NCBI GenBank assembly: GCA_945898015.1
Contig: CAMDGM010000001.1
Location: forward strand, 62,001-126,000
DNA: 64,000 bases
Direction: 5' to 3'
Origin: PVC group bacterium
Lineage (GTDB): Bacteria > Verrucomicrobiota > Kiritimatiellia > CAIKKV01
Part shown: one piece after another, positions 1-64,000 of the stretch
Layout of the letters: each line of letters begins with the position of its first letter
How positions within the stretch are numbered: the first letter of the stretch is position 1
Position numbers and translations under genes: made by a program
Notes under the pieces: model-generated
Seen by the model: only the letters and a program-made list of their open reading frames with translations
The model's database searches: none
What the model was told of the DNA's origin: nothing

Positions 1-898
1 TTCCCTGATAAGCCGGATGCGGGCGGTTCGTAAAGGGGAGTCCGTAAAGCAAGTCCATCTCGGCTGTGGTCAACGGCAACGCCGGCGGCTGAGCCACCAC
101 CCAGCGTTCACCATGCGCCTGGACTAAGATCCGCCCGTGAAAGGGCTCCGTATGGGTGAAAATCAGGCGCGTCATCTCGGCGAAGGCGAGCTTTCCCTCA
201 CTTGTCGCGGCGGAAACCGCCTCGAACGAAGGCAGTGGCACTGGATCATTCAATCCCTCGAGGTTCCGGCGAATGGTCAGGCTGCCGGGCCCGCCGGCGA
301 GTGGCTCTCCGGCCCGGGCCCGGGCCACCAGCCACGCCAGCGCATCCTCCCCCATGCCGTAAACCAGAACATCCGCCTTGGCATCAATCAACAGGGATCG
401 CCGCACCTGATCGATCCAATAATCATAATACGCGAAGCGGCGCAAGGACGCTTCGATGCCGCCCAAGACCACCGGCACCCCCTTGGACACCTGACGGACC
501 CGCGATGCATAGACAATCGATGCATTAGGCGGACGGGCGCCCGCCTCACCGCCCGGGGAATAAGGATCGTCCCGTCGCCGCTTGCGCATCACGGTGAGCT
601 GGGAGAGCTGACTGTCCACATTCCCCGCCGTGACGCCCCAGAAAAACTTTGGGGCCCCAAGCTTCTGAAAATCCTCCACCGAGTCCGGACGGGGCTGCGC
701 AATCACCCCCACCCGACAGCCCAGCCATTCCAGGAACCGCCCCACCAACCCGACACCAAAGGAGGGATGGTCCACATACGCATCACCGGTGACCAGAATG
801 ACATCGCATTGATCCCACCCCCGCGCGGCCATCTCGGCCCGGCTCATGGGCAGCGGTCGGTCGGCGCGGGAAACGGATGCATAAGGCTGCCACCTCAC
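1..898 (-). CDS. YgiQ family radical SAM protein, N-terminal part; C-terminus runs off the left edge
   Basis: Minus-strand translation reads (GTG start at 898 or ATG at 847) ...RADRPLPMSRAEMAARGWDQCDVILVTGDAYVDHPSFGVGLVGRFLEWLGCRVGVIAQP...LPLTTAEMDLLYGLPFTNRPHPAY, typical of YgiQ/UPF0313. The radical SAM CxxxCxxC motif would lie outside the window. Confidence 0.85.
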   Translation of the reverse strand, partial: MRWQPYASVSRADRPLPMSRAEMAARGWDQCDVILVTGDAYVDHPSFGVGLVGRFLEWLGCRVGVIAQPRPDSVEDFQKLGAPKFFWGVTAGNVDSQLSQLTVMRKRRRDDPYSPGGEAGARPPNASIVYASRVRQVSKGVPVVLGGIEASLRRFAYYDYWIDQVRRSLLIDAKADVLVYGMGEDALAWLVARARAGEPLAGGPGSLTIRRNLEGLNDPVPLPSFEAVSAATSEGKLAFAEMTRLIFTHTEPFHGRILVQAHGERWVVAQPPALPLTTAEMDLLYGLPFTNRPHPAYQG

Positions 899-932
899 GG
901 ACGTCTGTTGCACACACGCTCCTTCATGCCTT

Positions 933-2624
933 CTACGGCCGAATAATACGATACAAGCGGGCGCGGGCGCCTCCATGCGCCCATTCCCGAAGAATGCTTT
1001 TCTGCAGAGGCTGTCCATCCAGAAATGCCTCTTCCCGCACGTTCATCGTCAACAAGGACGCCTCTCGGATCTCCGGATGAGCACCCCACCATTCTAAATT
1101 ATGAACCGGCATCGAGCTGGCCGGGAGAAACGCTTGCAGGGAAAGGCTGGTCATCGTTTTTTGGCGCAACGCTTTTTCCCCATCCCCCAAGGGGAGGATA
1201 TCCCGTTCATACACAAGTCCCATGTCGTTGTAGTCCACGATCAACAAAGGGGCGGGAACCCCCGCCCCTGGATGGGCCAAATAGGAAATAGCTCCGGCGA
1301 AATTCTGACGATTGGCAGAGAGGGCCTGCAACGCGCGCCACTTCCCCAGCAGGAGCGGCGCCATACCGATCGCCAACACCAAACCGCCCGACGCAACAAT
1401 CACCAGATTTCGCCTGAGTTGCCTGCCAGGACGAAGCGCCAGTCGTGGGACGACAAGATCCAACAGGAGGGAAATGGCAGCGCCACCGGCGAGCGCCAAG
1501 CCAAAAGAAGCTTCCACCAGATACGTTCGAACCGTATAGTCCAGCGTCATGATGCCGAGAATGGCGGGAGCCGCCCATAGGGCCCCAATTCCCGCGGGAT
1601 GCCGCCAGACAATCAACACCGCGAAAGCTCCCAACAACACCAGCAACGCGACGTCCGGCGTCATTTTCAGCAACCCCGTCATCACAACAGAAACACCCAT
1701 GGAGAGGACCATGGCGCTCAAGGCATGAGGCAAGAAACGGGCCACCACCCGGTGAACCAACGGAAACAGAATCGCGACCCACACCAGAATCGTGGGAAAC
1801 GCCGTCAGGATGGCGGCATAAAACGACCAGCGCTGCCGAATGAAGACGGAGACGCTCTCAGCCCCCTGAGCCCACGGGATGCCCTGCCGGGAGGCGACGG
1901 AGGCATTCGCCACGATCCAGGCGAGGCCCGCCACCAGCATCAACCCGGCCGTTACTCCGAGCCGGATCCGGGACGGCCGGCCTAACCGCGTCCAGTGCAC
2001 CGCCAGAACCTGGAAGCAAACCAGGGGGACGATCAAAGCCGCGGGCTCCTTGGCCGCCACCGCCACACAAAACAGAATCACCGCGCCCGTCAAATGCCGG
2101 CGCGTGTTGTGTTTGACGGCCAGGGCAAACAGCCAAAGCGCCCCATGCGCAAACATAAGCTCGAGCGTATAGGTGAAATCGGAAAACCAAAACACAATAT
2201 ACATCAGGAAATAGAACGCCACCCCATACACGGCTATCGAAGTCCATGCCGTCCGAACGGACAAAGTCGTCCTGATGAAAGCAAAAAACGCCGCCATGGC
2301 GGCCAAATAGGTAAACAAAATGACAACCTGATACGGATAAGGGTTCAACCCCGCAAAATGGTAGAGTCCCCACCACGTCAAATTTTGCACAGGGCGAAAC
2401 ATGCCGAACAGGACCGCTTGCGAAGAACGTAAGCCCTCCACCCAGGAATGCGTGCGCGCCCAATCCAGATAAACAACATCATCCTCGCGAAAATAGACGG
2501 GAACAATCATCGGCACGCTGAACGACAACAAAACAAGAACCCCAAGCACCCACCATGCCAGATGCCGCTCAATCTGCTGTTTCAGCCGAATCGCGAATTG
2601 CCTGAAAATGCCGCTCATCGCCAC
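933..2624 (-). CDS. Multi-pass membrane protein, GT39/ArnT-like glycosyltransferase or hypothetical membrane protein
   Basis: 563 aa ORF with many hydrophobic segments. N-terminal luminal loop FREDDVVYLDWARTHSW resembles the acidic first-loop motif of GT-C enzymes. Confidence 0.6.
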   Translation of the reverse strand: MAMSGIFRQFAIRLKQQIERHLAWWVLGVLVLLSFSVPMIVPVYFREDDVVYLDWARTHSWVEGLRSSQAVLFGMFRPVQNLTWWGLYHFAGLNPYPYQVVILFTYLAAMAAFFAFIRTTLSVRTAWTSIAVYGVAFYFLMYIVFWFSDFTYTLELMFAHGALWLFALAVKHNTRRHLTGAVILFCVAVAAKEPAALIVPLVCFQVLAVHWTRLGRPSRIRLGVTAGLMLVAGLAWIVANASVASRQGIPWAQGAESVSVFIRQRWSFYAAILTAFPTILVWVAILFPLVHRVVARFLPHALSAMVLSMGVSVVMTGLLKMTPDVALLVLLGAFAVLIVWRHPAGIGALWAAPAILGIMTLDYTVRTYLVEASFGLALAGGAAISLLLDLVVPRLALRPGRQLRRNLVIVASGGLVLAIGMAPLLLGKWRALQALSANRQNFAGAISYLAHPGAGVPAPLLIVDYNDMGLVYERDILPLGDGEKALRQKTMTSLSLQAFLPASSMPVHNLEWWGAHPEIREASLLTMNVREEAFLDGQPLQKSILREWAHGGARARLYRIIRP

Positions 2625-2635
2625 CTCCTTATTGA

Positions 2636-3916
2636 CTAAGGAGCTTGGCGGCGGCGTTTCGCGTCAAATTCCGGAGCCTCCCGCACGCAGGTGCCCAGCA
2701 CCCGCAAGGCTTTCCCGATCAGGCGGGCCGTTTGCCGGTCCAGTTTTGCCGCCGCCGCGCCCACGTTCGCCCAGCCCGGAGTCGACAAGTCGCCCGGCGC
2801 AAGCGCCACCGTTTCCCAATTTTGGAAAAGCCGACCCCAGTCGCTCTTCAATATCTCCTGGATGCGCCCCTGGTGGGTGGGATACCAGAACAGATCATGG
2901 TACAGGACGCTGGCAATGTAAGCCCAGGGGGCCAGTATCGTCTTGAGCGACCACTCGATCGGCTTCTTCAACGGCCCCCAGTAAATCTTGTGCTGCATCC
3001 GGCTGGCGAACGTCATCTTCTGGAAAGGACCCACAAAGTGCCAGTTTTCCTTGGCCGCCTCGACATCGCCCACAATTTCAATGTCCCGGGGATCGCCGCA
3101 TCCGAGACCGCGCTCATGGGCCAGCCGCACGAATTTGATGTCCCGCATCGGATCAAACCCCATCAGCTTCGCCGCCACTGCGTCGATCGCCACCTGGTCG
3201 GAGGACGCCAGCAGCACATTCTTCACCATGGGGAACATACAGCGCGGGCCGGGGCCATCCCCTGCGAACGTGCCATCCATCACCGCAAACAGACCCGAAT
3301 GAATCTTCTTCTGGATCATGAGCAGATCCACCAGCGTTTCATGAATAACCGGGTGCGTCCAGTGCCGGTGCTCGTTGAGCAACCCGCCAAAGGCGTTCTT
3401 CATGGCGCCCGTAGTCGTCGTGAAAATGTGGGTTTTGATGGTGGGAAGGTGAATGATGTTCTCCCCGATAAACCGCTTGGGGATCATGAACCCGTCCGGA
3501 TAGACCTGGTTCAGGCAAAGGAATTGATCTGCCAGATCGCCCACCGCGTCGCGGACATGGATCCACTCCTCCCCCTCGTAAAGGTGGACGTTACGAAGCC
3601 CATGGGCCTGGACCACCGCCAACTGCTTGTTTTCCCGCTCCCCCAGATGAGCATCGATCACCACCGTCCGATTATGACAGGCGTGGATCAGGGCGGGATC
3701 ATACCCATCGCGCTTCATGGCCCGGATCACCCCGTCAAGCTGCCAGGGGGTGGTGGAGCTGCCCGGATAGAAAAAATGCCAGCTGATATTAATCTTGAGC
3801 GCCGTGTCCTTCTGCTTGGGAAGGGCGTCCTGGTAACCCGCCAGATTCATAACCCGATGGTAATCCTCCAACACCGTGGCGGGACTCGTTTTCAGAATGG
3901 CAACTTTTGATTTCAT
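2636..3916 (-). CDS. DUF362 domain-containing protein
   Basis: 426 aa; LKINISWHFFYPGSSTTPWQLDGVIRAMK..., NIIHLPTIKTHIFTTTTGAMKNAFGGLL..., VMDGTFAGDGPGPR...VAIDAVAAKLMGFDP are DUF362 motifs. Confidence 0.85.
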   Translation of the reverse strand: MKSKVAILKTSPATVLEDYHRVMNLAGYQDALPKQKDTALKINISWHFFYPGSSTTPWQLDGVIRAMKRDGYDPALIHACHNRTVVIDAHLGERENKQLAVVQAHGLRNVHLYEGEEWIHVRDAVGDLADQFLCLNQVYPDGFMIPKRFIGENIIHLPTIKTHIFTTTTGAMKNAFGGLLNEHRHWTHPVIHETLVDLLMIQKKIHSGLFAVMDGTFAGDGPGPRCMFPMVKNVLLASSDQVAIDAVAAKLMGFDPMRDIKFVRLAHERGLGCGDPRDIEIVGDVEAAKENWHFVGPFQKMTFASRMQHKIYWGPLKKPIEWSLKTILAPWAYIASVLYHDLFWYPTHQGRIQEILKSDWGRLFQNWETVALAPGDLSTPGWANVGAAAAKLDRQTARLIGKALRVLGTCVREAPEFDAKRRRQAP

Positions 3917-3947
3917 GCGCTCATTATGCCCCGCCTGACCCGGCGCT

Positions 3948-5111
3948 TCAAGTTTCCTTTCGCCGGAACCCCGACGGGGACTGGAGGTAGTCGTCGTAGG
4001 ACACCAGCGGTGCGCCGACTCTCAAACGCTCAAAGAGATCCTCATAAAAATCCGTGATCCACTCCCACTGATAATACGCCTTGATTCGCGAAGCCGCCCG
4101 GGCGCGACACGCCTCGACCGAAGCCGGCTGATCGATTATTTTCCGCAGTTGGGCCGGCAAATCCGCCTCCGGATGCCCCCCGTCGAAATAGGCCCCGCAA
4201 TCCGCCACGACCTCGGCATTCGCCGGCGAATTCCTGACGAGGACGCAATTTCCAAATCCCAGTTGATCCAGAAGCGCGGGCCGGGTGCCGTCCACCGCCG
4301 ACGGCTGGATGGCGGCATACGCGTGACTGCTCAACTGGGCGTAATCCCGGCCGAAGGCATAACCGGTAAAGACAACCCGGTCATCCGCGAGTTTCAGCAG
4401 CAGTTTCTTATAGTCATCGGCGTAAGGCGCATCGCCGACCACCACTAACTTCATGTCTGTCCGCAATCCGCAGAACGACCGGATCAGCAAATCAATACCA
4501 TTTTCAGGAACAAACCGGCCCACATAAAATAAATACCGCCGGGATTGCACCCCCCATTTGCGAAGCGCCTCCTCTCCTTCGTCACGAACCACATTGGCGC
4601 CATAGGGGACGAAAATCGTCGCGGCGTTATACCGATCCTGATAGCGCCTTTGGATGACCTTGGAATCCGCAATCAGGACCTGAGCCGTCCAAGAGGCAAT
4701 CCTTTCGCAGCCGCTCTGATACGCGCGGGCGAACCGCCCCCATTTCTGGCGCGCCCCGTCCTGCCCGTCCACATTCAGCAGCACCCGCGCACCCACCAGG
4801 CGGGGCAACCATACCAGCGGACTATTTCCGACAATGCAATAATAAGCGATGTCATAACTCTGGGTCAGCGCGTGAAAAGTGGACAGCAACGTGTGGGAAA
4901 GCGTTTCCAAATGCTTGGTCCGGATGGCGGGCAGGGAAACCAGGCGCACGCCCTGATAGGACCCCTCAACATCTTTGATGAAATGACTCCGGTTGTAAAC
5001 CGTCACCTCATGCCCGCGCCGAACCAGACGGACGGCCAGCTGCTCATAAAACGTTTCAAACCCGCTATAGCGGGCGGGGATGCCCCGGGATCCCAGCAAT
5101 GCAATTTTCAT
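3948..5111 (-). CDS. Glycosyltransferase, DUF1972-type N-terminus plus GT4 domain
   Basis: Start taken at MKIALLGSRGIPARYSGFETFYEQLAVRLVRRGHEVTVYNRS inside the 469 aa ORF; GT-B fold motifs follow. Confidence 0.87.
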   Translation of the reverse strand: MKIALLGSRGIPARYSGFETFYEQLAVRLVRRGHEVTVYNRSHFIKDVEGSYQGVRLVSLPAIRTKHLETLSHTLLSTFHALTQSYDIAYYCIVGNSPLVWLPRLVGARVLLNVDGQDGARQKWGRFARAYQSGCERIASWTAQVLIADSKVIQRRYQDRYNAATIFVPYGANVVRDEGEEALRKWGVQSRRYLFYVGRFVPENGIDLLIRSFCGLRTDMKLVVVGDAPYADDYKKLLLKLADDRVVFTGYAFGRDYAQLSSHAYAAIQPSAVDGTRPALLDQLGFGNCVLVRNSPANAEVVADCGAYFDGGHPEADLPAQLRKIIDQPASVEACRARAASRIKAYYQWEWITDFYEDLFERLRVGAPLVSYDDYLQSPSGFRRKET

Positions 5112-6229
5112 GAGCGCCCGCCAGCCGCCACGCGGCAATAACCGTCCCACGTCAATCGGGCCGTTTGTTCCCAGGAAAAAATAGCTGCATGCCGCAACCC
5201 TTTGGCCCGCAACTCCTGATTCCAGGCGCGATCCACGAGCACCCGCCCCAGCGCCGCACTCAGCTCCTCCGTGCTTGAAGGCTCCACCAAGACGGCGGCG
5301 TCCCCCGCCACTTCGGGAATCGACGTGGTCCGGGACGTCACCACCGGAACACCACAAGCCATGGCCTCCAGAACCGGCAGCCCGAACCCCTCATACAGCG
5401 ATGGATACACGAACACATCCGCCGCGTTATACAGGCTTACCAATTCGTCGTCCGTCACGTAACCGGTCAGAAGAACATCCTTTTCCAGGCCGGCCCGCCG
5501 GATCACCTCAAACAGCTCGGACTCCCGCCATTGCGCTTTGCCCGCCAATACCAATTGATGAGGGACCGAACAGCCCTGTCGCACCCGCACAAACGACTCG
5601 ACCAACCGGATCAGATTCTTCCGTGGCTGAAGATTCCCCACGGCCAGCACATAAGGGAAGCGCACCCCCAGTTCAACAAGCCGGTCCCGCCGGGCGGCAT
5701 TCGGCGGCAACACGCGAAATCGTGGATCAGCCGCCTCCAGGGTCACGTGTATCCGCTCGGCTGGCAACCGGTAGTGCCGGCAAATTTCCGCTTTCGAATA
5801 CTCACTGACCGTGAACACCGACGCCCCTCTTGCCAGGGTTGCCCCCACGCCACACCGAAGGACAACGCGATCGCGCCACGAAAACCACTCGGGATGCGCC
5901 TGGTAGGAAACATCGTGAACCGTGGAGACAACCGGACAGGAGCAAGACAGGGGGCCGGCATACGTGACATGAAGCACCGAGCTCTTTTCCTGCCGCGCCA
6001 GGCGGGGCAGCTCAACAAACAGCCGTCGCCAAGGCGATGAGGAAACACGGACAAACCGCCAGCGGTCCGTCACCGTCATAACCCCGTCAAAGGCCGAAGG
6101 ATCCGTCACCGCCACCAGAAACTCAGCCGGCAAATCAAGCGCCTGCAGCGCACGAACCAGATTGAGTACATAACGCTCATTGCCGGACTCCCGTTCCCCC
6201 ACCATATGCGCGTCAATCAGGATTTTCAT
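5108..6229 (-). CDS. GT4 family glycosyltransferase
   Basis: MKILIDAHMVGERESGNERYVLNLVRAL...VGNLQPRKNLIRLVESF...VFVYPSLYEGFGLPVLEAMACGVPVVTSRTTSIPEVAGDAA. 4-nt ATGA overlap with the next gene. Confidence 0.93.
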   Translation of the reverse strand: MKILIDAHMVGERESGNERYVLNLVRALQALDLPAEFLVAVTDPSAFDGVMTVTDRWRFVRVSSSPWRRLFVELPRLARQEKSSVLHVTYAGPLSCSCPVVSTVHDVSYQAHPEWFSWRDRVVLRCGVGATLARGASVFTVSEYSKAEICRHYRLPAERIHVTLEAADPRFRVLPPNAARRDRLVELGVRFPYVLAVGNLQPRKNLIRLVESFVRVRQGCSVPHQLVLAGKAQWRESELFEVIRRAGLEKDVLLTGYVTDDELVSLYNAADVFVYPSLYEGFGLPVLEAMACGVPVVTSRTTSIPEVAGDAAVLVEPSSTEELSAALGRVLVDRAWNQELRAKGLRHAAIFSWEQTARLTWDGYCRVAAGGRS

Positions 6230-7728
6230 GGCAACACCCGGGGAGAGCGCGGTTCTGAAATAACAGGGGCAGGAAGGGGCGGCTCCTTCGTTTTCAAGAC
6301 CCCGTCCTCCCAGGCATACCGGGTCAGCATCGCCATCAACAGCTCCTGACTGGGAAATCCACCCGCGATCCAGGCGAACAATACCCAAAGGACGGTCGAC
6401 GCTATTGCCATAAACCCGATCACATGCGCGGAGGTCGACATTCCCTCCCGCCAAAGGGATCGGCCCACATCCTTGAGCAGATACCAGAAGACTTTGCAAT
6501 AAATCAAAACCCCGCAAACGCCCATGAGGCCCAAAACCGTCCAGAGACCGGATTCGTACAACCCCATCCGGGCCGCCACTTGCGCCCGCGTTTCAATACT
6601 GGCCCCGTACGCCTCGAAATTCTCGTCAAACGGCTCCGCCCGTTCGCCAAACAACACCGTCACGGGGGACTCGAGCCACCGTTCCCGCCCCAATTCCGAA
6701 AGTCGCTTGTGCCAGTCATTGCTGGCACGAAGATCCTGATGCCAATCCACCCCGCTCTCGGGGGAATCCCGGATCAGGATCGAAAGCGCCCGCTGGGCGG
6801 TCTGGGGAAACAGATAAATCACCTGGGGCTGCTGATTCAGAAACAGCACCACCCCGAGCATCAGGCCGGACAGCACCGAAAGCACCCCGATCCGCCGAAA
6901 CAACAGCGCCCAAATAATCGGAATCGTAAACAGCATGCCCACACTGACCCGCCCGCCACCGAGTAGAACAATTCCAGCGGCCACCAGCGCCACCGTCCAG
7001 TGCAGCACCTTATAAAGCTTAACCCGACTGATGTGCGCAAAACAAAGACCTAAAAATAACAATTGAATGCCTGAAAACCGAAAATCAACAACTCCGTTAG
7101 TCGTACTGCTGAACGCGAAATCCAAAATCGGGATAAACACCAAATCCGCGACGAAGAACGTAAACGTCGCCGCCATGATTCTCAGAAGACAGGCCACATA
7201 CATCAGGACTAAAGCCGTCCGCAAAAAGCGGCTGTCTCCGAAGTAATAAAACATCAGGAAGAACAACAGCGGCCAAAGTCCCCGGACATAAACACGGGTC
7301 AGGCTCCCCCCCCCGCCCAGTCCTTGTACGTTCAGTACCAACAGGCTGACCAACCACTCCGCCAGTAAATAAACAAACAAGGCCCATACGACGAGCGGAA
7401 TGGGCTCCCGTTGCGATACCCGGCCGCTTCGCCTGAGCAATAAAGCCAGAAAAAGTGCGAGCATGCAAAACGGCAAAGCCATCTCGTACAAGTAAATTTT
7501 AAACCCTACAAAAAATATCCCGCCGAAGGTCACCGCCACCGGCATCGGAAGCCACCAGCGCGGACCGGCCCAAATCAGCCACACCACCAACGCCAGCATC
7601 CCCACAAAAAGGCCAAATCGATAAGGGCCGAATTCGGAAAACCAATTAACCAGATAAGCCCCCACCCCGCATGCCGCGCAGAATAAAAACAGGCTTGTCA
7701 GCCGGCGTTGAAAAAGAGGATTTAACAT
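6226..7728 (-). CDS. O-antigen ligase/polymerase-like membrane protein (Wzy/WaaL-like)
   Basis: 500 aa multi-pass membrane protein located between GT4 genes; large loop DLRASNDWHKRLSELGRERWLESPVTVLFGERAEPFDENFEAYGASIETRAQVAARMGLYESGLWTVLGLMG is Wzy-like. Confidence 0.72.
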   Translation of the reverse strand: MLNPLFQRRLTSLFLFCAACGVGAYLVNWFSEFGPYRFGLFVGMLALVVWLIWAGPRWWLPMPVAVTFGGIFFVGFKIYLYEMALPFCMLALFLALLLRRSGRVSQREPIPLVVWALFVYLLAEWLVSLLVLNVQGLGGGGSLTRVYVRGLWPLLFFLMFYYFGDSRFLRTALVLMYVACLLRIMAATFTFFVADLVFIPILDFAFSSTTNGVVDFRFSGIQLLFLGLCFAHISRVKLYKVLHWTVALVAAGIVLLGGGRVSVGMLFTIPIIWALLFRRIGVLSVLSGLMLGVVLFLNQQPQVIYLFPQTAQRALSILIRDSPESGVDWHQDLRASNDWHKRLSELGRERWLESPVTVLFGERAEPFDENFEAYGASIETRAQVAARMGLYESGLWTVLGLMGVCGVLIYCKVFWYLLKDVGRSLWREGMSTSAHVIGFMAIASTVLWVLFAWIAGGFPSQELLMAMLTRYAWEDGVLKTKEPPLPAPVISEPRSPRVLP

Positions 7729-7823
7729 GTCCCCGCCTTCCCAGACCCAAAAATCACGATCCTATAGGCGCCCCCACCCTGGCCGCCACCCCTGCTTGAT
7801 TTGAGTATCGGAGAAATGTCGGG

Positions 7824-7845
7824 CTTTTGCAATCCTTAGCAAAAG
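7824..7845. repeat. Inverted repeat in the divergent intergenic region
   Basis: CTTTTGC-AATCCTTA-GCAAAAG: perfect 7-bp arms, 8-nt loop. Confidence 0.5.
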
Positions 7846-7963
7846 AGACCTCCCCAAATCCATCCCCAAATTGAGTTGCGAAGCGGCTTTGATAAAGTGT
7901 AGAACTAGCGGGTGGCTGCACGCTCTCTGTTTTGGGTGGCTGCCGCGGAATGCCTGCAAACCT

Positions 7964-8743
7964 ATGACAACCTTTAACAACCTTAAAACCTGTTGGGATC
8001 GATTAAGCCAAGAAGATCCGCTTTGGGCCATCCTCAGCCAGGAAGACAAAAAGGGGGGGAAATGGAATTTGGACGATTTCCTCCTCACCGGACAGGAAAC
8101 CGTGGCTTCTTATCACAGCCTTTTAGCAAGCCTTGTCGGCATCCCTAGCCACTTTGATCATATATTGGATTTTGGGTGCGGCATTGGCCGATTAACCTTG
8201 TCCTGGAAACAGTATGCCCGCCTCGTTACCGGAACTGACATTTCGGAAACAATGATCAACCAAGCCCGGCAATTGTCTGCCAATATACCAGGCCTTGATT
8301 ACACCTGGAACCCGAACCCGAATTTATCGATTTTCCCGTCCTCGTCGTTTGACCTGGTCTTTTCGCATATCTGCCTCCAGCATATTCCTTGGCCCATGAC
8401 GTACGTCTATCTGCGCGAATTTTCCCGGATTTGCCGCCCCGAAGGATATGTCGTCTTCCAGCTACCCTCAAAAAGCATAATCGATCAATCCGCCTCACGA
8501 ACACGCCGCTGGTTAATTGATCATCTTCCGTTCGGATTGGATCGGGCTTATCGTTCCTGGCGACGAGGCACGTCAACCGTTTTCGACATGCATTTTACCC
8601 CCGTAAAAGAAGTCATCACCGCCTGTCGTTCATTCGAACTACAAGACCGCCTGTTAAAATATGACGAATCTGCCGGATCTCAAACAGAAGGTTATATTTA
8701 CGTATTTCAAAAGACGAAGCGCACTCGATTCGATGCCGCTTAA
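7964..8743 (+). CDS. Class I SAM-dependent methyltransferase
   Basis: HILDFGCGIGRLTLSWKQYARLVTGTDISETMINQARQ...FDLVFSHICLQHIPWPMTYVYLREFSRICRPEGYVVFQLPS; start at MTTFNNLKTCWDRL. Confidence 0.9.
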   Translation: MTTFNNLKTCWDRLSQEDPLWAILSQEDKKGGKWNLDDFLLTGQETVASYHSLLASLVGIPSHFDHILDFGCGIGRLTLSWKQYARLVTGTDISETMINQARQLSANIPGLDYTWNPNPNLSIFPSSSFDLVFSHICLQHIPWPMTYVYLREFSRICRPEGYVVFQLPSKSIIDQSASRTRRWLIDHLPFGLDRAYRSWRRGTSTVFDMHFTPVKEVITACRSFELQDRLLKYDESAGSQTEGYIYVFQKTKRTRFDAA

Positions 8744-9887
8744 ACTGATCATCAACGGCCGGATGTTAAGCCAATGCGATGTGGGCATTGGAGCCTACAC
8801 CGCTCGACTCATCGAAGGGCTTGCCCGGCATGCGCCTTCGCTTGACCTTATCTGCATGGCCCCTTCAACATGCAATTTCACGTTCCCTCCCGGCATTCAG
8901 GTGCTTCGTCAACCCAAAACCTGTTTACCCAAACTACTCGCGGATGCGGCCTTTGATTGGTCAGTGGACAGGACTGCCCGAAGACGCTTTCCCCATCATT
9001 TTCTGCTTCACCCCAGCCCCACACCTGTGGCCTCTCGGCCGAACCAAACCTGCGTGGTGGTTCACGATTGCATTCCTGTTCATTACCCGATTTATCTGGG
9101 CAAAAAAATCATCCGCCGCCTCTTATCCCGCCGTTGCGACGCCGTTGCTCGCCGTTGTCGACTGACGCTAACGGTTTCCGACTTCTCACGCCAGGACATC
9201 ATTCGCCATCTCGGCGTTTCTCCCGATCACATCCGAGTTGTCCATCATTGGCTTCCTCCCGAATATAACCCCAAAACCGCCCGGCAGCAAGCTGAACGGG
9301 TGCGCAAGGCCTATAACCTGCCGCCACGGTTTTGGCTGTATGTCGGCGGTTACGACGTTCGAAAAAACATTGAATTCCTCCTCCAGGCATATGCGCTGGC
9401 CAAGCAACGATCCCCCTGCCCCCCTCTGGTTCTGGCAGGACGAATCCCGCCATTCGGCAACGAAACCTGCTGCCACACAAACGAAAGCCTGCGCGCCCTT
9501 CCGTTGCGAGAGGGTCAGGAGCTTATGCGACCGGGATTCATCGCTGCCAACGACATGCCCGGCCTGTATGCCGCGGCGGAGCTCTTGATCTACCCGTCCC
9601 TTTATGAGGGATTCGGACTTCCCATGCTGGAAGCCATGGGGTGCGGATGCCCGGCAATCAGCGCTAATAACACAAGTCTTCCGGAAGTGATCAAAGACAA
9701 CGATTACCGGTTTGAAACGCAAGACCCCGAATCCTTGATCCCGCTCCTGGCAAAAGCCGCCTTAACGCCCTTGCCTTTGAATCCCTCGTTTTCAATACAG
9801 GCGTTCTCGGAAAAGACAGCCGTAACCCATGTCCTTTCGCTTTTACAAGAGGCCGCCAGTCAAACCGAATTGCCAGCCCGCGACTAA
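8733..9887 (+). CDS. GT4 family glycosyltransferase
   Basis: MPLKLIINGRMLSQCDVGIGAYTARLIEGL...YVGGYDVRKNIEFLLQAYALAK...LLIYPSLYEGFGLPMLEAMGCGCPAISANNTSLPEV. Confidence 0.92.
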   Translation: MPLKLIINGRMLSQCDVGIGAYTARLIEGLARHAPSLDLICMAPSTCNFTFPPGIQVLRQPKTCLPKLLADAAFDWSVDRTARRRFPHHFLLHPSPTPVASRPNQTCVVVHDCIPVHYPIYLGKKIIRRLLSRRCDAVARRCRLTLTVSDFSRQDIIRHLGVSPDHIRVVHHWLPPEYNPKTARQQAERVRKAYNLPPRFWLYVGGYDVRKNIEFLLQAYALAKQRSPCPPLVLAGRIPPFGNETCCHTNESLRALPLREGQELMRPGFIAANDMPGLYAAAELLIYPSLYEGFGLPMLEAMGCGCPAISANNTSLPEVIKDNDYRFETQDPESLIPLLAKAALTPLPLNPSFSIQAFSEKTAVTHVLSLLQEAASQTELPARD

Positions 9888-9912
9888 GCCAAAGGGCGCC
9901 TCCCCGCATCCC

Positions 9913-10659
9913 TCAAGGACACGGTGTCGCCCACAACAATCCCGATGACGGCACACGCTCCTGACAGCGGTACCCGCACGCTCCAAGAATTTCGGCACAC
10001 CGCTCGAAAGTCCTGTGCCCCTCCCGCAAATGATAGGCTTGAACCAGAAGGTCGGGCCGGTGGGTCCGCAGCGTGGTTTCCGCGCCCCGAAGCGCCTCCA
10101 GTTCCGCCCCCTCAATGTCCATTTTAATCAATCCGACCTGTTCCCCCCCGTTCTCCCGGACCCACTGATCCAGAGCCACAACAGGAACCTTCTCCAGACA
10201 CGGATAGCCTGGCGGAAACTGGGACACAGACTGCAACGAACTGATGGCCCCGTGTGTCCGAAACGCCAGCACATCCGAACACGTCCACAACCCCCGGTCG
10301 ACCACGGTTATCCGACCACCCAATTCATTGAGCCCGATATTCCGCTGCAACAGCACCCGCTGCCTCCAGGACGGCTCGAACGCGTAAACGCGCGACCCCG
10401 GATACGACAACGCGGCCGCCATAGCAAAAAGGCCCGTGGCTGACCCGGCATCCACAATCACGCGATAATCCGGGTGCTCCTTCAATACTTGGAAATAGGG
10501 AGCAATCTCCGCATTGAAATTTTGCTGGCTGGATTCATCCCACCACCATGAACGCACCAGGCGCAGCTTCCGCCCCGACCACTCGACCTCGCCGCGCCGG
10601 GGTGTTCCCCTCGCCTCCAGGAGACGTATGGCTTGCTTAAGGCTTTCAATCAAATGCAT
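9913..10659 (-). CDS. FkbM family methyltransferase
   Basis: VIVDAGSATGLFAMAAALSYPGSRVYAFEPS...LIKMDIEGAELEALRGAETTL. Confidence 0.92.
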   Translation of the reverse strand: MHLIESLKQAIRLLEARGTPRRGEVEWSGRKLRLVRSWWWDESSQQNFNAEIAPYFQVLKEHPDYRVIVDAGSATGLFAMAAALSYPGSRVYAFEPSWRQRVLLQRNIGLNELGGRITVVDRGLWTCSDVLAFRTHGAISSLQSVSQFPPGYPCLEKVPVVALDQWVRENGGEQVGLIKMDIEGAELEALRGAETTLRTHRPDLLVQAYHLREGHRTFERCAEILGACGYRCQERVPSSGLLWATPCP

Positions 10660-10694
10660 GTCTCACTCCTCTCCCGTCTTACCCGATGGCTCGC

Positions 10695-11783
10695 TCATGA
10701 ACCCTGTCGCCCGTCCGACACAGCCCGATATATTTCCAAAACCCGCGCGGCACAGAAATCCCAGGAAAACTTCGCCGCCTGAACCAACCCGGCGCCGGCA
10801 TAGTGTTCGCGCGCCACGGAATCCGTTGCCATCCGCCGCATCGCATCCCCATAAGCCGCCGGCGTCAAATCGGACCAGCAAACAGCCTCCCCGCCCACTT
10901 CCGGAAGACTTGCCACACGAGAACAAACCACCGGACACCCCATGGACATGGCCTCCAAAACAGGCAAGCCGAATCCCTCGTATAAACTTGGAAATAGTAA
11001 CGCAACCGCCCGACGATACAGCGCCGCAACCACATGATCCGGCTGATAGCCCAGATAGATCCACCCCTTTTCTTCCCCGCCTTCATGCTGCACTCCCGGC
11101 CAACGCGCCCCCACAACGACCAGGGGCAACAACGGCTTTCCCCCGCCCGCCAACCCATACGCCTCCCGGAGCAGCCGGAGATTTTTTCCAGGTTCCAAAG
11201 ACCCCACAAACAGGAAAAACTGCTCGGGCAACGCCACTCCGGCCGGCACGTCATTCTCCGCCGGATACTCCGCAGCCAGGCTGCTGCCCAAATACACAAC
11301 CTCCAGTTTCGCCGGGGACAAGCCTAGCAACGACATCGCCTCGCTAGCCGTAAAATGACTGTCACAAATCACCCGATCCGCCCGATGGAGCAAATGAAGG
11401 CGACGGGGCTCAGAAAATCGCTGCCACCAGCGATAGCGTTCCGGACGGCGTAAAATCGCCAGATCATGAAGCGTCACCACCTCGCGAACGCCCGGCGGTT
11501 TCACAATCGGCAATGAAGGGGTGCATCGATGAAGGATATCCGCGTGCATCCGGCTTGCCGCCTTCGGCGCTACATACGTGGACCAAATCCATTCCCGATA
11601 CGCAGTCTTCAACGCTCGACCCGGCTGGCGATACCCGAAGTTTTCAACCGGCCACGAAAGCTCCATAAAGGAAACATCCGCCGGGGAAAGCCGGCGCAAT
11701 CCACCCAGCAACCCCCGCACATAGCGGCTCGTCCCCGCTCGCGTGACATAAACACTATTGGTGTCCAGCGCTACGCGCAACAT
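10695..11783 (-). CDS. GT4 family glycosyltransferase
   Basis: FLFVGSLEPGKNLRLLREAYGLA...LLFPSLYEGFGLPVLEAMSMGCPVVCSRVASLPEVGGEA. Confidence 0.93.
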   Translation of the reverse strand: MLRVALDTNSVYVTRAGTSRYVRGLLGGLRRLSPADVSFMELSWPVENFGYRQPGRALKTAYREWIWSTYVAPKAASRMHADILHRCTPSLPIVKPPGVREVVTLHDLAILRRPERYRWWQRFSEPRRLHLLHRADRVICDSHFTASEAMSLLGLSPAKLEVVYLGSSLAAEYPAENDVPAGVALPEQFFLFVGSLEPGKNLRLLREAYGLAGGGKPLLPLVVVGARWPGVQHEGGEEKGWIYLGYQPDHVVAALYRRAVALLFPSLYEGFGLPVLEAMSMGCPVVCSRVASLPEVGGEAVCWSDLTPAAYGDAMRRMATDSVAREHYAGAGLVQAAKFSWDFCAARVLEIYRAVSDGRQGS

Positions 11784-11838
11784 GGCCCATCCCCCTTCTT
11801 CCCGCCATCAAACCTCAAGCCCGGCTTCATCAATTCTC

Positions 11839-12849
11839 CTACCGGCGGGCGTTCCACCAAAAGGCCTTGGCCACACGGTACGAATTAAAAACCAGACGAA
11901 GCCCCCATCGAACCCACGGGCGCTCCAGCCAACCAAACAACGGAACACTCCGCCGGTTATACGCCGGCTCCTCTTTGAACCACCCATCCAATTGGGCCCG
12001 CACCTGCCGTAATCGGACGACATCAAAATACCCCGCAAAGCGAATCAGGGCTTTGGGCAGCCAGTTCAACACCGCATGTCGAACATGAGCCAAATCCCCG
12101 TCGGACAAAACCCCTTCCGCATGAAGCCCAAACGCCCATTGATAATAATCCAGGCAAAGATGCTGAAGGGCGTCGTAATCCACCACCAACGGCTGGCGAG
12201 CCCCCACCCACGGCTGGCCGATATAGAACGACGGCAACGACGACGGAATCAACGCCCTCACGCTCAGTTCGGCCAGAATCCCGCGATACACTTCAAAATC
12301 CGCCAGCGCCCGTCGTTTAACAATGCCAGCCAGCGCCTGCTTTGCCACCACGGCATTGAAAACGAATCCGGAATAATGCCCGACGGAGGGATGTTTCATG
12401 ACGTCGTAAGCCCGCCCGAATTCCCGGTCCGCCAGCGGACCCACATGCGGAGCGCGGGGGCGATCAGGTGATCGCGTGAAAGAGCTGTAATTCAAGGCGA
12501 TGAACGCATACTCGCGCCGTTGCGCCACCGCCAGGATGCCCGCCACGGCCCCGGGCAAATAGATGTCATCATCGCACAGGATGGCGATATACTGCCCCTT
12601 GGCATACTCAATGCACTTGGCCTGATTTCCCGCATACCCCAGGTTTCGATCATTTCGAAACGACCGGAGGGCGGCATACCGCCCGGTATACGCCTTCACC
12701 ACCTCCGGAGTCTCATCCGGGGACGCATTGTCAATCACCACGACTTCCACCGGCACCCGAATCGTCTGGGGCAAGACCGAGTCCAGGCACTCCCGAAGGT
12801 ATCGCGCCCGGTTGAAGGTGGGAATCATGATGGACAGAACCGGCATCAT
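11839..12849 (-). CDS. GT2 family glycosyltransferase
   Basis: Start at MMPVLSIMIPTFNRARYLRECLDSVLPQTIRVPVEVVVIDNASPDETPEVVKAY...IAILCDDDIYLPG; upstream part of the 360 aa ORF overlaps the next gene. Confidence 0.92.
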   Translation of the reverse strand: MMPVLSIMIPTFNRARYLRECLDSVLPQTIRVPVEVVVIDNASPDETPEVVKAYTGRYAALRSFRNDRNLGYAGNQAKCIEYAKGQYIAILCDDDIYLPGAVAGILAVAQRREYAFIALNYSSFTRSPDRPRAPHVGPLADREFGRAYDVMKHPSVGHYSGFVFNAVVAKQALAGIVKRRALADFEVYRGILAELSVRALIPSSLPSFYIGQPWVGARQPLVVDYDALQHLCLDYYQWAFGLHAEGVLSDGDLAHVRHAVLNWLPKALIRFAGYFDVVRLRQVRAQLDGWFKEEPAYNRRSVPLFGWLERPWVRWGLRLVFNSYRVAKAFWWNARR

Positions 12850-14183
12850 ACATGGACCTGCCTTCGTTCCAGCGCCGTGCGCGCCCAGGCCATGCCCAGC
12901 AGCGCGCCCGGCAAAACGCAAAGCACCGAGGCCAGCGCCACCCCATGAATTCCCATGTATCGCCCGAATACGATCGGCAATCCGATCAGGGGAATCAACA
13001 TCAACAACGACAGGGTCGCCTGGCAGCGGACGATCCCGAGACTGTTCAACAAAACGGAATAGGTGTTGGCCGCTCCCGTCAGGATAATCCCGAGCGCAAA
13101 CAGGCCAGCCAGCTCATAATCCCGGATCCATCGGCCAGTCCACACCCTCAACACGAGCGGATGCCCCGCCCACACAACCATCCCGCCCGCCACGAACAAA
13201 AGCGGCCACAGCCGCCGCATGCAAACCTGGAGCTTCTTCCGGACCCACTCCCACTCCCCCAGCCGGGCATGAACCGTATACGCAGGCCCCAGAGGCGCCA
13301 GAAGCGCCAGATGAAAGGTCGCCAGAAATCCGAAAATCCGCTGGATCAGAGAGAAGTCGCCCGCCACCACAAGCCCCCCCGCCGCCCCGGCAATGACCGG
13401 CCCCACCACCCCTGCCGTCATGGCGGACAGGCTGAGCACAAAAAACTCAAGACTCGGCTTCAAGAACGAGCGCAACACCGCCCCCTGCTCCCGCCACGGC
13501 GTCCACTGCCAGCGCCACCCGCACCGCCCCATCAAAACCAGGGTCATCCCGAGCCCGCACACCCCATACACCCCGAAAAAACTCATCACCAGAACCGGAA
13601 AATTTCCCGCCTGAAGCACCAACCCGAAAACCACCATCAGCACGCCGGACTGGATAATGCTCAAGAGGCTCACAAAGATGATTTCCTGCCGCGCAAAAAA
13701 TACCGTCGCCGCCACCGTGAGCGGCTGGTTCAACATCACGAGCCCGCACACCACCGGAAACAGCCACTGTACCTGCCGGGCCAAGGCGGGCGATTGAATC
13801 TTAAACAACCCCCCCCAATCCAGCCACGGAAGAACTCCCACGCAAAACATAAACCCGACCAAACCGACCAGGCATTCCACATGAAACACCGCCCAGAACG
13901 TTTCCCGCTGCTCGCGGTCCGAATGCGCCCGGGCCGTCAACGCCGCCATCCGGTTTCCCAATCCATACCGGAGCCCCAAATCCAACGCCAACCCGAAATT
14001 CATCACGGCAAAACAAATAACCCAGAACCCGAATTCCTCACCGGGCAAGCGACGGGCGGCCAGGGCCATGGTCACCAGCACCAAAATCACCGCCGCCACC
14101 CGCGCCAAGGCGGCTGCCAGAGAACGCCACCGTCCGGACGCCTGTTGAAAAGTAATCATCATCTGGTTTTCAGTATAGGACAC
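12846..14183 (-). CDS. Polysaccharide flippase (Wzx-like, MOP superfamily)
   Basis: 445 aa polytopic protein; LAAALARVAAVILVLVTMALAARRLPGEEFGFWVICFAVMNFGLALDLGLRYGLGNRMA. Confidence 0.85.
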   Translation of the reverse strand: MSYTENQMMITFQQASGRWRSLAAALARVAAVILVLVTMALAARRLPGEEFGFWVICFAVMNFGLALDLGLRYGLGNRMAALTARAHSDREQRETFWAVFHVECLVGLVGFMFCVGVLPWLDWGGLFKIQSPALARQVQWLFPVVCGLVMLNQPLTVAATVFFARQEIIFVSLLSIIQSGVLMVVFGLVLQAGNFPVLVMSFFGVYGVCGLGMTLVLMGRCGWRWQWTPWREQGAVLRSFLKPSLEFFVLSLSAMTAGVVGPVIAGAAGGLVVAGDFSLIQRIFGFLATFHLALLAPLGPAYTVHARLGEWEWVRKKLQVCMRRLWPLLFVAGGMVVWAGHPLVLRVWTGRWIRDYELAGLFALGIILTGAANTYSVLLNSLGIVRCQATLSLLMLIPLIGLPIVFGRYMGIHGVALASVLCVLPGALLGMAWARTALERRQVHV

Positions 14184-14288
14184 GCCGCCATCATAATCAA
14201 TGACACTTCCAGACTCTGATATTGTTATTTATTCCGATTCCTTTTAGAGTAGCTGCTTAACTTAATCCGAGGGAGATCCCGTATCGAC

Positions 14289-15875
14289 ATGGATACCAAG
14301 ACGTTATTTTTGGGCGATGAAGCCGTGGCGCAGGGGGCGATGGACGCCGGCATCAGCGGCGTATACGCCTATCCCGGCACGCCCTCCACCGAAATCATGG
14401 AATACGTTCAAGCCGCCCCCGAGGCCGGAGCCCGCGGCGTCCACCGGCAGTGGAGCGCCAACGAAAAGACGGCCATGGAAGAGGCGCTGGGCATGTCCTA
14501 CGCCGGCAAACGAGCCCTGGTCTGCATGAAGCATGTGGGCCTCAATGTTGCCGCCGACGCCTTCATCAACTCCGCCATCACCGGCGTGAACGGCGGCCTC
14601 GTGGTCGTCGCCGCCGACGATCCCTCCATGCATTCCAGCCAGAACGAGCAGGACTCCCGCTTCTACGGCAAATTCGCGGCCGTGCCCGTGTGCGAACCCT
14701 GCAGCCAGCAGGAGGCCTACGACATGGTCCGCGCCGCCTTCGACTTTTCGGAAAAAATCCGCCTGCCCGTGCTCCTGCGCATCACCACCCGGCTCGCCCA
14801 CTCCCGCGCCGATGTGGTCCCCGCTCCGGCCCGCGCGGAAAACCCGCTGAACCCCTCCTCGGATCCACGGCAATGGGTGCTCCTGCCGGCACATGCCCGC
14901 CGGAACTGGGCCGCCCTCCTCGCCCGCATGCCGGAAATCACCGCCCTCGGCGATGCCTTTCCCTGGAACCGCTTCATCCCCGGAACCAATCGCCAGATGG
15001 GTATCCTGGCCGCCGGAATCGCCTTCAACTATCTCAACGAGTGCTTTCCCGGCGGAACCTGTCCCTTCCCCATCCTGAAACTCGGCCAATACCCCCTTTC
15101 CTCCGCCCGCCTCGCCACCCTCCAGGCCGCCTGCGACTCCCTCCTCATTTTGGAGGACGGGGCCCCTTTCATTGAAGAACAACTGGTGGGCCTGTTCCCC
15201 AACCCCGTCATGCCCATCCGCGGCCGCCTGGACGGCACCCTCCCCAGGACCGGCGAGCTCACGCCTGAAAACGTGGCCGCCGCACTCGGTCGCGCCCGCC
15301 CCGAAGGCCCCGCCGTTCCGCCCCTGGTCACACCCCGCCCGCCCGCCCTCTGCCGCGGCTGTCCCCACTCGGACACCTACGCCTTCCTCAAGGAGGTCAT
15401 GTCCGACTTCCCGGCCGGCCGCGTCTTCTCCGATATCGGCTGCTATACGCTCGGCGCCCTCCCGCCCTACGAGGCCATCCACTCCTGCGTGGATATGGGA
15501 GCCTCGATCACCATGGCCAAAGGCGCTTCCGACGCGGGTGTGCGCCCGGCCATCGCCGTGATCGGCGATTCCACCTTCGCCCATTCCGGGATCACCGGAC
15601 TGCTCGATGCGGTCGCCGAGTCAAGCCCGGTCAAGCTGCTCATCCTCGACAACGAAATCACCGGCATGACCGGCGGCCAGGAATCGCTCGCGTTCGGCCG
15701 GCTCGAATCCATCGCAGCCGGAATCGGCGTGGACCCGGCCCATATCCGGGTCGTGACGCCCCTCGCCAAGCACCACGCCGAAAACGTCCGGATCCTGCGC
15801 GAGGAAATCGCCTGGCCGGGCGTCTCCGTCATCATCGCCCGCCGGGCCTGCATCCAGATGCGGAGGAAAGGCTGA
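14289..15875 (+). CDS. iorA: Indolepyruvate ferredoxin oxidoreductase alpha subunit-like (IorA), without C-terminal ferredoxin domain
   Basis: FLGDEAVAQGAMDAGISGVYAYPGTPSTEIMEYVQ...; TPP region VIGDSTFAHSGITGLLDAVAESSPVKLLILDNEITGMTGGQ. Ends ...VIIARRACIQMRRKG with no 4Fe-4S motif. Confidence 0.92.
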   Translation: MDTKTLFLGDEAVAQGAMDAGISGVYAYPGTPSTEIMEYVQAAPEAGARGVHRQWSANEKTAMEEALGMSYAGKRALVCMKHVGLNVAADAFINSAITGVNGGLVVVAADDPSMHSSQNEQDSRFYGKFAAVPVCEPCSQQEAYDMVRAAFDFSEKIRLPVLLRITTRLAHSRADVVPAPARAENPLNPSSDPRQWVLLPAHARRNWAALLARMPEITALGDAFPWNRFIPGTNRQMGILAAGIAFNYLNECFPGGTCPFPILKLGQYPLSSARLATLQAACDSLLILEDGAPFIEEQLVGLFPNPVMPIRGRLDGTLPRTGELTPENVAAALGRARPEGPAVPPLVTPRPPALCRGCPHSDTYAFLKEVMSDFPAGRVFSDIGCYTLGALPPYEAIHSCVDMGASITMAKGASDAGVRPAIAVIGDSTFAHSGITGLLDAVAESSPVKLLILDNEITGMTGGQESLAFGRLESIAAGIGVDPAHIRVVTPLAKHHAENVRILREEIAWPGVSVIIARRACIQMRRKG

Positions 15876-15876
15876 T

Positions 15877-16467
15877 ATGAAGTACGACATGATCATCGCG
15901 GGAGTCGGAGGTCAAGGCATCCTGTCCATCGCCTCCCTGCTCGGCCGGGCCGCACTCAACCTCAATCTGCACCTCAAGCAGTCCGAGGTTCACGGCATGG
16001 CACAACGCGGGGGCGCGGTGCTGGCCCACCTTCGGATTGCCGACCAGCCGATCCACTCCGACCTCGTCCCGCGCGGTGCCGCCGCCATGATCCTGTCCAT
16101 GGAGCCGCTGGAAGCCCTGCGCTATCTGCCCTGGCTCGACACCGCCACCGGCTGGGTGGTGACCAACGCCGAACCTCTCCACAACATCGAACCTTATCCG
16201 AACCTGGACGCCATCGCCGCCGAAATCCGGCGCCTGCCCCAGGCCTTCCTGTTCAACGCCGACAAAATGGCACGCGATCTCGGGGCGCCCCGGGCCGTCA
16301 ACATGGCCATGCTCGGCGCGGCGTCTACGTTCATTCCCCTCCCCTCCGCCGCTCTCGAATCGGCCATCGTCTCTCAATTCTCCAGAAAAGGCGAAACGGT
16401 GGTCGCCTCCAATCTGGCCGTCTTCCGCGCGGGACGCCAGGCCACCGCCGCGCTCCATCCGGGATAA
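15877..16467 (+). CDS. iorB: Indolepyruvate oxidoreductase beta subunit (IorB)
   Basis: MKYDMIIAGVGGQGILSIASLLGRAALNLNLHLKQSEVHGMAQRGGAVLAHLRI. Confidence 0.93.
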   Translation: MKYDMIIAGVGGQGILSIASLLGRAALNLNLHLKQSEVHGMAQRGGAVLAHLRIADQPIHSDLVPRGAAAMILSMEPLEALRYLPWLDTATGWVVTNAEPLHNIEPYPNLDAIAAEIRRLPQAFLFNADKMARDLGAPRAVNMAMLGAASTFIPLPSAALESAIVSQFSRKGETVVASNLAVFRAGRQATAALHPG

Positions 16468-16472
16468 GGCCC

Positions 16473-17264
16473 ATGATCATCGACTGCCATACCCACGCCT
16501 TCCCCGACCACCTGGCGGCCCGGGCGCTCGCCTCCATCGAATCCGGCGGCGGCGATGCCAGGCACGTGCTCGACGGCACTGTCGGCAACCTGCTCAAATC
16601 CATGGATCAGGCGGGCATTGATAAATCCTTGATGCTCAACATCGCCACCAAGCCCGACCGGTTTGCGCCCATCCTGAAATTCTGCTCGGCCGCCCGATGC
16701 GACCGGATCATCCCCTTCCCCTCCGTCCATCCCGACGATCCCGAGCTGAAAAGCCACCTGAAAACCATCCGCGCAGAAGGCTTCCTGGGCATCAAACTCC
16801 ACCCCTACTACCAGGACTTCCTGTTCGACGAGGAACGCCTCTTCCCCCTCTATGCGTCGCTTGTAGAAGAGGGCCTGTTTCTCGCGGCCCATACCGGCTA
16901 TGATATTTCCTTCGGAAAAATCGAAAAATGCTGCCCCGAGCGCATCATCCGCGTCCTGGACCGCTTCCCCGGGCTTAAACTCATGACCACCCACCTGGGC
17001 GCCTGGAATGATTACGCGGAAGTCCGCCGCTGGCTGATCGGCCGGCCCATCTACCTGGAAATTTCCTGCGCCTCTCAGTGTATCCCCCCCGCGGAAATCA
17101 AGGACATCATTGAGAAACACGGCCCGCAATATGTGCTTTTCGGATCCGACTCCCCCTGGGTAGCCCAGGAAGAAACCCTGACCGGACTGCGGAGCCTGGG
17201 GCTCAGTCCCGACATACTGGCCATGATCGAAGGAAATAACGCCCGCCGCTTTTTCGGCCTGTAA
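16473..17264 (+). CDS. Amidohydrolase superfamily protein (COG2159-like TIM barrel)
   Basis: MIIDCHTHAFPDHLA...GIKLHPYYQDFLFDEE...LAAHTGYDISF...LMTTHLGAWNDY...VLFGSDSPWVAQEE. Confidence 0.9.
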   Translation: MIIDCHTHAFPDHLAARALASIESGGGDARHVLDGTVGNLLKSMDQAGIDKSLMLNIATKPDRFAPILKFCSAARCDRIIPFPSVHPDDPELKSHLKTIRAEGFLGIKLHPYYQDFLFDEERLFPLYASLVEEGLFLAAHTGYDISFGKIEKCCPERIIRVLDRFPGLKLMTTHLGAWNDYAEVRRWLIGRPIYLEISCASQCIPPAEIKDIIEKHGPQYVLFGSDSPWVAQEETLTGLRSLGLSPDILAMIEGNNARRFFGL

Positions 17265-17314
17265 ACTCAGGCCGAAGCCCTCCCTAACCCAGAAAGACAA
17301 GCCGCCAACACGCC

Positions 17315-18178
17315 ATGCATAAAATACTATCCAAAGAACAGTTGTCCGACGACGTCTTCCTGCTTCGCGTCGAAGCCGCCCTTATTGCCGAAGAACGGCA
17401 GCCGGGCCAATTCGTGATTGTTCAGGTCGACAACCAGTTCGGCGAACGCATTCCCCTCACCATCGCCGATGCCGACCCCCGCGAAGGGTCCATCACGCTC
17501 GTCTTCCAAACCGTGGGCAAGACCACCCATAAACTGGCGGATAAACCGGTCGGCGATTCCATCGAAAGCATCCTCGGCCCGCTGGGCCGGCCCACCCATA
17601 TCGAGCGGTTCGGCACGGTCGTGGCCGTGGGGGGAGGCATCGGCGTGGCCCCGCTTTACCCGATCGTCCAAGGCATGAAAAAAGCCGGCAACAAGCTGAT
17701 CGTGATCATGGGCGCCCGCAACAAAAGCCTGATCATTCTCGAGGATCGGATGCGCGCTCTGGCGGACGAACTCATCGTCTGCACGGACGACGGCTCCCAC
17801 GGACGCAAGTGCCTCGTCACCGAACCGCTCAAGGAACTCTGCGGACGCAGCCCCAAGCCTGACCTCTGCGTAGCCATCGGGCCTCCCATCATGATGAAAT
17901 TCTGCGCGGAAACCACCCGTCCCTTCGCCCTCCGGACCCTGGTCTCGCTCAACACGATCATGGTGGACGGCACCGGCATGTGCGGCGGCTGCCGGGTGAC
18001 GGTGGGCGGCGAAACAAAATTCGTCTGCGTGGACGGCCCCGAGTTTGACGGCCATCTGGTCGACTTCGACAACATGATGCGGCGCCTGCGGGCCTACAAG
18101 ACCCATGAGGAGGCCGCCCACCATCAATGCCACCTCGACTCGGACCTCAGCCGGCTCCGGAAAGAAGGACACTCATGA
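17315..18178 (+). CDS. Sulfide/dihydroorotate dehydrogenase-like FAD/NAD-binding protein (NfnA/SudB-like)
   Basis: Ferredoxin reductase-like N-terminus, VAVGGGIGVAPLYPIVQGMKKAGNKLIVIMGARN, and 2Fe-2S-type motif DGTGMCGGCRVTVGGETKFVCVDGPEFDGHLVDF. Confidence 0.92.
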   Translation: MHKILSKEQLSDDVFLLRVEAALIAEERQPGQFVIVQVDNQFGERIPLTIADADPREGSITLVFQTVGKTTHKLADKPVGDSIESILGPLGRPTHIERFGTVVAVGGGIGVAPLYPIVQGMKKAGNKLIVIMGARNKSLIILEDRMRALADELIVCTDDGSHGRKCLVTEPLKELCGRSPKPDLCVAIGPPIMMKFCAETTRPFALRTLVSLNTIMVDGTGMCGGCRVTVGGETKFVCVDGPEFDGHLVDFDNMMRRLRAYKTHEEAAHHQCHLDSDLSRLRKEGHS

Positions 18179-19677
18179 GCCACCCGCACCCCACCCGTGA
18201 AGCCCTGCAGCAGGAAGCGGCCGTCCGGTTGGCCACGCTCCAGGGAAAAGCCTTGTCCTCCCGGGACCGCATGGCCATTCCCTCTCAGGACATGCCGTCC
18301 CAATCGCCCGACGCTCGTCGCGCCAACATGGGCGAAGTCGCCCTCGGCTACACCGCTGAACAGGCCCGCCTGGAAGCCCTGCGCTGCCTGCAATGCAAGA
18401 ATGCGCCCTGCATCGACGGATGTCCGGTCCGCATCGACATCCCTGCCTTCGTCAAAGCCATGGCCGAGGGCCGGGATGCGGAGGCCATCGCCATCATCCG
18501 GCGCAACAGCCTGCTCCCCTCGGTCTGCGGCCGGGTCTGCCCCCAGGAAGTCCAGTGCCAGGAACGCTGCACGGTCGGCAAGGTTCTTAAATCTGTGGAC
18601 AAAGCGGTCTCCATCGGACGCCTTGAACGGTATGCCGCCGACCTCGAACGCGAATCGGGCGATTTCCGCCTCCCCCCCGTGAAGCCCGAAACCGGCAAAC
18701 GCGTGGCCGTCATTGGAAGCGGTCCCGCCAGCATCACCGTGGCGGCTGATGTGCGCCGGGAAGGCCACGCCGTCACCCTCTTCGAAGCCTTCCATAAACC
18801 GGGCGGCGTGCTGATCTACGGCATCCCCGAATTCCGCCTCCCCAAAACAATCGTCCAGCAGGAAATCGAAACCCTCCAGGCCATGGGCGTGGAACTCAAG
18901 ACCAATTTCCTCGTGGGCCGCACCCGCAAGCTCCAGGACCTGATCGACAAGGACGGATTCGACGCCGTCTTCGTCGGCACCGGCGCGGGCCTGCCGAAAT
19001 TCATGAATATCGAGGGCGAAAACCTAGTTGGCGTTTTTTCGGCCAACGAATACCTGACCCGCGCCAACCTCATGCGGGCTTACGACACCGGGCGTGCCGA
19101 CACTCCGATCTTCAAGTCACGTAAAGTCGCCGTGCTCGGCGGCGGCAACGTGGCCATGGATTCTGCCCGCATGGCGGTCCGGCTCGGCGCCCAGGAAGTC
19201 CATCTCGTTTATCGCCGCACGGAGGCAGAAATGCCGGCCCGGGTAGAGGAAGTCGGCCATGCAAAAGAGGAGGGAGTCCTCTTCCACATGCTGCAAAACC
19301 CCTGCCGCATTCTCGGCAACGACTTCGGCCTCGTGACCGGCATGGAGTGCCTGCGTTACACGCTGGGCGAGCCCGACGACTCCGGCCGCCGCCGGCCGGT
19401 GGAAATTCCGGGCAGCGAATTTGTCATGGAGGTGGACACGGTCATCGTGGCCATCGGCAACGAATCCAACCCCCTGATCCGCCAGACCACGCCCGGCCTG
19501 GCCGTGAACCGGCGGGGAAATCTGGTCGTAGCGCCCGAAACCGGAAAAACCTCCATCGATCGCATCTACGCAGGGGGCGATATCGTCCTCGGTGCCGCCA
19601 CGGTAATCCTGGCCATGGGTGAAGGCCGCAAGGCCGCGGCCTCCATCAACGCCCTGCTCGCGACCCCGGTCGCATGA
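18175..19677 (+). CDS. NADPH-dependent glutamate synthase small-subunit-like oxidoreductase (NfnB/SudA-like)
   Basis: CLQCKNAPCIDGCPVRIDIPAFVKAMAEG...CGRVCPQEVQCQERCTVG...VAVIGSGPASITVAADVRREGHAVTLFEAFHKPGGVLIYGIPEFRLPK...YAGGDIVLGAATVILAMGEGRKAA. Confidence 0.94.
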   Translation: MSHPHPTREALQQEAAVRLATLQGKALSSRDRMAIPSQDMPSQSPDARRANMGEVALGYTAEQARLEALRCLQCKNAPCIDGCPVRIDIPAFVKAMAEGRDAEAIAIIRRNSLLPSVCGRVCPQEVQCQERCTVGKVLKSVDKAVSIGRLERYAADLERESGDFRLPPVKPETGKRVAVIGSGPASITVAADVRREGHAVTLFEAFHKPGGVLIYGIPEFRLPKTIVQQEIETLQAMGVELKTNFLVGRTRKLQDLIDKDGFDAVFVGTGAGLPKFMNIEGENLVGVFSANEYLTRANLMRAYDTGRADTPIFKSRKVAVLGGGNVAMDSARMAVRLGAQEVHLVYRRTEAEMPARVEEVGHAKEEGVLFHMLQNPCRILGNDFGLVTGMECLRYTLGEPDDSGRRRPVEIPGSEFVMEVDTVIVAIGNESNPLIRQTTPGLAVNRRGNLVVAPETGKTSIDRIYAGGDIVLGAATVILAMGEGRKAAASINALLATPVA

Positions 19678-20291
19678 AAAGGCTGCGGAACATCCGGGGC
19701 GTGATCTTCGACATGGACGGCACGCTCACCGTTCCGGTGATTGATTTCGCGCTCATGCGCGCCCGGCTTGGCATTCCGGAAGGCGACATGCTGGCCACCA
19801 TCCGTGCCTGGCCGCCGGACAAACAGGAATGGGCCTTTGCCATAGTGGAAGGGCTTGAGGAAGACGCCAACCGCCGGCTTCGCCTGCAACCCGGCGCGGA
19901 GGCCCTGCTGCGGGTGCTGGATGAGAAACAGATCCCCAAGGCCATCCTGACCCGGAACACGGAAAAGGCGGTCCGGCATCTCCAGCGCTATCTGAAAACC
20001 CATTTTTCGGTGATCGTGACGCGCGACTTCCCCACCTTCAAACCGGATCCCGCTCCGGCCCTGCATATCTGCCGGGAATGGAATCTGGATCCTGCCAGCG
20101 TACTGCTGGTCGGAGATTATCGCGACGACCTGCTCTGCGGCAAACAGGCCGGCACCCTGACGTGCCTGCTGCTGAACGAACGCAACCAGCCCTTCGCGGA
20201 ACTGGCGGACATCACGGTGACCAGTCTCGAGAACCTGGTGGCGGGCTTTGAAAAACCAGACGGATCAGGTCGATCCAACCGATCCGTCTGA
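19674..20291 (+). CDS. HAD family hydrolase
   Basis: RGVIFDMDGTLTVPVIDFALMRARLGIPEGD...AILTRNTEKAVRHL...SVLLVGDYRDDLLCGKQAGTLTCLLLN. Confidence 0.92.
   Translation: MKRLRNIRGVIFDMDGTLTVPVIDFALMRARLGIPEGDMLATIRAWPPDKQEWAFAIVEGLEEDANRRLRLQPGAEALLRVLDEKQIPKAILTRNTEKAVRHLQRYLKTHFSVIVTRDFPTFKPDPAPALHICREWNLDPASVLLVGDYRDDLLCGKQAGTLTCLLLNERNQPFAELADITVTSLENLVAGFEKPDGSGRSNRSV
20257..20290. terminator. Possible transcription-terminator or processing hairpin at the end of the IorAB-Nfn-HAD operon
   Basis: CAGACGGATC-(14 nt)-GATCCGTCTG: perfect 10-bp arms reaching the HAD stop codon. No U-tract follows, so it is not a classical intrinsic terminator. Confidence 0.45.
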
Positions 20292-20405
20292 TTCCTCAAC
20301 CTTCCTTACCCCTTGCAAGCGGGATACCGCTCACATTCAGCGCTCAATTCATTTTTCTAGCGTATCTCACAAAAACTAGGTATGAATTAAAGAAAGGAGT
20401 TTCCC

Positions 20406-21395
20406 ATGACACTGACAAACGAATGGTTTTTCGAGCCTTCGAAATTTCTCTCATTCCGCGATCAGAAGGTTTGCGCCCGGGTTCGCAAAATCAAACGGGC
20501 CAACCTTTGCCGGCACCCCAACAAGAATTTCAAGATCCGCATCGTGGACGATGAGTCCAACTTTTTCTTCCAGTTCGCAACTCATGTGGTTGCCGGGATC
20601 AAGCAAGCAGCCGATGAGGGACGCCAATATGTCATCATTCTGCCGGCGCCCTGGCCGCATTACCGGTGGGTGGCGCACATGATCAACATCATGAATATCG
20701 ACTGCCGGCACGTTCACACTTTCAACATGGACGAGTGGGCCGACCAGGATGGCAATGAGGCCCCAATCACCTGGCCGGGCGGCTTCCGTTACTGGATGTG
20801 GAAGGATTTGTTCAGCCAGATCAAACCCTCCCTGCGCATGCCCGAAAAGCAGATCCACTTCCCCGGCAAGAAAAACATCAAGCAGTACAGCCAGATGATC
20901 GAGGACCTGGGCGGCGCCGATGTCTGCTATGGAGGGATCGGGTGGTGCGGACATATCGCCTTCTTCGAAAGCCATCTCGGCGAGGAGTTCGGCAATGACA
21001 TCAAGGCCTATCTCCGCGCCGGCTCCCGGTTGGTGGAGTTGCATCCGTTGACCATCCTGCAGAGCTGTGTGTATGCGGACAACGCCGGCGCCGGGGACTG
21101 GGCCTATGTGCCATCCAAGGCCTACACCATCGGTCCCCGTGATTTGAAGGGCTCCAAGCTGGTCAGCTTTTGGAACGCGGGTTATGCCGGTGGCGGTTTC
21201 GCCTGGCAGAAATTCATCACCCGCCTGGCGGCTCACGGCCCGGTGACGCCTTTAGTGCCGTCTTCGATCCTCCAGATACTGAGAAGTGAATTGCACATCC
21301 TGGGCAAGGTCGCCGACGATCTCGACTATAATGTCCCGCTGCGCCTGGACTCCATGCCCTGGGAAGGAGCACATCCTTGGCCCCCGGAAAAATGA
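20406..21395 (+). CDS. Divergent glucosamine-6-phosphate deaminase-like (NagB family) protein
   Basis: FNMDEWADQDGNEA...GGADVCYGGIGWCGHIAFFES aligns with NagB FNMDEYVGL...GGVGNDGHIAFNEP; RBS aaaggag upstream. Confidence 0.8.
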   Translation: MTLTNEWFFEPSKFLSFRDQKVCARVRKIKRANLCRHPNKNFKIRIVDDESNFFFQFATHVVAGIKQAADEGRQYVIILPAPWPHYRWVAHMINIMNIDCRHVHTFNMDEWADQDGNEAPITWPGGFRYWMWKDLFSQIKPSLRMPEKQIHFPGKKNIKQYSQMIEDLGGADVCYGGIGWCGHIAFFESHLGEEFGNDIKAYLRAGSRLVELHPLTILQSCVYADNAGAGDWAYVPSKAYTIGPRDLKGSKLVSFWNAGYAGGGFAWQKFITRLAAHGPVTPLVPSSILQILRSELHILGKVADDLDYNVPLRLDSMPWEGAHPWPPEK

Positions 21396-22411
21396 AGCGC
21401 GCGGCCTGGTCCGGCAAGATTATCGACGGGCACTCCCATGCGGGCGTCTCACTAAAGGCCTACGCCTTAGGCGAGTATCCCTACGCGCAGACCATCGAAG
21501 GGCTCCACGGGCAACAACGGGCCGGCGGAGTGGACGCCACGGTGGTCTTCCCGTTCAGTGCCGATCTGTATTTCGATCCTGGCGGCCTGGCTAAGGGCCA
21601 TCTCACGCCAGCGGCAGCACCGCTTTCGCCGGTGCCCTATGGCGTTGAGAATCATCTACTCATGCGCGAGATATTCGACTATTGCCCCGAACTCTCCTCG
21701 CGCTTCCTGCCCTTTGTGAGCATTGACCCGGCCCGGGACGTGCCCGGACAAATCCGGGCGCTGAAGGAATTGCTCAAGACCTACCCCGCCTACGGGATCA
21801 AGGTCAACCCGGTGGGGTGCCAATCCCGTGCCGCGGCCCTTCTGGAAATCGGCGCGCCGCTTCTCGACTTTGCGGAAGAGCGCGACCTGCCGTTGCTTTT
21901 TCACGTCACGACCGTGCCGGGTGAAGAATATTCCCAGGCAGCGGATATTTTCAAGATTGTTGAACGCCGCCCGCGCTTGCGGTTCTGTATGGCGCATGGC
22001 CTGCTCTTCCACCGCGCCTGGCTCGACCGGGCCGAAGCGGCGCCCAATGTCTGGGTGGATACCGCCGCCTTGAAAATCCAGGTGGAAAGCATGGGGGGTG
22101 AAATCGGGCGGACCCTGCCGGCCAACGATTTTCTCGATGTCGACTATACAGACCACCGGGCGGTGATGCGCTCGCTCGCGGATCGCTATCCCCGAAAAAT
22201 CATCTGGGGCACCGACTCGCCGGCGTATTCATGGATCTGCCGCCGAAAACAAGGCGAGGGCCTCTATCAGGACTTTCGCTTGAAAGGCTTCTACTCCGAC
22301 GAAATCGCAGCGCTGAAAGCGCTCACCCCTGAGTTGCAAGCCCGGGTCGGCGGTGCCAACGCGCTTGATTTTATTTTCGGGCCCCAGGACGCTTCCACCG
22401 CGAGACGATGA
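21392..22411 (+). CDS. Amidohydrolase superfamily protein (COG2159-like), second copy
   Basis: IIDGHSHAGVSLKAYALGEYPYAQTIEGL...YGIKVNPVGCQSRAAA...KIIWGTDSPAYSW. ATGA overlap with the NagB-like gene. Confidence 0.85.
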   Translation: MKRAAWSGKIIDGHSHAGVSLKAYALGEYPYAQTIEGLHGQQRAGGVDATVVFPFSADLYFDPGGLAKGHLTPAAAPLSPVPYGVENHLLMREIFDYCPELSSRFLPFVSIDPARDVPGQIRALKELLKTYPAYGIKVNPVGCQSRAAALLEIGAPLLDFAEERDLPLLFHVTTVPGEEYSQAADIFKIVERRPRLRFCMAHGLLFHRAWLDRAEAAPNVWVDTAALKIQVESMGGEIGRTLPANDFLDVDYTDHRAVMRSLADRYPRKIIWGTDSPAYSWICRRKQGEGLYQDFRLKGFYSDEIAALKALTPELQARVGGANALDFIFGPQDASTARR

Positions 22412-22435
22412 AGGGCCGGTCAAAAGAAGCCACCC

Positions 22436-23527
22436 TCACTCTGCCCGCTTCCAGCACGTCACCTCGGCCATCAGTGCCTCCACGATCTGCGCCTCGGGCA
22501 CATGTGCCTTCGCCTCGCCCCGCACAAAAATCACGCCCTGCCCATCCCCGCCCGCCACGGCGATATCCGCCTCACGCGCCTCGCCCGGGCCGTTCACCAC
22601 GCACCCCATGACCGCCACCTTGGGATAAGGCCCCGGATGAGCCCGGCAATAGGCCTCCATCTCCGCTTCCACGCGGCTCGCGATCCCGATCACATCAATC
22701 CGCGTCCGCCCGCAGGTCGGACAGGAAATAACGCTCGCGCCCGACGGCCTCAGGCCCAGGCTGCGGAGCAGTTCAATCCCCACCCGCACCTCCTGGAGCG
22801 GGGAGTCGGTCAGGGACACGCGAATCGTGTCGCCGATCCCCTCGCCCAGCAGGATGCCCATTCCCACGCTCGATCGCACCGTGCCAGCCAGGAACGTGCC
22901 GGCCTCGGTCACGCCAAGATGAAGCGGATACTCGGTCCGTTCGGCCAGGAGCCGATAGGCGGCCACCGTCCTCGCCACGTCCGACGCCTTCACGGAAATC
23001 TTAATCTCGCGATAATCCGCCTCCTCCAGCAACCGCACATGCCCCATTGCGCTCTCCACCAGCGCCTCAGGCGTGGCCCCGCCGAATCGTTCCAGCAGCT
23101 CTTTCTCCAGCGAGCCGGCGTTGACGCCAATCCGGATCGGGACTCGCCGCTCGCGCGCCGCCCGCACCACCTCGCGGACCCGCTCGACGCTTCCAATGTT
23201 GCCGGGGTTGATCCTCAACCCGTCCACGCCGCCTTCCAGCGCGATCAGGGCCAGATTGTGCCGGAAGTGAATGTCCGCCACGACGGGGATGGGGCTCTCC
23301 CGCCGGATCACGGCCAGGGCCCGGGCCGCCGCCTCATCGGGCACCGCCAACCGGACCAGATCGCATCCGGCGGCCGCCACCTCCCGGATCTGGGCCACCG
23401 TGGCCGCCACATCGCGGGTGTCGGTCTTGGTCATGGTCTGAACCGAAACGGGAGCCAGACCGCCCACGGCCACCGATCCTACTTGAATCCGGCGCGTCGT
23501 GCGCCGCTCAACCGGAAACGCCGTCAT
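22436..23527 (-). CDS. ispG: 4-hydroxy-3-methylbut-2-enyl diphosphate synthase
   Basis: RRTTRRIQVGSVAVGGLAPVSVQTMTKTDTRDVAATVAQIREVAAAGCDLVRLAVP...ISCPTCGRTRIDV...VMGCVVNGPGEAREADIAVAGG. Confidence 0.97.
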   Translation of the reverse strand: MTAFPVERRTTRRIQVGSVAVGGLAPVSVQTMTKTDTRDVAATVAQIREVAAAGCDLVRLAVPDEAAARALAVIRRESPIPVVADIHFRHNLALIALEGGVDGLRINPGNIGSVERVREVVRAARERRVPIRIGVNAGSLEKELLERFGGATPEALVESAMGHVRLLEEADYREIKISVKASDVARTVAAYRLLAERTEYPLHLGVTEAGTFLAGTVRSSVGMGILLGEGIGDTIRVSLTDSPLQEVRVGIELLRSLGLRPSGASVISCPTCGRTRIDVIGIASRVEAEMEAYCRAHPGPYPKVAVMGCVVNGPGEAREADIAVAGGDGQGVIFVRGEAKAHVPEAQIVEALMAEVTCWKRAE

Positions 23528-24939
23528 GGCGCGTCTCCCGGCTGAGGCGCCGCGCCCCCGGGCACCGCCGGTGCCGCTGCCGGGGCCGACTCCTTCGCCA
23601 TCACCTTCGCAAAAATCCGCCAGACCTTCAGGTCGCGAAAGGACAAAAACACAATCAACGTGATCAAGGTCACGGCAAATCCATTCACCAGGACCCGGAT
23701 AACCTTTTCATTCATGGGCCGGCGGAAGATCCCCTGCCACAAGGCGAAAACGATATGCCCGCCATCCAGCACGGGAATGGGCAGAAGGTTGAGGATCGCC
23801 AGATTCACGTTAATGTACCGGGCAAATCCGAGCACCAGAAGGAAGCTCGCCTTGGCATAGAGCCAGAACATCCCGAAAATGGCGACCGGCCCGCCAATGC
23901 TCTTGGCGGCATTGCCGGCTTCATTCGGCGTCACCAGCGCCTTTAAAATCCGGAAAACACTGGATGCATCCTGCTTGACCTGTTCCAGGGGCGTGGCTGC
24001 CATTGAATCGAATTCAATGCCAATGAGCACCAGCTTACGATCCGGATCCATCTTCGGAGTCACGGTCAACTCCGTCCGAACGCCCGTCCGCTCCACCACC
24101 AGCGGCGTTTCCATTCCAGCCCGTCCCTGGACCAGCGAAATCATATGCCCGCGGCCAGCCACAATCTCGCCGTTGAACGACTTGATGATGTCACCCGATT
24201 GAACGCCCGCCTTCTCGGCCATGGAACCGGACAACACAAGCTTCACCTTGCACACCGAGCCCTGTTCCACCCCCTCCAGCATCCGAATCTCAAACGCGTT
24301 GGCGTTGGTGCTGGTGGTCAGCGCCATCTCCCCCTCGACACCATCGGCATGCCGGACGCGAAGAGCAACCTTCTCGCTGAACGAGCATACCTGGACAAAG
24401 TCCGACCAGGTCTTGACAGAATGGCCATTCACGGACTGAATCATATCCCCCGCACGAAGGCCTCCGGCATAGGCCACGGTATTGGTCTCCACCAGGCCCA
24501 CCAAGGGGCCCTCAAAGCCCGGCATCTGGGGACGGCCGCCCAGATACACGATCCACGCCAGGATAAAGGCAAACACGATGTTGCCCGCCGCGCCGGCGAG
24601 CGATACCACGATCTTCTTCCACACCGCCACCGCCGGAAGCGTGCGAACCGCCTCACCCTCCCCGCCCTGGACCGTGTCCATGCCCGAGGGATCGAGCTGG
24701 GGCAATGCCACATAGCCGCCAAAGGGAATAATACCAATCTTAAGCTCCAGATTTCCCCGCTTCCGCTTCCAAAGGGCGGGCCCGAATCCAATGGAAAACA
24801 CGTCCACCACCAACCCGCACATCCGGGCGGCGATAAAATGCCCGAACTCATGCACGAACACGCTGACCCCGAAAAGCAGGATCACCGCCACCACGGCGTA
24901 AATGTTAGAAAAAATCGCTTGAATCATCGCTGCATCCAT
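23524..24939 (-). CDS. rseP: RIP metalloprotease RseP
   Basis: VFVHEFGHFIAARMCGLVVDVFSIGFGPALW (HEXXH), PDZ regions, NLLPIPVLDGGHIVFALWQGI. Confidence 0.95.
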   Translation of the reverse strand: MDAAMIQAIFSNIYAVVAVILLFGVSVFVHEFGHFIAARMCGLVVDVFSIGFGPALWKRKRGNLELKIGIIPFGGYVALPQLDPSGMDTVQGGEGEAVRTLPAVAVWKKIVVSLAGAAGNIVFAFILAWIVYLGGRPQMPGFEGPLVGLVETNTVAYAGGLRAGDMIQSVNGHSVKTWSDFVQVCSFSEKVALRVRHADGVEGEMALTTSTNANAFEIRMLEGVEQGSVCKVKLVLSGSMAEKAGVQSGDIIKSFNGEIVAGRGHMISLVQGRAGMETPLVVERTGVRTELTVTPKMDPDRKLVLIGIEFDSMAATPLEQVKQDASSVFRILKALVTPNEAGNAAKSIGGPVAIFGMFWLYAKASFLLVLGFARYINVNLAILNLLPIPVLDGGHIVFALWQGIFRRPMNEKVIRVLVNGFAVTLITLIVFLSFRDLKVWRIFAKVMAKESAPAAAPAVPGGAAPQPGDAP

Positions 24940-24976
24940 ATTGGCTCGCTCGTTTCAGGCCCGTCTCCGGGCCGGG

Positions 24977-26134
24977 TTAGAAGGTTTTCCCGATTCGCTC
25001 AGCCTCTCGCCGTGCCCAGGAGTCCGCCTCCAGGATGTCGTCCAAGGCCGGCGTCCTCTGGTTGACATGCAGGCCCATCACAGACTCAATCAGTTGCCAG
25101 ATCGACGAAAAGCGGATCCGGTTTTCAAGAAACAGGTTGACCGCCACCTCATTGGCCGCATTCATGACCACCGGCAACGTGCCGCCCACCCGCCCCGCTT
25201 CGCGGGCCAGGCCCAGGCAGGGAAACCGGGCAGGATCCGGTTCGTGAAAATGAAGGGCTCCCAACTTTCCCAGCTCCAGCGGCTTGAGCCCGCCATCCAC
25301 GCGGCAGGGCCAGGTCAACGCATGTTGAATGGCAAACCGCATATCCGTGGGGCCCATCTGCGCCAGCAAACTGCCATCCACAAACTCAACCAGCGAATGC
25401 ACCAGACTCTCGGGATGAAGCACAACCTCCATCCGATCAAGCGGCACATCAAACAGCCAGCGCGCTTCGATCAACTCCAGGCCCTTATTCATGAGCGTGG
25501 CCGAGTCAATCGTCACCTTGCGGCCCATCTGCCAACGCGGATGTTTGAGTGCATCCTCGCGGGTCACGTGGTCGAAATTCACCTCCGGCCGAAACGCAAA
25601 AGGCCCGCCCGAAGCCGTCAGGATCAGCTTGCGCACCTCGGCGGGCTCAGACCCGGCCAGGCATTGAAAAATCGCGCTGTGCTCGCTGTCCACGGGCAAT
25701 ATCCTGGCACCCGTCCGGCGACAGCTTTCCGTCACAATGGCGCCGCCGCCAACCAGGACCTCCTTGGTTGCCAACGCCACGGAAATGCCCCGCTCCACCG
25801 CCGCCAGCACCGGTCGGAATCCGGCCATCCCCACCACCGCACACAGCACCAGGTCCACACCATCCAGGGTGGCCAGCTCGGTCAATCCCGCAAGTCCGGA
25901 CCGGATTCTCATGCCAGCCGGCGCCACGGCGGCGCATTCACGAGCGGCGACCGCATCCTCCACCGCCAGATCGCGAACCCCCAGCTTGACGGCCGTGGTC
26001 AAGGCCCGGCGCCAATTCGTCTTCACGGCCAACCCCACCACCTCGAACATATCCGGCAACGCTTCCGCTACCCGAAGGGCGTTTTCGCCGATGGAGCCGG
26101 TGCAGCCGAGAATGACAAGGCGACGTTTCAGCAC
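24977..26134 (-). CDS. dxr: 1-deoxy-D-xylulose-5-phosphate reductoisomerase
   Basis: LVILGCTGSIGENALRVAEALPDMFEVVGLAVKTN...LPVDSEHSAIFQCL...LTASGGPFAFRPEVN...VTIDSATLMNKGLELIEARWLFDV. Confidence 0.97.
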   Translation of the reverse strand: MLKRRLVILGCTGSIGENALRVAEALPDMFEVVGLAVKTNWRRALTTAVKLGVRDLAVEDAVAARECAAVAPAGMRIRSGLAGLTELATLDGVDLVLCAVVGMAGFRPVLAAVERGISVALATKEVLVGGGAIVTESCRRTGARILPVDSEHSAIFQCLAGSEPAEVRKLILTASGGPFAFRPEVNFDHVTREDALKHPRWQMGRKVTIDSATLMNKGLELIEARWLFDVPLDRMEVVLHPESLVHSLVEFVDGSLLAQMGPTDMRFAIQHALTWPCRVDGGLKPLELGKLGALHFHEPDPARFPCLGLAREAGRVGGTLPVVMNAANEVAVNLFLENRIRFSSIWQLIESVMGLHVNQRTPALDDILEADSWARREAERIGKTF

Positions 26135-27039
26135 GCAAACGCCCTCACATAAAAATATAGCACTGGCGCCGCATACAAGAGGCTGTCGAACACATCCAGC
26201 AGCCCGCCCAACCCGGGGATGATCTTTCCCGAATCCTTCACGTCAACCGCCCGTTTGATCAAGGATTCGACAAGGTCGCCCACGGCCCCCAGCACGGTCA
26301 ACAGAAACCCCAGAAACAGAATGTCCAAGATGTTCAGGCTCACGCCGCCGAACTGCCGAACCCACCACGCCCCCTCCGCCTGCCCCATGAAAAGATAAAT
26401 ACCCAGGCCCGACGCCATGCCGACCAGAACCCCGCCGAACAATCCCTCCCAGGTCTTCTTGGGGGAAATGCGGGGAAAGAGCTTGTTCTTCCCGTAGCGG
26501 CAACCCACGAACAACGCGCCCACGTCCGACATCTTCACCGTCACGATGAGAAACAGCACGAGAAAACGCCCGCCCGGACCCAGAGGCGACCGCAGCGTCA
26601 CCGCGGGATCAAAATCCATGGCCAGCCGGAGGATAAACGTCAGCAGATAGGCCACATAAAAGAGGCCGAAAAGCGTCCCCGCAATAGTCATGATGGGCTG
26701 GGTATTGAATTTCTGTGGAAACTGGCGGATCATCACCACCGCGATCGACATGAAAATAACAAAGCGTTCCCAATTGGCCAAATCTGCACAGGCTGGAGTC
26801 GGCCAGCCGGGCAGGCAATCGAAAAACACCACGGCCATCAGGGCTAGCCCGCAGGCGGTGCCAAACCGGTCAAAAATAGGAAACGGCGGATCGGCGGCCT
26901 TGAACAAGGCGTAAAATTCCGTCATCAACAAAGCGGTCAGCACCAACATGACGCCGAGCGCCGCCCACAAGGGAAGATAGAAAATGGACACGATCGCAAG
27001 GGCGCCGACCCCGACTCCATAGATCACCCGTTTTTTCAT
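26128..27039 (-). CDS. cdsA: Phosphatidate cytidylyltransferase
   Basis: VTVKMSDVGALFVGCRYGKNKLFPRISPKKTWEGLFGGVLVG...VGDLVESLIKRAVDVKDSGKIIPGLGGLLDVFDSLLYAAP. Confidence 0.96.
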   Translation of the reverse strand: MKKRVIYGVGVGALAIVSIFYLPLWAALGVMLVLTALLMTEFYALFKAADPPFPIFDRFGTACGLALMAVVFFDCLPGWPTPACADLANWERFVIFMSIAVVMIRQFPQKFNTQPIMTIAGTLFGLFYVAYLLTFILRLAMDFDPAVTLRSPLGPGGRFLVLFLIVTVKMSDVGALFVGCRYGKNKLFPRISPKKTWEGLFGGVLVGMASGLGIYLFMGQAEGAWWVRQFGGVSLNILDILFLGFLLTVLGAVGDLVESLIKRAVDVKDSGKIIPGLGGLLDVFDSLLYAAPVLYFYVRAFAC

Positions 27040-27788
27040 AGCGCTTCCCTCTCCTTGACGTCCCCATACCGGCGCCGACGACGCCCGTATTCGCGAAGCG
27101 CCTCGTTAAACTGCTCCTCCCGGAAGTCCGGCCACAGCACCGGCGTGAAATAAAATTCCGCATAAGACGTCTGCCAGAGGAGGAAATTGCTGATCCGGAT
27201 CTCACCGCTGGTGCGGATCAACAGATCGGGATCCGGCACGTCCGGAGCATACAGATACCGGGCAAGCAGGGCCTCGTCCACCTGGGCGGGCTGCAGGTTC
27301 CCCGCCTGAACCTCCTCGGCGATTCGCCGGGCAGCCGTGGCAATCTCAGTGCGCCCTCCATAACTCAGCGCCAGAATAAGCTGACCTTCGTCATAGGAGG
27401 CGGTGGCCTCCATGGCGCGGGCCAAGCCCTCGCGCGCTTCGGGCGGAAGATCCTCCAGCCGGCCGATGATGCGCAGGCGTATCTTCTTTTCATGAAGCAC
27501 CGCCTCCTCGCGCTGCAAAAACCGCACCAGCAGCGACATCAGGCCGCTCACTTCGTCGCGGGGCCGGGACCAGTTTTCCACGCTGAACGCGTAAAGGGTC
27601 AGGTACTTCACGCCCGCCTGGCGGCAAGCGCGAATCACGGCCCGCACAGAATCCGCCCCGGCCTCGTGCCCCTGGCTGCGGGGCAACCCCCGCTGCTGGG
27701 CCCAGCGGCCGTTGCCGTCCATGATGATAGCCACGTGCCGCGGAATGCTGGCGAGCGGTTCCGACATACAGTCCTCTTTCTCGGACAA
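27036..27788 (-). CDS. uppS: Isoprenyl transferase (undecaprenyl diphosphate synthase)
   Basis: PRHVAIIMDGNGRWAQQRGLPRSQGHEAGADSVRAVIRACRQAGVKYLTLYAFSVENWSRP...DPDLLIRTSGEIRISNFLLWQTSYAEFYFTPVLWPDF. Confidence 0.97.
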   Translation of the reverse strand: MSEKEDCMSEPLASIPRHVAIIMDGNGRWAQQRGLPRSQGHEAGADSVRAVIRACRQAGVKYLTLYAFSVENWSRPRDEVSGLMSLLVRFLQREEAVLHEKKIRLRIIGRLEDLPPEAREGLARAMEATASYDEGQLILALSYGGRTEIATAARRIAEEVQAGNLQPAQVDEALLARYLYAPDVPDPDLLIRTSGEIRISNFLLWQTSYAEFYFTPVLWPDFREEQFNEALREYGRRRRRYGDVKEREAL

Positions 27789-27797
27789 TCCGGCGGA

Positions 27798-29051
27798 CTA
27801 AAGCGCGATCCGGAATGTGTTTTCCCGGCCCGGGCCCACCGAGAGAATGCCCAACGGCACCCCCGTCAGGCGGCAGAGCTCGGAGACGTAATGCCGGGCC
27901 TTGGCAGGAAGATCCTCGAAACGGGTGAGCCGGCCGGTCTCGCACTTCCATCCGGGGTACTCCACATAAACCGGCTTGCACTCGGCCAGGAGTCCGATAT
28001 CAGCGGGAATCGTTTCGTAACGCCGCCCCCGGCACTCATAGGCCACACAAACCTTGATCACCTCGCAGGCATCCAGCACGTCCAGCTTGGTCACCGCCCA
28101 GAAATCCGCGCCGTTCACGTGCGCGGCGTAACGGCCCACCACGGCGTCGAACCAGCCGCAACGGCGGGGCCGGCCCGTGGTGGCCCCGAATTCGCGGCCC
28201 CGCTTCCGCAACCCCTCGCCTTCGGCATCCAACAGCTCGGTCGGGAACGGACCCTCGCCCACACGGGTGGTATAAGCCTTGATCACGCCCACGACCCGCT
28301 CCAACGCCTTGGGCGGAAGGCCCGTGCCGGTACTGGCGCCGCCGGCCGTGGAGTTGGAGGATGTCACGAACGGATAGGTGCCATGGTCAATATCCAGCAT
28401 GGTGCCCTGCGCGCCCTCGAACAAAATGTTTTTCCCGGCCTTCCACGCATCATACAGCAGGGTCGTGGCATCGGCGATATACGGCTTGAGCACGGCGGCG
28501 GCGGCGGCGAGTTCCTTCAGCATCGAGTCCAAATCGCCCGGCTCGGCCATCTCGGCCGCGCGTGCCCGGACCCGGGCCTCCCACTGAGTCCCGAGAAAGT
28601 CGCCCATCCGGATGCCTGTCCGATGCGCCTTGTCCGCATACGTCGGGCCGATCCCCCGCTGCGTGGTGCCGATCTTGGAGCCCGCCCCGGCGCGATCCTC
28701 ACGCGCCGTATCCAGCCGACGGTGCAAGGGCAGCACCGCATGGGCGCGATCACTCACAAAAAAACGGCCCGCCAGCCGGATGCCCCGCGTCTCAAGCGCC
28801 TGCATCTCCTTGACAAGTTCCAGAGGATCGACCACCAATCCATTTCCGATGATGCACAGCTTGTCGGGATACAGCACCCCCGACGGAATCAGGTGCAGCA
28901 CATACCGCTCGGACCCGATCTCGATCGTGTGGCCCGCGTTGCTGCCGCCCTGGTATCGCACCACGACGTCCGCATCACGGCTCAACACGTCCACCACCTT
29001 GCCCTTGCCTTCATCGCCCCACTGGGCGCCAATCAACACCGTATTCGGCAT
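27798..29051 (-). CDS. purA: Adenylosuccinate synthetase
   Basis: MPNTVLIGAQWGDEGKGKVVDVLSRDADVVVRYQGGSNAGHTIEIG...FEGAQGTMLDIDHGTYPFVTSSNSTAGGASTGTGLPP. Confidence 0.98.
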   Translation of the reverse strand: MPNTVLIGAQWGDEGKGKVVDVLSRDADVVVRYQGGSNAGHTIEIGSERYVLHLIPSGVLYPDKLCIIGNGLVVDPLELVKEMQALETRGIRLAGRFFVSDRAHAVLPLHRRLDTAREDRAGAGSKIGTTQRGIGPTYADKAHRTGIRMGDFLGTQWEARVRARAAEMAEPGDLDSMLKELAAAAAVLKPYIADATTLLYDAWKAGKNILFEGAQGTMLDIDHGTYPFVTSSNSTAGGASTGTGLPPKALERVVGVIKAYTTRVGEGPFPTELLDAEGEGLRKRGREFGATTGRPRRCGWFDAVVGRYAAHVNGADFWAVTKLDVLDACEVIKVCVAYECRGRRYETIPADIGLLAECKPVYVEYPGWKCETGRLTRFEDLPAKARHYVSELCRLTGVPLGILSVGPGRENTFRIAL

Positions 29052-29062
29052 AAGTCAGTTCC

Positions 29063-30238
29063 TTATTTCGTATTCGCCGCAGGCCATCCGCCCGCCGCCA
29101 CTCGAACGGCCTCCACCACCGCCGCTCGTTGACCGTCCGTCAATTCCGGATAAATCGGCAAGGCCAGCGTTTCTGAGGCGGCCCGTTCGCTCTCCGGAAA
29201 ATCACCCCTCCGGTAACCCAGGTCTCGAAAACAGTCCTGCAGGTGCATCGGCACGGGATAATACACCTCGCACCCGATCCCCGCCGCCGAAAGCCGCTCC
29301 CGGACCCCCTCGCGATCCGGCACCCGCACGACATACTGGTTATAAATATGCGGCATTGCCAGGCCGGACTTCCCATACACGACAGCCGGCGTCTGCACGA
29401 CGGTCCCTTGAAAAGCGGCATCATAATAGGCGGCATTGGCCCGACGCCGAACATGCCAGGAATCCAGATGCGGCAACTTGACCTCCAACACGGCCGCCTG
29501 AAGGGCATCCAGCCGAAAATTCCCGCCTACCATCAAATGATGGTATTTCACCTGTGAGCCATGGTTGCGAAGGGCCTTCAACCGCTCAGCAAACGCCGCA
29601 TCAGAAGTGGTCACCAGGCCGCCATCTCCAAAACACCCCAGATTTTTAGACGGAAAGAAGCTGAAACAGCCCGCCAGCCCCATGGAGCCCACTTTGCGAA
29701 CGCCGGCCGCCGACGGATACTCCGCCCCGATCGCCTGGCAGGCATCCTCGATCACCACCGCCCCATGCTCCCGCGCCAACACCAGGAGCGGATCCATGTC
29801 CGCCGACTGACCGTAAAGATGGACCGGTAAAAAGGCCTTCACCCGACGCCCCTTGAACCGGGCGGGCGGGTTATCCAAAACCCTTTTTGCCTGGACAGGA
29901 TCGAGATTGAACGTGACCGGGTCAATATCGGCAAAAAGTGGAATGGCGCCCAGACGAACGACGCACCCCGCCGTGGCAAAAAAGGTGTAAGGCGTTGTCA
30001 GGACGGCATCTCCAGGCCCGACACCGGCACCCATAAGGGCGGCCAGAATGGCATCCGTCCCGGACGACATGCCCACCGCAAAAGCCGACCCGCAATAGGC
30101 GGCCGCCTTCCGCTCGAACGCCTCAACATGAGGGCCCATGATAAAATGCTGGGAGTCGCACACCTCGTCGAGAATCTTTCGAATCTCTTCGCGAAGCGGC
30201 GCATACTGAGGCTTCAAATCCAGCAACGGCACCTTCAT
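29063..30238 (-). CDS. DegT/DnrJ/EryC1/StrS family aminotransferase
   Basis: MKVPLLDLKPQYAPLREEI...AVGMSSGTDAILAALMGAGVGPGDAVLTTPYTFFATAGCVVRLGAIPLFADID...VIEDACQAIGAEY...CFSFFPSKNLGCFGDGGLV. Confidence 0.96.
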   Translation of the reverse strand: MKVPLLDLKPQYAPLREEIRKILDEVCDSQHFIMGPHVEAFERKAAAYCGSAFAVGMSSGTDAILAALMGAGVGPGDAVLTTPYTFFATAGCVVRLGAIPLFADIDPVTFNLDPVQAKRVLDNPPARFKGRRVKAFLPVHLYGQSADMDPLLVLAREHGAVVIEDACQAIGAEYPSAAGVRKVGSMGLAGCFSFFPSKNLGCFGDGGLVTTSDAAFAERLKALRNHGSQVKYHHLMVGGNFRLDALQAAVLEVKLPHLDSWHVRRRANAAYYDAAFQGTVVQTPAVVYGKSGLAMPHIYNQYVVRVPDREGVRERLSAAGIGCEVYYPVPMHLQDCFRDLGYRRGDFPESERAASETLALPIYPELTDGQRAAVVEAVRVAAGGWPAANTK

Positions 30239-30480
30239 GAATCCGGTTCTCCAAAAGGTTTATTTTTACCATGTCCAAAACCCCGCGTCAATCATGGGTT
30301 CAACGGGATTATCCGCAACCGCCACACCCTCGTTTCCCATTGTCATTGTCAGGTGAATCTGGTTTACTTGAACCACCATTTTGCACATGCTTTTCAGGCC
30401 AAAAGCATCATCCAGCGTGCATAATCGACCGGGACGAAGTCTGTCTTGCGCCTGCTTCCCCGCACTCAAAGGAACCTAGT

Positions 30481-31488
30481 ATGAACATTCTCGTCACGGG
30501 AGCGGCTGGCTTCATCGGTTTTCATCTTGCCAAGCGTCTTTTGGATGACGGACACACCGTCGTGGGACTGGACAACCTGAACGCCTACTACGACCCCAAG
30601 CTGAAAGAATCGCGTCTGGCGCTCCTCGCCCCTTATCCCGGCTTCTCATTCCTCCGCATGGACTTGGCAGACGAAACCGGGATGGCCCGCCTGTTCCGGG
30701 ATCAGGCCTTCGATCGCGTGCTCCATTTGGCTGCGCAGGCCGGCGTCCGCTACTCCATCGACAAGCCCCTGGCCTATGTGACCAGCAACCTCACCGGATT
30801 CGCGCACATTCTGGAGGGATGCCGCCACCAGCAAACACCCCACCTGGTTTACGCCTCAAGCAGTTCGGTTTACGGGCTCAACAGCGCGCTCCCTTTTTCG
30901 GTTCATCACAATGTCGATCACCCCATATCTCTTTACGCCGCCACCAAAAAAGCCAATGAATTGATGGCCCACACCTATGCCCACCTGTATCAACGGCCCG
31001 CCACCGGCTTGCGCTTCTTCACCGTCTATGGTCCCTGGGGCCGCCCTGATATGGCACCCTTTAAATTCACCAAGGCCATTCTCGAGGGGAAACCCATCGA
31101 CGTCTACAATCACGGCAACATGGAACGCGACTTCACCTACGTCGATGACATTGTCGAGGGCATCGTCCGGGTCATGAATCACATCCCCGCCGGCAATCCG
31201 GCCTGGTCCGGGGATCATCCCGACCCTGCCTCCTCGCCCGCGCCCTACCGCCTGTATAACATCGGCAATCAAAGCCCCGTAAAACTCGCCTACTTCATCG
31301 CCTGCATCGAAAAGGCAACCGGGCGGAAAGCCATCCAAAACATGCTTCCGATACAACCCGGCGACGTTCCCGCCACCTGTGCCGACGTGTCCGACCTAAC
31401 CCGTGATGTAGGATTCAACCCCGCCACCCCGATTGAGGTCGGACTCCAGCGCTTTGTGGACTGGTACAGGAGCTTTTACAAGGCATGA
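30481..31488 (+). CDS. NAD-dependent epimerase/dehydratase (UDP-glucuronate 4-epimerase-like)
   Basis: MNILVTGAAGFIGFHLAKRLLDDGHTVVGLDNLNAYYDPKLKESRL...YASSSSVYGLNSALPFSVHHNVDHPISLYAATKKANELMAHTYAHLYQRPATGLRFFTVYGPWGRPDMA. Confidence 0.95.
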   Translation: MNILVTGAAGFIGFHLAKRLLDDGHTVVGLDNLNAYYDPKLKESRLALLAPYPGFSFLRMDLADETGMARLFRDQAFDRVLHLAAQAGVRYSIDKPLAYVTSNLTGFAHILEGCRHQQTPHLVYASSSSVYGLNSALPFSVHHNVDHPISLYAATKKANELMAHTYAHLYQRPATGLRFFTVYGPWGRPDMAPFKFTKAILEGKPIDVYNHGNMERDFTYVDDIVEGIVRVMNHIPAGNPAWSGDHPDPASSPAPYRLYNIGNQSPVKLAYFIACIEKATGRKAIQNMLPIQPGDVPATCADVSDLTRDVGFNPATPIEVGLQRFVDWYRSFYKA

Positions 31489-32999
31489 TCCGGTGGAAAG
31501 TCATGGCGGGACTTCTCGGCATACTCGTGCTGGCAGGCCTGATGCCCTCCGGGGAAAGCCTCTGGTTCGACGAAACCATAACCCAGGGCTGTGCCTCCGA
31601 GCCGACCTTCCACGCACTGAAAACACGGTTGCTGACGGTCAACAGTTCGGAAACTCAAATGCCGCTGGGCATGCTCGCTTTTTGGGCCTGGGAAAAACTG
31701 GCGGGCTCCTCCGAATGGGGCTTGCGCTCCTTGAATATCCTCTGGACGCTGCTGGCTGCAGGCGCGCTTTTTCTGGCCGGCCGCCGGCTGAAACTTCCGG
31801 CCTTGCCATTCTGGCTGATCATCCAGCCCTTTCTCTGGTATTACGCCAACGAGGTGCGGCCCTATGCCATGCAGATCGCTGGCGCTGCCTGGGTGCTGTA
31901 CGGCTTGGTGGCCTGTGTGGAAACACAGGGACGCGGAAGGGGATGGGCGTGGGCGTTCATGGGCGGAAGCGTCCTGGTGACAGGCGCCTCGCTGTTGGGC
32001 GCCATTCCGGTCGCCATGGCCGCCATCTCCATCGTCGCTTTGTTCTGGCTGTGGAAATGCTGGCCTTCCCGCCAAACCTGGCTCCCCTTGGGACTGGGAG
32101 GCCTCCTGCTTTTACTTCTGGGCGTTTACGACGTCGCTACGCTCCTGCGGGGAGCCGGGGGAGCGCGAATGTGGGAAACGGGCCTGATCAATGTCGGGTT
32201 TTCCGCCTACGAACTTCTGGGATTCATCGGGCTTGGGCCGCCCCGCCTTGAAATCCGGGAGGCCGCCCGACAGGGAATGCCAGCGCTTCTCGCTTTGCTC
32301 AAAACCGCCGCGCCTGGCATCAGCCTCCTGGCCCTCCTCTATTTTCTTTTGCTGCTCCCGCTGAAAAACGGCCTCCATCATACCCGGAAACCCGCGATGC
32401 TTTGTATTGGCTGGGTCGCACTCGGATCGCCTGTTCTTCTCTTTGTTGCGGCAAAGATCGTGGCCTGGCCTTTTTGGGGACGTCATCTTGCCCCCGTGCT
32501 ACCTTTCTCGGCCTGCCTGATCGCCTGGCTGGCGTCCCGTTTTTATAACGAAGTCCGTTCAAGGCCCTTGGCCGTTCTGGTCCCAACGCTCCTGGCCGCA
32601 CTCTTGATGACCTCCGCGCTCACCCTGCGTTTTTCCGCCCGGCATCGCAAAGACGATTACCGGAAAGCCTCCGCCTTGGCTCTCCAAGCGATCAAGCAAG
32701 GGGGAAACGTCTGGTGGTCGGCCGACCTGCTCAGCGCGCGTTATTACGGCATCACCTTCAACCCGGCAACGCCCGCCGCCGCCGGCTGTGTCGTCGCCAT
32801 TACGTCCTCCGATCCCGTCCCCCTCGAAACCATCAGCCCGCGCGCGCCCGCACTCGTCTTCACGTCCAAGCCTGATCTTTTCGATTCGGCCGGCGCCTTG
32901 AAGCATTGGCTGGCAACCAGCCGGTACCGGATCCTTCAAACCTTCCCGGGTTTTACCGTCTGGGCGCCACCCGCAACCCTCGTCCCGCCCGCCTCCTGA
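31485..32999 (+). CDS. Membrane glycosyltransferase-like protein (GT39/ArnT-like)
   Basis: 504 aa polytopic; LMPSGESLWFDETITQGCASEP first-loop acidic motif, NEVRPYAMQIAGAAWVLYG. Confidence 0.72.
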   Translation: MIRWKVMAGLLGILVLAGLMPSGESLWFDETITQGCASEPTFHALKTRLLTVNSSETQMPLGMLAFWAWEKLAGSSEWGLRSLNILWTLLAAGALFLAGRRLKLPALPFWLIIQPFLWYYANEVRPYAMQIAGAAWVLYGLVACVETQGRGRGWAWAFMGGSVLVTGASLLGAIPVAMAAISIVALFWLWKCWPSRQTWLPLGLGGLLLLLLGVYDVATLLRGAGGARMWETGLINVGFSAYELLGFIGLGPPRLEIREAARQGMPALLALLKTAAPGISLLALLYFLLLLPLKNGLHHTRKPAMLCIGWVALGSPVLLFVAAKIVAWPFWGRHLAPVLPFSACLIAWLASRFYNEVRSRPLAVLVPTLLAALLMTSALTLRFSARHRKDDYRKASALALQAIKQGGNVWWSADLLSARYYGITFNPATPAAAGCVVAITSSDPVPLETISPRAPALVFTSKPDLFDSAGALKHWLATSRYRILQTFPGFTVWAPPATLVPPAS

Positions 33000-33026
33000 G
33001 CTCGACGCCCCCTACAAAGCCGATTT

Positions 33027-33788
33027 ATGGACATCAAAGAACAAGCGCTCTTTCTCGAAAATCGTCATCCCTGGGAAACCGCCCGATTCTTGTTTTTCAA
33101 CCGCCTTTTGTCCTCTCATATCCCGTGGTTTCGTTCAAACTCCACCCGCTCGGCTCTTGATGTGGGGTCCGGTGACGGCTGGTTTGCAGAAAAACTCATG
33201 CAAGCAACGCCAGCCTTCTCCTCCATGCTCTGCTGGGACACCGCCTATTCAACCGCGCAACTGGAGGCTGCGGCTCCACTTCGTGTAAGCAAGATCCGCA
33301 GCCGGCCAGAGGGCCGATTTGACCTGCTCCTTCTCATGGACGTTCTTGAACATATCGAAAAAGACCACGATTTTCTACACGGCCTTGTCTCGGACAATCT
33401 CAAGGAAACCGGGTATGTGTTGATTTCCGTTCCTGCCTGGAATTGCTTGTATTCTGAACACGATCGCTTTCTCGGACACTTTCGCCGTTATTCATTCCGG
33501 TCGACAAAAAGCCTGATCGAGTCGTCGGGCCTGAAGATCTTGCATGCCGGCGGCGTTTTCCATGCCTTGTTGTTGCCCCGGGTTTTTTGCGTTTTACGGG
33601 AACACGCCCGAAAAACGCACAATCCCTCCGGCATGGTTGGGGTTGCCCAATGGAAACACGGCGTTCGAACGACGAATTTAGTGAATTTCTTGCTGTCATG
33701 CGACAACGCCATGAGCCTTCTCTTTGCTAAAACTGGATGGCGTGTTCCTGGACTGAGTGGATGGGTGTTATGTCAAAAGCGGCCATAG
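33027..33788 (+). CDS. Class I SAM-dependent methyltransferase
   Basis: ALDVGSGDGWFAEKLMQ...RFDLLLLMDVLEHIEKDHDFLHGLVSDNLKETGYVLISVPAWNCLYSEHDRFLGHFRRYSF. Confidence 0.9.
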   Translation: MDIKEQALFLENRHPWETARFLFFNRLLSSHIPWFRSNSTRSALDVGSGDGWFAEKLMQATPAFSSMLCWDTAYSTAQLEAAAPLRVSKIRSRPEGRFDLLLLMDVLEHIEKDHDFLHGLVSDNLKETGYVLISVPAWNCLYSEHDRFLGHFRRYSFRSTKSLIESSGLKILHAGGVFHALLLPRVFCVLREHARKTHNPSGMVGVAQWKHGVRTTNLVNFLLSCDNAMSLLFAKTGWRVPGLSGWVLCQKRP

Positions 33789-34549
33789 TCATACCCTGTT
33801 ACAACGAGACCCGGCGTTTCGACGCGGATCAATTCCGAAAACTCGCTTCCGGCCCGCACGCAACCCTGTTTTTCGTCAACGACGGGTCAACGGACGACAC
33901 CGAATCGACGCTCAGGCGCTTCATTGCCTCCTTCCCTCTTGCAACCGCGCCTGCCTTGCTCTCGCTCCCGGCCAACCGCGGCAAAGGAGAGGCGGTACGA
34001 CTTGGATTGCAGGCTGCCTGCCAAAAGGGCTTTTCGCTGGTGGGTTATTACGATGCGGACTTGGCGACTCCGCCGGAGGAATTACTCAGGCTGATTGAAC
34101 TGGCGGCGGCAGGCCCTCAATCGGTAATCATGGGCTCCCGTGTAAAATTGCTGGGTTCTAATATCCAGCGGACCTTTGTCCGCCATGTGACAGGGCGTTT
34201 TTTCGCAACAGCCGCCTCATGGGTGCTGAAAATGCCGGTTTATGACACCCAATGCGGCGCGAAACTATTTCACTGTTCCCCCACACTGGAAGCCGCATTG
34301 AAAGAACCCTTCTCCTCCCGCTGGTGCTTTGACGTTGAATTGATCGGCCGGCTGTTGTTTCCATTGGAATCGGGCATCGCCGGCTTGTCGCAGAAAGAGT
34401 TCCTCGAAATTCCGCTGAAAACATGGCGTGGCATCGCGGGGTCGCATTTAAATCCAGGCTCCATGCTGGCGGCGGCCCTTGACCTGATCAAAATCGGAAT
34501 AGCCTTAAACCGACGTCGAACGCACAGGCACGCCTACTCGAATGAATGA
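33770..34549 (+). CDS. GT2 family glycosyltransferase (dolichyl-phosphate glucose/mannose synthase-like)
   Basis: AAIVIPCYNETRRFDADQF...FFVNDGSTDDTESTLRRF...NRGKGEAVRLGLQAACQKGFSLVGYYDADLATPPEEL...YDTQCGAKLF. Start overlaps the methyltransferase 3' end. Confidence 0.92.
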   Translation: MSKAAIVIPCYNETRRFDADQFRKLASGPHATLFFVNDGSTDDTESTLRRFIASFPLATAPALLSLPANRGKGEAVRLGLQAACQKGFSLVGYYDADLATPPEELLRLIELAAAGPQSVIMGSRVKLLGSNIQRTFVRHVTGRFFATAASWVLKMPVYDTQCGAKLFHCSPTLEAALKEPFSSRWCFDVELIGRLLFPLESGIAGLSQKEFLEIPLKTWRGIAGSHLNPGSMLAAALDLIKIGIALNRRRTHRHAYSNE

Positions 34550-35492
34550 ACCCGCTCCACCTTGGACAATCTGGCTTCGACAGCCAACCACCTACAGCCT
34601 GGCCGCTTTGTTTGCCGCCATGGTCTACCTGTACGGATTCAACGGAAATACAGAATATGTCGACACCCAGGGCCGCTCCGCCATCCACTGGATGACCACC
34701 CGCTGGGCCGGCGAGGTCGACACCGACATGTCGCTCGGCTGGATGATTCCCCTCGTTTCGCTTTACGCCCTCTGGCTGCGACGGGTGGCCATCCGGCAAG
34801 CGGAGACCCGGCCGGACTGGCGCGGAATTTTCCTGGCCGGTCTGGCCATGATCCTGTATTGGATCGGCGTACAGGGGCAGCAAACCCGGATGACGCTGCT
34901 GTCGCTCATCGCGCTTCTCTGGAGCGTGCCATTCGCCTTCTGGGGCTGGGGCGTGGCCCGCCAATTGATCTTCCCGGTAAGCTACCTGGTCTTCTGCATT
35001 CCCCTGAGCTTCCTGGACGCCATGACGTTCCCCCTCCGATTGTTCGCCTCCGCCGCCTCCACGGAAATCCTGAATGGCCTCGGCATCGCCACGGTTCGCA
35101 CCGGCACCGCCATCCACTCCGCCGTGGCCGGAGGCTTCAGCTTCGAAATCGCCGACCCCTGCAGCGGCCTGCGCTCCGTGCTGGCGATGACCGCCCTCAC
35201 CGCCGCCTATGCCCACTTCACGATGAAAAGCCCGATCCGCCAACGACTCCTGTTCCTGTCCGCCTTCCCCCTGGCCGTGGCCGGCAACATCGTCCGACTC
35301 GTCATGATTGGCTTGGTGGCTCTGGCCTTCGGACAGGAACGCGCGTTGGGCTTTTACCACGACTATTCGGGATATGTCTTTTTCTTCGCCGCCACAGCCA
35401 TGATGGTGGGCGCTGCTGCCTTGATCAACCGCGATTGGAAATCTGCATGCTCCACACTCCGTTCCAGGCTCCGCGCGCCGCGGCCCTCCTGA
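34542..35492 (+). CDS. Exosortase/archaeosortase family protein
   Basis: Polytopic; conserved Cys/Arg/His positions in DPCSGLRSVLAMTALTAAYAHF, GNIVRLVMIGLVAL and HDYSGYVFFF. Confidence 0.9.
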   Translation: MNEPAPPWTIWLRQPTTYSLAALFAAMVYLYGFNGNTEYVDTQGRSAIHWMTTRWAGEVDTDMSLGWMIPLVSLYALWLRRVAIRQAETRPDWRGIFLAGLAMILYWIGVQGQQTRMTLLSLIALLWSVPFAFWGWGVARQLIFPVSYLVFCIPLSFLDAMTFPLRLFASAASTEILNGLGIATVRTGTAIHSAVAGGFSFEIADPCSGLRSVLAMTALTAAYAHFTMKSPIRQRLLFLSAFPLAVAGNIVRLVMIGLVALAFGQERALGFYHDYSGYVFFFAATAMMVGAAALINRDWKSACSTLRSRLRAPRPS

Positions 35493-36211
35493 TCCTCCCG
35501 CTCCTCGCCGGAGCGACCGCCTGTTGGCTCCACTTCGCCCCGCCCATCAAAACGGCCGACGAACTGCGCCTGCGCATGGAGCTGCCGGCCGAACTCGGGC
35601 CCTATGACAGCCAGGTGCTCCTCCATTGCCAAAACGACCCCTGCCGCCGGTCATTTCCGGTTTCCTCCGAAACCGCTTTGAAGGAGTGCCCCGCCTGCGG
35701 GGGCCTCCTGTCGCCAATCGCCCGGAGCGAGCGGGACCTGCTTCCCGCGGACACGCGGATTGCCCGGCGCCTTTATCATATGCCGGGGGGCCAAAGCTAC
35801 ACCGTCACCATCGTGCTGGCGGGCGCCGATCCCCGCAGCATTCACCGTCCCCAGCAATGCCTGCCCGCCCAAGGTTACGCCATTGAACGCCAACACGCAG
35901 AAACGCTGAGCCTCACGCCCCGCCGAAACTTGACACTCGCCGTCATCGACTCCCGGCGGGGCTCGGATCCCTCTGCCCGGTTCGGATTCGCCTACTGGTT
36001 CGTGGGCCCCCACCTGGAAACACATTCGCATTATGTGCGACTGTTCTGGACCACCTACGACCATCTCTTCCGCAACAAGGTCTCCCGGTGGGCCTACGTC
36101 GCGATCGCCGCCAGTGAACCGCTCAACACTCCGGAAAGCCTGGAGCGCCTAGCCTCCCTTCTCCGGCTCCTGATGCCAGCCATCGAACTCCCCGCCCGAT
36201 CCCCGTCATGA
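35447..36211 (+). CDS. Exosortase-associated EpsI-like (DUF3485-like) protein with Cys-rich insertion
   Basis: 255 aa starting MLHTPFQAPRAAALLILPLLAGATACW. RSIHRPQQCLPAQGYAIERQHAE matches the EpsI core; insertion LLHCQNDPCRRSFPVSSETALKECPACGG. Confidence 0.82.
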   Translation: MLHTPFQAPRAAALLILPLLAGATACWLHFAPPIKTADELRLRMELPAELGPYDSQVLLHCQNDPCRRSFPVSSETALKECPACGGLLSPIARSERDLLPADTRIARRLYHMPGGQSYTVTIVLAGADPRSIHRPQQCLPAQGYAIERQHAETLSLTPRRNLTLAVIDSRRGSDPSARFGFAYWFVGPHLETHSHYVRLFWTTYDHLFRNKVSRWAYVAIAASEPLNTPESLERLASLLRLLMPAIELPARSPS

Positions 36212-37344
36212 CATCCGTCTCCTTCATCCCCTGCCCCTCCTATGCCCAGGCGCCCGACGCGGTCCGTCGGGCCGTGGAATCGCTCGGCAGCCTCACCCCT
36301 TTTTTCCGGCCCGGCCAGCGGGTTCTCATCAAGCCCAATCTCCTGGCGGATGCCTTTCCCGATCAGGCGGTCACCACGCATCCCGAAATCGCCCGGGCCG
36401 TCATACGTCTGGCCCGGGAAGCCGGCGCCCATCCCGCCGTTGGAGACAGTCCCGCCGGCGCCCTGCGCGTCACCGACGTGTGGGAAAAAACCGGGTTCCG
36501 CGCGCTCTGCGAGCAGGAATCCGTCCCCTTGCTCAATCTGGAACAAACCGGCTCCACCGCGTTCTCCTGCGGCGCCGTGTCCTTCACCGTGGCCAAACCG
36601 GTGCTCGAGGCTGATCTCGTGGTGAACCTGCCTAAAGTCAAAACCCATTCCCTGACCGTCCTGACGGCGGGCGTGAAAAACCTCTACGGCACGCTGCCCG
36701 GCTTCCAGAAGGCCAACCTGCACGCTGCCTTTCCGACCCCCTCCGATATGGGCCGACTGTTAGCCCGTATCACGGAAATCGTTAAACCCGGCCTGACCAT
36801 CGCGGACGGCGTAATCGGCATGGACGGCAATGGCCCGTCGGGCGGAGAACCGGTCAACCTCGGATTCGTGGCCGCGTCAACCGACCCCGTATCCCTCGAC
36901 GCCGCCCTGTGTCAAGTCCTAGGCATTCCCCTGGCCGCCGTTCCCTGGTTCCAGCACTTTTCCCGGGAGCGAAGCACCTCGATTTCCCTGACCGGCCAAC
37001 CCCCCGCCCCGGGCTCACTCCGCTTCCGGTTGCCCGGAACCTGGAGAAACCGGCTGATTCCCCGATTTTTGGTGCGCCTGCTGGCGCCGCTGCTATGGGT
37101 CCGGCCCGTCGTGGATTCAACCCGGTGCATCCAGTGCGGTCGTTGCGCCTCGGCCTGTCCAACCCGGGCGCTAGCGTTCAAAACAAACACCACTCCCCGC
37201 CTGCACGGACAGATTTGCATCGGCTGCTGCTGTTGCCATGAACTCTGCCCGGTGAAAGCAATCCACATGACGGAAAGCTGGCTGATGCGCCGGATCAGCC
37301 ACGGACGACTCACCTCGACCCCGCCTTCGGAGGCTCACTCGTGA
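36208..37344 (+). CDS. DUF362 domain-containing protein with C-terminal 2x[4Fe-4S] ferredoxin domain
   Basis: RVLIKPNLLADAFPDQAVTTHPEIARAVIRLAREAGAHPAVGDSPAG...VVNLPKVKTHSLTVLTAGVKNLYGTLPG...CIQCGRCASACPTRAL...CIGCCCCHELCPVKAI. Confidence 0.94.
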   Translation: MTSVSFIPCPSYAQAPDAVRRAVESLGSLTPFFRPGQRVLIKPNLLADAFPDQAVTTHPEIARAVIRLAREAGAHPAVGDSPAGALRVTDVWEKTGFRALCEQESVPLLNLEQTGSTAFSCGAVSFTVAKPVLEADLVVNLPKVKTHSLTVLTAGVKNLYGTLPGFQKANLHAAFPTPSDMGRLLARITEIVKPGLTIADGVIGMDGNGPSGGEPVNLGFVAASTDPVSLDAALCQVLGIPLAAVPWFQHFSRERSTSISLTGQPPAPGSLRFRLPGTWRNRLIPRFLVRLLAPLLWVRPVVDSTRCIQCGRCASACPTRALAFKTNTTPRLHGQICIGCCCCHELCPVKAIHMTESWLMRRISHGRLTSTPPSEAHS

Positions 37345-38267
37345 TCCAACTCAAACACCGGCTCGAATTCATCGCCGTGCTGCTCCTGAAGCGTGCCGCA
37401 AACATCCTCCCCTACCGGGCCGCCCTCGTGCTCGGCTGGTTTCTGGCGCTCCTCGGGTTTTACGGGTTGCGATTCCGACGCGCCGAGGCTATCCGCCGGA
37501 TTCGATCCGTCTTCGGAGAATCCTGCACCCCCGCCCGGGCCAAGGCCATCGCCTGGGAAGCTTTCCGGAACTTCATCTTCACCGCCATCGAATCGATGCG
37601 GGGCGAACGGGTGGACGCCGCCTGGCTCCAGGCGCAGGTAGACGATCGCGGCATGTTCCAGGTCATGCAGACGAGAACCGCCGCCGGAAACGGCGCAGTC
37701 GTGGCCCTTCCGCATATGGGTTCCTGGGAACTGGCTGGCGCCGCATACCGGGTCATGCACATCCCGCTCTTCTCGATCGCAGCCAAACAAAAGAACCCTT
37801 ACTTCAATGAGTATCTCAACCAGCAGCGGGCCCGCTCGGGAATCGAAATCCTGGTACGGGGAGAAAACTCGCTCAAACTGGTCCTGCGGAACCTGAAGCA
37901 GGGAAAATGCTTCGCCATCCTGCCCGATGTACGCATGCCCACTCCCGCCCTGGTTGTCCCTTTCCTGGGCGCCATGGCCAATGTGGGCGGGGGCATGGCC
38001 CTGTTCGCGCGGCAGGCCAATGTCCCGATCTACCCGACCGTTCTGACCCGGCAGGGCTGGTTCCGGCACACCTTCAACCTGCTCGACCCCATTTCCCCCG
38101 ATTCAACGCTGTCTCGGGACGACGACATGCGCCGCATGACACGCGACGTTTTCGCCCGCTTTGACCAAGCCATCCGGGATAATCCCGGCCAATGGTTCTG
38201 GTACAATAAACGCTGGATCCTGGACCCGGTGAATCCGGCTCCCGCAGCCTCAGAGCCGCCAATATAA
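37341..38267 (+). CDS. Lysophospholipid acyltransferase family protein (LpxL/HtrB-like)
   Basis: MIQLKHRLEFIAVLLLKRAANILPYRAALVLGWFLALLGF...GAVVALPHMGSWELAGAAYRV...QGKCFAILPDVRMPTPALVVPFLGAMANVGGGMALFARQANVPIYPTVL. Confidence 0.92.
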   Translation: MIQLKHRLEFIAVLLLKRAANILPYRAALVLGWFLALLGFYGLRFRRAEAIRRIRSVFGESCTPARAKAIAWEAFRNFIFTAIESMRGERVDAAWLQAQVDDRGMFQVMQTRTAAGNGAVVALPHMGSWELAGAAYRVMHIPLFSIAAKQKNPYFNEYLNQQRARSGIEILVRGENSLKLVLRNLKQGKCFAILPDVRMPTPALVVPFLGAMANVGGGMALFARQANVPIYPTVLTRQGWFRHTFNLLDPISPDSTLSRDDDMRRMTRDVFARFDQAIRDNPGQWFWYNKRWILDPVNPAPAASEPPI

Positions 38268-39533
38268 AAAGCCGGGTGGCACCGCGCGTGGATCGAGCGC
38301 GGACTTGACATCCACCACCACCCCGCCGGCGCCCAAGCCCGCCAGCAGAGCCTCTATCGGCTGCGCCAGGTAGGCCTTGTGCGGCACCGCGAGAACGATG
38401 GCGTCCAGATCCTTCCACGTGTCCCGATCCGTCAGGCGGATTTTATACTCCCGCCAGGCTTCCTCCGCCTCCCCCAGCGGATCGTGCACCAGGCACTCTG
38501 CGCCAAACTCGTTCAACTCAGAAATAATATCCGGCACCCGGCTGTTCCTGAGGTCCCTCACGTTCTCCTTGAACGACAGGCCTAGGACGCCGATTCGCGC
38601 ACCGCGAATGGCCCGCCCCTGCCGGGCCAGGAGCTTGAGCGTTTTCTGGGCAATCCACGTGCCCATGCTGTCATTGATGCGCCGGCCGGATAGAATCACC
38701 TGCGGGTGATACCCTAGCTCCTCGGCCTTCCAGGTCAGGTAGTAGGGGTCCACGCCAATGCAATGCCCTCCCACCAGACCCGGCCGGAACGGAAGGAAAT
38801 TCCACTTTGTACCGGCCGCCGCCAGCACATCGGAGGTGGAGATCCCGATCCGGTCAAAGATCAGCGAAAGCTCGTTCATCAGCGCAATATTCAAGTCACG
38901 CTGCGTGTTCTCAATCACCTTCGCCGCCTCGGCCACCTTAATCGAGGGCGCGCGATGCAAACCCGCTTTCGCCACGGTGCCATAAACCGCCGCCACACGC
39001 GCCAGGGATGCCGGATCCTCCCCCGCCACCACCTTGATCACCCGGGCCAGCGAATGCTCCTGGTCGCCGGGATTGATCCGCTCCGGAGAATAGCCCAGCT
39101 TGAAATCCTGGCCTTGGGTCAGCCCTGAAACCCGCGCCAGAATGGGCCCGCAAAACTCCTCCGTAACCCCCGGATAAACCGTGGACTCGAACACGACGAG
39201 CCCACCGGGCCGGAGCACCTTGCCGACCAGTTCAGAGGCCGAACGCAACGGCGTCAAGTCAGGCTGCCTCGCCTTGTCCACGGGGGTGGGCACCGCCACA
39301 ATGAAAAAGGTGCGGTCCTTCAAATCTTCCGGGTCTGAGGAAACCCGGAGCGTGGACGCTTTCAATTCATCCGCGCCGATTTCCCCGGCCGGATCCACGC
39401 CGCGCCGAAGCGCCTCCACCTTCCGCGCGTGGATATCGAACCCTACGACATCCGGATACTCGCGCGCCAGGCCCAGCGCCAGCGGCAAACCCACATAGCC
39501 CAACCCCAACACCGCAATCCGCTCTTCGTTCAT
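38250..39533 (-). CDS. Nucleotide sugar dehydrogenase (UDP-N-acetyl-D-hexosamine dehydrogenase-like, TviB/WbpA)
   Basis: IAVLGLGYVGLPLALGLAREYPDVVGFDIHARKVEALRRGVDPAGEI...FFIVAVPTPVDKARQPDL...NIALMNELSLIFDRIGISTSDVLAAAGTKWNFLPFRPGLVGGHCIGVDPYYLTWKAEELGYHP. Confidence 0.96.
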   Translation of the reverse strand: MNEERIAVLGLGYVGLPLALGLAREYPDVVGFDIHARKVEALRRGVDPAGEIGADELKASTLRVSSDPEDLKDRTFFIVAVPTPVDKARQPDLTPLRSASELVGKVLRPGGLVVFESTVYPGVTEEFCGPILARVSGLTQGQDFKLGYSPERINPGDQEHSLARVIKVVAGEDPASLARVAAVYGTVAKAGLHRAPSIKVAEAAKVIENTQRDLNIALMNELSLIFDRIGISTSDVLAAAGTKWNFLPFRPGLVGGHCIGVDPYYLTWKAEELGYHPQVILSGRRINDSMGTWIAQKTLKLLARQGRAIRGARIGVLGLSFKENVRDLRNSRVPDIISELNEFGAECLVHDPLGEAEEAWREYKIRLTDRDTWKDLDAIVLAVPHKAYLAQPIEALLAGLGAGGVVVDVKSALDPRAVPPGFLYWRL

Positions 39534-40822
39534 GGTTCCTCCGGCAATAATAGAAACGTCACTTCCGTGTCAATCGCCTCATACGCCACCGCCTGAATGA
39601 TGCCCGACGGGGGAAACAGCCGGATCGGATACCCTTCAACCGCGACGCAAGCATCCCCAAAACTCCAGCCCAACGGTATATTGAGCAGGTTGTCCGACGC
39701 CGGCTGCCAGGCCGGGTCCGGATGCTCACCACATAAATTGATGACCCTATTCTTCTTCTCGCGGAACAGGACCGGACCCTCGGGCTCAACGCCATGATAC
39801 CCAAGCCGCAACACCAACGCCCCGTCCGGCGTGTTCGCCGCAAAAGACTGGCGCTGAGCTTCCAGAAAAAGATGCAGTTGTATCGCCTTCGCCCAATCCG
39901 CATCCTCGCGTTTGCCCACATACGCCTCCGGCATGTGGCCAGCCCAAGCCACAATCGTGTGGCGACCGGCATTGCGTTCCGCCGCAATCAATCCGGCGGC
40001 CCGGACCAGGGCCTCTCCCTGTTCTACCCGCAAGCGGCGAACCATCCCCCGGATCGCCGCCACATACGCGCGAGCGAGAACACCCGGAGCCTGGGGCGAC
40101 ATGGTGAAATCATCATGGAACTGCTGCTTGCCCAGATACTTGTTTCCCCACTCTTTTCCGTCAGGATAACTATACGATTTCCACATGCACGGCGTTTTTC
40201 CCCGACGGGTCAGGGCTCCAACCGTTTCCGCCATCAGCATCCACCCATGCAAGGCGTTCGCCACATGATTCAGATGACCGGCGCGCACCCCGCCGGGGAG
40301 GACAACCACCCGGTCCTCCTCCCCATACCCGGTATCAAAAAAAACATCGCTTGCCCCCGCCACCGAAGCCAGTCCGGAATGAGAACGCGGACCAAACCCC
40401 ACAATCCAGCAACCTCGGGCGGCTTCATTCGTCAGGAGCGCACGGTCACGATCCCAAGGAGGCGAGTCAAACCCGATAAAGGCCACATCATTCGATTTCT
40501 CGGAAGCCGGACGGTCCTTTCTCCAGACCCGATCGAATCCCATGTTTACAAATCCGCCGGACCGCCCGTATATTTCGGGCCCCAGGCACTGGTTGTTCCA
40601 CCAGGCTCCAAAAGCGCCGCCCTTCACATGACGCTCGGCGATAATTTCCGCCGCCGCCGTATATCGAGCGATATCCTTTTCTGCCGTCTCGCAAAGCTCC
40701 AGCACGGCATCCAGATAACGGGAAGAAAAGGCCAAAGCGGGCGGTGTCTCAGCTGCGAGGGCGGGAACGATGAAAGCTAAAGCCATCAACAGGACCGCTG
40801 GGCTTTGTCTTTTTAAATGCAT
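39530..40822 (-). CDS. Predicted exported protein with SIS-like (sugar isomerase) fold
   Basis: Start at MHLKRQSPAVLLMALAFIVPALAAETPP (signal peptide). EIIAERHVKGGAFGAWWNNQCLGPEIYGRSGGF and C-terminal WSFGDACVAVEGYPIRLFPPSGIIQAVAYEAI resemble SIS-domain proteins. Confidence 0.65.
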   Translation of the reverse strand: MHLKRQSPAVLLMALAFIVPALAAETPPALAFSSRYLDAVLELCETAEKDIARYTAAAEIIAERHVKGGAFGAWWNNQCLGPEIYGRSGGFVNMGFDRVWRKDRPASEKSNDVAFIGFDSPPWDRDRALLTNEAARGCWIVGFGPRSHSGLASVAGASDVFFDTGYGEEDRVVVLPGGVRAGHLNHVANALHGWMLMAETVGALTRRGKTPCMWKSYSYPDGKEWGNKYLGKQQFHDDFTMSPQAPGVLARAYVAAIRGMVRRLRVEQGEALVRAAGLIAAERNAGRHTIVAWAGHMPEAYVGKREDADWAKAIQLHLFLEAQRQSFAANTPDGALVLRLGYHGVEPEGPVLFREKKNRVINLCGEHPDPAWQPASDNLLNIPLGWSFGDACVAVEGYPIRLFPPSGIIQAVAYEAIDTEVTFLLLPEEP

Positions 40823-42414
40823 GCCGTCACTCGCTTTTCCAACTCCGCATATTTCAACAGGCTTTGCGTATAAACCGCATGGGCAGCAGCATCCGGATCC
40901 GCGGCCTTCGTGGCGCCCGGAACCGCGGCCACCACTTCCGCAAACGGAACAAACGCCTTTTTCTCGGCGCATCGCCAGCCATGACAGGCCCGATAGGCCG
41001 CGCCCAGGGCCGCCGAGTTCGGCACATCCCCGCGGAACACGGGAACGCCGAAGACGTCCGCCATGACTCGCAGGACGGCCGGATTCACCGAGGCCCCGCC
41101 CGTGGCCAGGATGGTGGCCGGCGCGATCCCGACCGCACTCGCATGTAAACGCATAGAAAGGAACTGCCCCTCCAGCACGGCACGGGCTTCCACCTCCGGA
41201 GAAAACTCTGAAACCGGCTCGCCTTCAGGCCCAAAACGAAAGGTCCCGGCCTTCAGGATCGGCGGCGTAATCTCCGGCTCCCGGATGTAAAACCCGATCC
41301 GGCCCCCATTGCCCGGCGCTGTCCGCGCCACCAGAGCGCCAAACGCATTCCAATTTTCCGCCCGCACGGCCTGCCGCACCGCCTCGCGTGTCAACGAGCC
41401 GTTCTTATAGCAGATCAACGCCATGTATCCGGCCGGATCAATCGGATTGACAAACAGATGCCCCTCACGACCCGACGGCTTCGGATCTGATAAGGCGGCA
41501 AACAAGGTGTCGCTCGTGCCCAGGCTGATGGCAATATCACCCGGACGCCGCAAAGCCAGGCCCGCCAGGCTGCACGGATTGTCGCCCGACGCCGTGATGA
41601 CCGCACACTCCGGGGCAAACCCGTACCGCCGTCGGAATTGCGGCCCGATCCGACCTGCCACGACATGTGACGGAACCGGTTCCCCCAGCCGCTCTGCAAG
41701 GCCCGGCGCCGTCACCTTCAAAGCCCGCGAATCCCAAGCCTTCCGGCGAATGTCGAGCAAGTTCATGCCAGACCCATCGCTCAGGTCGATAGGAGCATAG
41801 TCGCCCATCAGCAAGGTGGCAATAAACGAACTGACCAGGCTGATGCGCTCGGTGGCCTCATAGGCGGCTGCCTGCTCCCTCGCAATTTTAGCAATCTGGT
41901 TGCCGGTAAAACGCTCGTATGCCCGGGATCCTGTCACATTCGCCACCGCCTGCGCTCCCCCGAGCGCCGCCTCGCGGGCGCGGCATTCCGCCGTCGTGCT
42001 CGAGTCCATCCAGACCGGAGACTCTGTCACGGCGAAGACGGCCTCAAGTTGCTCCCGCAGGGTGCGATCCGGACGCAGCGCTTTCAACCGCTTCTGCGCC
42101 CCTTTTTTCCAGTAGACGCTTCCATGCTGCTGCCCGGAAGCCGAAATCGCCGCCACGGCCGCAAAGGGGAAACTCTCCCGTTGAAGACGTTCGAAAAGCA
42201 AGTCCATCGCCGTCACCCAGAGGATCGGCGGCGTCGTCACAGTCAACCCGTCCGCCCCGCGATGTACGCCGCCCTGGGTTCGGAAAGCGGGCAGATCCGC
42301 GTCAAAATTCACGCTGCTCTCGTGGACGATTTTCAGGGCGTCATCCACCGCCACTGCCTTCAGTCCCTGAGTGCTAGAATCCAGTCCCAAAAATAGTCGT
42401 GCTGCCTTCGCCAT
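40813..42414 (-). CDS. FGGY-family carbohydrate kinase (xylulokinase-like)
   Basis: ARLFLGLDSSTQGLKAVAVDDALKIVHESSVNFDADLPAFRTQGGVHRG...ASGDNPCSLAGLALRRPGDIAISLGTSDTLFA...ATILATGGASVNPAVLRVMADVFGVPVFRGDVPNSAALGAAYRA. Confidence 0.93.
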   Translation of the reverse strand: MAKAARLFLGLDSSTQGLKAVAVDDALKIVHESSVNFDADLPAFRTQGGVHRGADGLTVTTPPILWVTAMDLLFERLQRESFPFAAVAAISASGQQHGSVYWKKGAQKRLKALRPDRTLREQLEAVFAVTESPVWMDSSTTAECRAREAALGGAQAVANVTGSRAYERFTGNQIAKIAREQAAAYEATERISLVSSFIATLLMGDYAPIDLSDGSGMNLLDIRRKAWDSRALKVTAPGLAERLGEPVPSHVVAGRIGPQFRRRYGFAPECAVITASGDNPCSLAGLALRRPGDIAISLGTSDTLFAALSDPKPSGREGHLFVNPIDPAGYMALICYKNGSLTREAVRQAVRAENWNAFGALVARTAPGNGGRIGFYIREPEITPPILKAGTFRFGPEGEPVSEFSPEVEARAVLEGQFLSMRLHASAVGIAPATILATGGASVNPAVLRVMADVFGVPVFRGDVPNSAALGAAYRACHGWRCAEKKAFVPFAEVVAAVPGATKAADPDAAAHAVYTQSLLKYAELEKRVTACI

Positions 42415-42442
42415 AACTCACATGCCTTTTATTGCCCGGTTC

Positions 42443-44158
42443 TTACCGAATTTTCCACTCCTGCGCCCGGACACCCTTGGTCGAGGCAAAAACCCATTCC
42501 TGCCGGCCGGCCTTCAACACGGCCCGGGCCGGCTCCACCATCAGCGTGATCGACTCGTCCGGCTTTCGCGCAGCCCACAGATTCGCCAGAAGCAAGGCCT
42601 TTTCCAACCCGTCGCCCCGCCGGAAATTCCACACCTCGTCCGGCTGGGCCAACCGGCCGGTGCCGTCGTAAATGGACTCTTCGAAAAGACCTTGCACCGT
42701 CTGGACCAGGCCCCCGTCGCACAGCTCGCGCGCCATCTCGACGGAAACCGGATTACGATCCAACGCCGCTTTCACAAACGGCGCCGCCTCCGTTCGATTC
42801 AGGTCCCGATACGCATAAAAGGCCATATCCACCATGCGATTCCGGGAGCGAAGGCTGTCCATCTGTTCCAGCATCTCGTCGCGCCGCATGGCGCTGGTCA
42901 GGTCAAGGGGCACCGCATCCGTCTCAAACCGTTTTTCCTCCAGCACGGGAATCCGGGGCGAAACCCTGCAAAACCGGATCAAGGCCTCGATGGCCGCCTG
43001 GGCATTGAGGCAACCACAGGAGAATTGCCCCCGCAAGTCCTCGACATCGCGGGTATTGGACAGGTCGATTTCGCGACTGCGAGAAAACGCTTCCAGGTCG
43101 TTCAAGATGATCCGGTCGGGAATCGGCGAAGGATGGAACAGCTCGCCATCCACCTCGGCCATCAGCTTGTCGCGGGTCTGGTCCGTGAAAAGAAAAGAAC
43201 TGTCCTGCTCATAGGGAAATACCTTCTCGACCCCCACATAGCGGTCTGCCCCCCGGATGGTCCATCGAAGTTGGAAACACTTCTGGAACTCACGGGCGTG
43301 CCGGAGAAAATTACCCAGCAATTCAACGCCAAACCCGGCGCGCAGGAACCCCGATAATTTTTCCCGGAAACGCTGGTAAACCGCCGGATCGATCGTCGCC
43401 CCCTCGAACAGCGTGTGAATATGGCCCGTCTGGTGGCACACGATCGTCACACGCTCATTTTCCAGGGCTCGCCGGGCCTGGGCCGACAGGGCTGTGCCGT
43501 TGAACCACATGGTCTTGGTCACGAGCCTCCGGTTATTGGTCAGCACGCCCTCATCCACATCGATGAAATTCTGGGAGTGCAGCGGCGTGGCCATCATGTA
43601 AATGTCGTTCAGCGGGATATCGGCCACCAGAAACAACGACGAGGCATACAGGGCCGCCAAAGAAACGCATTCCCCCGCGCCCGTGCTGTAGCCGGGTTTG
43701 TGGCGAAAAGCGTCCATGGCTTCCACCGTCTCGGTCTTCCAGTAGGGAATGACATTCCCCTCGTACTTATCCAGGCCGAAATGAGCACGAATGTCGATGT
43801 CGAAATAATATTTATCCCCCTCGTACCCGAACAGCGCGTTCGATTGCCGCAGGGCCGCCTCGTCCAGGTTGCCGTGAAACCGCGCCAATTCCCGTTCCTT
43901 GGTAGTCAGGCCCCACGTGTCCAGGTCCAGGTTGAACGCGTAGTGGTCCATAATGTACTGCTTCAGGCGGGTAATCCGGCGATAGGGTTTCTTTTCCCTT
44001 CTGGAAAACCAAACATCCTCCCGCCACTTCCAAATGCGCGGCGAGAGGATGTTGGCCAAAACCAGCGCGTACATGAGGTCCGGGAAAAGGAAAAGCTCCA
44101 TGTCCGAAAGCGTCACAGCGCAGGACTTTTTCTCCAGACTCAAGGCATCGGTATTCAT
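42443..44158 (-). CDS. Transglutaminase-like domain protein (uncharacterised)
   Basis: 571 aa; GYSTGAGECVSLAALYASSLFLVADIPLNDIYMMATPLHSQNFIDVDEGVLTNNRRL fits a Cys...His...Asp transglutaminase-like core. Confidence 0.55.
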   Translation of the reverse strand: MNTDALSLEKKSCAVTLSDMELFLFPDLMYALVLANILSPRIWKWREDVWFSRREKKPYRRITRLKQYIMDHYAFNLDLDTWGLTTKERELARFHGNLDEAALRQSNALFGYEGDKYYFDIDIRAHFGLDKYEGNVIPYWKTETVEAMDAFRHKPGYSTGAGECVSLAALYASSLFLVADIPLNDIYMMATPLHSQNFIDVDEGVLTNNRRLVTKTMWFNGTALSAQARRALENERVTIVCHQTGHIHTLFEGATIDPAVYQRFREKLSGFLRAGFGVELLGNFLRHAREFQKCFQLRWTIRGADRYVGVEKVFPYEQDSSFLFTDQTRDKLMAEVDGELFHPSPIPDRIILNDLEAFSRSREIDLSNTRDVEDLRGQFSCGCLNAQAAIEALIRFCRVSPRIPVLEEKRFETDAVPLDLTSAMRRDEMLEQMDSLRSRNRMVDMAFYAYRDLNRTEAAPFVKAALDRNPVSVEMARELCDGGLVQTVQGLFEESIYDGTGRLAQPDEVWNFRRGDGLEKALLLANLWAARKPDESITLMVEPARAVLKAGRQEWVFASTKGVRAQEWKIR

Positions 44159-44251
44159 TTGTCAAATACTACCGCGTGCCCTCATTCGCCGCAATGAGGA
44201 AAGCGCCCCGCGTCGAACGCCTTGGACTGTTTTCCCGAAACAACAAAGCCG

Positions 44252-44902
44252 CTAGAAGCTGAATCCGAGTTTCACGCCCAGGATGTTGGAATCGGTCCAC
44301 ACATTGCTCTTGAGCGTCGACCGGACCATGTAATACAGCTCGGCCTTCAGCCAGGCGCGGGGCTCAAAGCCGAATCCGGCAGACGCGCGGTTTTCATTGA
44401 AAAGCTGCTCGTCGCCAGAATAGTACAATTCGTCATCCACGAAAGGTTTGAGCTTCCATTCCGTCAAGCCCTTGGCCAGCTGCAGGCGAAGCCGGTCGCG
44501 ATACCGCCATTCGTCGGACGCCGCCTCCCGGATCCGGTATTCAAACCGGCTCCGGTTGCTGAGCTGCAGCGGACCCGAGTCCCCCTTGAGGGTGACGGTG
44601 ACCTTGGGCACCTGCTCGTCGAGCCAATCCCCGTTTTTCTTCTGGCGAATGATCTCGTAGCTGGCCCCGACATCCAGCCAAGACTGCGCTTTCCACGTCA
44701 CCCCGGGCTCGGCGACTTCATAAAAATAATCGCTCATGCTGTCGCCCCACCGCGCACCGGTTTCGACACCCAGTCGGACGCTTGGCGCCACCTGAGCATC
44801 GGCCCCGAGCACCGTCCAGAGTTGCGAATCGCCCTCCCGATACGCCTGTGATTGCAAAACCCCCGCCAACACCGCCCCAATTACCATCAGACTTCTCTTC
44901 AT
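44252..44902 (-). CDS. DUF2490-like predicted outer-membrane beta-barrel protein
   Basis: Signal peptide MKRSLMVIGAVLAGVLQSQAYREGDSQLWTVLGADAQV, alternating beta strands, RSRFEYRIREAASDEWRYRDRLRLQLAKGL, C-terminal ILGVKLGFSF ending in Phe. Confidence 0.75.
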   Translation of the reverse strand: MKRSLMVIGAVLAGVLQSQAYREGDSQLWTVLGADAQVAPSVRLGVETGARWGDSMSDYFYEVAEPGVTWKAQSWLDVGASYEIIRQKKNGDWLDEQVPKVTVTLKGDSGPLQLSNRSRFEYRIREAASDEWRYRDRLRLQLAKGLTEWKLKPFVDDELYYSGDEQLFNENRASAGFGFEPRAWLKAELYYMVRSTLKSNVWTDSNILGVKLGFSF

Positions 44903-45094
44903 CGTGCATTCCTTTCTTCGTTCTAGAAGCGCCGCGCCCGAGGCAACGGTTCACCCAGCTTAATCAATACAATCCCTATCTGTTTAGTAGATATAGACTT
45001 TATTTGGCGAATTGGCAACATTTATTGCTGGCATAACCGCCAAGACTCCATCATCGCCCACAAGACCGGACCGCCAATCTCAAGGCCCATCCCA

Positions 45095-45805
45095 TCAAGG
45101 CGCAATAATCGTCACAACAGCCCCATCCAGAAACGCTTTGGCCGCGTATCCGACCGGAAGGCCATACGCTTGCGCCGCAAGTACGGGCGTCAACGGCGCC
45201 GGCTCCCCAATCGGAATGCCCCACCACTTGTTAAGAGGAACGGTCCCAATCACCACTCCAAAACTACTGCCCACCGAACGATATGAAACACTGATCTTTC
45301 CCGTGCCCGTGCTATACAGCAAGGTTAGAATATACCGGGCATACCCTCGGGGAATGACAAACGACCGGTAATTTGATCCAACCCCCTGCCCCTCCGCAAC
45401 CACAGAAAGTCCAGTTGCTGTCCGGGCCAGGTAGACCAAGCAGCTTTTGGTTGGATTAAGAAAACGATCCCGAAACCCAAGCCCTATTTCTAGAAGATTC
45501 GATGGGCCCGTAGACAACAAGGACCCAGCATTCACCACCGCCTCAAAAACAAGAACATCACCAGCCAATAAACGATAGCCATACTTACTGGTCCATTGCG
45601 CCATTCCTATCCCGCTCGGGCAGGAAAAACATAACCGCCCGTTCTGCTCCAAAAAAAGACCATCATAAAACCGGCTTGCCTTCCAGACGGCAGTATTTCG
45701 CACGCCATCGTTAAAATCATCCTGCAACACGACTTGGGCCACCTGCCCCCGAGCAACCTCCGCCACCAGAATGAACAACCCGACAATTCGTACCACACGA
45801 TTCAT
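45095..45805 (-). CDS. Hypothetical secreted protein
   Basis: Start at MNRVVRIVGLFILVAEVARGQVAQVVLQDDFNDGVRNTAVWKASRFYDGLFLEQNGRLCFSCPSG. Signal peptide and concanavalin/laminin-G-like opening (DDFNDGxxNTxxW). Confidence 0.55.
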   Translation of the reverse strand: MNRVVRIVGLFILVAEVARGQVAQVVLQDDFNDGVRNTAVWKASRFYDGLFLEQNGRLCFSCPSGIGMAQWTSKYGYRLLAGDVLVFEAVVNAGSLLSTGPSNLLEIGLGFRDRFLNPTKSCLVYLARTATGLSVVAEGQGVGSNYRSFVIPRGYARYILTLLYSTGTGKISVSYRSVGSSFGVVIGTVPLNKWWGIPIGEPAPLTPVLAAQAYGLPVGYAAKAFLDGAVVTIIAP

Positions 45806-45892
45806 AAGTCCTCCGGAATATACAAGGCCTTCTCTTATATTCAATCCCCGACATTATTTATTATGGCCAACGCCCCGTTTGTTGTCAACCGT

Positions 45893-45918
45893 GTCATCCA
45901 ACGGGTCATCCAACGGGT
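45893..45918. repeat. 12-bp exact tandem repeat upstream of the 73-aa gene
   Basis: CATCCAACGGGT at 45895-45906 and 45907-45918; preceding GT continues the period. Confidence 0.8.
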
Positions 45919-45950
45919 TCCAGCCTTGTATTCGCGTCCCTTTCAACGCA

Positions 45951-45967
45951 TAATGTGCGCCACATTA
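45951..45967. promoter_or_regulatory. Perfect inverted repeat, candidate operator
   Basis: TAATGTG-CGC-CACATTA located 16 bp upstream of the ATG at 45984 and just before RBS gggaggt. Confidence 0.6.
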
Positions 45968-45983
45968 CCGGGAGGTATTAATT

Positions 45984-46205
45984 ATGGGAAAGCTGAATAT
46001 CGAACTCTGCCCCGAAACTGGAATATGCTCCATTATGAAAGGCGATGGCACCAAAATTGACCTGATGCCCGACGAGGTGGGCGATATGAGAAAAAACCTG
46101 ACCGACCCCAAGGCCATCAAGCGCGCGCTCGAGGAAGTGGACCCCGCCTTTGCCAGGTCTCTGGACGATCAGGAAATCAATCAATTATCCAAAGATCTGA
46201 AATAA
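45984..46205 (+). CDS. Small conserved-looking hypothetical protein (73 aa)
   Basis: MGKLNIELCPETGICSIMKGDGTKIDLMPDEVGDMRKNLTDPKAIKRALEEVDPAFARSLDDQEINQLSKDLK; good RBS (gggaggt), CPETGIC motif. Confidence 0.72.
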   Translation: MGKLNIELCPETGICSIMKGDGTKIDLMPDEVGDMRKNLTDPKAIKRALEEVDPAFARSLDDQEINQLSKDLK

Positions 46206-46251
46206 CCCCTCGGAGAGACTCCCTGTCCCGCCTGGACGGGGCGCGCCTTCA

Positions 46252-47016
46252 TCACGGCCGCAGTTCGGTTATTTGCCGTGACAATCGGGCCACACAACCC
46301 GTTTCGACCCAATTACGGAGCGGATCGTCCGCCCGCATGGATAGAGCCACTTTTGTCCAGGCGTCTTTCGCTTCATCCAGTCGGAGCGATTCCTCCAAGC
46401 GTCGGGGGCCCTCAAATAACCGGGCATACCGCTGGCATTCCCGCTCCATGGCGGAAACGCCCTCATTCTGCCGCTCTCGCTGGCGAGTTTCCTGAAGCAG
46501 CCGAATCGCATCTTCCAGCTCTCCGCTGCATCGGGCTTCCCACGCCCGCTCCACACTTCGCCCGACCGTTTCCGGCATGCGTCCGCCATTCCTATTGCTC
46601 CAGGCCACCGTTCCCGCCGCAACCACCAGCAACAACACGCCCACGCAGGCCCAGCGCCGCCAAACAGGCAACAACTTCAACCCGACACCCCGGCCAACCC
46701 CCGGCTTGCGGAATACAAGCGTCGTTCGCCCCAACGTCACCGGTTCTCCAAGCGCTAAAGACAAGGCGGCCATACGCTTGCCGCCGATTATCAAGCCAGC
46801 CTTGCTGCAATAACCGGGCCAATCTTCCAGCACAATCCGCTCCCCCTCCAACCGCCCAACGGCATGACGCCTAGACACGCTAAGGTCATCCATTAGCGCG
46901 CAGGCCACGTCGTCCGGTTCGGTCGATCGCCCAATCGAAAAACCGGCGCCAGGAACACTAAATGACTTGCCTCGGCCCGGCCCCTTAACCACGTCAATCT
47001 GCACCATGACTTCCAT
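46252..47016 (-). CDS. FHA domain-containing membrane protein at the end of the Tad locus
   Basis: Start at MEVMVQIDVVKGPGRGKSFSVPGAGFSIGRSTEPDDVACALMDDLSVSRRHAVGRLEGERIVLEDWPGYCSKAGLIIGGKRM, then a TM segment and a helical C-terminus. Confidence 0.85.
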   Translation of the reverse strand: MEVMVQIDVVKGPGRGKSFSVPGAGFSIGRSTEPDDVACALMDDLSVSRRHAVGRLEGERIVLEDWPGYCSKAGLIIGGKRMAALSLALGEPVTLGRTTLVFRKPGVGRGVGLKLLPVWRRWACVGVLLLVVAAGTVAWSNRNGGRMPETVGRSVERAWEARCSGELEDAIRLLQETRQRERQNEGVSAMERECQRYARLFEGPRRLEESLRLDEAKDAWTKVALSMRADDPLRNWVETGCVARLSRQITELRP

Positions 47017-47039
47017 CGGAATGCTCCTTTTGCTCGTCT

Positions 47040-47918
47040 CTACATTTCTCCAACGCCGGCCAAATAAACCTTCGCCTGACTGACTAACAGCGGAATGAAC
47101 ACCAAACAGGCAAAAGCCGGCACCATAAGCAATAACAGGGGCAATAAAATTTTCTGCTGCGCCTGCGCACCCGACCGCTCCGCCTTCTCCATCCGCTCTA
47201 GCCTCATTTTTTCCGCCTGGGCGGCTAGCACATGCGCCACGCCCGCGCCCAGGTCCAGCCCTTGGCAAAGGATCGCCACAAAACTAGTCATCTCTGCCAT
47301 CCGAATCCTCCGAGCCATCTCTTGCAAAGAGCCCGACAAGGAGCGCCCCAAGGCCATATCACGACGCGTCAGCTGAAGCTCTTCCTTCAGAGGGCCTCCC
47401 CCGACTTTTTGAAGAATACGATCAATTGCAGAACCGAATTCCAGCCCAGCCATGGTACAAAGCGCAAGAAGGTCCACCACATACGGCATGGACCGCCGGA
47501 TTTTCGCATGGCGTTCCTGAATAGCACCCATAACCCACAGGTCAGGGAAGCCCAGCCCCAGCAGGACTAGCACGGCGTGCAACCAAAAACCAAAGGGCAT
47601 GCCAGCCAAAAACAGGAATGTGGCTAGGACAAACCGAAGCGACATATATTCATCAGGCCGAATCACATGCCCAAAACCGGCTGCCGTCAAACTGCCCTGG
47701 ATCCAGCGCCCCCAGGCAGGAAGCCAGGCAAGTATCCGGCGTGAGGCAGGAGCAAACAGAACAAACGCCGGCCGAAGGCCTAAAAAGATCGCAGGCTGTT
47801 CAGCCAAACCCTTTCGCTCCTCGGGCTCGGCGGAGATGGCCGTCATCACGCAAAAGGCGATCGCGCCCGTCGCCACGGTCACGCACAACACCGATAATTC
47901 GAAAAACACATTTTGCAT
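47040..47918 (-). CDS. tadC: Type II secretion system F family protein, TadC-like
   Basis: IRRSMPYVVDLLALCTMAGLEFGSAIDRILQKVGGGPLKEELQLTRRDMALGRSLSGSLQEMARRIRMAEMTSFVAILCQGLDLGAGVAHVLAAQAEKMRLERMEKAERSGAQAQQKILLPLLLLMVPAFACLVFIPL. Confidence 0.92.
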   Translation of the reverse strand: MQNVFFELSVLCVTVATGAIAFCVMTAISAEPEERKGLAEQPAIFLGLRPAFVLFAPASRRILAWLPAWGRWIQGSLTAAGFGHVIRPDEYMSLRFVLATFLFLAGMPFGFWLHAVLVLLGLGFPDLWVMGAIQERHAKIRRSMPYVVDLLALCTMAGLEFGSAIDRILQKVGGGPLKEELQLTRRDMALGRSLSGSLQEMARRIRMAEMTSFVAILCQGLDLGAGVAHVLAAQAEKMRLERMEKAERSGAQAQQKILLPLLLLMVPAFACLVFIPLLVSQAKVYLAGVGEM

Positions 47919-47931
47919 AGCAATCCTCCTG

Positions 47932-48768
47932 TTACACTTTCACCGTTGCCATACTGCGGATCACCAGCAACGCCAGTCCGTTGAATACCGTGCCAACAAC
48001 CAGCAACCCCTTCCCCCACACCGTTGAAAACACACCCCGAACTCCGGCGGGGTCCAGACATAACCACCCAATCAATAACAGATACGGAAGGGCCGCCAAG
48101 GTATACCCCTGAAAACGGGCTTCCGACGTCATCGTCTGCACGCGATCTTCTACCCGCTCACGTTCGCGGATCATCTTGACCAACCCATCGAGAATGCGGG
48201 TCAAATCTCCACCCGTCTGGCGCCCAACCTGGACGGCCGTGACAAAAATCCGCACGCTTTCACCCTCCATGCGGGCAACAAGTCGCTCCAGCCCCTCATC
48301 TAATGACATGCCTAGATCCCGGTCCCTCACAACCCGAGCAAATTCCTGGCTAGCCGGGGCGGGCATCTCCCGCGCCACGATGTCCACCGCCTGGCTCAGG
48401 TTAAACCCGGCCCGCAACGAATTAGCCATCATGAGCAGCACATCCATGAACTGCTGATGAAATCGCCGGCAACGCCAGGATTGATAACCGGAAAGAGCCC
48501 AGCCCGGAACCATCAAGCCTGCACCCATAGCCAGCGTCGCCAGCAGCAGACTGCCCGTGAGTCCATACGCCCCACATCCTGCCAGCGAAGAGACAAGCCC
48601 TATTCCCGCCAGAACCACCCGCGTACCCAACGTCACGCGCTCGCGGCCAAACCCTTCCGCGACCGTCGCCGCCGTTTCGCGCACATATTGCCACGCGGCG
48701 GGCACGAGCACCCAGGCGGCGGCAAAAGCCGCGGACCAAACACCTAAATCCCAAATAGTGAATTTCAT
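47932..48768 (-). CDS. tadB: Type II secretion system F family protein, TadB-like
   Basis: Start at MKFTIWDLGVWSAAF. FHQQFMDVLLMMANSLRAGFNLSQAVDIVAREMPAPASQEFARVVRDRDLGMSLDEGLERLVARMEGESVRIFVTAVQVGRQTGGDLTRILDGLVKMIRERERVEDRVQTMTSEARFQG. Confidence 0.93.
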   Translation of the reverse strand: MKFTIWDLGVWSAAFAAAWVLVPAAWQYVRETAATVAEGFGRERVTLGTRVVLAGIGLVSSLAGCGAYGLTGSLLLATLAMGAGLMVPGWALSGYQSWRCRRFHQQFMDVLLMMANSLRAGFNLSQAVDIVAREMPAPASQEFARVVRDRDLGMSLDEGLERLVARMEGESVRIFVTAVQVGRQTGGDLTRILDGLVKMIRERERVEDRVQTMTSEARFQGYTLAALPYLLLIGWLCLDPAGVRGVFSTVWGKGLLVVGTVFNGLALLVIRSMATVKV

Positions 48769-48788
48769 CCGTACTTCCTCCGGTACTG

Positions 48789-50210
48789 TTACAAGCTCGG
48801 CCACTCATACGGGGATGGCCAATCGAAGGGAAACCATGAAAACAAATCCATGCCTTCCCAATCATCCAAGCCTGTCAAAGCCTTTATCACCTCGGAAAAA
48901 CAAAGTGGAAACTCGAGCGTATTGGCCCCCACACGTGTTTCCGGGAAAGCGCCGCGTGACCCAAGCAAGTTCTGAACACACACCTTTACGTCCGTTTTCT
49001 CGCCTCCGCTGTTCGGGGCTCGAATAAGCCGACTAAGAAACGCCAACCCTTTGTCCAAACCCTCTTTCATCTTTTCACCTGAAGCCTGAAGGGGTTTCAT
49101 CACCTGCTCCTCGAACTTTCGGACCGCGTCTTGTCCCAACTTCCGCACGACGCCAAAACCAGACTCATGGAGCTTACGCAAGGCCTGAACACCTAACTGA
49201 GTCAGCGCAGGCAAAGGATTTTCCTGGAACGCTTTCATCCAGGCCAATAACTGGGTCAAGTCCGTGAAATTCAACTGCTTCATCAATTCTTCTGCATCCA
49301 TTTCAAACTCCACCGCCATTCCGCCACCAAACCCAAGCGATGCCCCCAAACTCGCCATAAAGGAAACCTTGCCGTTCCATCCAAGCGTTGCCACCGCCTT
49401 GCCTTCGGCAAGGGCGCCCGCATACCCCGAAGCAATGAGATTCACATTTGTTTTCACCCCAAACATATGAGCTTCAAAGTTTAACTTGGCTTCGCCCTTC
49501 ACATAAATGCCGGCTGACCCTTCAGCAGCAAACGTAATCCCCTTTTCATCCACATACGCCCCGAAACGGCCCTTGGCAATCGCCGATGCTTCGAGTCGGA
49601 GGCTCCCTTTCAGACCTCCTCCCATGGCCTTATCCCCGAAGTCCAACTTGGGCGTTGATGCTTTCAATTCCGTTTCCAGCCCAATCTGCCCCTTTGCCTC
49701 AAGCCCATTGTCGCCCCAATTAACAACCCCATCCGCTCCCGCGCGGGCGTTCACCGTTGCCGTACCAAGGCTCCCCTTTATTGTTTTGCGATACTCAGGG
49801 CCAATCTCCCCTTCCCAGAGCGCTTCGCCATTCACCAACTTCGTTGCACCCAAAACCCGGCTTGAAGGCGTATTTCCCGTCTTAATCTCGGCCATCTTCT
49901 TCTTGTCAACCGCCCACCCCGCTTCGCCGTTCCACGTGGTTTCGTCCAATTCGTCATGCCAGTCCGAAACACGAGTTTTTGTTTGTACTCCGGTCTTCAG
50001 CGTCTCCCACCGGCCATTCCCTTGGACGGCACGGGTTTGGGTCTCGTGAATTTCGGTTTTCACCCGGACAGACGGCTCGGTTTGACGTACGGTCGTCTTG
50101 TCAACGACACGTGTGTTAACTTGAGGTGCGGCGTCCACGCTCAGCCCGAACATAACCGCCATGATTCCGATCCAGCGCCAACTGTTTAAATACGTTGGTG
50201 AGTGCGTCAT
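48789..50210 (-). CDS. Secreted Gly/Ala-rich repeat protein in the Tad locus (uncharacterised)
   Basis: 473 aa, signal peptide; repetitive GLKGSLRLEASAIAKGRFGAYVDEKGITFAAEGSAGIYVKGEAKLNFEAHMFGVKTNVNLIASGYAGALAEGKAVATLGWNGKVSFMASLGASLGFGGGMAVEFEMD. Confidence 0.7.
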   Translation of the reverse strand: MTHSPTYLNSWRWIGIMAVMFGLSVDAAPQVNTRVVDKTTVRQTEPSVRVKTEIHETQTRAVQGNGRWETLKTGVQTKTRVSDWHDELDETTWNGEAGWAVDKKKMAEIKTGNTPSSRVLGATKLVNGEALWEGEIGPEYRKTIKGSLGTATVNARAGADGVVNWGDNGLEAKGQIGLETELKASTPKLDFGDKAMGGGLKGSLRLEASAIAKGRFGAYVDEKGITFAAEGSAGIYVKGEAKLNFEAHMFGVKTNVNLIASGYAGALAEGKAVATLGWNGKVSFMASLGASLGFGGGMAVEFEMDAEELMKQLNFTDLTQLLAWMKAFQENPLPALTQLGVQALRKLHESGFGVVRKLGQDAVRKFEEQVMKPLQASGEKMKEGLDKGLAFLSRLIRAPNSGGEKTDVKVCVQNLLGSRGAFPETRVGANTLEFPLCFSEVIKALTGLDDWEGMDLFSWFPFDWPSPYEWPSL

Positions 50211-50234
50211 AATTGAAACTCCTTTTCTCCGGTG

Positions 50235-51575
50235 TTATTGCTTGCCGTTCCATCCGGGATCTTTCCCCTGTCCAATAAGAATGAGGTCATCCATAAACTT
50301 GACAGCTTGAGCGGCCAAGCTGCTGTGGCCATCCGCCACGGTCGCCATCAGGTGAATTCCCCGATCATAGTCAGCCTGGCTTAACACCAAAAACCGGCCG
50401 AGGTTGTATTGTGCATCTGGAAAATAGGGATCGGCGGCCAGCGCCTTGGAAAAGGCATCCAGCGCCCCGTCCGCGTCCCCACGATGAACGGCGATTACCC
50501 CTAAATCATTCCACGCCCGGGCATACCCTGGTTTCAATTCAACACAATGACGGAACGCGGATTCGGCACGAACAACATCTCCTGTCTTGTCGTAACACAA
50601 GCCGAGGACATACCAGTTTTCAGCAACACCAGGGAATCGGACGGTGCTGGACTCCGCTTGGGCCGTGGCCTCCGACACTCGCCCCTGTTCAATCAGGACA
50701 GAGGCAAGATCATTGCAAACCGCCGGATCAGCGGGATAACGCTTAGCCAACGCTTTCAAAATATCCTCGGCCTCATGCCACCGGCCTCGTCGTCCCTCAA
50801 GTCGCGCCATCTGCAGTTGGGCCTCCGGAAAATCAGGATTTTCGCTCAACATCTCCTGCAGCACTTTTTCGGCCTGATCCAGAACCCCCTCCCGAACATA
50901 GTGGGTTGCGAGCATGAGCTTGTTTCCGGGCGTATTCCCGGAAACCTCAATTAACGCCTTCCAAACGCTTTCCTGCTTCTCCGGCATGCCGGCTTGATCA
51001 TACAAACGTGCCAGCAAAAACAGCGTCTCGGGATCGCCCGAATTCAATTTCAGGCTGACAATCAGGTATTCCGCCGCCAGTCTTAACTCGCCCACCTCCA
51101 GAAGCAACCGGGCCAGGTTGTTTAGCGGCATGGCAAGCAAAGGATTTTCCCGGACAGCCCTCTCAAAAGACTTCTGTGCTTCAGGAATTCGCCCCTGCTT
51201 GAGCAAGACCGCCCCGAGATTATTCCACCCCAGCGCGTTTTCAGAATCCCAGTCCACGGCCTGACGATAATAGAACTCCGCTCGCCCAAGGTTATTCCGC
51301 ATCAAGTACAAATTGCCGGCGTTATTGGCAGCGCCGCTGAATATTCGGCGATCATCCAGTATCGCGTTAGTCCTCGCGCCTGCCAACACCTTCTGGAATG
51401 ACGACAGCGCCTCTTCCAGATTGCCCGCCTCCTGCAATGAAACCGCTTGATTATACGCCTCTGCTGCCCTCATGCTTTTCTCCGGTGCCGCCCCATTTTT
51501 GTTTTCATTTTCTACCTGTGCCTGACAGGCTCCCAAAACCGCCGCCCAAACTCCGATCCACATCATCCTCTTCAT
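50235..51575 (-). CDS. TPR-repeat lipoprotein, TadD-like
   Basis: Start at MKRMMWIGVWAAVLGACQAQ (lipobox LGAC); multiple TPR repeats (ALGWNNLGAVLLKQGRIPEAQKSFERAVRENP, etc.). Confidence 0.88.
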   Translation of the reverse strand: MKRMMWIGVWAAVLGACQAQVENENKNGAAPEKSMRAAEAYNQAVSLQEAGNLEEALSSFQKVLAGARTNAILDDRRIFSGAANNAGNLYLMRNNLGRAEFYYRQAVDWDSENALGWNNLGAVLLKQGRIPEAQKSFERAVRENPLLAMPLNNLARLLLEVGELRLAAEYLIVSLKLNSGDPETLFLLARLYDQAGMPEKQESVWKALIEVSGNTPGNKLMLATHYVREGVLDQAEKVLQEMLSENPDFPEAQLQMARLEGRRGRWHEAEDILKALAKRYPADPAVCNDLASVLIEQGRVSEATAQAESSTVRFPGVAENWYVLGLCYDKTGDVVRAESAFRHCVELKPGYARAWNDLGVIAVHRGDADGALDAFSKALAADPYFPDAQYNLGRFLVLSQADYDRGIHLMATVADGHSSLAAQAVKFMDDLILIGQGKDPGWNGKQ

Positions 51576-51647
51576 GCTTCCTCCTTTTTTCCGGTCGTCT
51601 TCAAACGGGTTCGGTCGCACCCGCGGCCAATACCCAAGCCAGACTGG

Positions 51648-53102
51648 TTATCCCACCTGTCCCCGTGTTGGCTCATCATTTTCACCCCGATGCACGACCG
51701 GGGCCATGCCGGATGAAACGCCTTCCCGAAACATACTTTCATCGACATCAAAGCCGACCGCGCGCAAACGATCAGCAAAAGTCGGCACATGCCCGGTCGC
51801 GCGAAAGACACCCGTCACCCTTCCATGGGCCGCCACGCCCGTCTGCTCATAAACAAAAATGTCCCGAATGCTAATTTCGCCATCGTCGATTCCCAGCACT
51901 TCGGAAATCCGCTCGATTTTGCGGGACCCATCGCTAAGCCGAGCGATCTGCACAACCAATTGAACGGCTGAGGCGATGTTTCTCCGGATCACAACCACCG
52001 GCATCTCCACCGCCATCATCACCAACCCCTCCAGGCGTGCCAACATGTCCCGAGGTGAATTCGCGTGCAAGGTTGTCATCGACCCTTCATGCCCCGTATT
52101 CATGGCTTGAAGCATGTCAAACGCTTCTGACCCTCGGCATTCGCCAACGATAATTCGATCCGGCCGCATTCGGAGGGCGTTTCGCACCAAATCGCGGATA
52201 GTCACTTCGCCCCGCCCTTCCACATTCGCGCGACGCGCTTCGAGCCGGACCAAATTAAGGTGCGTCAATCGAAGTTCTGCCGAGTCTTCAATCGTGATCA
52301 CACGCTCATTGCCTGAAACCGACTGGGAAAGCACATTCAATAGCGTTGTCTTCCCCGTTCCGGTGCCCCCTGAAACAATCACATTTCGTCTTCCGCGGAC
52401 GCATAGGTCCAAAAATCTCATCATGCCAGACGTACAGGAACCGCCCGAAACCAGCTCCGAAGAGCCCATTCCCCGATGGGCGAATTTGCGAATCGTGATA
52501 GTCGGCCCGTCCACCGCCAGGGGCGGCAAAATAATATGAACTCGCGATCCATCACGTTCCAATCGGGCATCCACATACGGCATGCTCTCGTCCACCCGCC
52601 GGCCGATCGGCGCGACAATGCGATCAATGATGCTGGCCAGTTGTTTTGACGTGCCAAAACGTCGATCGGTTAATTCCATCCGTCCATGTCGGGCCACAAA
52701 GATGCGCTCGGGCCCATTGACCATGATCTCTTCCACACTGTCATCTTTCAGCAGATCCTCCAGCGGACCCAGCTCCAGCGCTTCATCAAGCACTTCCTTG
52801 ACCAGCATTTCTCGCTCGTGAGATGACAATGCCTCGTTAAGCCGGTCCAGTTCGAAACGGATGATGTCCTCTGTGCGACTGCGCAAGGCCACCATTCGCA
52901 TGCCTCCTTCCAGCACATCCAAGTTCATCCGTCGTAATTCCTCGTTTTCTTGGACCCGCACCAATAGTCGCGCCTTGATTTCCCGGAACCGATTTTTCCG
53001 GGTCTTCTCGCGCTCCTCAATCACCTCGATCACCGAGGGTCGCGCCGCACTCCGTATACGCCCCCCGTCCGCCCGCATGATGTCCTGCATGTCTTTCATC
53101 AT
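51648..53102 (-). CDS. tadA: TadA/CpaF family pilus assembly ATPase
   Basis: LEDLLKDDSVEEIMVNGPERIFVARHGRMELTDRRF...GRRNVIVSGGTGTGKTTLLNVLSQSVSGNERVITIEDSAELRL...ALRMRPDRIIVGECRGSEAFDMLQAMNTGHEGSMTTLHANSPRDMLARLEGLV. Confidence 0.97.
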   Translation of the reverse strand: MMKDMQDIMRADGGRIRSAARPSVIEVIEEREKTRKNRFREIKARLLVRVQENEELRRMNLDVLEGGMRMVALRSRTEDIIRFELDRLNEALSSHEREMLVKEVLDEALELGPLEDLLKDDSVEEIMVNGPERIFVARHGRMELTDRRFGTSKQLASIIDRIVAPIGRRVDESMPYVDARLERDGSRVHIILPPLAVDGPTITIRKFAHRGMGSSELVSGGSCTSGMMRFLDLCVRGRRNVIVSGGTGTGKTTLLNVLSQSVSGNERVITIEDSAELRLTHLNLVRLEARRANVEGRGEVTIRDLVRNALRMRPDRIIVGECRGSEAFDMLQAMNTGHEGSMTTLHANSPRDMLARLEGLVMMAVEMPVVVIRRNIASAVQLVVQIARLSDGSRKIERISEVLGIDDGEISIRDIFVYEQTGVAAHGRVTGVFRATGHVPTFADRLRAVGFDVDESMFREGVSSGMAPVVHRGENDEPTRGQVG

Positions 53103-54604
53103 TCTTTCTCCTTTTTATTGGCGGCACGGATCTCGCCCGCCGACTGCTTCGCCTTGTCTCTCGCCCCATTACGTAATGACTCCTCCTCGGGACATCCCGG
53201 CACAACTCGCCGGGGTGTAATCAAAATAACCAGCTCGCTTTGTTTCTTTTGGTATTTCACCGACTTGAACAGCTCGCCCAGCACAGGGATGTCGCCTAAC
53301 CCGGGAATTTTGGAAATGTCTTCTGTTGCCGTATGCCCGATTAGAGCCCCAAGGCTAAGTGTCTGTCCCTGTTGAACGTTCACCGAAGTACGCACATACC
53401 GCTTCAGAATGGAAGGATACGAAGCGATAATCGGGCCTAAATTGCTGAACTCAATGCCAACCTTGGTCTCCACATTTCCATGCCGGTCGAGACGAGGTTC
53501 AAGATCCATGCCGATTCCGTACTCCACCTCCTCCACCGCCACGTCCTGGCTACCAGGACCAATGGCCACAATGTGGAATGATCCTCCCGCGAAAAACCGC
53601 CCCTTGCCGCCGTCCTCGCATACCAGATTCTGCGTATAGAGCAAACGGGCCTCTCCCGATTGGAAGTGCGGAACGAGCATTTCAAAAAGCTTGGTCGTCG
53701 CCAATGACACGGACGAAACCGCATCGGCCCCTCCCGCGCCGGCTGCCCATCCGGCCTGAACACCCAGCGTCTGAACGCCACCCCAATCCACGCCCATCTC
53801 ACGCATGGTGTCGAGCGTGATCTCGACAAGCTGGCATTCGAGCAAAAGCAACGGCTTTTCCAGCACGACATCCTGCGGCAGCTCCGCGCCTTTCCACGGC
53901 TTGACTGCCAAAAAACTCCGAATCTGGGGATAAAGAGAGCGGGCGGTCGATTCAATGAAGGCCCGTTCCGCCTCACTAAATACAAGGCCCTGGAGAAACA
54001 GCTCCCGGCCGGAAAACGAAAGATCCACGTTCCCATTTCCTATACGAGCCCGGACCTCCGACAAAATGACAGGCCCAAACCCCGGGTCGAATTCCGTCAG
54101 ATCAACTAGGCCGTCACCCAACATCGCACGCGCTTGAGCCACGCGATCGTACTCCAGGCGAGTGGTAATCCTTCCGGTTACGCGAACTTTCCCCAGCCCG
54201 TCGACCAACGCGATCCCAAACGCGGGCAATGCTTTCCCTTCCGAATCCACAAGCAATGCCCGGACCACCGCATCAAGCGGTCCGGCACCCAGCCCCCGGG
54301 ACACAAAGATCTCGACTTGATCCCGCTCGATTTCATCTTCATCAAACACATACAGCGTCGTCCTCCCTTCCTGAAGCGGGGTCATGATCAAAGAGCCCGT
54401 GACAATTTCAACCCCCACCACACGATCGCCCGCAGCGGCAAGCTCTGCCCGACCCACCACATAGTCCACTGGAAACGCCTGCGGCTTTCCCGCTTTCACG
54501 TCAAGATTAACGCGATGCAAAGCGCCCATACTTTCCGCCGTGGCAAACAGAGTCAACGCCAGGCCCAACATCAGTCTCGCTCCCTGCCTATTATTGCGGT
54601 TCAT
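53099..54604 (-). CDS. rcpA: Type II/III secretin, RcpA/CpaC-like
   Basis: Start at MNRNNRQGARLMLGLALTLFATAESMGA; KPLLLLECQLVEITLDTMREMGVDWGG...GQTLSLGALIGHTATEDISKIPGLGDIPVLGELFKSVKYQKKQSELVILITPRRV. Confidence 0.95.
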   Translation of the reverse strand: MNRNNRQGARLMLGLALTLFATAESMGALHRVNLDVKAGKPQAFPVDYVVGRAELAAAGDRVVGVEIVTGSLIMTPLQEGRTTLYVFDEDEIERDQVEIFVSRGLGAGPLDAVVRALLVDSEGKALPAFGIALVDGLGKVRVTGRITTRLEYDRVAQARAMLGDGLVDLTEFDPGFGPVILSEVRARIGNGNVDLSFSGRELFLQGLVFSEAERAFIESTARSLYPQIRSFLAVKPWKGAELPQDVVLEKPLLLLECQLVEITLDTMREMGVDWGGVQTLGVQAGWAAGAGGADAVSSVSLATTKLFEMLVPHFQSGEARLLYTQNLVCEDGGKGRFFAGGSFHIVAIGPGSQDVAVEEVEYGIGMDLEPRLDRHGNVETKVGIEFSNLGPIIASYPSILKRYVRTSVNVQQGQTLSLGALIGHTATEDISKIPGLGDIPVLGELFKSVKYQKKQSELVILITPRRVVPGCPEEESLRNGARDKAKQSAGEIRAANKKEKE

Positions 54605-54624
54605 GATCCACTCCTTGCACAAGG

Positions 54625-55476
54625 TTAAAGAGGGCCAAGCTCGTCCAGTGATTGACGAGTCGACGTTCGAATTTTGACCGGCACACGAGCGCCAAACACT
54701 TCATCGCCCTTGAGCGAAGACAGCCGTTCCGACGGGGACTGAAATACCTCGACCTTTTCATTCCGCCGATTTCTCAGCACGCAGCGCAAATACGCCATCT
54801 GGGACGCCAAGCTAAGCCGCCACGCTTCCGCCGAGTTTACTTGCACCGTTACGTGGACCACCATCGGCACCGTCATTCCGGGACGGGAAAGCCCAGCGCC
54901 GACATCAGGCGCCGCTTCCGCGCCAACCGCCCGCTCCCCCATGCGCTGGTCCACGGCCAGAACACTGACCGCCTGCGCCAGCACGACGGCGTGACTGCGG
55001 GTTATTTCGGCAGAACTCCCAGCCGATTCAAAAACGCCAATGATATCCACGCGATCATGCGGTTGCAGCAAGCCTGCCAGCCCTCCTTCTCCATCGAATT
55101 TAAGGGTCATCGCACGCTGTCCCTCACCCTCCGCCACGCGGAGCGAAAGCATGCCCGCCCCATCCTGAGCGAGCTTGGTAACCAGAATTTGCTCACCTTT
55201 GCGAATCGGCACCTGAACCATCCCGCCCGCCGCAATCCACTCTGAATTGGTGAAGGCGCCGGGCTGCACAAAAGCCGCAGGCGTCTCTGTCAACACGACA
55301 TCTCGTTCTTCAAGGAGGTGCCCGGCCAACATATCTTTCGCAGCCACCCAAACGGCCGTGCGCACGCCAAACTCAGCGGTGATCTCGGCTGTTTTGCGGG
55401 CTACGTGAACCCGATAAAAGACCCAGGCCAACAAACTCAATCCCACCGCCACCCATACTGTCATTTTCCTGTTCAC
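54625..55476 (-). CDS. cpaB: Flp pilus assembly protein CpaB/RcpC-like
   Basis: VWVAAKDMLAGHLLEERDVVLTETP...SEWIAAGGMVQVPIRKGEQILVTKLAQ...LAGLLQPHDRVDIIGVFESA (SAF-like). Confidence 0.9.
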   Translation of the reverse strand: MNRKMTVWVAVGLSLLAWVFYRVHVARKTAEITAEFGVRTAVWVAAKDMLAGHLLEERDVVLTETPAAFVQPGAFTNSEWIAAGGMVQVPIRKGEQILVTKLAQDGAGMLSLRVAEGEGQRAMTLKFDGEGGLAGLLQPHDRVDIIGVFESAGSSAEITRSHAVVLAQAVSVLAVDQRMGERAVGAEAAPDVGAGLSRPGMTVPMVVHVTVQVNSAEAWRLSLASQMAYLRCVLRNRRNEKVEVFQSPSERLSSLKGDEVFGARVPVKIRTSTRQSLDELGPL

Positions 55477-55496
55477 GTCTTGACTCCTGTTAGTAG

Positions 55497-55856
55497 TTAA
55501 TCACCCGATTCGCCATGCCCCGTTCCGGTCGCAATCCAGTACCGCCTCTTCAGTGTTGCGGAACAGGCCCGCCCGCCAGACAGCAAAGCGACGACTTTCG
55601 GTCGCATCGCCACAGACACACGGCTCTCCACCGGCAAATAACGGAAAGACGGATCGGCATTGCCAACAACAGCGGCAACCAGGCAAGACTGCTGAACTCC
55701 AAACTGGAGACGTCGAGCAGCCAAATCGAGCCGAGCCAACTCCGACAGTGCCAAAAGGAAAGGAATCAAAATCGCGACACTTACCGCCAGCATCTCAACC
55801 GTGACCACGCCATACCGCAAACGCCACCCAATATGGTTCCTTTTCTCTTTCACCAC
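55497..55856 (-). CDS. TadE-like pseudopilin
   Basis: RYGVVTVEMLAVSVAILIPFLLALSELARLDLAARRLQFGVQQSCLVAA, with prepilin-like G|VVTVE junction. Confidence 0.75.
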   Translation of the reverse strand: MVKEKRNHIGWRLRYGVVTVEMLAVSVAILIPFLLALSELARLDLAARRLQFGVQQSCLVAAVVGNADPSFRYLPVESRVSVAMRPKVVALLSGGRACSATLKRRYWIATGTGHGESGD

Positions 55857-56686
55857 TCAAACCCCCATATGTCCGGAATCTCTGGACGTGGATTTACAGA
55901 CCCCGTTTGTACTAATTTTGCTTCGTACTGTGGCTCTGCGCGTTTGCCCTCCCACAACGTCCCACCACAAGGTTTTGCGGTGGCATACGTCCGAAGATTG
56001 GAAACGCCTTGCGATTCCCCTGTCCCCCATTGAAAAAGCCAGGCGTAAAAGGGTCGTTTAACCTGATTGCAAAAATAAATCGTGTCGGAAGAGGATTCTT
56101 TCCGAAGAATTTTGACAGGTACCGGACGGCCTGGGTTATACAGAATCACTTCGCCAATAAAGGGAATCGTCTGTTTAAAAAAGAATCCTAGGCGAAGCGA
56201 CAAGCCCGTAGCATAAGTCAATCGGCCCACTCGGTGATGCGACGTGGGATAGGTCGTCAAAACGGCTGCGGGATCATTCCGTTCTGTGACAACCTTGGCC
56301 GTTTGCAGCGCTTCATCCATGGCTGAAACATTAACCGCCATCTGTCGGGCCAAATTGATGTAATTATACGTTTTATAGGTCCACTCCACCTGCGTCGCCG
56401 TCCGATTACCCGCATCGTAATTTGGAAAAACGTAACAATGTAAAGCCAGGCGGAGTGTTTCTAAAACATCCGCAGCCTGATTATTCATACGAGCAATCCG
56501 ATTCAACCCGCGAGCCTGCTGAACCGCCCCTGAAAACGCAGCCGCATCGGCGCAGACCTGCAGATGCGTTCGCGTCTGAAGGAGCTGGCTCAGGTTAAGC
56601 GTTAACCCCAGAAAAACGGACAGGGCCACCATCAGAAAAGCAAACATGACCGTGATGCGACCAGACCGCAGCGTATTAGTCGTCAT
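55850..56686 (-). CDS. TadG-like protein (N-terminal Tad domain)
   Basis: MTTNTLRSGRITVMFAFLMVALSVFLGLTLNLSQLLQTRTHLQVCADAAAFSGAVQQARGLNRIARMNNQ. The longer ORF start (57202) overlaps the tadE gene and is rejected. Confidence 0.85.
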   Translation of the reverse strand: MTTNTLRSGRITVMFAFLMVALSVFLGLTLNLSQLLQTRTHLQVCADAAAFSGAVQQARGLNRIARMNNQAADVLETLRLALHCYVFPNYDAGNRTATQVEWTYKTYNYINLARQMAVNVSAMDEALQTAKVVTERNDPAAVLTTYPTSHHRVGRLTYATGLSLRLGFFFKQTIPFIGEVILYNPGRPVPVKILRKESSSDTIYFCNQVKRPFYAWLFQWGTGESQGVSNLRTYATAKPCGGTLWEGKRAEPQYEAKLVQTGSVNPRPEIPDIWGFEW

Positions 56687-57116
56687 TGTCGCCTCCCATA
56701 CGCTCGGAAACGCCCGCGGCCATCGACTCCGTTCTGGCGCCAACCCGGCTTTGAAAGGACAACCGGCCTGATGAATCCGGCAAATAGGCCGGGACGCTAT
56801 CCGTAATTTCGACCTGGCAAACTCCGGGACGACCCGAAGAAAACCGGGCACGTACCTGAGGCGTACCCGACATGGAGCTGGCCTCATAATCACGGCGAAC
56901 AAACCATTCGGCCAATCCTGCTCCTCCCTTGACCGCGCAACGACGGGCTGATGAAAACCCAGCTTGCGATTGGCAAACCGACCGATAAAACACATATTCG
57001 AGCGTAAAGAGTCCGGCCGCCAGAAGAGCAAAAAAAGGAAGGAGAAGCGCAAATTCCACGGTTGACATCCCGGAACGATCCCTGCGTATTGAGTCGTTTT
57101 GGTTGTAGTGATACAT
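56676..57116 (-). CDS. TadE-like pseudopilin
   Basis: RDRSGMSTVEFALLLPFFALLAAGLFTLEYVFYRSVCQSQAGFSSARRCAVKGG; G|MSTVE prepilin site. Confidence 0.9.
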   Translation of the reverse strand: MYHYNQNDSIRRDRSGMSTVEFALLLPFFALLAAGLFTLEYVFYRSVCQSQAGFSSARRCAVKGGAGLAEWFVRRDYEASSMSGTPQVRARFSSGRPGVCQVEITDSVPAYLPDSSGRLSFQSRVGARTESMAAGVSERMGGDNDD

Positions 57117-57164
57117 GGTTTGCGCTCCCCCTGCCTGTGTCTGATTGCTTCTACCTCCTTATGC

Positions 57165-57416
57165 TTAGAGTCCCAGGTTTTCCGCGATTTTGTTGAAGGC
57201 ACGGCTGAGTAGATCGTTAAGCTTGGGATTCAACACCGCTGCCGCGCCCACCACGGCTCCCACCACGACCACGGTAAGTGCGATTGTTTCTACCGTGCTC
57301 AAACCCCGCTTGCTCCTCTTGGCGCCGAACCCGATGTCGTGCCATCGACTCCCCATCCGCAGACCAACGGCCTCCATCTTCGCCAATCCCAGCTTCGCTA
57401 GTTCCATCGCCTTCAT
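57165..57416 (-). CDS. flp: Flp family type IVb pilin
   Basis: MKAMELAKLGLAKMEAVGLRMGSRWHDIGFGAKRSKRGLSTVETIALTVVVVGAVVGAAAVLNPKLNDLLSRAFNKIAENLGL; prepilin site G|LSTVE with Glu+5. Confidence 0.9.
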   Translation of the reverse strand: MKAMELAKLGLAKMEAVGLRMGSRWHDIGFGAKRSKRGLSTVETIALTVVVVGAVVGAAAVLNPKLNDLLSRAFNKIAENLGL

Positions 57417-57505
57417 CCTTGTTCCTCCTTTTGGATTATTGCCGTCCTTTTCTCGGAGATCTCCACTGTGGAAATCTTCCCGATTCGGTTGGCGGCATCC
57501 AAGAA

Positions 57506-57522
57506 AGCAGGCCCTGTGCCAA
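57506..57522 (-). promoter_or_regulatory. Candidate sigma-54 (-24/-12) promoter for the Tad locus
   Basis: Minus-strand TTGGCACAGGGCCTGCT, with 10 nt between GG and GC, close to consensus YTGGCACGrNNNTTGCW; about 90 bp upstream of the flp ATG. Confidence 0.72.
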
Positions 57523-57574
57523 CAGCATTAAACACGGGGATCCGGCGTTTTTTCGGGAAAAGTGTTTGATTTCC

Positions 57575-57588
57575 GGACACCGGTGTCC
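57575..57588. promoter_or_regulatory. Perfect 14-bp palindrome, candidate enhancer-binding-protein site
   Basis: GGACACCGGTGTCC, self-complementary, about 53 bp upstream of the candidate -24 element. Confidence 0.55.
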
Positions 57589-57626
57589 AAAGACAGAACA
57601 CGGCCGGCCGATCAACTCATTCACGC

Positions 57627-57660
57627 CAGCACGATTTGTCTGTCAGCACGATTTGTCTCT
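57627..57660. repeat. 17-bp near-exact tandem repeat upstream of the DUF4159 operon
   Basis: CAGCACGATTTGTCTGT followed immediately by CAGCACGATTTGTCTCT. Confidence 0.85.
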
Positions 57661-57710
57661 CTCTGGCCGATTATTCTGGTGTATAGTGACCGCCTAATCA
57701 GGAGCGCGTC

Positions 57711-59216
57711 GTGAAAATTGCCCTGCCTCTGTTCGCGCTGGTCCTCGCCGTCTCGACCTCCCTGGCCGGCGAAAACGACTGGTTCGTCCCCCTGGGTCTT
57801 CCGCCCGTCGCCTCCCCCAAGCGCATCTCCGGCGGCGAAAGCCTGCCCCCTCTCCCGCTCCCTGCCACTCCGCTCCGCCGCTCGGAACGCAAGCGCGAAC
57901 CGGCACCACCCAAGCTCGCCGGCAAAGTCATCTGGGGCGAAAGCGCCTCCTACACCTACCCCAACGGACTCTCCGCCCCCGTCGCCGACTGGAACCTCTG
58001 CCCCGCCGATCTCCAACAGATCCTCCGCAAGGCCGGCGGCGTCCTCGCCCAACCCTATACCCTCGACACCGTCTCCCTCGCCGCCTTCAACCCCGACCCC
58101 GTGGCCATGCCCCTCCTCTTCTTCAGCGGCTCGCGCACCCTCCGCCTCCCCGACGACCAGCTTGCCAAACTCCGCGACTATGTCCTTCGCGGCGGCACCC
58201 TCCTGTGCGACTCCGTCGCCGGCTCCCCCTACTTCACCGAATCCGTCCGCGCGGCCATGCAAAAGGCCTTCCCCGACTCCCCCTTCCGCCTCCTCCCCCC
58301 CGATCACCCCGTCTACCAAATCGTCTACCCCATCACCCAGGTCGGCTTCCCCCGAAATCGCAACTCCAAAACCCCCCGGCTCGAGGCCCTCTACATCGGC
58401 AGCCGCGCCGCCGTCATTCTCTCCCCCTTCGGCCTCGGCACCGGCTGGGATGACCACGAGGTGCCGATTCTCCAGCAGGCCGTCTTCTATGACGTGAAAT
58501 CCGCCAACCAGATCGGCGTCAACCTCATCGCCTACGTCATCGGCTACGCCGAAGCCGGCCGCGAGGAGGGCAAGCCCGAGCTCTTCGGCGCCCACGACCA
58601 GCGCGACCCCACCGACGAATTCGTCTTCGCCCAGATCCGCCACGATGGCGCCTGGAACGCCCATCCCGGAGCCGCGGCCGCCCTCCTGCGCCGAGTCCGT
58701 TCCGGCACCGCCCTGCGCGCCAGCCTCAAGCGAGTGCCCATCGATCCCGGAAAAGACGATCTTGCCAGCACCCCCTTCCTATTCCTCTCCGGCCTCGACG
58801 ATTTCCGCTTCAGCGAGGAGGCCGCCTCAGCCCTGCGCCGCTTCCTCACCGGTTCCGGCACACTCGTCATCAACAATGCGCTCGGCCTGAAAACGTTCGA
58901 CCTCGCCGTGCGCCGCGAACTCAAGCGCATCCTCCCCGAGTCCCCGTTCGAAACCCTTCCGGCCGATCACCCCATCTACCGCGCCGCCTTCACGGTCGAC
59001 ACTCCCGGCTTCTCCCCCGAATCCGCGGCCGCCTCCCAATCCCCCGTGCCCGTGCTTGAAGGCATCACGCTCCGCGGCGACCTGCGGGTCATCTACAGCC
59101 CCTATGATCTCGAGGCCGGCTGGCTCGGCTGTCCCTACCCTGCCGCCAAAACCTACGAGTCCGCCGTCGCCATGCCCATGGGCGTCAATCTCATCCTCTA
59201 TGCCATGACCCACTAG
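57711..59216 (+). CDS. Protein with two tandem DUF4159 domains (GTG start)
   Basis: Two homologous halves: MPLLFFSGSRTLRLPDDQLAKLRDYVLRGGTLLCDS...FPDSPFRLLPPDHPVYQIVYPI and TPFLFLSGLDDFRFSEEAASALRRFLTGSGTLVINN...LPESPFETLPADHPIYRAAFTV. Confidence 0.85.
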   Translation: MKIALPLFALVLAVSTSLAGENDWFVPLGLPPVASPKRISGGESLPPLPLPATPLRRSERKREPAPPKLAGKVIWGESASYTYPNGLSAPVADWNLCPADLQQILRKAGGVLAQPYTLDTVSLAAFNPDPVAMPLLFFSGSRTLRLPDDQLAKLRDYVLRGGTLLCDSVAGSPYFTESVRAAMQKAFPDSPFRLLPPDHPVYQIVYPITQVGFPRNRNSKTPRLEALYIGSRAAVILSPFGLGTGWDDHEVPILQQAVFYDVKSANQIGVNLIAYVIGYAEAGREEGKPELFGAHDQRDPTDEFVFAQIRHDGAWNAHPGAAAALLRRVRSGTALRASLKRVPIDPGKDDLASTPFLFLSGLDDFRFSEEAASALRRFLTGSGTLVINNALGLKTFDLAVRRELKRILPESPFETLPADHPIYRAAFTVDTPGFSPESAAASQSPVPVLEGITLRGDLRVIYSPYDLEAGWLGCPYPAAKTYESAVAMPMGVNLILYAMTH

Positions 59217-59227
59217 GAACCCCCGCC

Positions 59228-60246
<1,019 letters not shown>

Positions 60247-60250
<4 letters not shown>

Positions 60251-61125
60251 ACGCCGGGCCCTCTCAGCGCCTGTCCGCGGAAATGGCCGAGCGGCTCCGG
60301 GACTTCACCCTCACCGTCCGCCGCCCTGTCTCCGGCCCCCGGCAGGGCCTGCACCGCTCCCCCGCCTACGGCTCCTCCGTGGAATTCGCCGAGTACCGCG
60401 AATACGCCCCCGGCGACCCGCCCGGCTCCATCGATTGGGCCGTCTACGCCCGCAGCGACAAGTACATGGTCCGCCGCTATCTGGAGGAAACCAACTTGCG
60501 TGCCTGGGTGATGCTCGACACCTCCGAGAGCCTCGCCTTCCGCCAGGCCGGCCGCCTCACCAAGCTCGATTATGCCGCCACGCTCGCCGCGGGCCTGCTT
60601 CTCGTGCTCGTCAACCAGGGCGATTCCGCCGCGCTCGCCACTTTTGACAGCGACCTCCGCGTCGTGCTGCCCGGCACCACCTCCCACGAGGGGTTGGTCC
60701 GCCACCTCGCCGCGCTCGACGCCGTGACGCCCGCCGGCCAGGGCGACATCGAACACGCCCTCAGCACCCTCGCGGACCGGCTGGAATCGCGCAGCCTCGT
60801 GATCGTGATCTCCGACTTTCTCGAGCCGCCCGAAAAAATCCTGCGCGGCCTCTGGCGCCTGCACCATGACCGCCATTCGGTGATCGTGCTCCATGTGCTC
60901 GATGCCGGGGAGCTGACACTCGGCGCCGAAGGCGCCGCCGAACTGCGGGAACTGGAGACCGGCGCGCGCATGAGCCTGGAAGCCGACACGCTGCGCACCG
61001 CCTACAACCGGGAAGTACAGCGCTACCTCGAGGAGCTGCGGCTCGGGTGTGGCGCCTGCCTCGCCGATTATCATCTTGTGGACACGCGTCTTCCCGTAGA
61101 AGACCACATCCTGAAACTGGCATGA
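60247..61125 (+). CDS. DUF58 domain-containing protein (GTG start)
   Basis: GLHRSPAYGSSVEFAEYREYAPGDPPGSIDWAVYARSDKYMVRRYLEETNLRAWVMLDTSESLAF; overlaps the MoxR stop (GTGA). Confidence 0.95.
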
Positions 61126-63152
61126 CCTTTCTCGTCGCCCATCCTTTCTTTCTCAGCCTGCTGCCCCTGGCCCTCGCGCCGGTGGTGTTCCATCTCTTTT
61201 TCCGCATCCGGCGCAAGGCCGTGGCCTTCTCCACCTTCATGTTCTTCCAGCGCATCCACCCGCGCCTCAGCGCCCGGCGCAAACTCCGCGACTGGCTCAT
61301 CCTGCTCCTCCGAACCCTCGCGGTAGCCCTCCTCCTGATGGCCCTCGCCGGCCCCCTCTGGACGTCCGCCGGTCATGGCGGACGCACCGCCGCCGTGCTG
61401 GTGCTCGACAACTCCGCCTCCATGTCCCGCCGCGCCGAATCAGGCGAACTCCTCATCGAAGCCGCCAAAAATGCCGCCGAGGCCGCGCTCGCCACACTCG
61501 ACCCCGGCGACTCCGCAGCCCTGGTGCTCACCGTGCGCGATCCGGCGGCACCTGAGGCCGGGACCCTGGGACGCGATCGCAACGCCCTGCGCGCCTCGCT
61601 CAAGGCCGTGCCCCCCACCGAGGCCGCCGGGAATCCGGCCGACGCCCTGCGCCTGGCCCTCGCGCAGCTCGCAACCGCCCCCGCCGCCCGCCGTGAAATC
61701 CACGTGTTCACCGACCTCCAGGAAAATGAATGGGCCCGCCCCGCCACCGCGATCGCCGCACCCGCCGGACTGGCGATCCTTTTCCACCGTCTCGTGCCCG
61801 GCGAACCGCCCCCCAATGCCACGCTGCTCGCCGTCTCGCTCCCCCACACGCGCCGGCTCGCCTCCCGCCGCCTCCCGCTCTCGGTCCGGGTCCGCGCCGG
61901 GGGCCAACCGGCCTCCTTTTTACTAAACTGGACCGAGGACGGGGGCCGGCCCGGCGCTGTAGAGGTGCGACTCGCCGCCGACGAGGAAAAAGCCGTCATT
62001 CTTCCGCTCGCGCCGCGGGCACCCGGTTCCTACGCGGTCCCCGTCTGGATCAGCGGTGACGGGTTTGAAGGCGACAATCGAGCCATAACAGCCTTTGATG
62101 TCTGGCCCAGCCAGGCCATTCTGTTCCTGGGCCCCCGCCCGGCTTTCGGATTCCTGCCCGCCGCGCTGGCCCCGGGCGGCAACGCCGCGTTATCGGGGTT
62201 AACACCCGTCTTCGCCGATCCAGCAGAAGCCACCGCCGCCCTCGCCCGCACCGCGCCCCTACTGGCGGTGATCCCCTGGACTCGACTCCCCGCCGCCGGC
62301 ACACTCTCGGATGCCCTCAAGCACTACGTCCAAGGCGGCGGCCGTTTGCTCGCACTGCCCGATCCCGCGACCTCCGCCCCCAACCCGATTCCCGCCTGGC
62401 TAGGTGCCGAGCCCGGAGCCGTGGAAGCGCCATCCGGGGGAGCCCGCCTGATCCCGCTGGACAAGGACCAACCGCTCTTTGACTCGCTTCGCGATCCCGC
62501 CGGCCAGGTGCGTCTGCGGCAGATCCAGGTCCGCCGATTTTCCCCGCTCGCCCCGGCCCCGGGTTCGATCCCGCTGCTGGGACTCGAAGACGGCCGCGCA
62601 CTGTTGACCCAGCGAACCGAAGGCGCGGGCCGGGTTTTCGTCTGCGGGCTCGCCCTGGACGGCGCGTGGAGCACTTGGCCGCTCAAGCCCGGCTTTCTGC
62701 CCCTCGTCCAGCATCTGGCGCTGGGCGATCGGAGCGACCCCGGCGTAACGCCCTCGATCCGGGCCGGCGACCGCTTCCCGGTCATGCCTGCCGGCCGCGG
62801 TCGACTGACTGCGGATACCGTTCCTCCCATTCAGTGGCAGGGGGATACAACCCAGATTCCCGTGCCTTCGCGTAGCGGCGTCTGGACCCTGGAATGCGCC
62901 ACCGGCACGATCCACGTCGCCGTCTCCGCCGATCCCGGAGAGGGGCGCTTCGTCGAGCTCGGGAACGGGCCCGTGCCCGCGGCCCAGGGCCTTCCCCACA
63001 CGGTGGAAACATTCCACTCGGCCCGCGAACTGGCGGCCAAAATCCGGCACACCCGCCAGGGGACGCGCCTCTTTCACCCCCTCCTGATCGCCTGCCTCCT
63101 CGCGATGCTCGCGGAGAGCCTGCTGGCCAACCCCCGGATTAAAGGCGCCTGA
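61122..63152 (+). CDS. BatA/VWA-like aerotolerance-type protein with N-terminal double-TM domain
   Basis: MTFLVAHPFFLSLLPLALAPVVFHLFFRIRRKAVAFSTFMFFQRIHPRLSARRKLRDWLILLLRTLAVALLLMALAGPLW...VLVLDNSASMSRRAESGELLIEAAK. Confidence 0.9.
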   Translation: MTFLVAHPFFLSLLPLALAPVVFHLFFRIRRKAVAFSTFMFFQRIHPRLSARRKLRDWLILLLRTLAVALLLMALAGPLWTSAGHGGRTAAVLVLDNSASMSRRAESGELLIEAAKNAAEAALATLDPGDSAALVLTVRDPAAPEAGTLGRDRNALRASLKAVPPTEAAGNPADALRLALAQLATAPAARREIHVFTDLQENEWARPATAIAAPAGLAILFHRLVPGEPPPNATLLAVSLPHTRRLASRRLPLSVRVRAGGQPASFLLNWTEDGGRPGAVEVRLAADEEKAVILPLAPRAPGSYAVPVWISGDGFEGDNRAITAFDVWPSQAILFLGPRPAFGFLPAALAPGGNAALSGLTPVFADPAEATAALARTAPLLAVIPWTRLPAAGTLSDALKHYVQGGGRLLALPDPATSAPNPIPAWLGAEPGAVEAPSGGARLIPLDKDQPLFDSLRDPAGQVRLRQIQVRRFSPLAPAPGSIPLLGLEDGRALLTQRTEGAGRVFVCGLALDGAWSTWPLKPGFLPLVQHLALGDRSDPGVTPSIRAGDRFPVMPAGRGRLTADTVPPIQWQGDTTQIPVPSRSGVWTLECATGTIHVAVSADPGEGRFVELGNGPVPAAQGLPHTVETFHSARELAAKIRHTRQGTRLFHPLLIACLLAMLAESLLANPRIKGA

Positions 63153-63154
63153 TC

Positions 63155-64000
63155 ATGCTTGTATGGCCATCCAGTCTGCACCCCGTCGCCTTCGCGAGCC
63201 TCACCCTGGCCGCGGCGGCCGGCGGCGTCTGGCTCTGGCGGCGGTTGCGCCAGCGCTACTCCGCCCCCGAGGCGGTCTGGCTGCTGGTCCCCAAGGTGGT
63301 AGCCCTGGCCTGCGTGGTGCTGGCGCTCGCCGAGCCGGCCTGGCGCCGGGAGACCCCGCTGGCCGCGGACTCCCGTTTCCTGATCGCCGTGGATGCATCC
63401 CCCTCCATGGGCGTGATGGACGGCGCCGAATCGCGCTTCGCCCGGGCCTCCCGGCTCGCCGCCAAAATCCGCGCCGCGCTGCCCGCCTCCTGCCGAGTCG
63501 AAACGCTCGCGTTCGATACCACCTTCAAGCCGTTCCCCGAAAAGACGGCGGCCCTCGCCGCGGGCGCCGGCACAGACCTTGCCGGCTGCCTCCGCTCCCT
63601 CGCCGCGCAGGCCGATCCGCCTGCCGGCATCGTCCTCCTGACAGACGGAGGGGACGAATCCGTGGAAGGAATGCCGCTTCCTGCCGCACCCCTCTTCATC
63701 GCCGGAATCGGAACAGATTCGCGCGAGCGGCCCGATGTGGCCATCGATGACGCCCAGGCTCCCGCCGAAGTGGAGTCGTCCGTGACGTTTGACCTGTCGG
63801 TTGATTTACGCGTGCAGGGCGCCGCCCGGGCGCCGTTTGCCGGATCGCTGACGCGGCTGCCCGTGACACTGGCCATGGACCTGCCCGCCGGCCGCAAGAA
63901 AGTGGCGGAAAACACGGTCAACCTTTCCCGGGGCCGGGCGCGAACCACCTTCCGTGTCATGGCGCCCGACCAGGGGCCCATCCGGCTGCTGGTCACAGTC
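63155..64000 (+). CDS. VWA-like membrane protein, truncated at the window edge
   Basis: MLVWPSSLHPVAFASLTLAAAAGGVWLWRRLRQRYSAPEAVWLLVPKVVALACVVLALAEPAWRRETPLAADSRFLIAVDASPSMGVMDGAESRFARASRLAAKIRAALPASCRVETLAFDT, open to position 64000. Confidence 0.85.
   Translation, partial: MLVWPSSLHPVAFASLTLAAAAGGVWLWRRLRQRYSAPEAVWLLVPKVVALACVVLALAEPAWRRETPLAADSRFLIAVDASPSMGVMDGAESRFARASRLAAKIRAALPASCRVETLAFDTTFKPFPEKTAALAAGAGTDLAGCLRSLAAQADPPAGIVLLTDGGDESVEGMPLPAAPLFIAGIGTDSRERPDVAIDDAQAPAEVESSVTFDLSVDLRVQGAARAPFAGSLTRLPVTLAMDLPAGRKKVAENTVNLSRGRARTTFRVMAPDQGPIRLLVTV

Follow-up and report, generated by a model that had tools for sequence, protein, structure and literature searches.

The window analysed here, a stretch of 64,000 nucleotides from the genome of a Kiritimatiellia bacterium, carries on its minus strand a Tad/Flp locus with genes for a Flp-like prepilin, TadE/G, RcpC, secretin, TadA, TadB and TadC. 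The first gene, flp (57165..57416), encodes an 83-residue flp-type prepilin with the cleavage motif RG↓LSTVE and no Pfam match. It is followed by genes for a TadE-like pseudopilin (56676..57116; PF07811), a TadE/G-like pilus-assembly protein (55850..56773; PF13400), a second, small TadE-like protein with a GVVTVEM motif and no Pfam match (55497..55856), RcpC/CpaB (54625..55476; PF16976), the RcpA/CpaC secretin (53099..54622; PF00263) and the TadA/CpaF ATPase (51648..53102; PF00437). Further along, domain searches identify a TadD-like TPR protein (50235..51620), the T2SSF proteins TadB (47932..48804) and TadC (47040..47918) and, last in the operon, an FHA-domain protein (46252..47268), whose true start probably lies downstream of 47268 because the open reading frame overlaps tadC. 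Between the TPR protein and tadB lies a gene for a 473-residue protein without a Pfam match (48789..50210), and an open reading frame of 470 residues occupies the equivalent position in the relative G001 (L067:3223-4635).

The order flp-tadE-tadG-rcpC-rcpA-tadA-tadD-tadB-tadC-FHA runs on a single strand with a largest gap of 48 nt, a compactness that would allow one promoter to drive all of the genes. Neither tadZ/cpaE nor a tadV prepilin peptidase was noticed among the open reading frames of the operon (46252-57416). Proteins with an FHA-FHA-TM-TPR architecture are also encoded at several further Tad loci in the class (L107, L113, L115, L119), and the FHA proteins at Tad loci are a hint that the Tad machines of this group may involve the recognition of phosphopeptides. 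When the FHA proteins encoded close to other Tad loci were considered as candidate activators, their FHA-TM-TPR architecture led to their rejection.

Upstream of flp, the sequence TTGGCACAGGGCCTGCT, read on the minus strand from 57522 to 57506, carries the GG and GC of a -24/-12 promoter 10 nt apart and agrees with the sigma-54 consensus TTGGCACRNNNNTTGCW at 16 of 17 positions, the sole mismatch being C for T at position 13. The earlier note had placed this site correctly in both coordinates and sequence, and the flp promoter is the only exact TTGGCACN6TGCW in the window. The 3′ end of the promoter lies 89 nt from the flp ATG (57416), in good agreement with the distance of about 90 bp first given. 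By the rule of 12 nt past the -12 C, transcription is predicted to start at 57495 on the minus strand, 79 nt 5′ of the ATG, and a Shine–Dalgarno sequence AGGAGG precedes flp at 57424..57429 on the same strand. Only one open reading frame overlaps the promoter, and it is antisense and looks spurious. Promoters were scored with a matrix that approximates the published consensus, for which sites scoring at least 16.5 have a background rate of about 0.0007 per 300 bp.

The earlier note had made this promoter contingent on the presence of rpoN, and the genome encodes a complete rpoN with the activator-interacting, core-binding and DNA-binding domains all present. Exact TGGCACN6TGCW sites show no enrichment across the genome, with 11 matches against 25 in the reversed control. 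Five of the 11, including the flp site, score at least 17.4, and every one of these lies 30–105 nt 5′ of an open reading frame: flp, a pseudopilin operon, a pilM-like operon, an amtB-like gene and a 210-residue open reading frame. The other exact sites comprise five within long open reading frames, scoring at most 15.2, and an intergenic one that scores 15.4 and has no open reading frame near it downstream. As the top sites stand before open reading frames, sigma-54 appears to be in use in this genome, with the flp site falling within the good set. The sites before the pilM-like and pseudopilin operons are near-perfect sigma-54 promoters (L059:7645-7661, minus strand, and L065:10126-10142, plus strand, on contigs C17 and C5), and a gene for a receiver-domain sigma-54 activator adjoins each, so that sigma-54 seems to control several of the genome's pilus-type systems. 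Strong sites also precede the ammonium transporter gene, judged by its sequence to be amtB-like (L012, C52:18573), and the 210-residue open reading frame, which resembles a membrane protein (L009, C30:7335).

Further upstream of flp lies the perfect palindrome GGACACCGGTGTCC at 57575..57588, centred at -86.5 from the predicted start. Six perfect palindromes of 14 nt occur in the window, so that this one is not significant by itself. It does, however, form only the inner two half-sites, or two thirds, of a 27-nt element with three half-sites, the third of which (GTGTTC, 57596-57601) had been overlooked in the earlier note; its proposal of the palindrome as an activator site is thus upheld as to presence and position and falls short as to extent. 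The full predicted upstream activator site, GTGTTC-N7-GGACAC-CG-GTGTCC, occupies 57575..57601 on the minus strand, -80 to -106 from the predicted start, and reads from 57601 to 57575 as GTGTTC-tgtcttt-GGACAC-CG-GTGTCC. Elsewhere in the genome the simpler pattern GGACAN4TGTCC is found at C4:111349 and C45:24838, in both cases within open reading frames and with no sigma-54 site nearby. The earlier note had called for a search for the palindrome near other -24/-12 sites; these two sites give no sign of a wider regulon.

The window's own genome (G000) was compared with a set of 146 relatives, among which Flp and a profile of the secretin place this Tad subtype only in G000, G001 and G042; a fourth genome, G073, has a marginal Flp match to which the secretin lends no support. 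G001 belongs to the same family as the window genome (one contig, CALHRZ010000004.1), and G042 (JAIOPI010000019.1, recorded as a Lentisphaerae bacterium) belongs to the same class. The arrangement is therefore known from three genomes, two of them of one family, and the genomes include metagenome assemblies. In both relatives a strong sigma-54 site lies directly 5′ of flp, CTGGCACATCCCGTGCA in G001 and TTGGCACGCCTTTTGCG in G042, the former with G for T at position 13 and hence missed by a strict promoter pattern. The flanking DNA of the flp upstream regions is no longer alignable between the genomes, and a plain DNA alignment misaligned the promoters and so hid a conservation that a motif-anchored comparison revealed. 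The motif-anchored comparison, made in place of the alignment that the earlier note had called for, shows promoter and element retained in G001 and G042, and the loss of both elements, which it had named as a refutation, was seen in no relative found with this type of flp locus.

The element reads GTGTCC-ggatatc-GGACAG-GG-ATGTCC in G001 and GTGTTC-actttcc-GGGCAC-GAG-GTGTCC in G042, with a first spacer of 7 nt in all three genomes. When the half-sites of the window, as the sole query, were searched for in the 450 nt 5′ of the relatives' promoters, the best matches had 3 (G001) and 1 (G042) mismatches in 18 positions, counts that were equalled by 1 and 0 of 1000 shuffles, respectively. The common pattern GTGTYC-N7-GGRCAN-N2/3-RTGTCC matches once in each of the three genomes, upstream of flp every time, and has no match in their reversed controls; since the pattern was derived from these three sites, its informative part is the lack of other matches. 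The 3′ end of the element stands at -80, -91 and -113 in the three genomes, in steps of 11 and 22 nt that approximate whole helical turns.

These comparisons bear on two readings in which the features upstream of flp would have little to do with sigma-54. The palindrome is located between divergent genes, at a distance of 123 bp from the start of a DUF4159 gene (57711 onward), and might be the operator of that gene or the site of an ordinary repressor. The gene upstream of flp differs among the three genomes, however, being a different divergent gene in G001 and a same-strand activator gene in G042, and the element is still found with flp in both. It therefore appears to belong to flp and to travel with it, and we regard an operator unrelated to sigma-54 as highly improbable. 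The same degree of improbability attaches to an accidental likeness to the consensus beside an ordinary palindrome, with flp transcribed from a sigma-70-type promoter: the lack of genome-wide enrichment and the number of palindromes in the window speak for chance, but the promoter and palindrome rise above chance because both are conserved in two relatives whose flanking DNA has diverged beyond alignment. A scan of 57380-57740 found no sigma-70-like promoter, although such scans are weak for this phylum. At the level of sequence, the comparison confirms that the flp-tad genes lie behind a predicted sigma-54 promoter with an upstream activator site of its own.

Tad loci elsewhere in the class gave a different picture. 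In 41 of them, examined over as much as 6 kb 5′ of rcpC, no strong sigma-54 site precedes flp, an flp-like gene being recognized in about 31 of the 41 and the rest ending at contig edges or having a pilin outside the filter; the sole site scoring at least 14.5 lies in mid-operon. Tad loci across the class were accordingly rejected as further sigma-54 cases. The scan included a second Tad locus of the window's own genome (L069, G000:C40:8265-8624), which is typical of the class: it encodes two Flp pilins of the GQxxxEY type and is preceded by no strong sigma-54 site.

A candidate for the activator is provided by G042, where a 625-residue protein is encoded directly 5′ of flp and on its strand. 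This protein combines FHA, Sigma54_activat and Fis-type HTH domains, and its gene is itself preceded by those for a PP2C phosphatase and a Ser/Thr kinase, the latter with two kinase stretches. The window's own genome has a full-length orthologue at G000:C20:8223-10031, 48% identical to the G042 protein, with PP2C and kinase genes just 5′ of it and one opposite-strand open reading frame between. In G001 the orthologue (54%) is at C4 and the PP2C–kinase pair, the PP2C judged by sequence, is unlinked at C1; in both G000 and G001 the activator gene is unlinked to the Tad locus. The activator is intact with respect to the GAFTGA loop, the Walker A motif and the FHA residues GR, SRxH and NG (Pfam PF00498 and alignment), and the three genomes share a nearly identical recognition-helix region (LGISRS/TTLYE). 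It gives no Response_reg match and is thus not a receiver-domain activator of the NtrC type. The earlier suggestion of NtrC-type, switch-like control is consequently supported as regards sigma-54 and revised as regards the regulator, which is likely to be an FHA-domain protein.

Among the 146 relatives, full-length orthologues of this activator occur only in G000, G001 and G042, with a further copy in G084 that is cut by a contig end. The activator thus co-occurs with the Tad subtype in three of three genomes, against one of 143 others (Fisher p = 8e-6, phylogeny being ignored). A profile of the N-terminal half finds full-length matches in the same three genomes only, among 390 genomes of the phylum, and a scan of the GTDB collection added no further full-length relative. 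The G084 copy (L126:7618-9000) has GAYTGA rather than GAFTGA in its AAA+ loop, and in this genome, which is 85% complete, neither RcpC nor the subtype secretin was found.

The genome encodes seven sigma-54 activators, none of them within the Tad locus of the window, and the six others (four receiver-domain proteins, one PAS protein and one shorter FHA protein) could act at flp. Control by sigma-54 might then be real while one of these six binds the element, a reading that we consider unlikely, if less remote than the two weighed above. Only the 600-residue FHA activator has full-length orthologues confined, G084 apart, to genomes with the Tad subtype, and it is the one that adjoins flp in G042, whereas two of the receiver-domain activators adjoin the other sigma-54 pilus operons as their own.

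We therefore prefer the FHA activator, and think it likely that this protein, probably controlled by Ser/Thr phosphorylation, binds the three-half-site element and so brings about transcription of the Tad operon by sigma-54. Under this reading, the promoter at 57506-57522 would serve sigma-54 RNA polymerase for the flp-tad operon and would open only in response to an activator. That activator is most likely the FHA-AAA+-HTH enhancer-binding protein whose gene lies at G000:C20:8223-10031. We infer both that a multimer of this activator would bind 57575-57601, approximately 80–106 nt 5′ of the start, and that the Ser/Thr kinase and PP2C phosphatase would probably control it by way of the FHA domain. 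Once bound, the activator would loop the DNA to the closed sigma-54 complex and open the promoter with ATP hydrolysis.

Control by sigma-54 is well established for type IVa pilins, as with PilS-PilR and pilA in Pseudomonas, and the sites of PilR may likewise hold repeated GTGTC units. For Ralstonia, control of pilA by PehR-RpoN1 has been proposed (PMC4371752). In the type IVa systems of both genera, as in the window, a pilin gene is preceded by a -24/-12 promoter and, further 5′, by a site for an activator, but the window pilus is of the Tad/Flp type and its candidate activator has an FHA domain in place of a receiver domain with a histidine-kinase partner. Closer in domain content are the FHA-domain enhancer-binding proteins that Jelsbak et al. 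(2005, cited in PMC12288465) are said to have described in the development of Myxococcus xanthus. These FHA, AAA+ and HTH sigma-54 activators are thought to be set by Ser/Thr phosphorylation; the candidate resembles them in having these three kinds of domain. The Myxococcus proteins act in fruiting-body development, in contrast to the Tad operon proposed as the target here, and we know of no Tad operon among their targets. Many type VI secretion loci also carry a Ser/Thr kinase, a phosphatase and FHA proteins, the FHA protein usually not being a sigma-54 activator itself. Type VI secretion clusters, according to Bernard et al. 2011 as cited in PMC3767616, are under sigma-54 and cognate activators, and would resemble the window in being surface machines under sigma-54.

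In the papers searched, regulation of Tad loci is described in other terms. In P. aeruginosa the Tad locus is regulated by PprA-PprB, and quorum sensing and SigX have also been described for Tad regulation (PMC10418997), while in Pectobacterium a two-component system flanks flp-tad (PMC3767616). PprA-PprB and the Pectobacterium system resemble the one proposed for the window in being dedicated activators of flp-tad; unlike the window candidate, they are two-component regulators and are not reported there as sigma-54 activators. A study of the sigma-54 activator VasH could not confirm that it acts on flp-tad (PMC3767616), no Tad cluster change is listed for an rpoN mutant of P. fluorescens (PMC9207406), and a 2025 survey of sigma-54 regulons leaves tad/flp unmentioned (PMC12316311). 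The remark in the earlier note that Tad loci are not usually discussed as sigma-54 dependent is consistent with the open-licence literature searched, in which no such control of Tad pili is described; an earlier report elsewhere is possible.

Tad pili are widespread adhesive machines, and the present case supplies a defined promoter, a single candidate activator and a predicted activator site of 27 nt found once in each genome. We lean slightly towards a combination of eukaryote-like Ser/Thr kinase and PP2C phosphatase, FHA-domain sigma-54 activator and one target per genome that would amount to an all-or-none pilus switch set by phosphorylation. The arrangement points to control of surface attachment by a Ser/Thr kinase pathway in this little-studied bacterial group.
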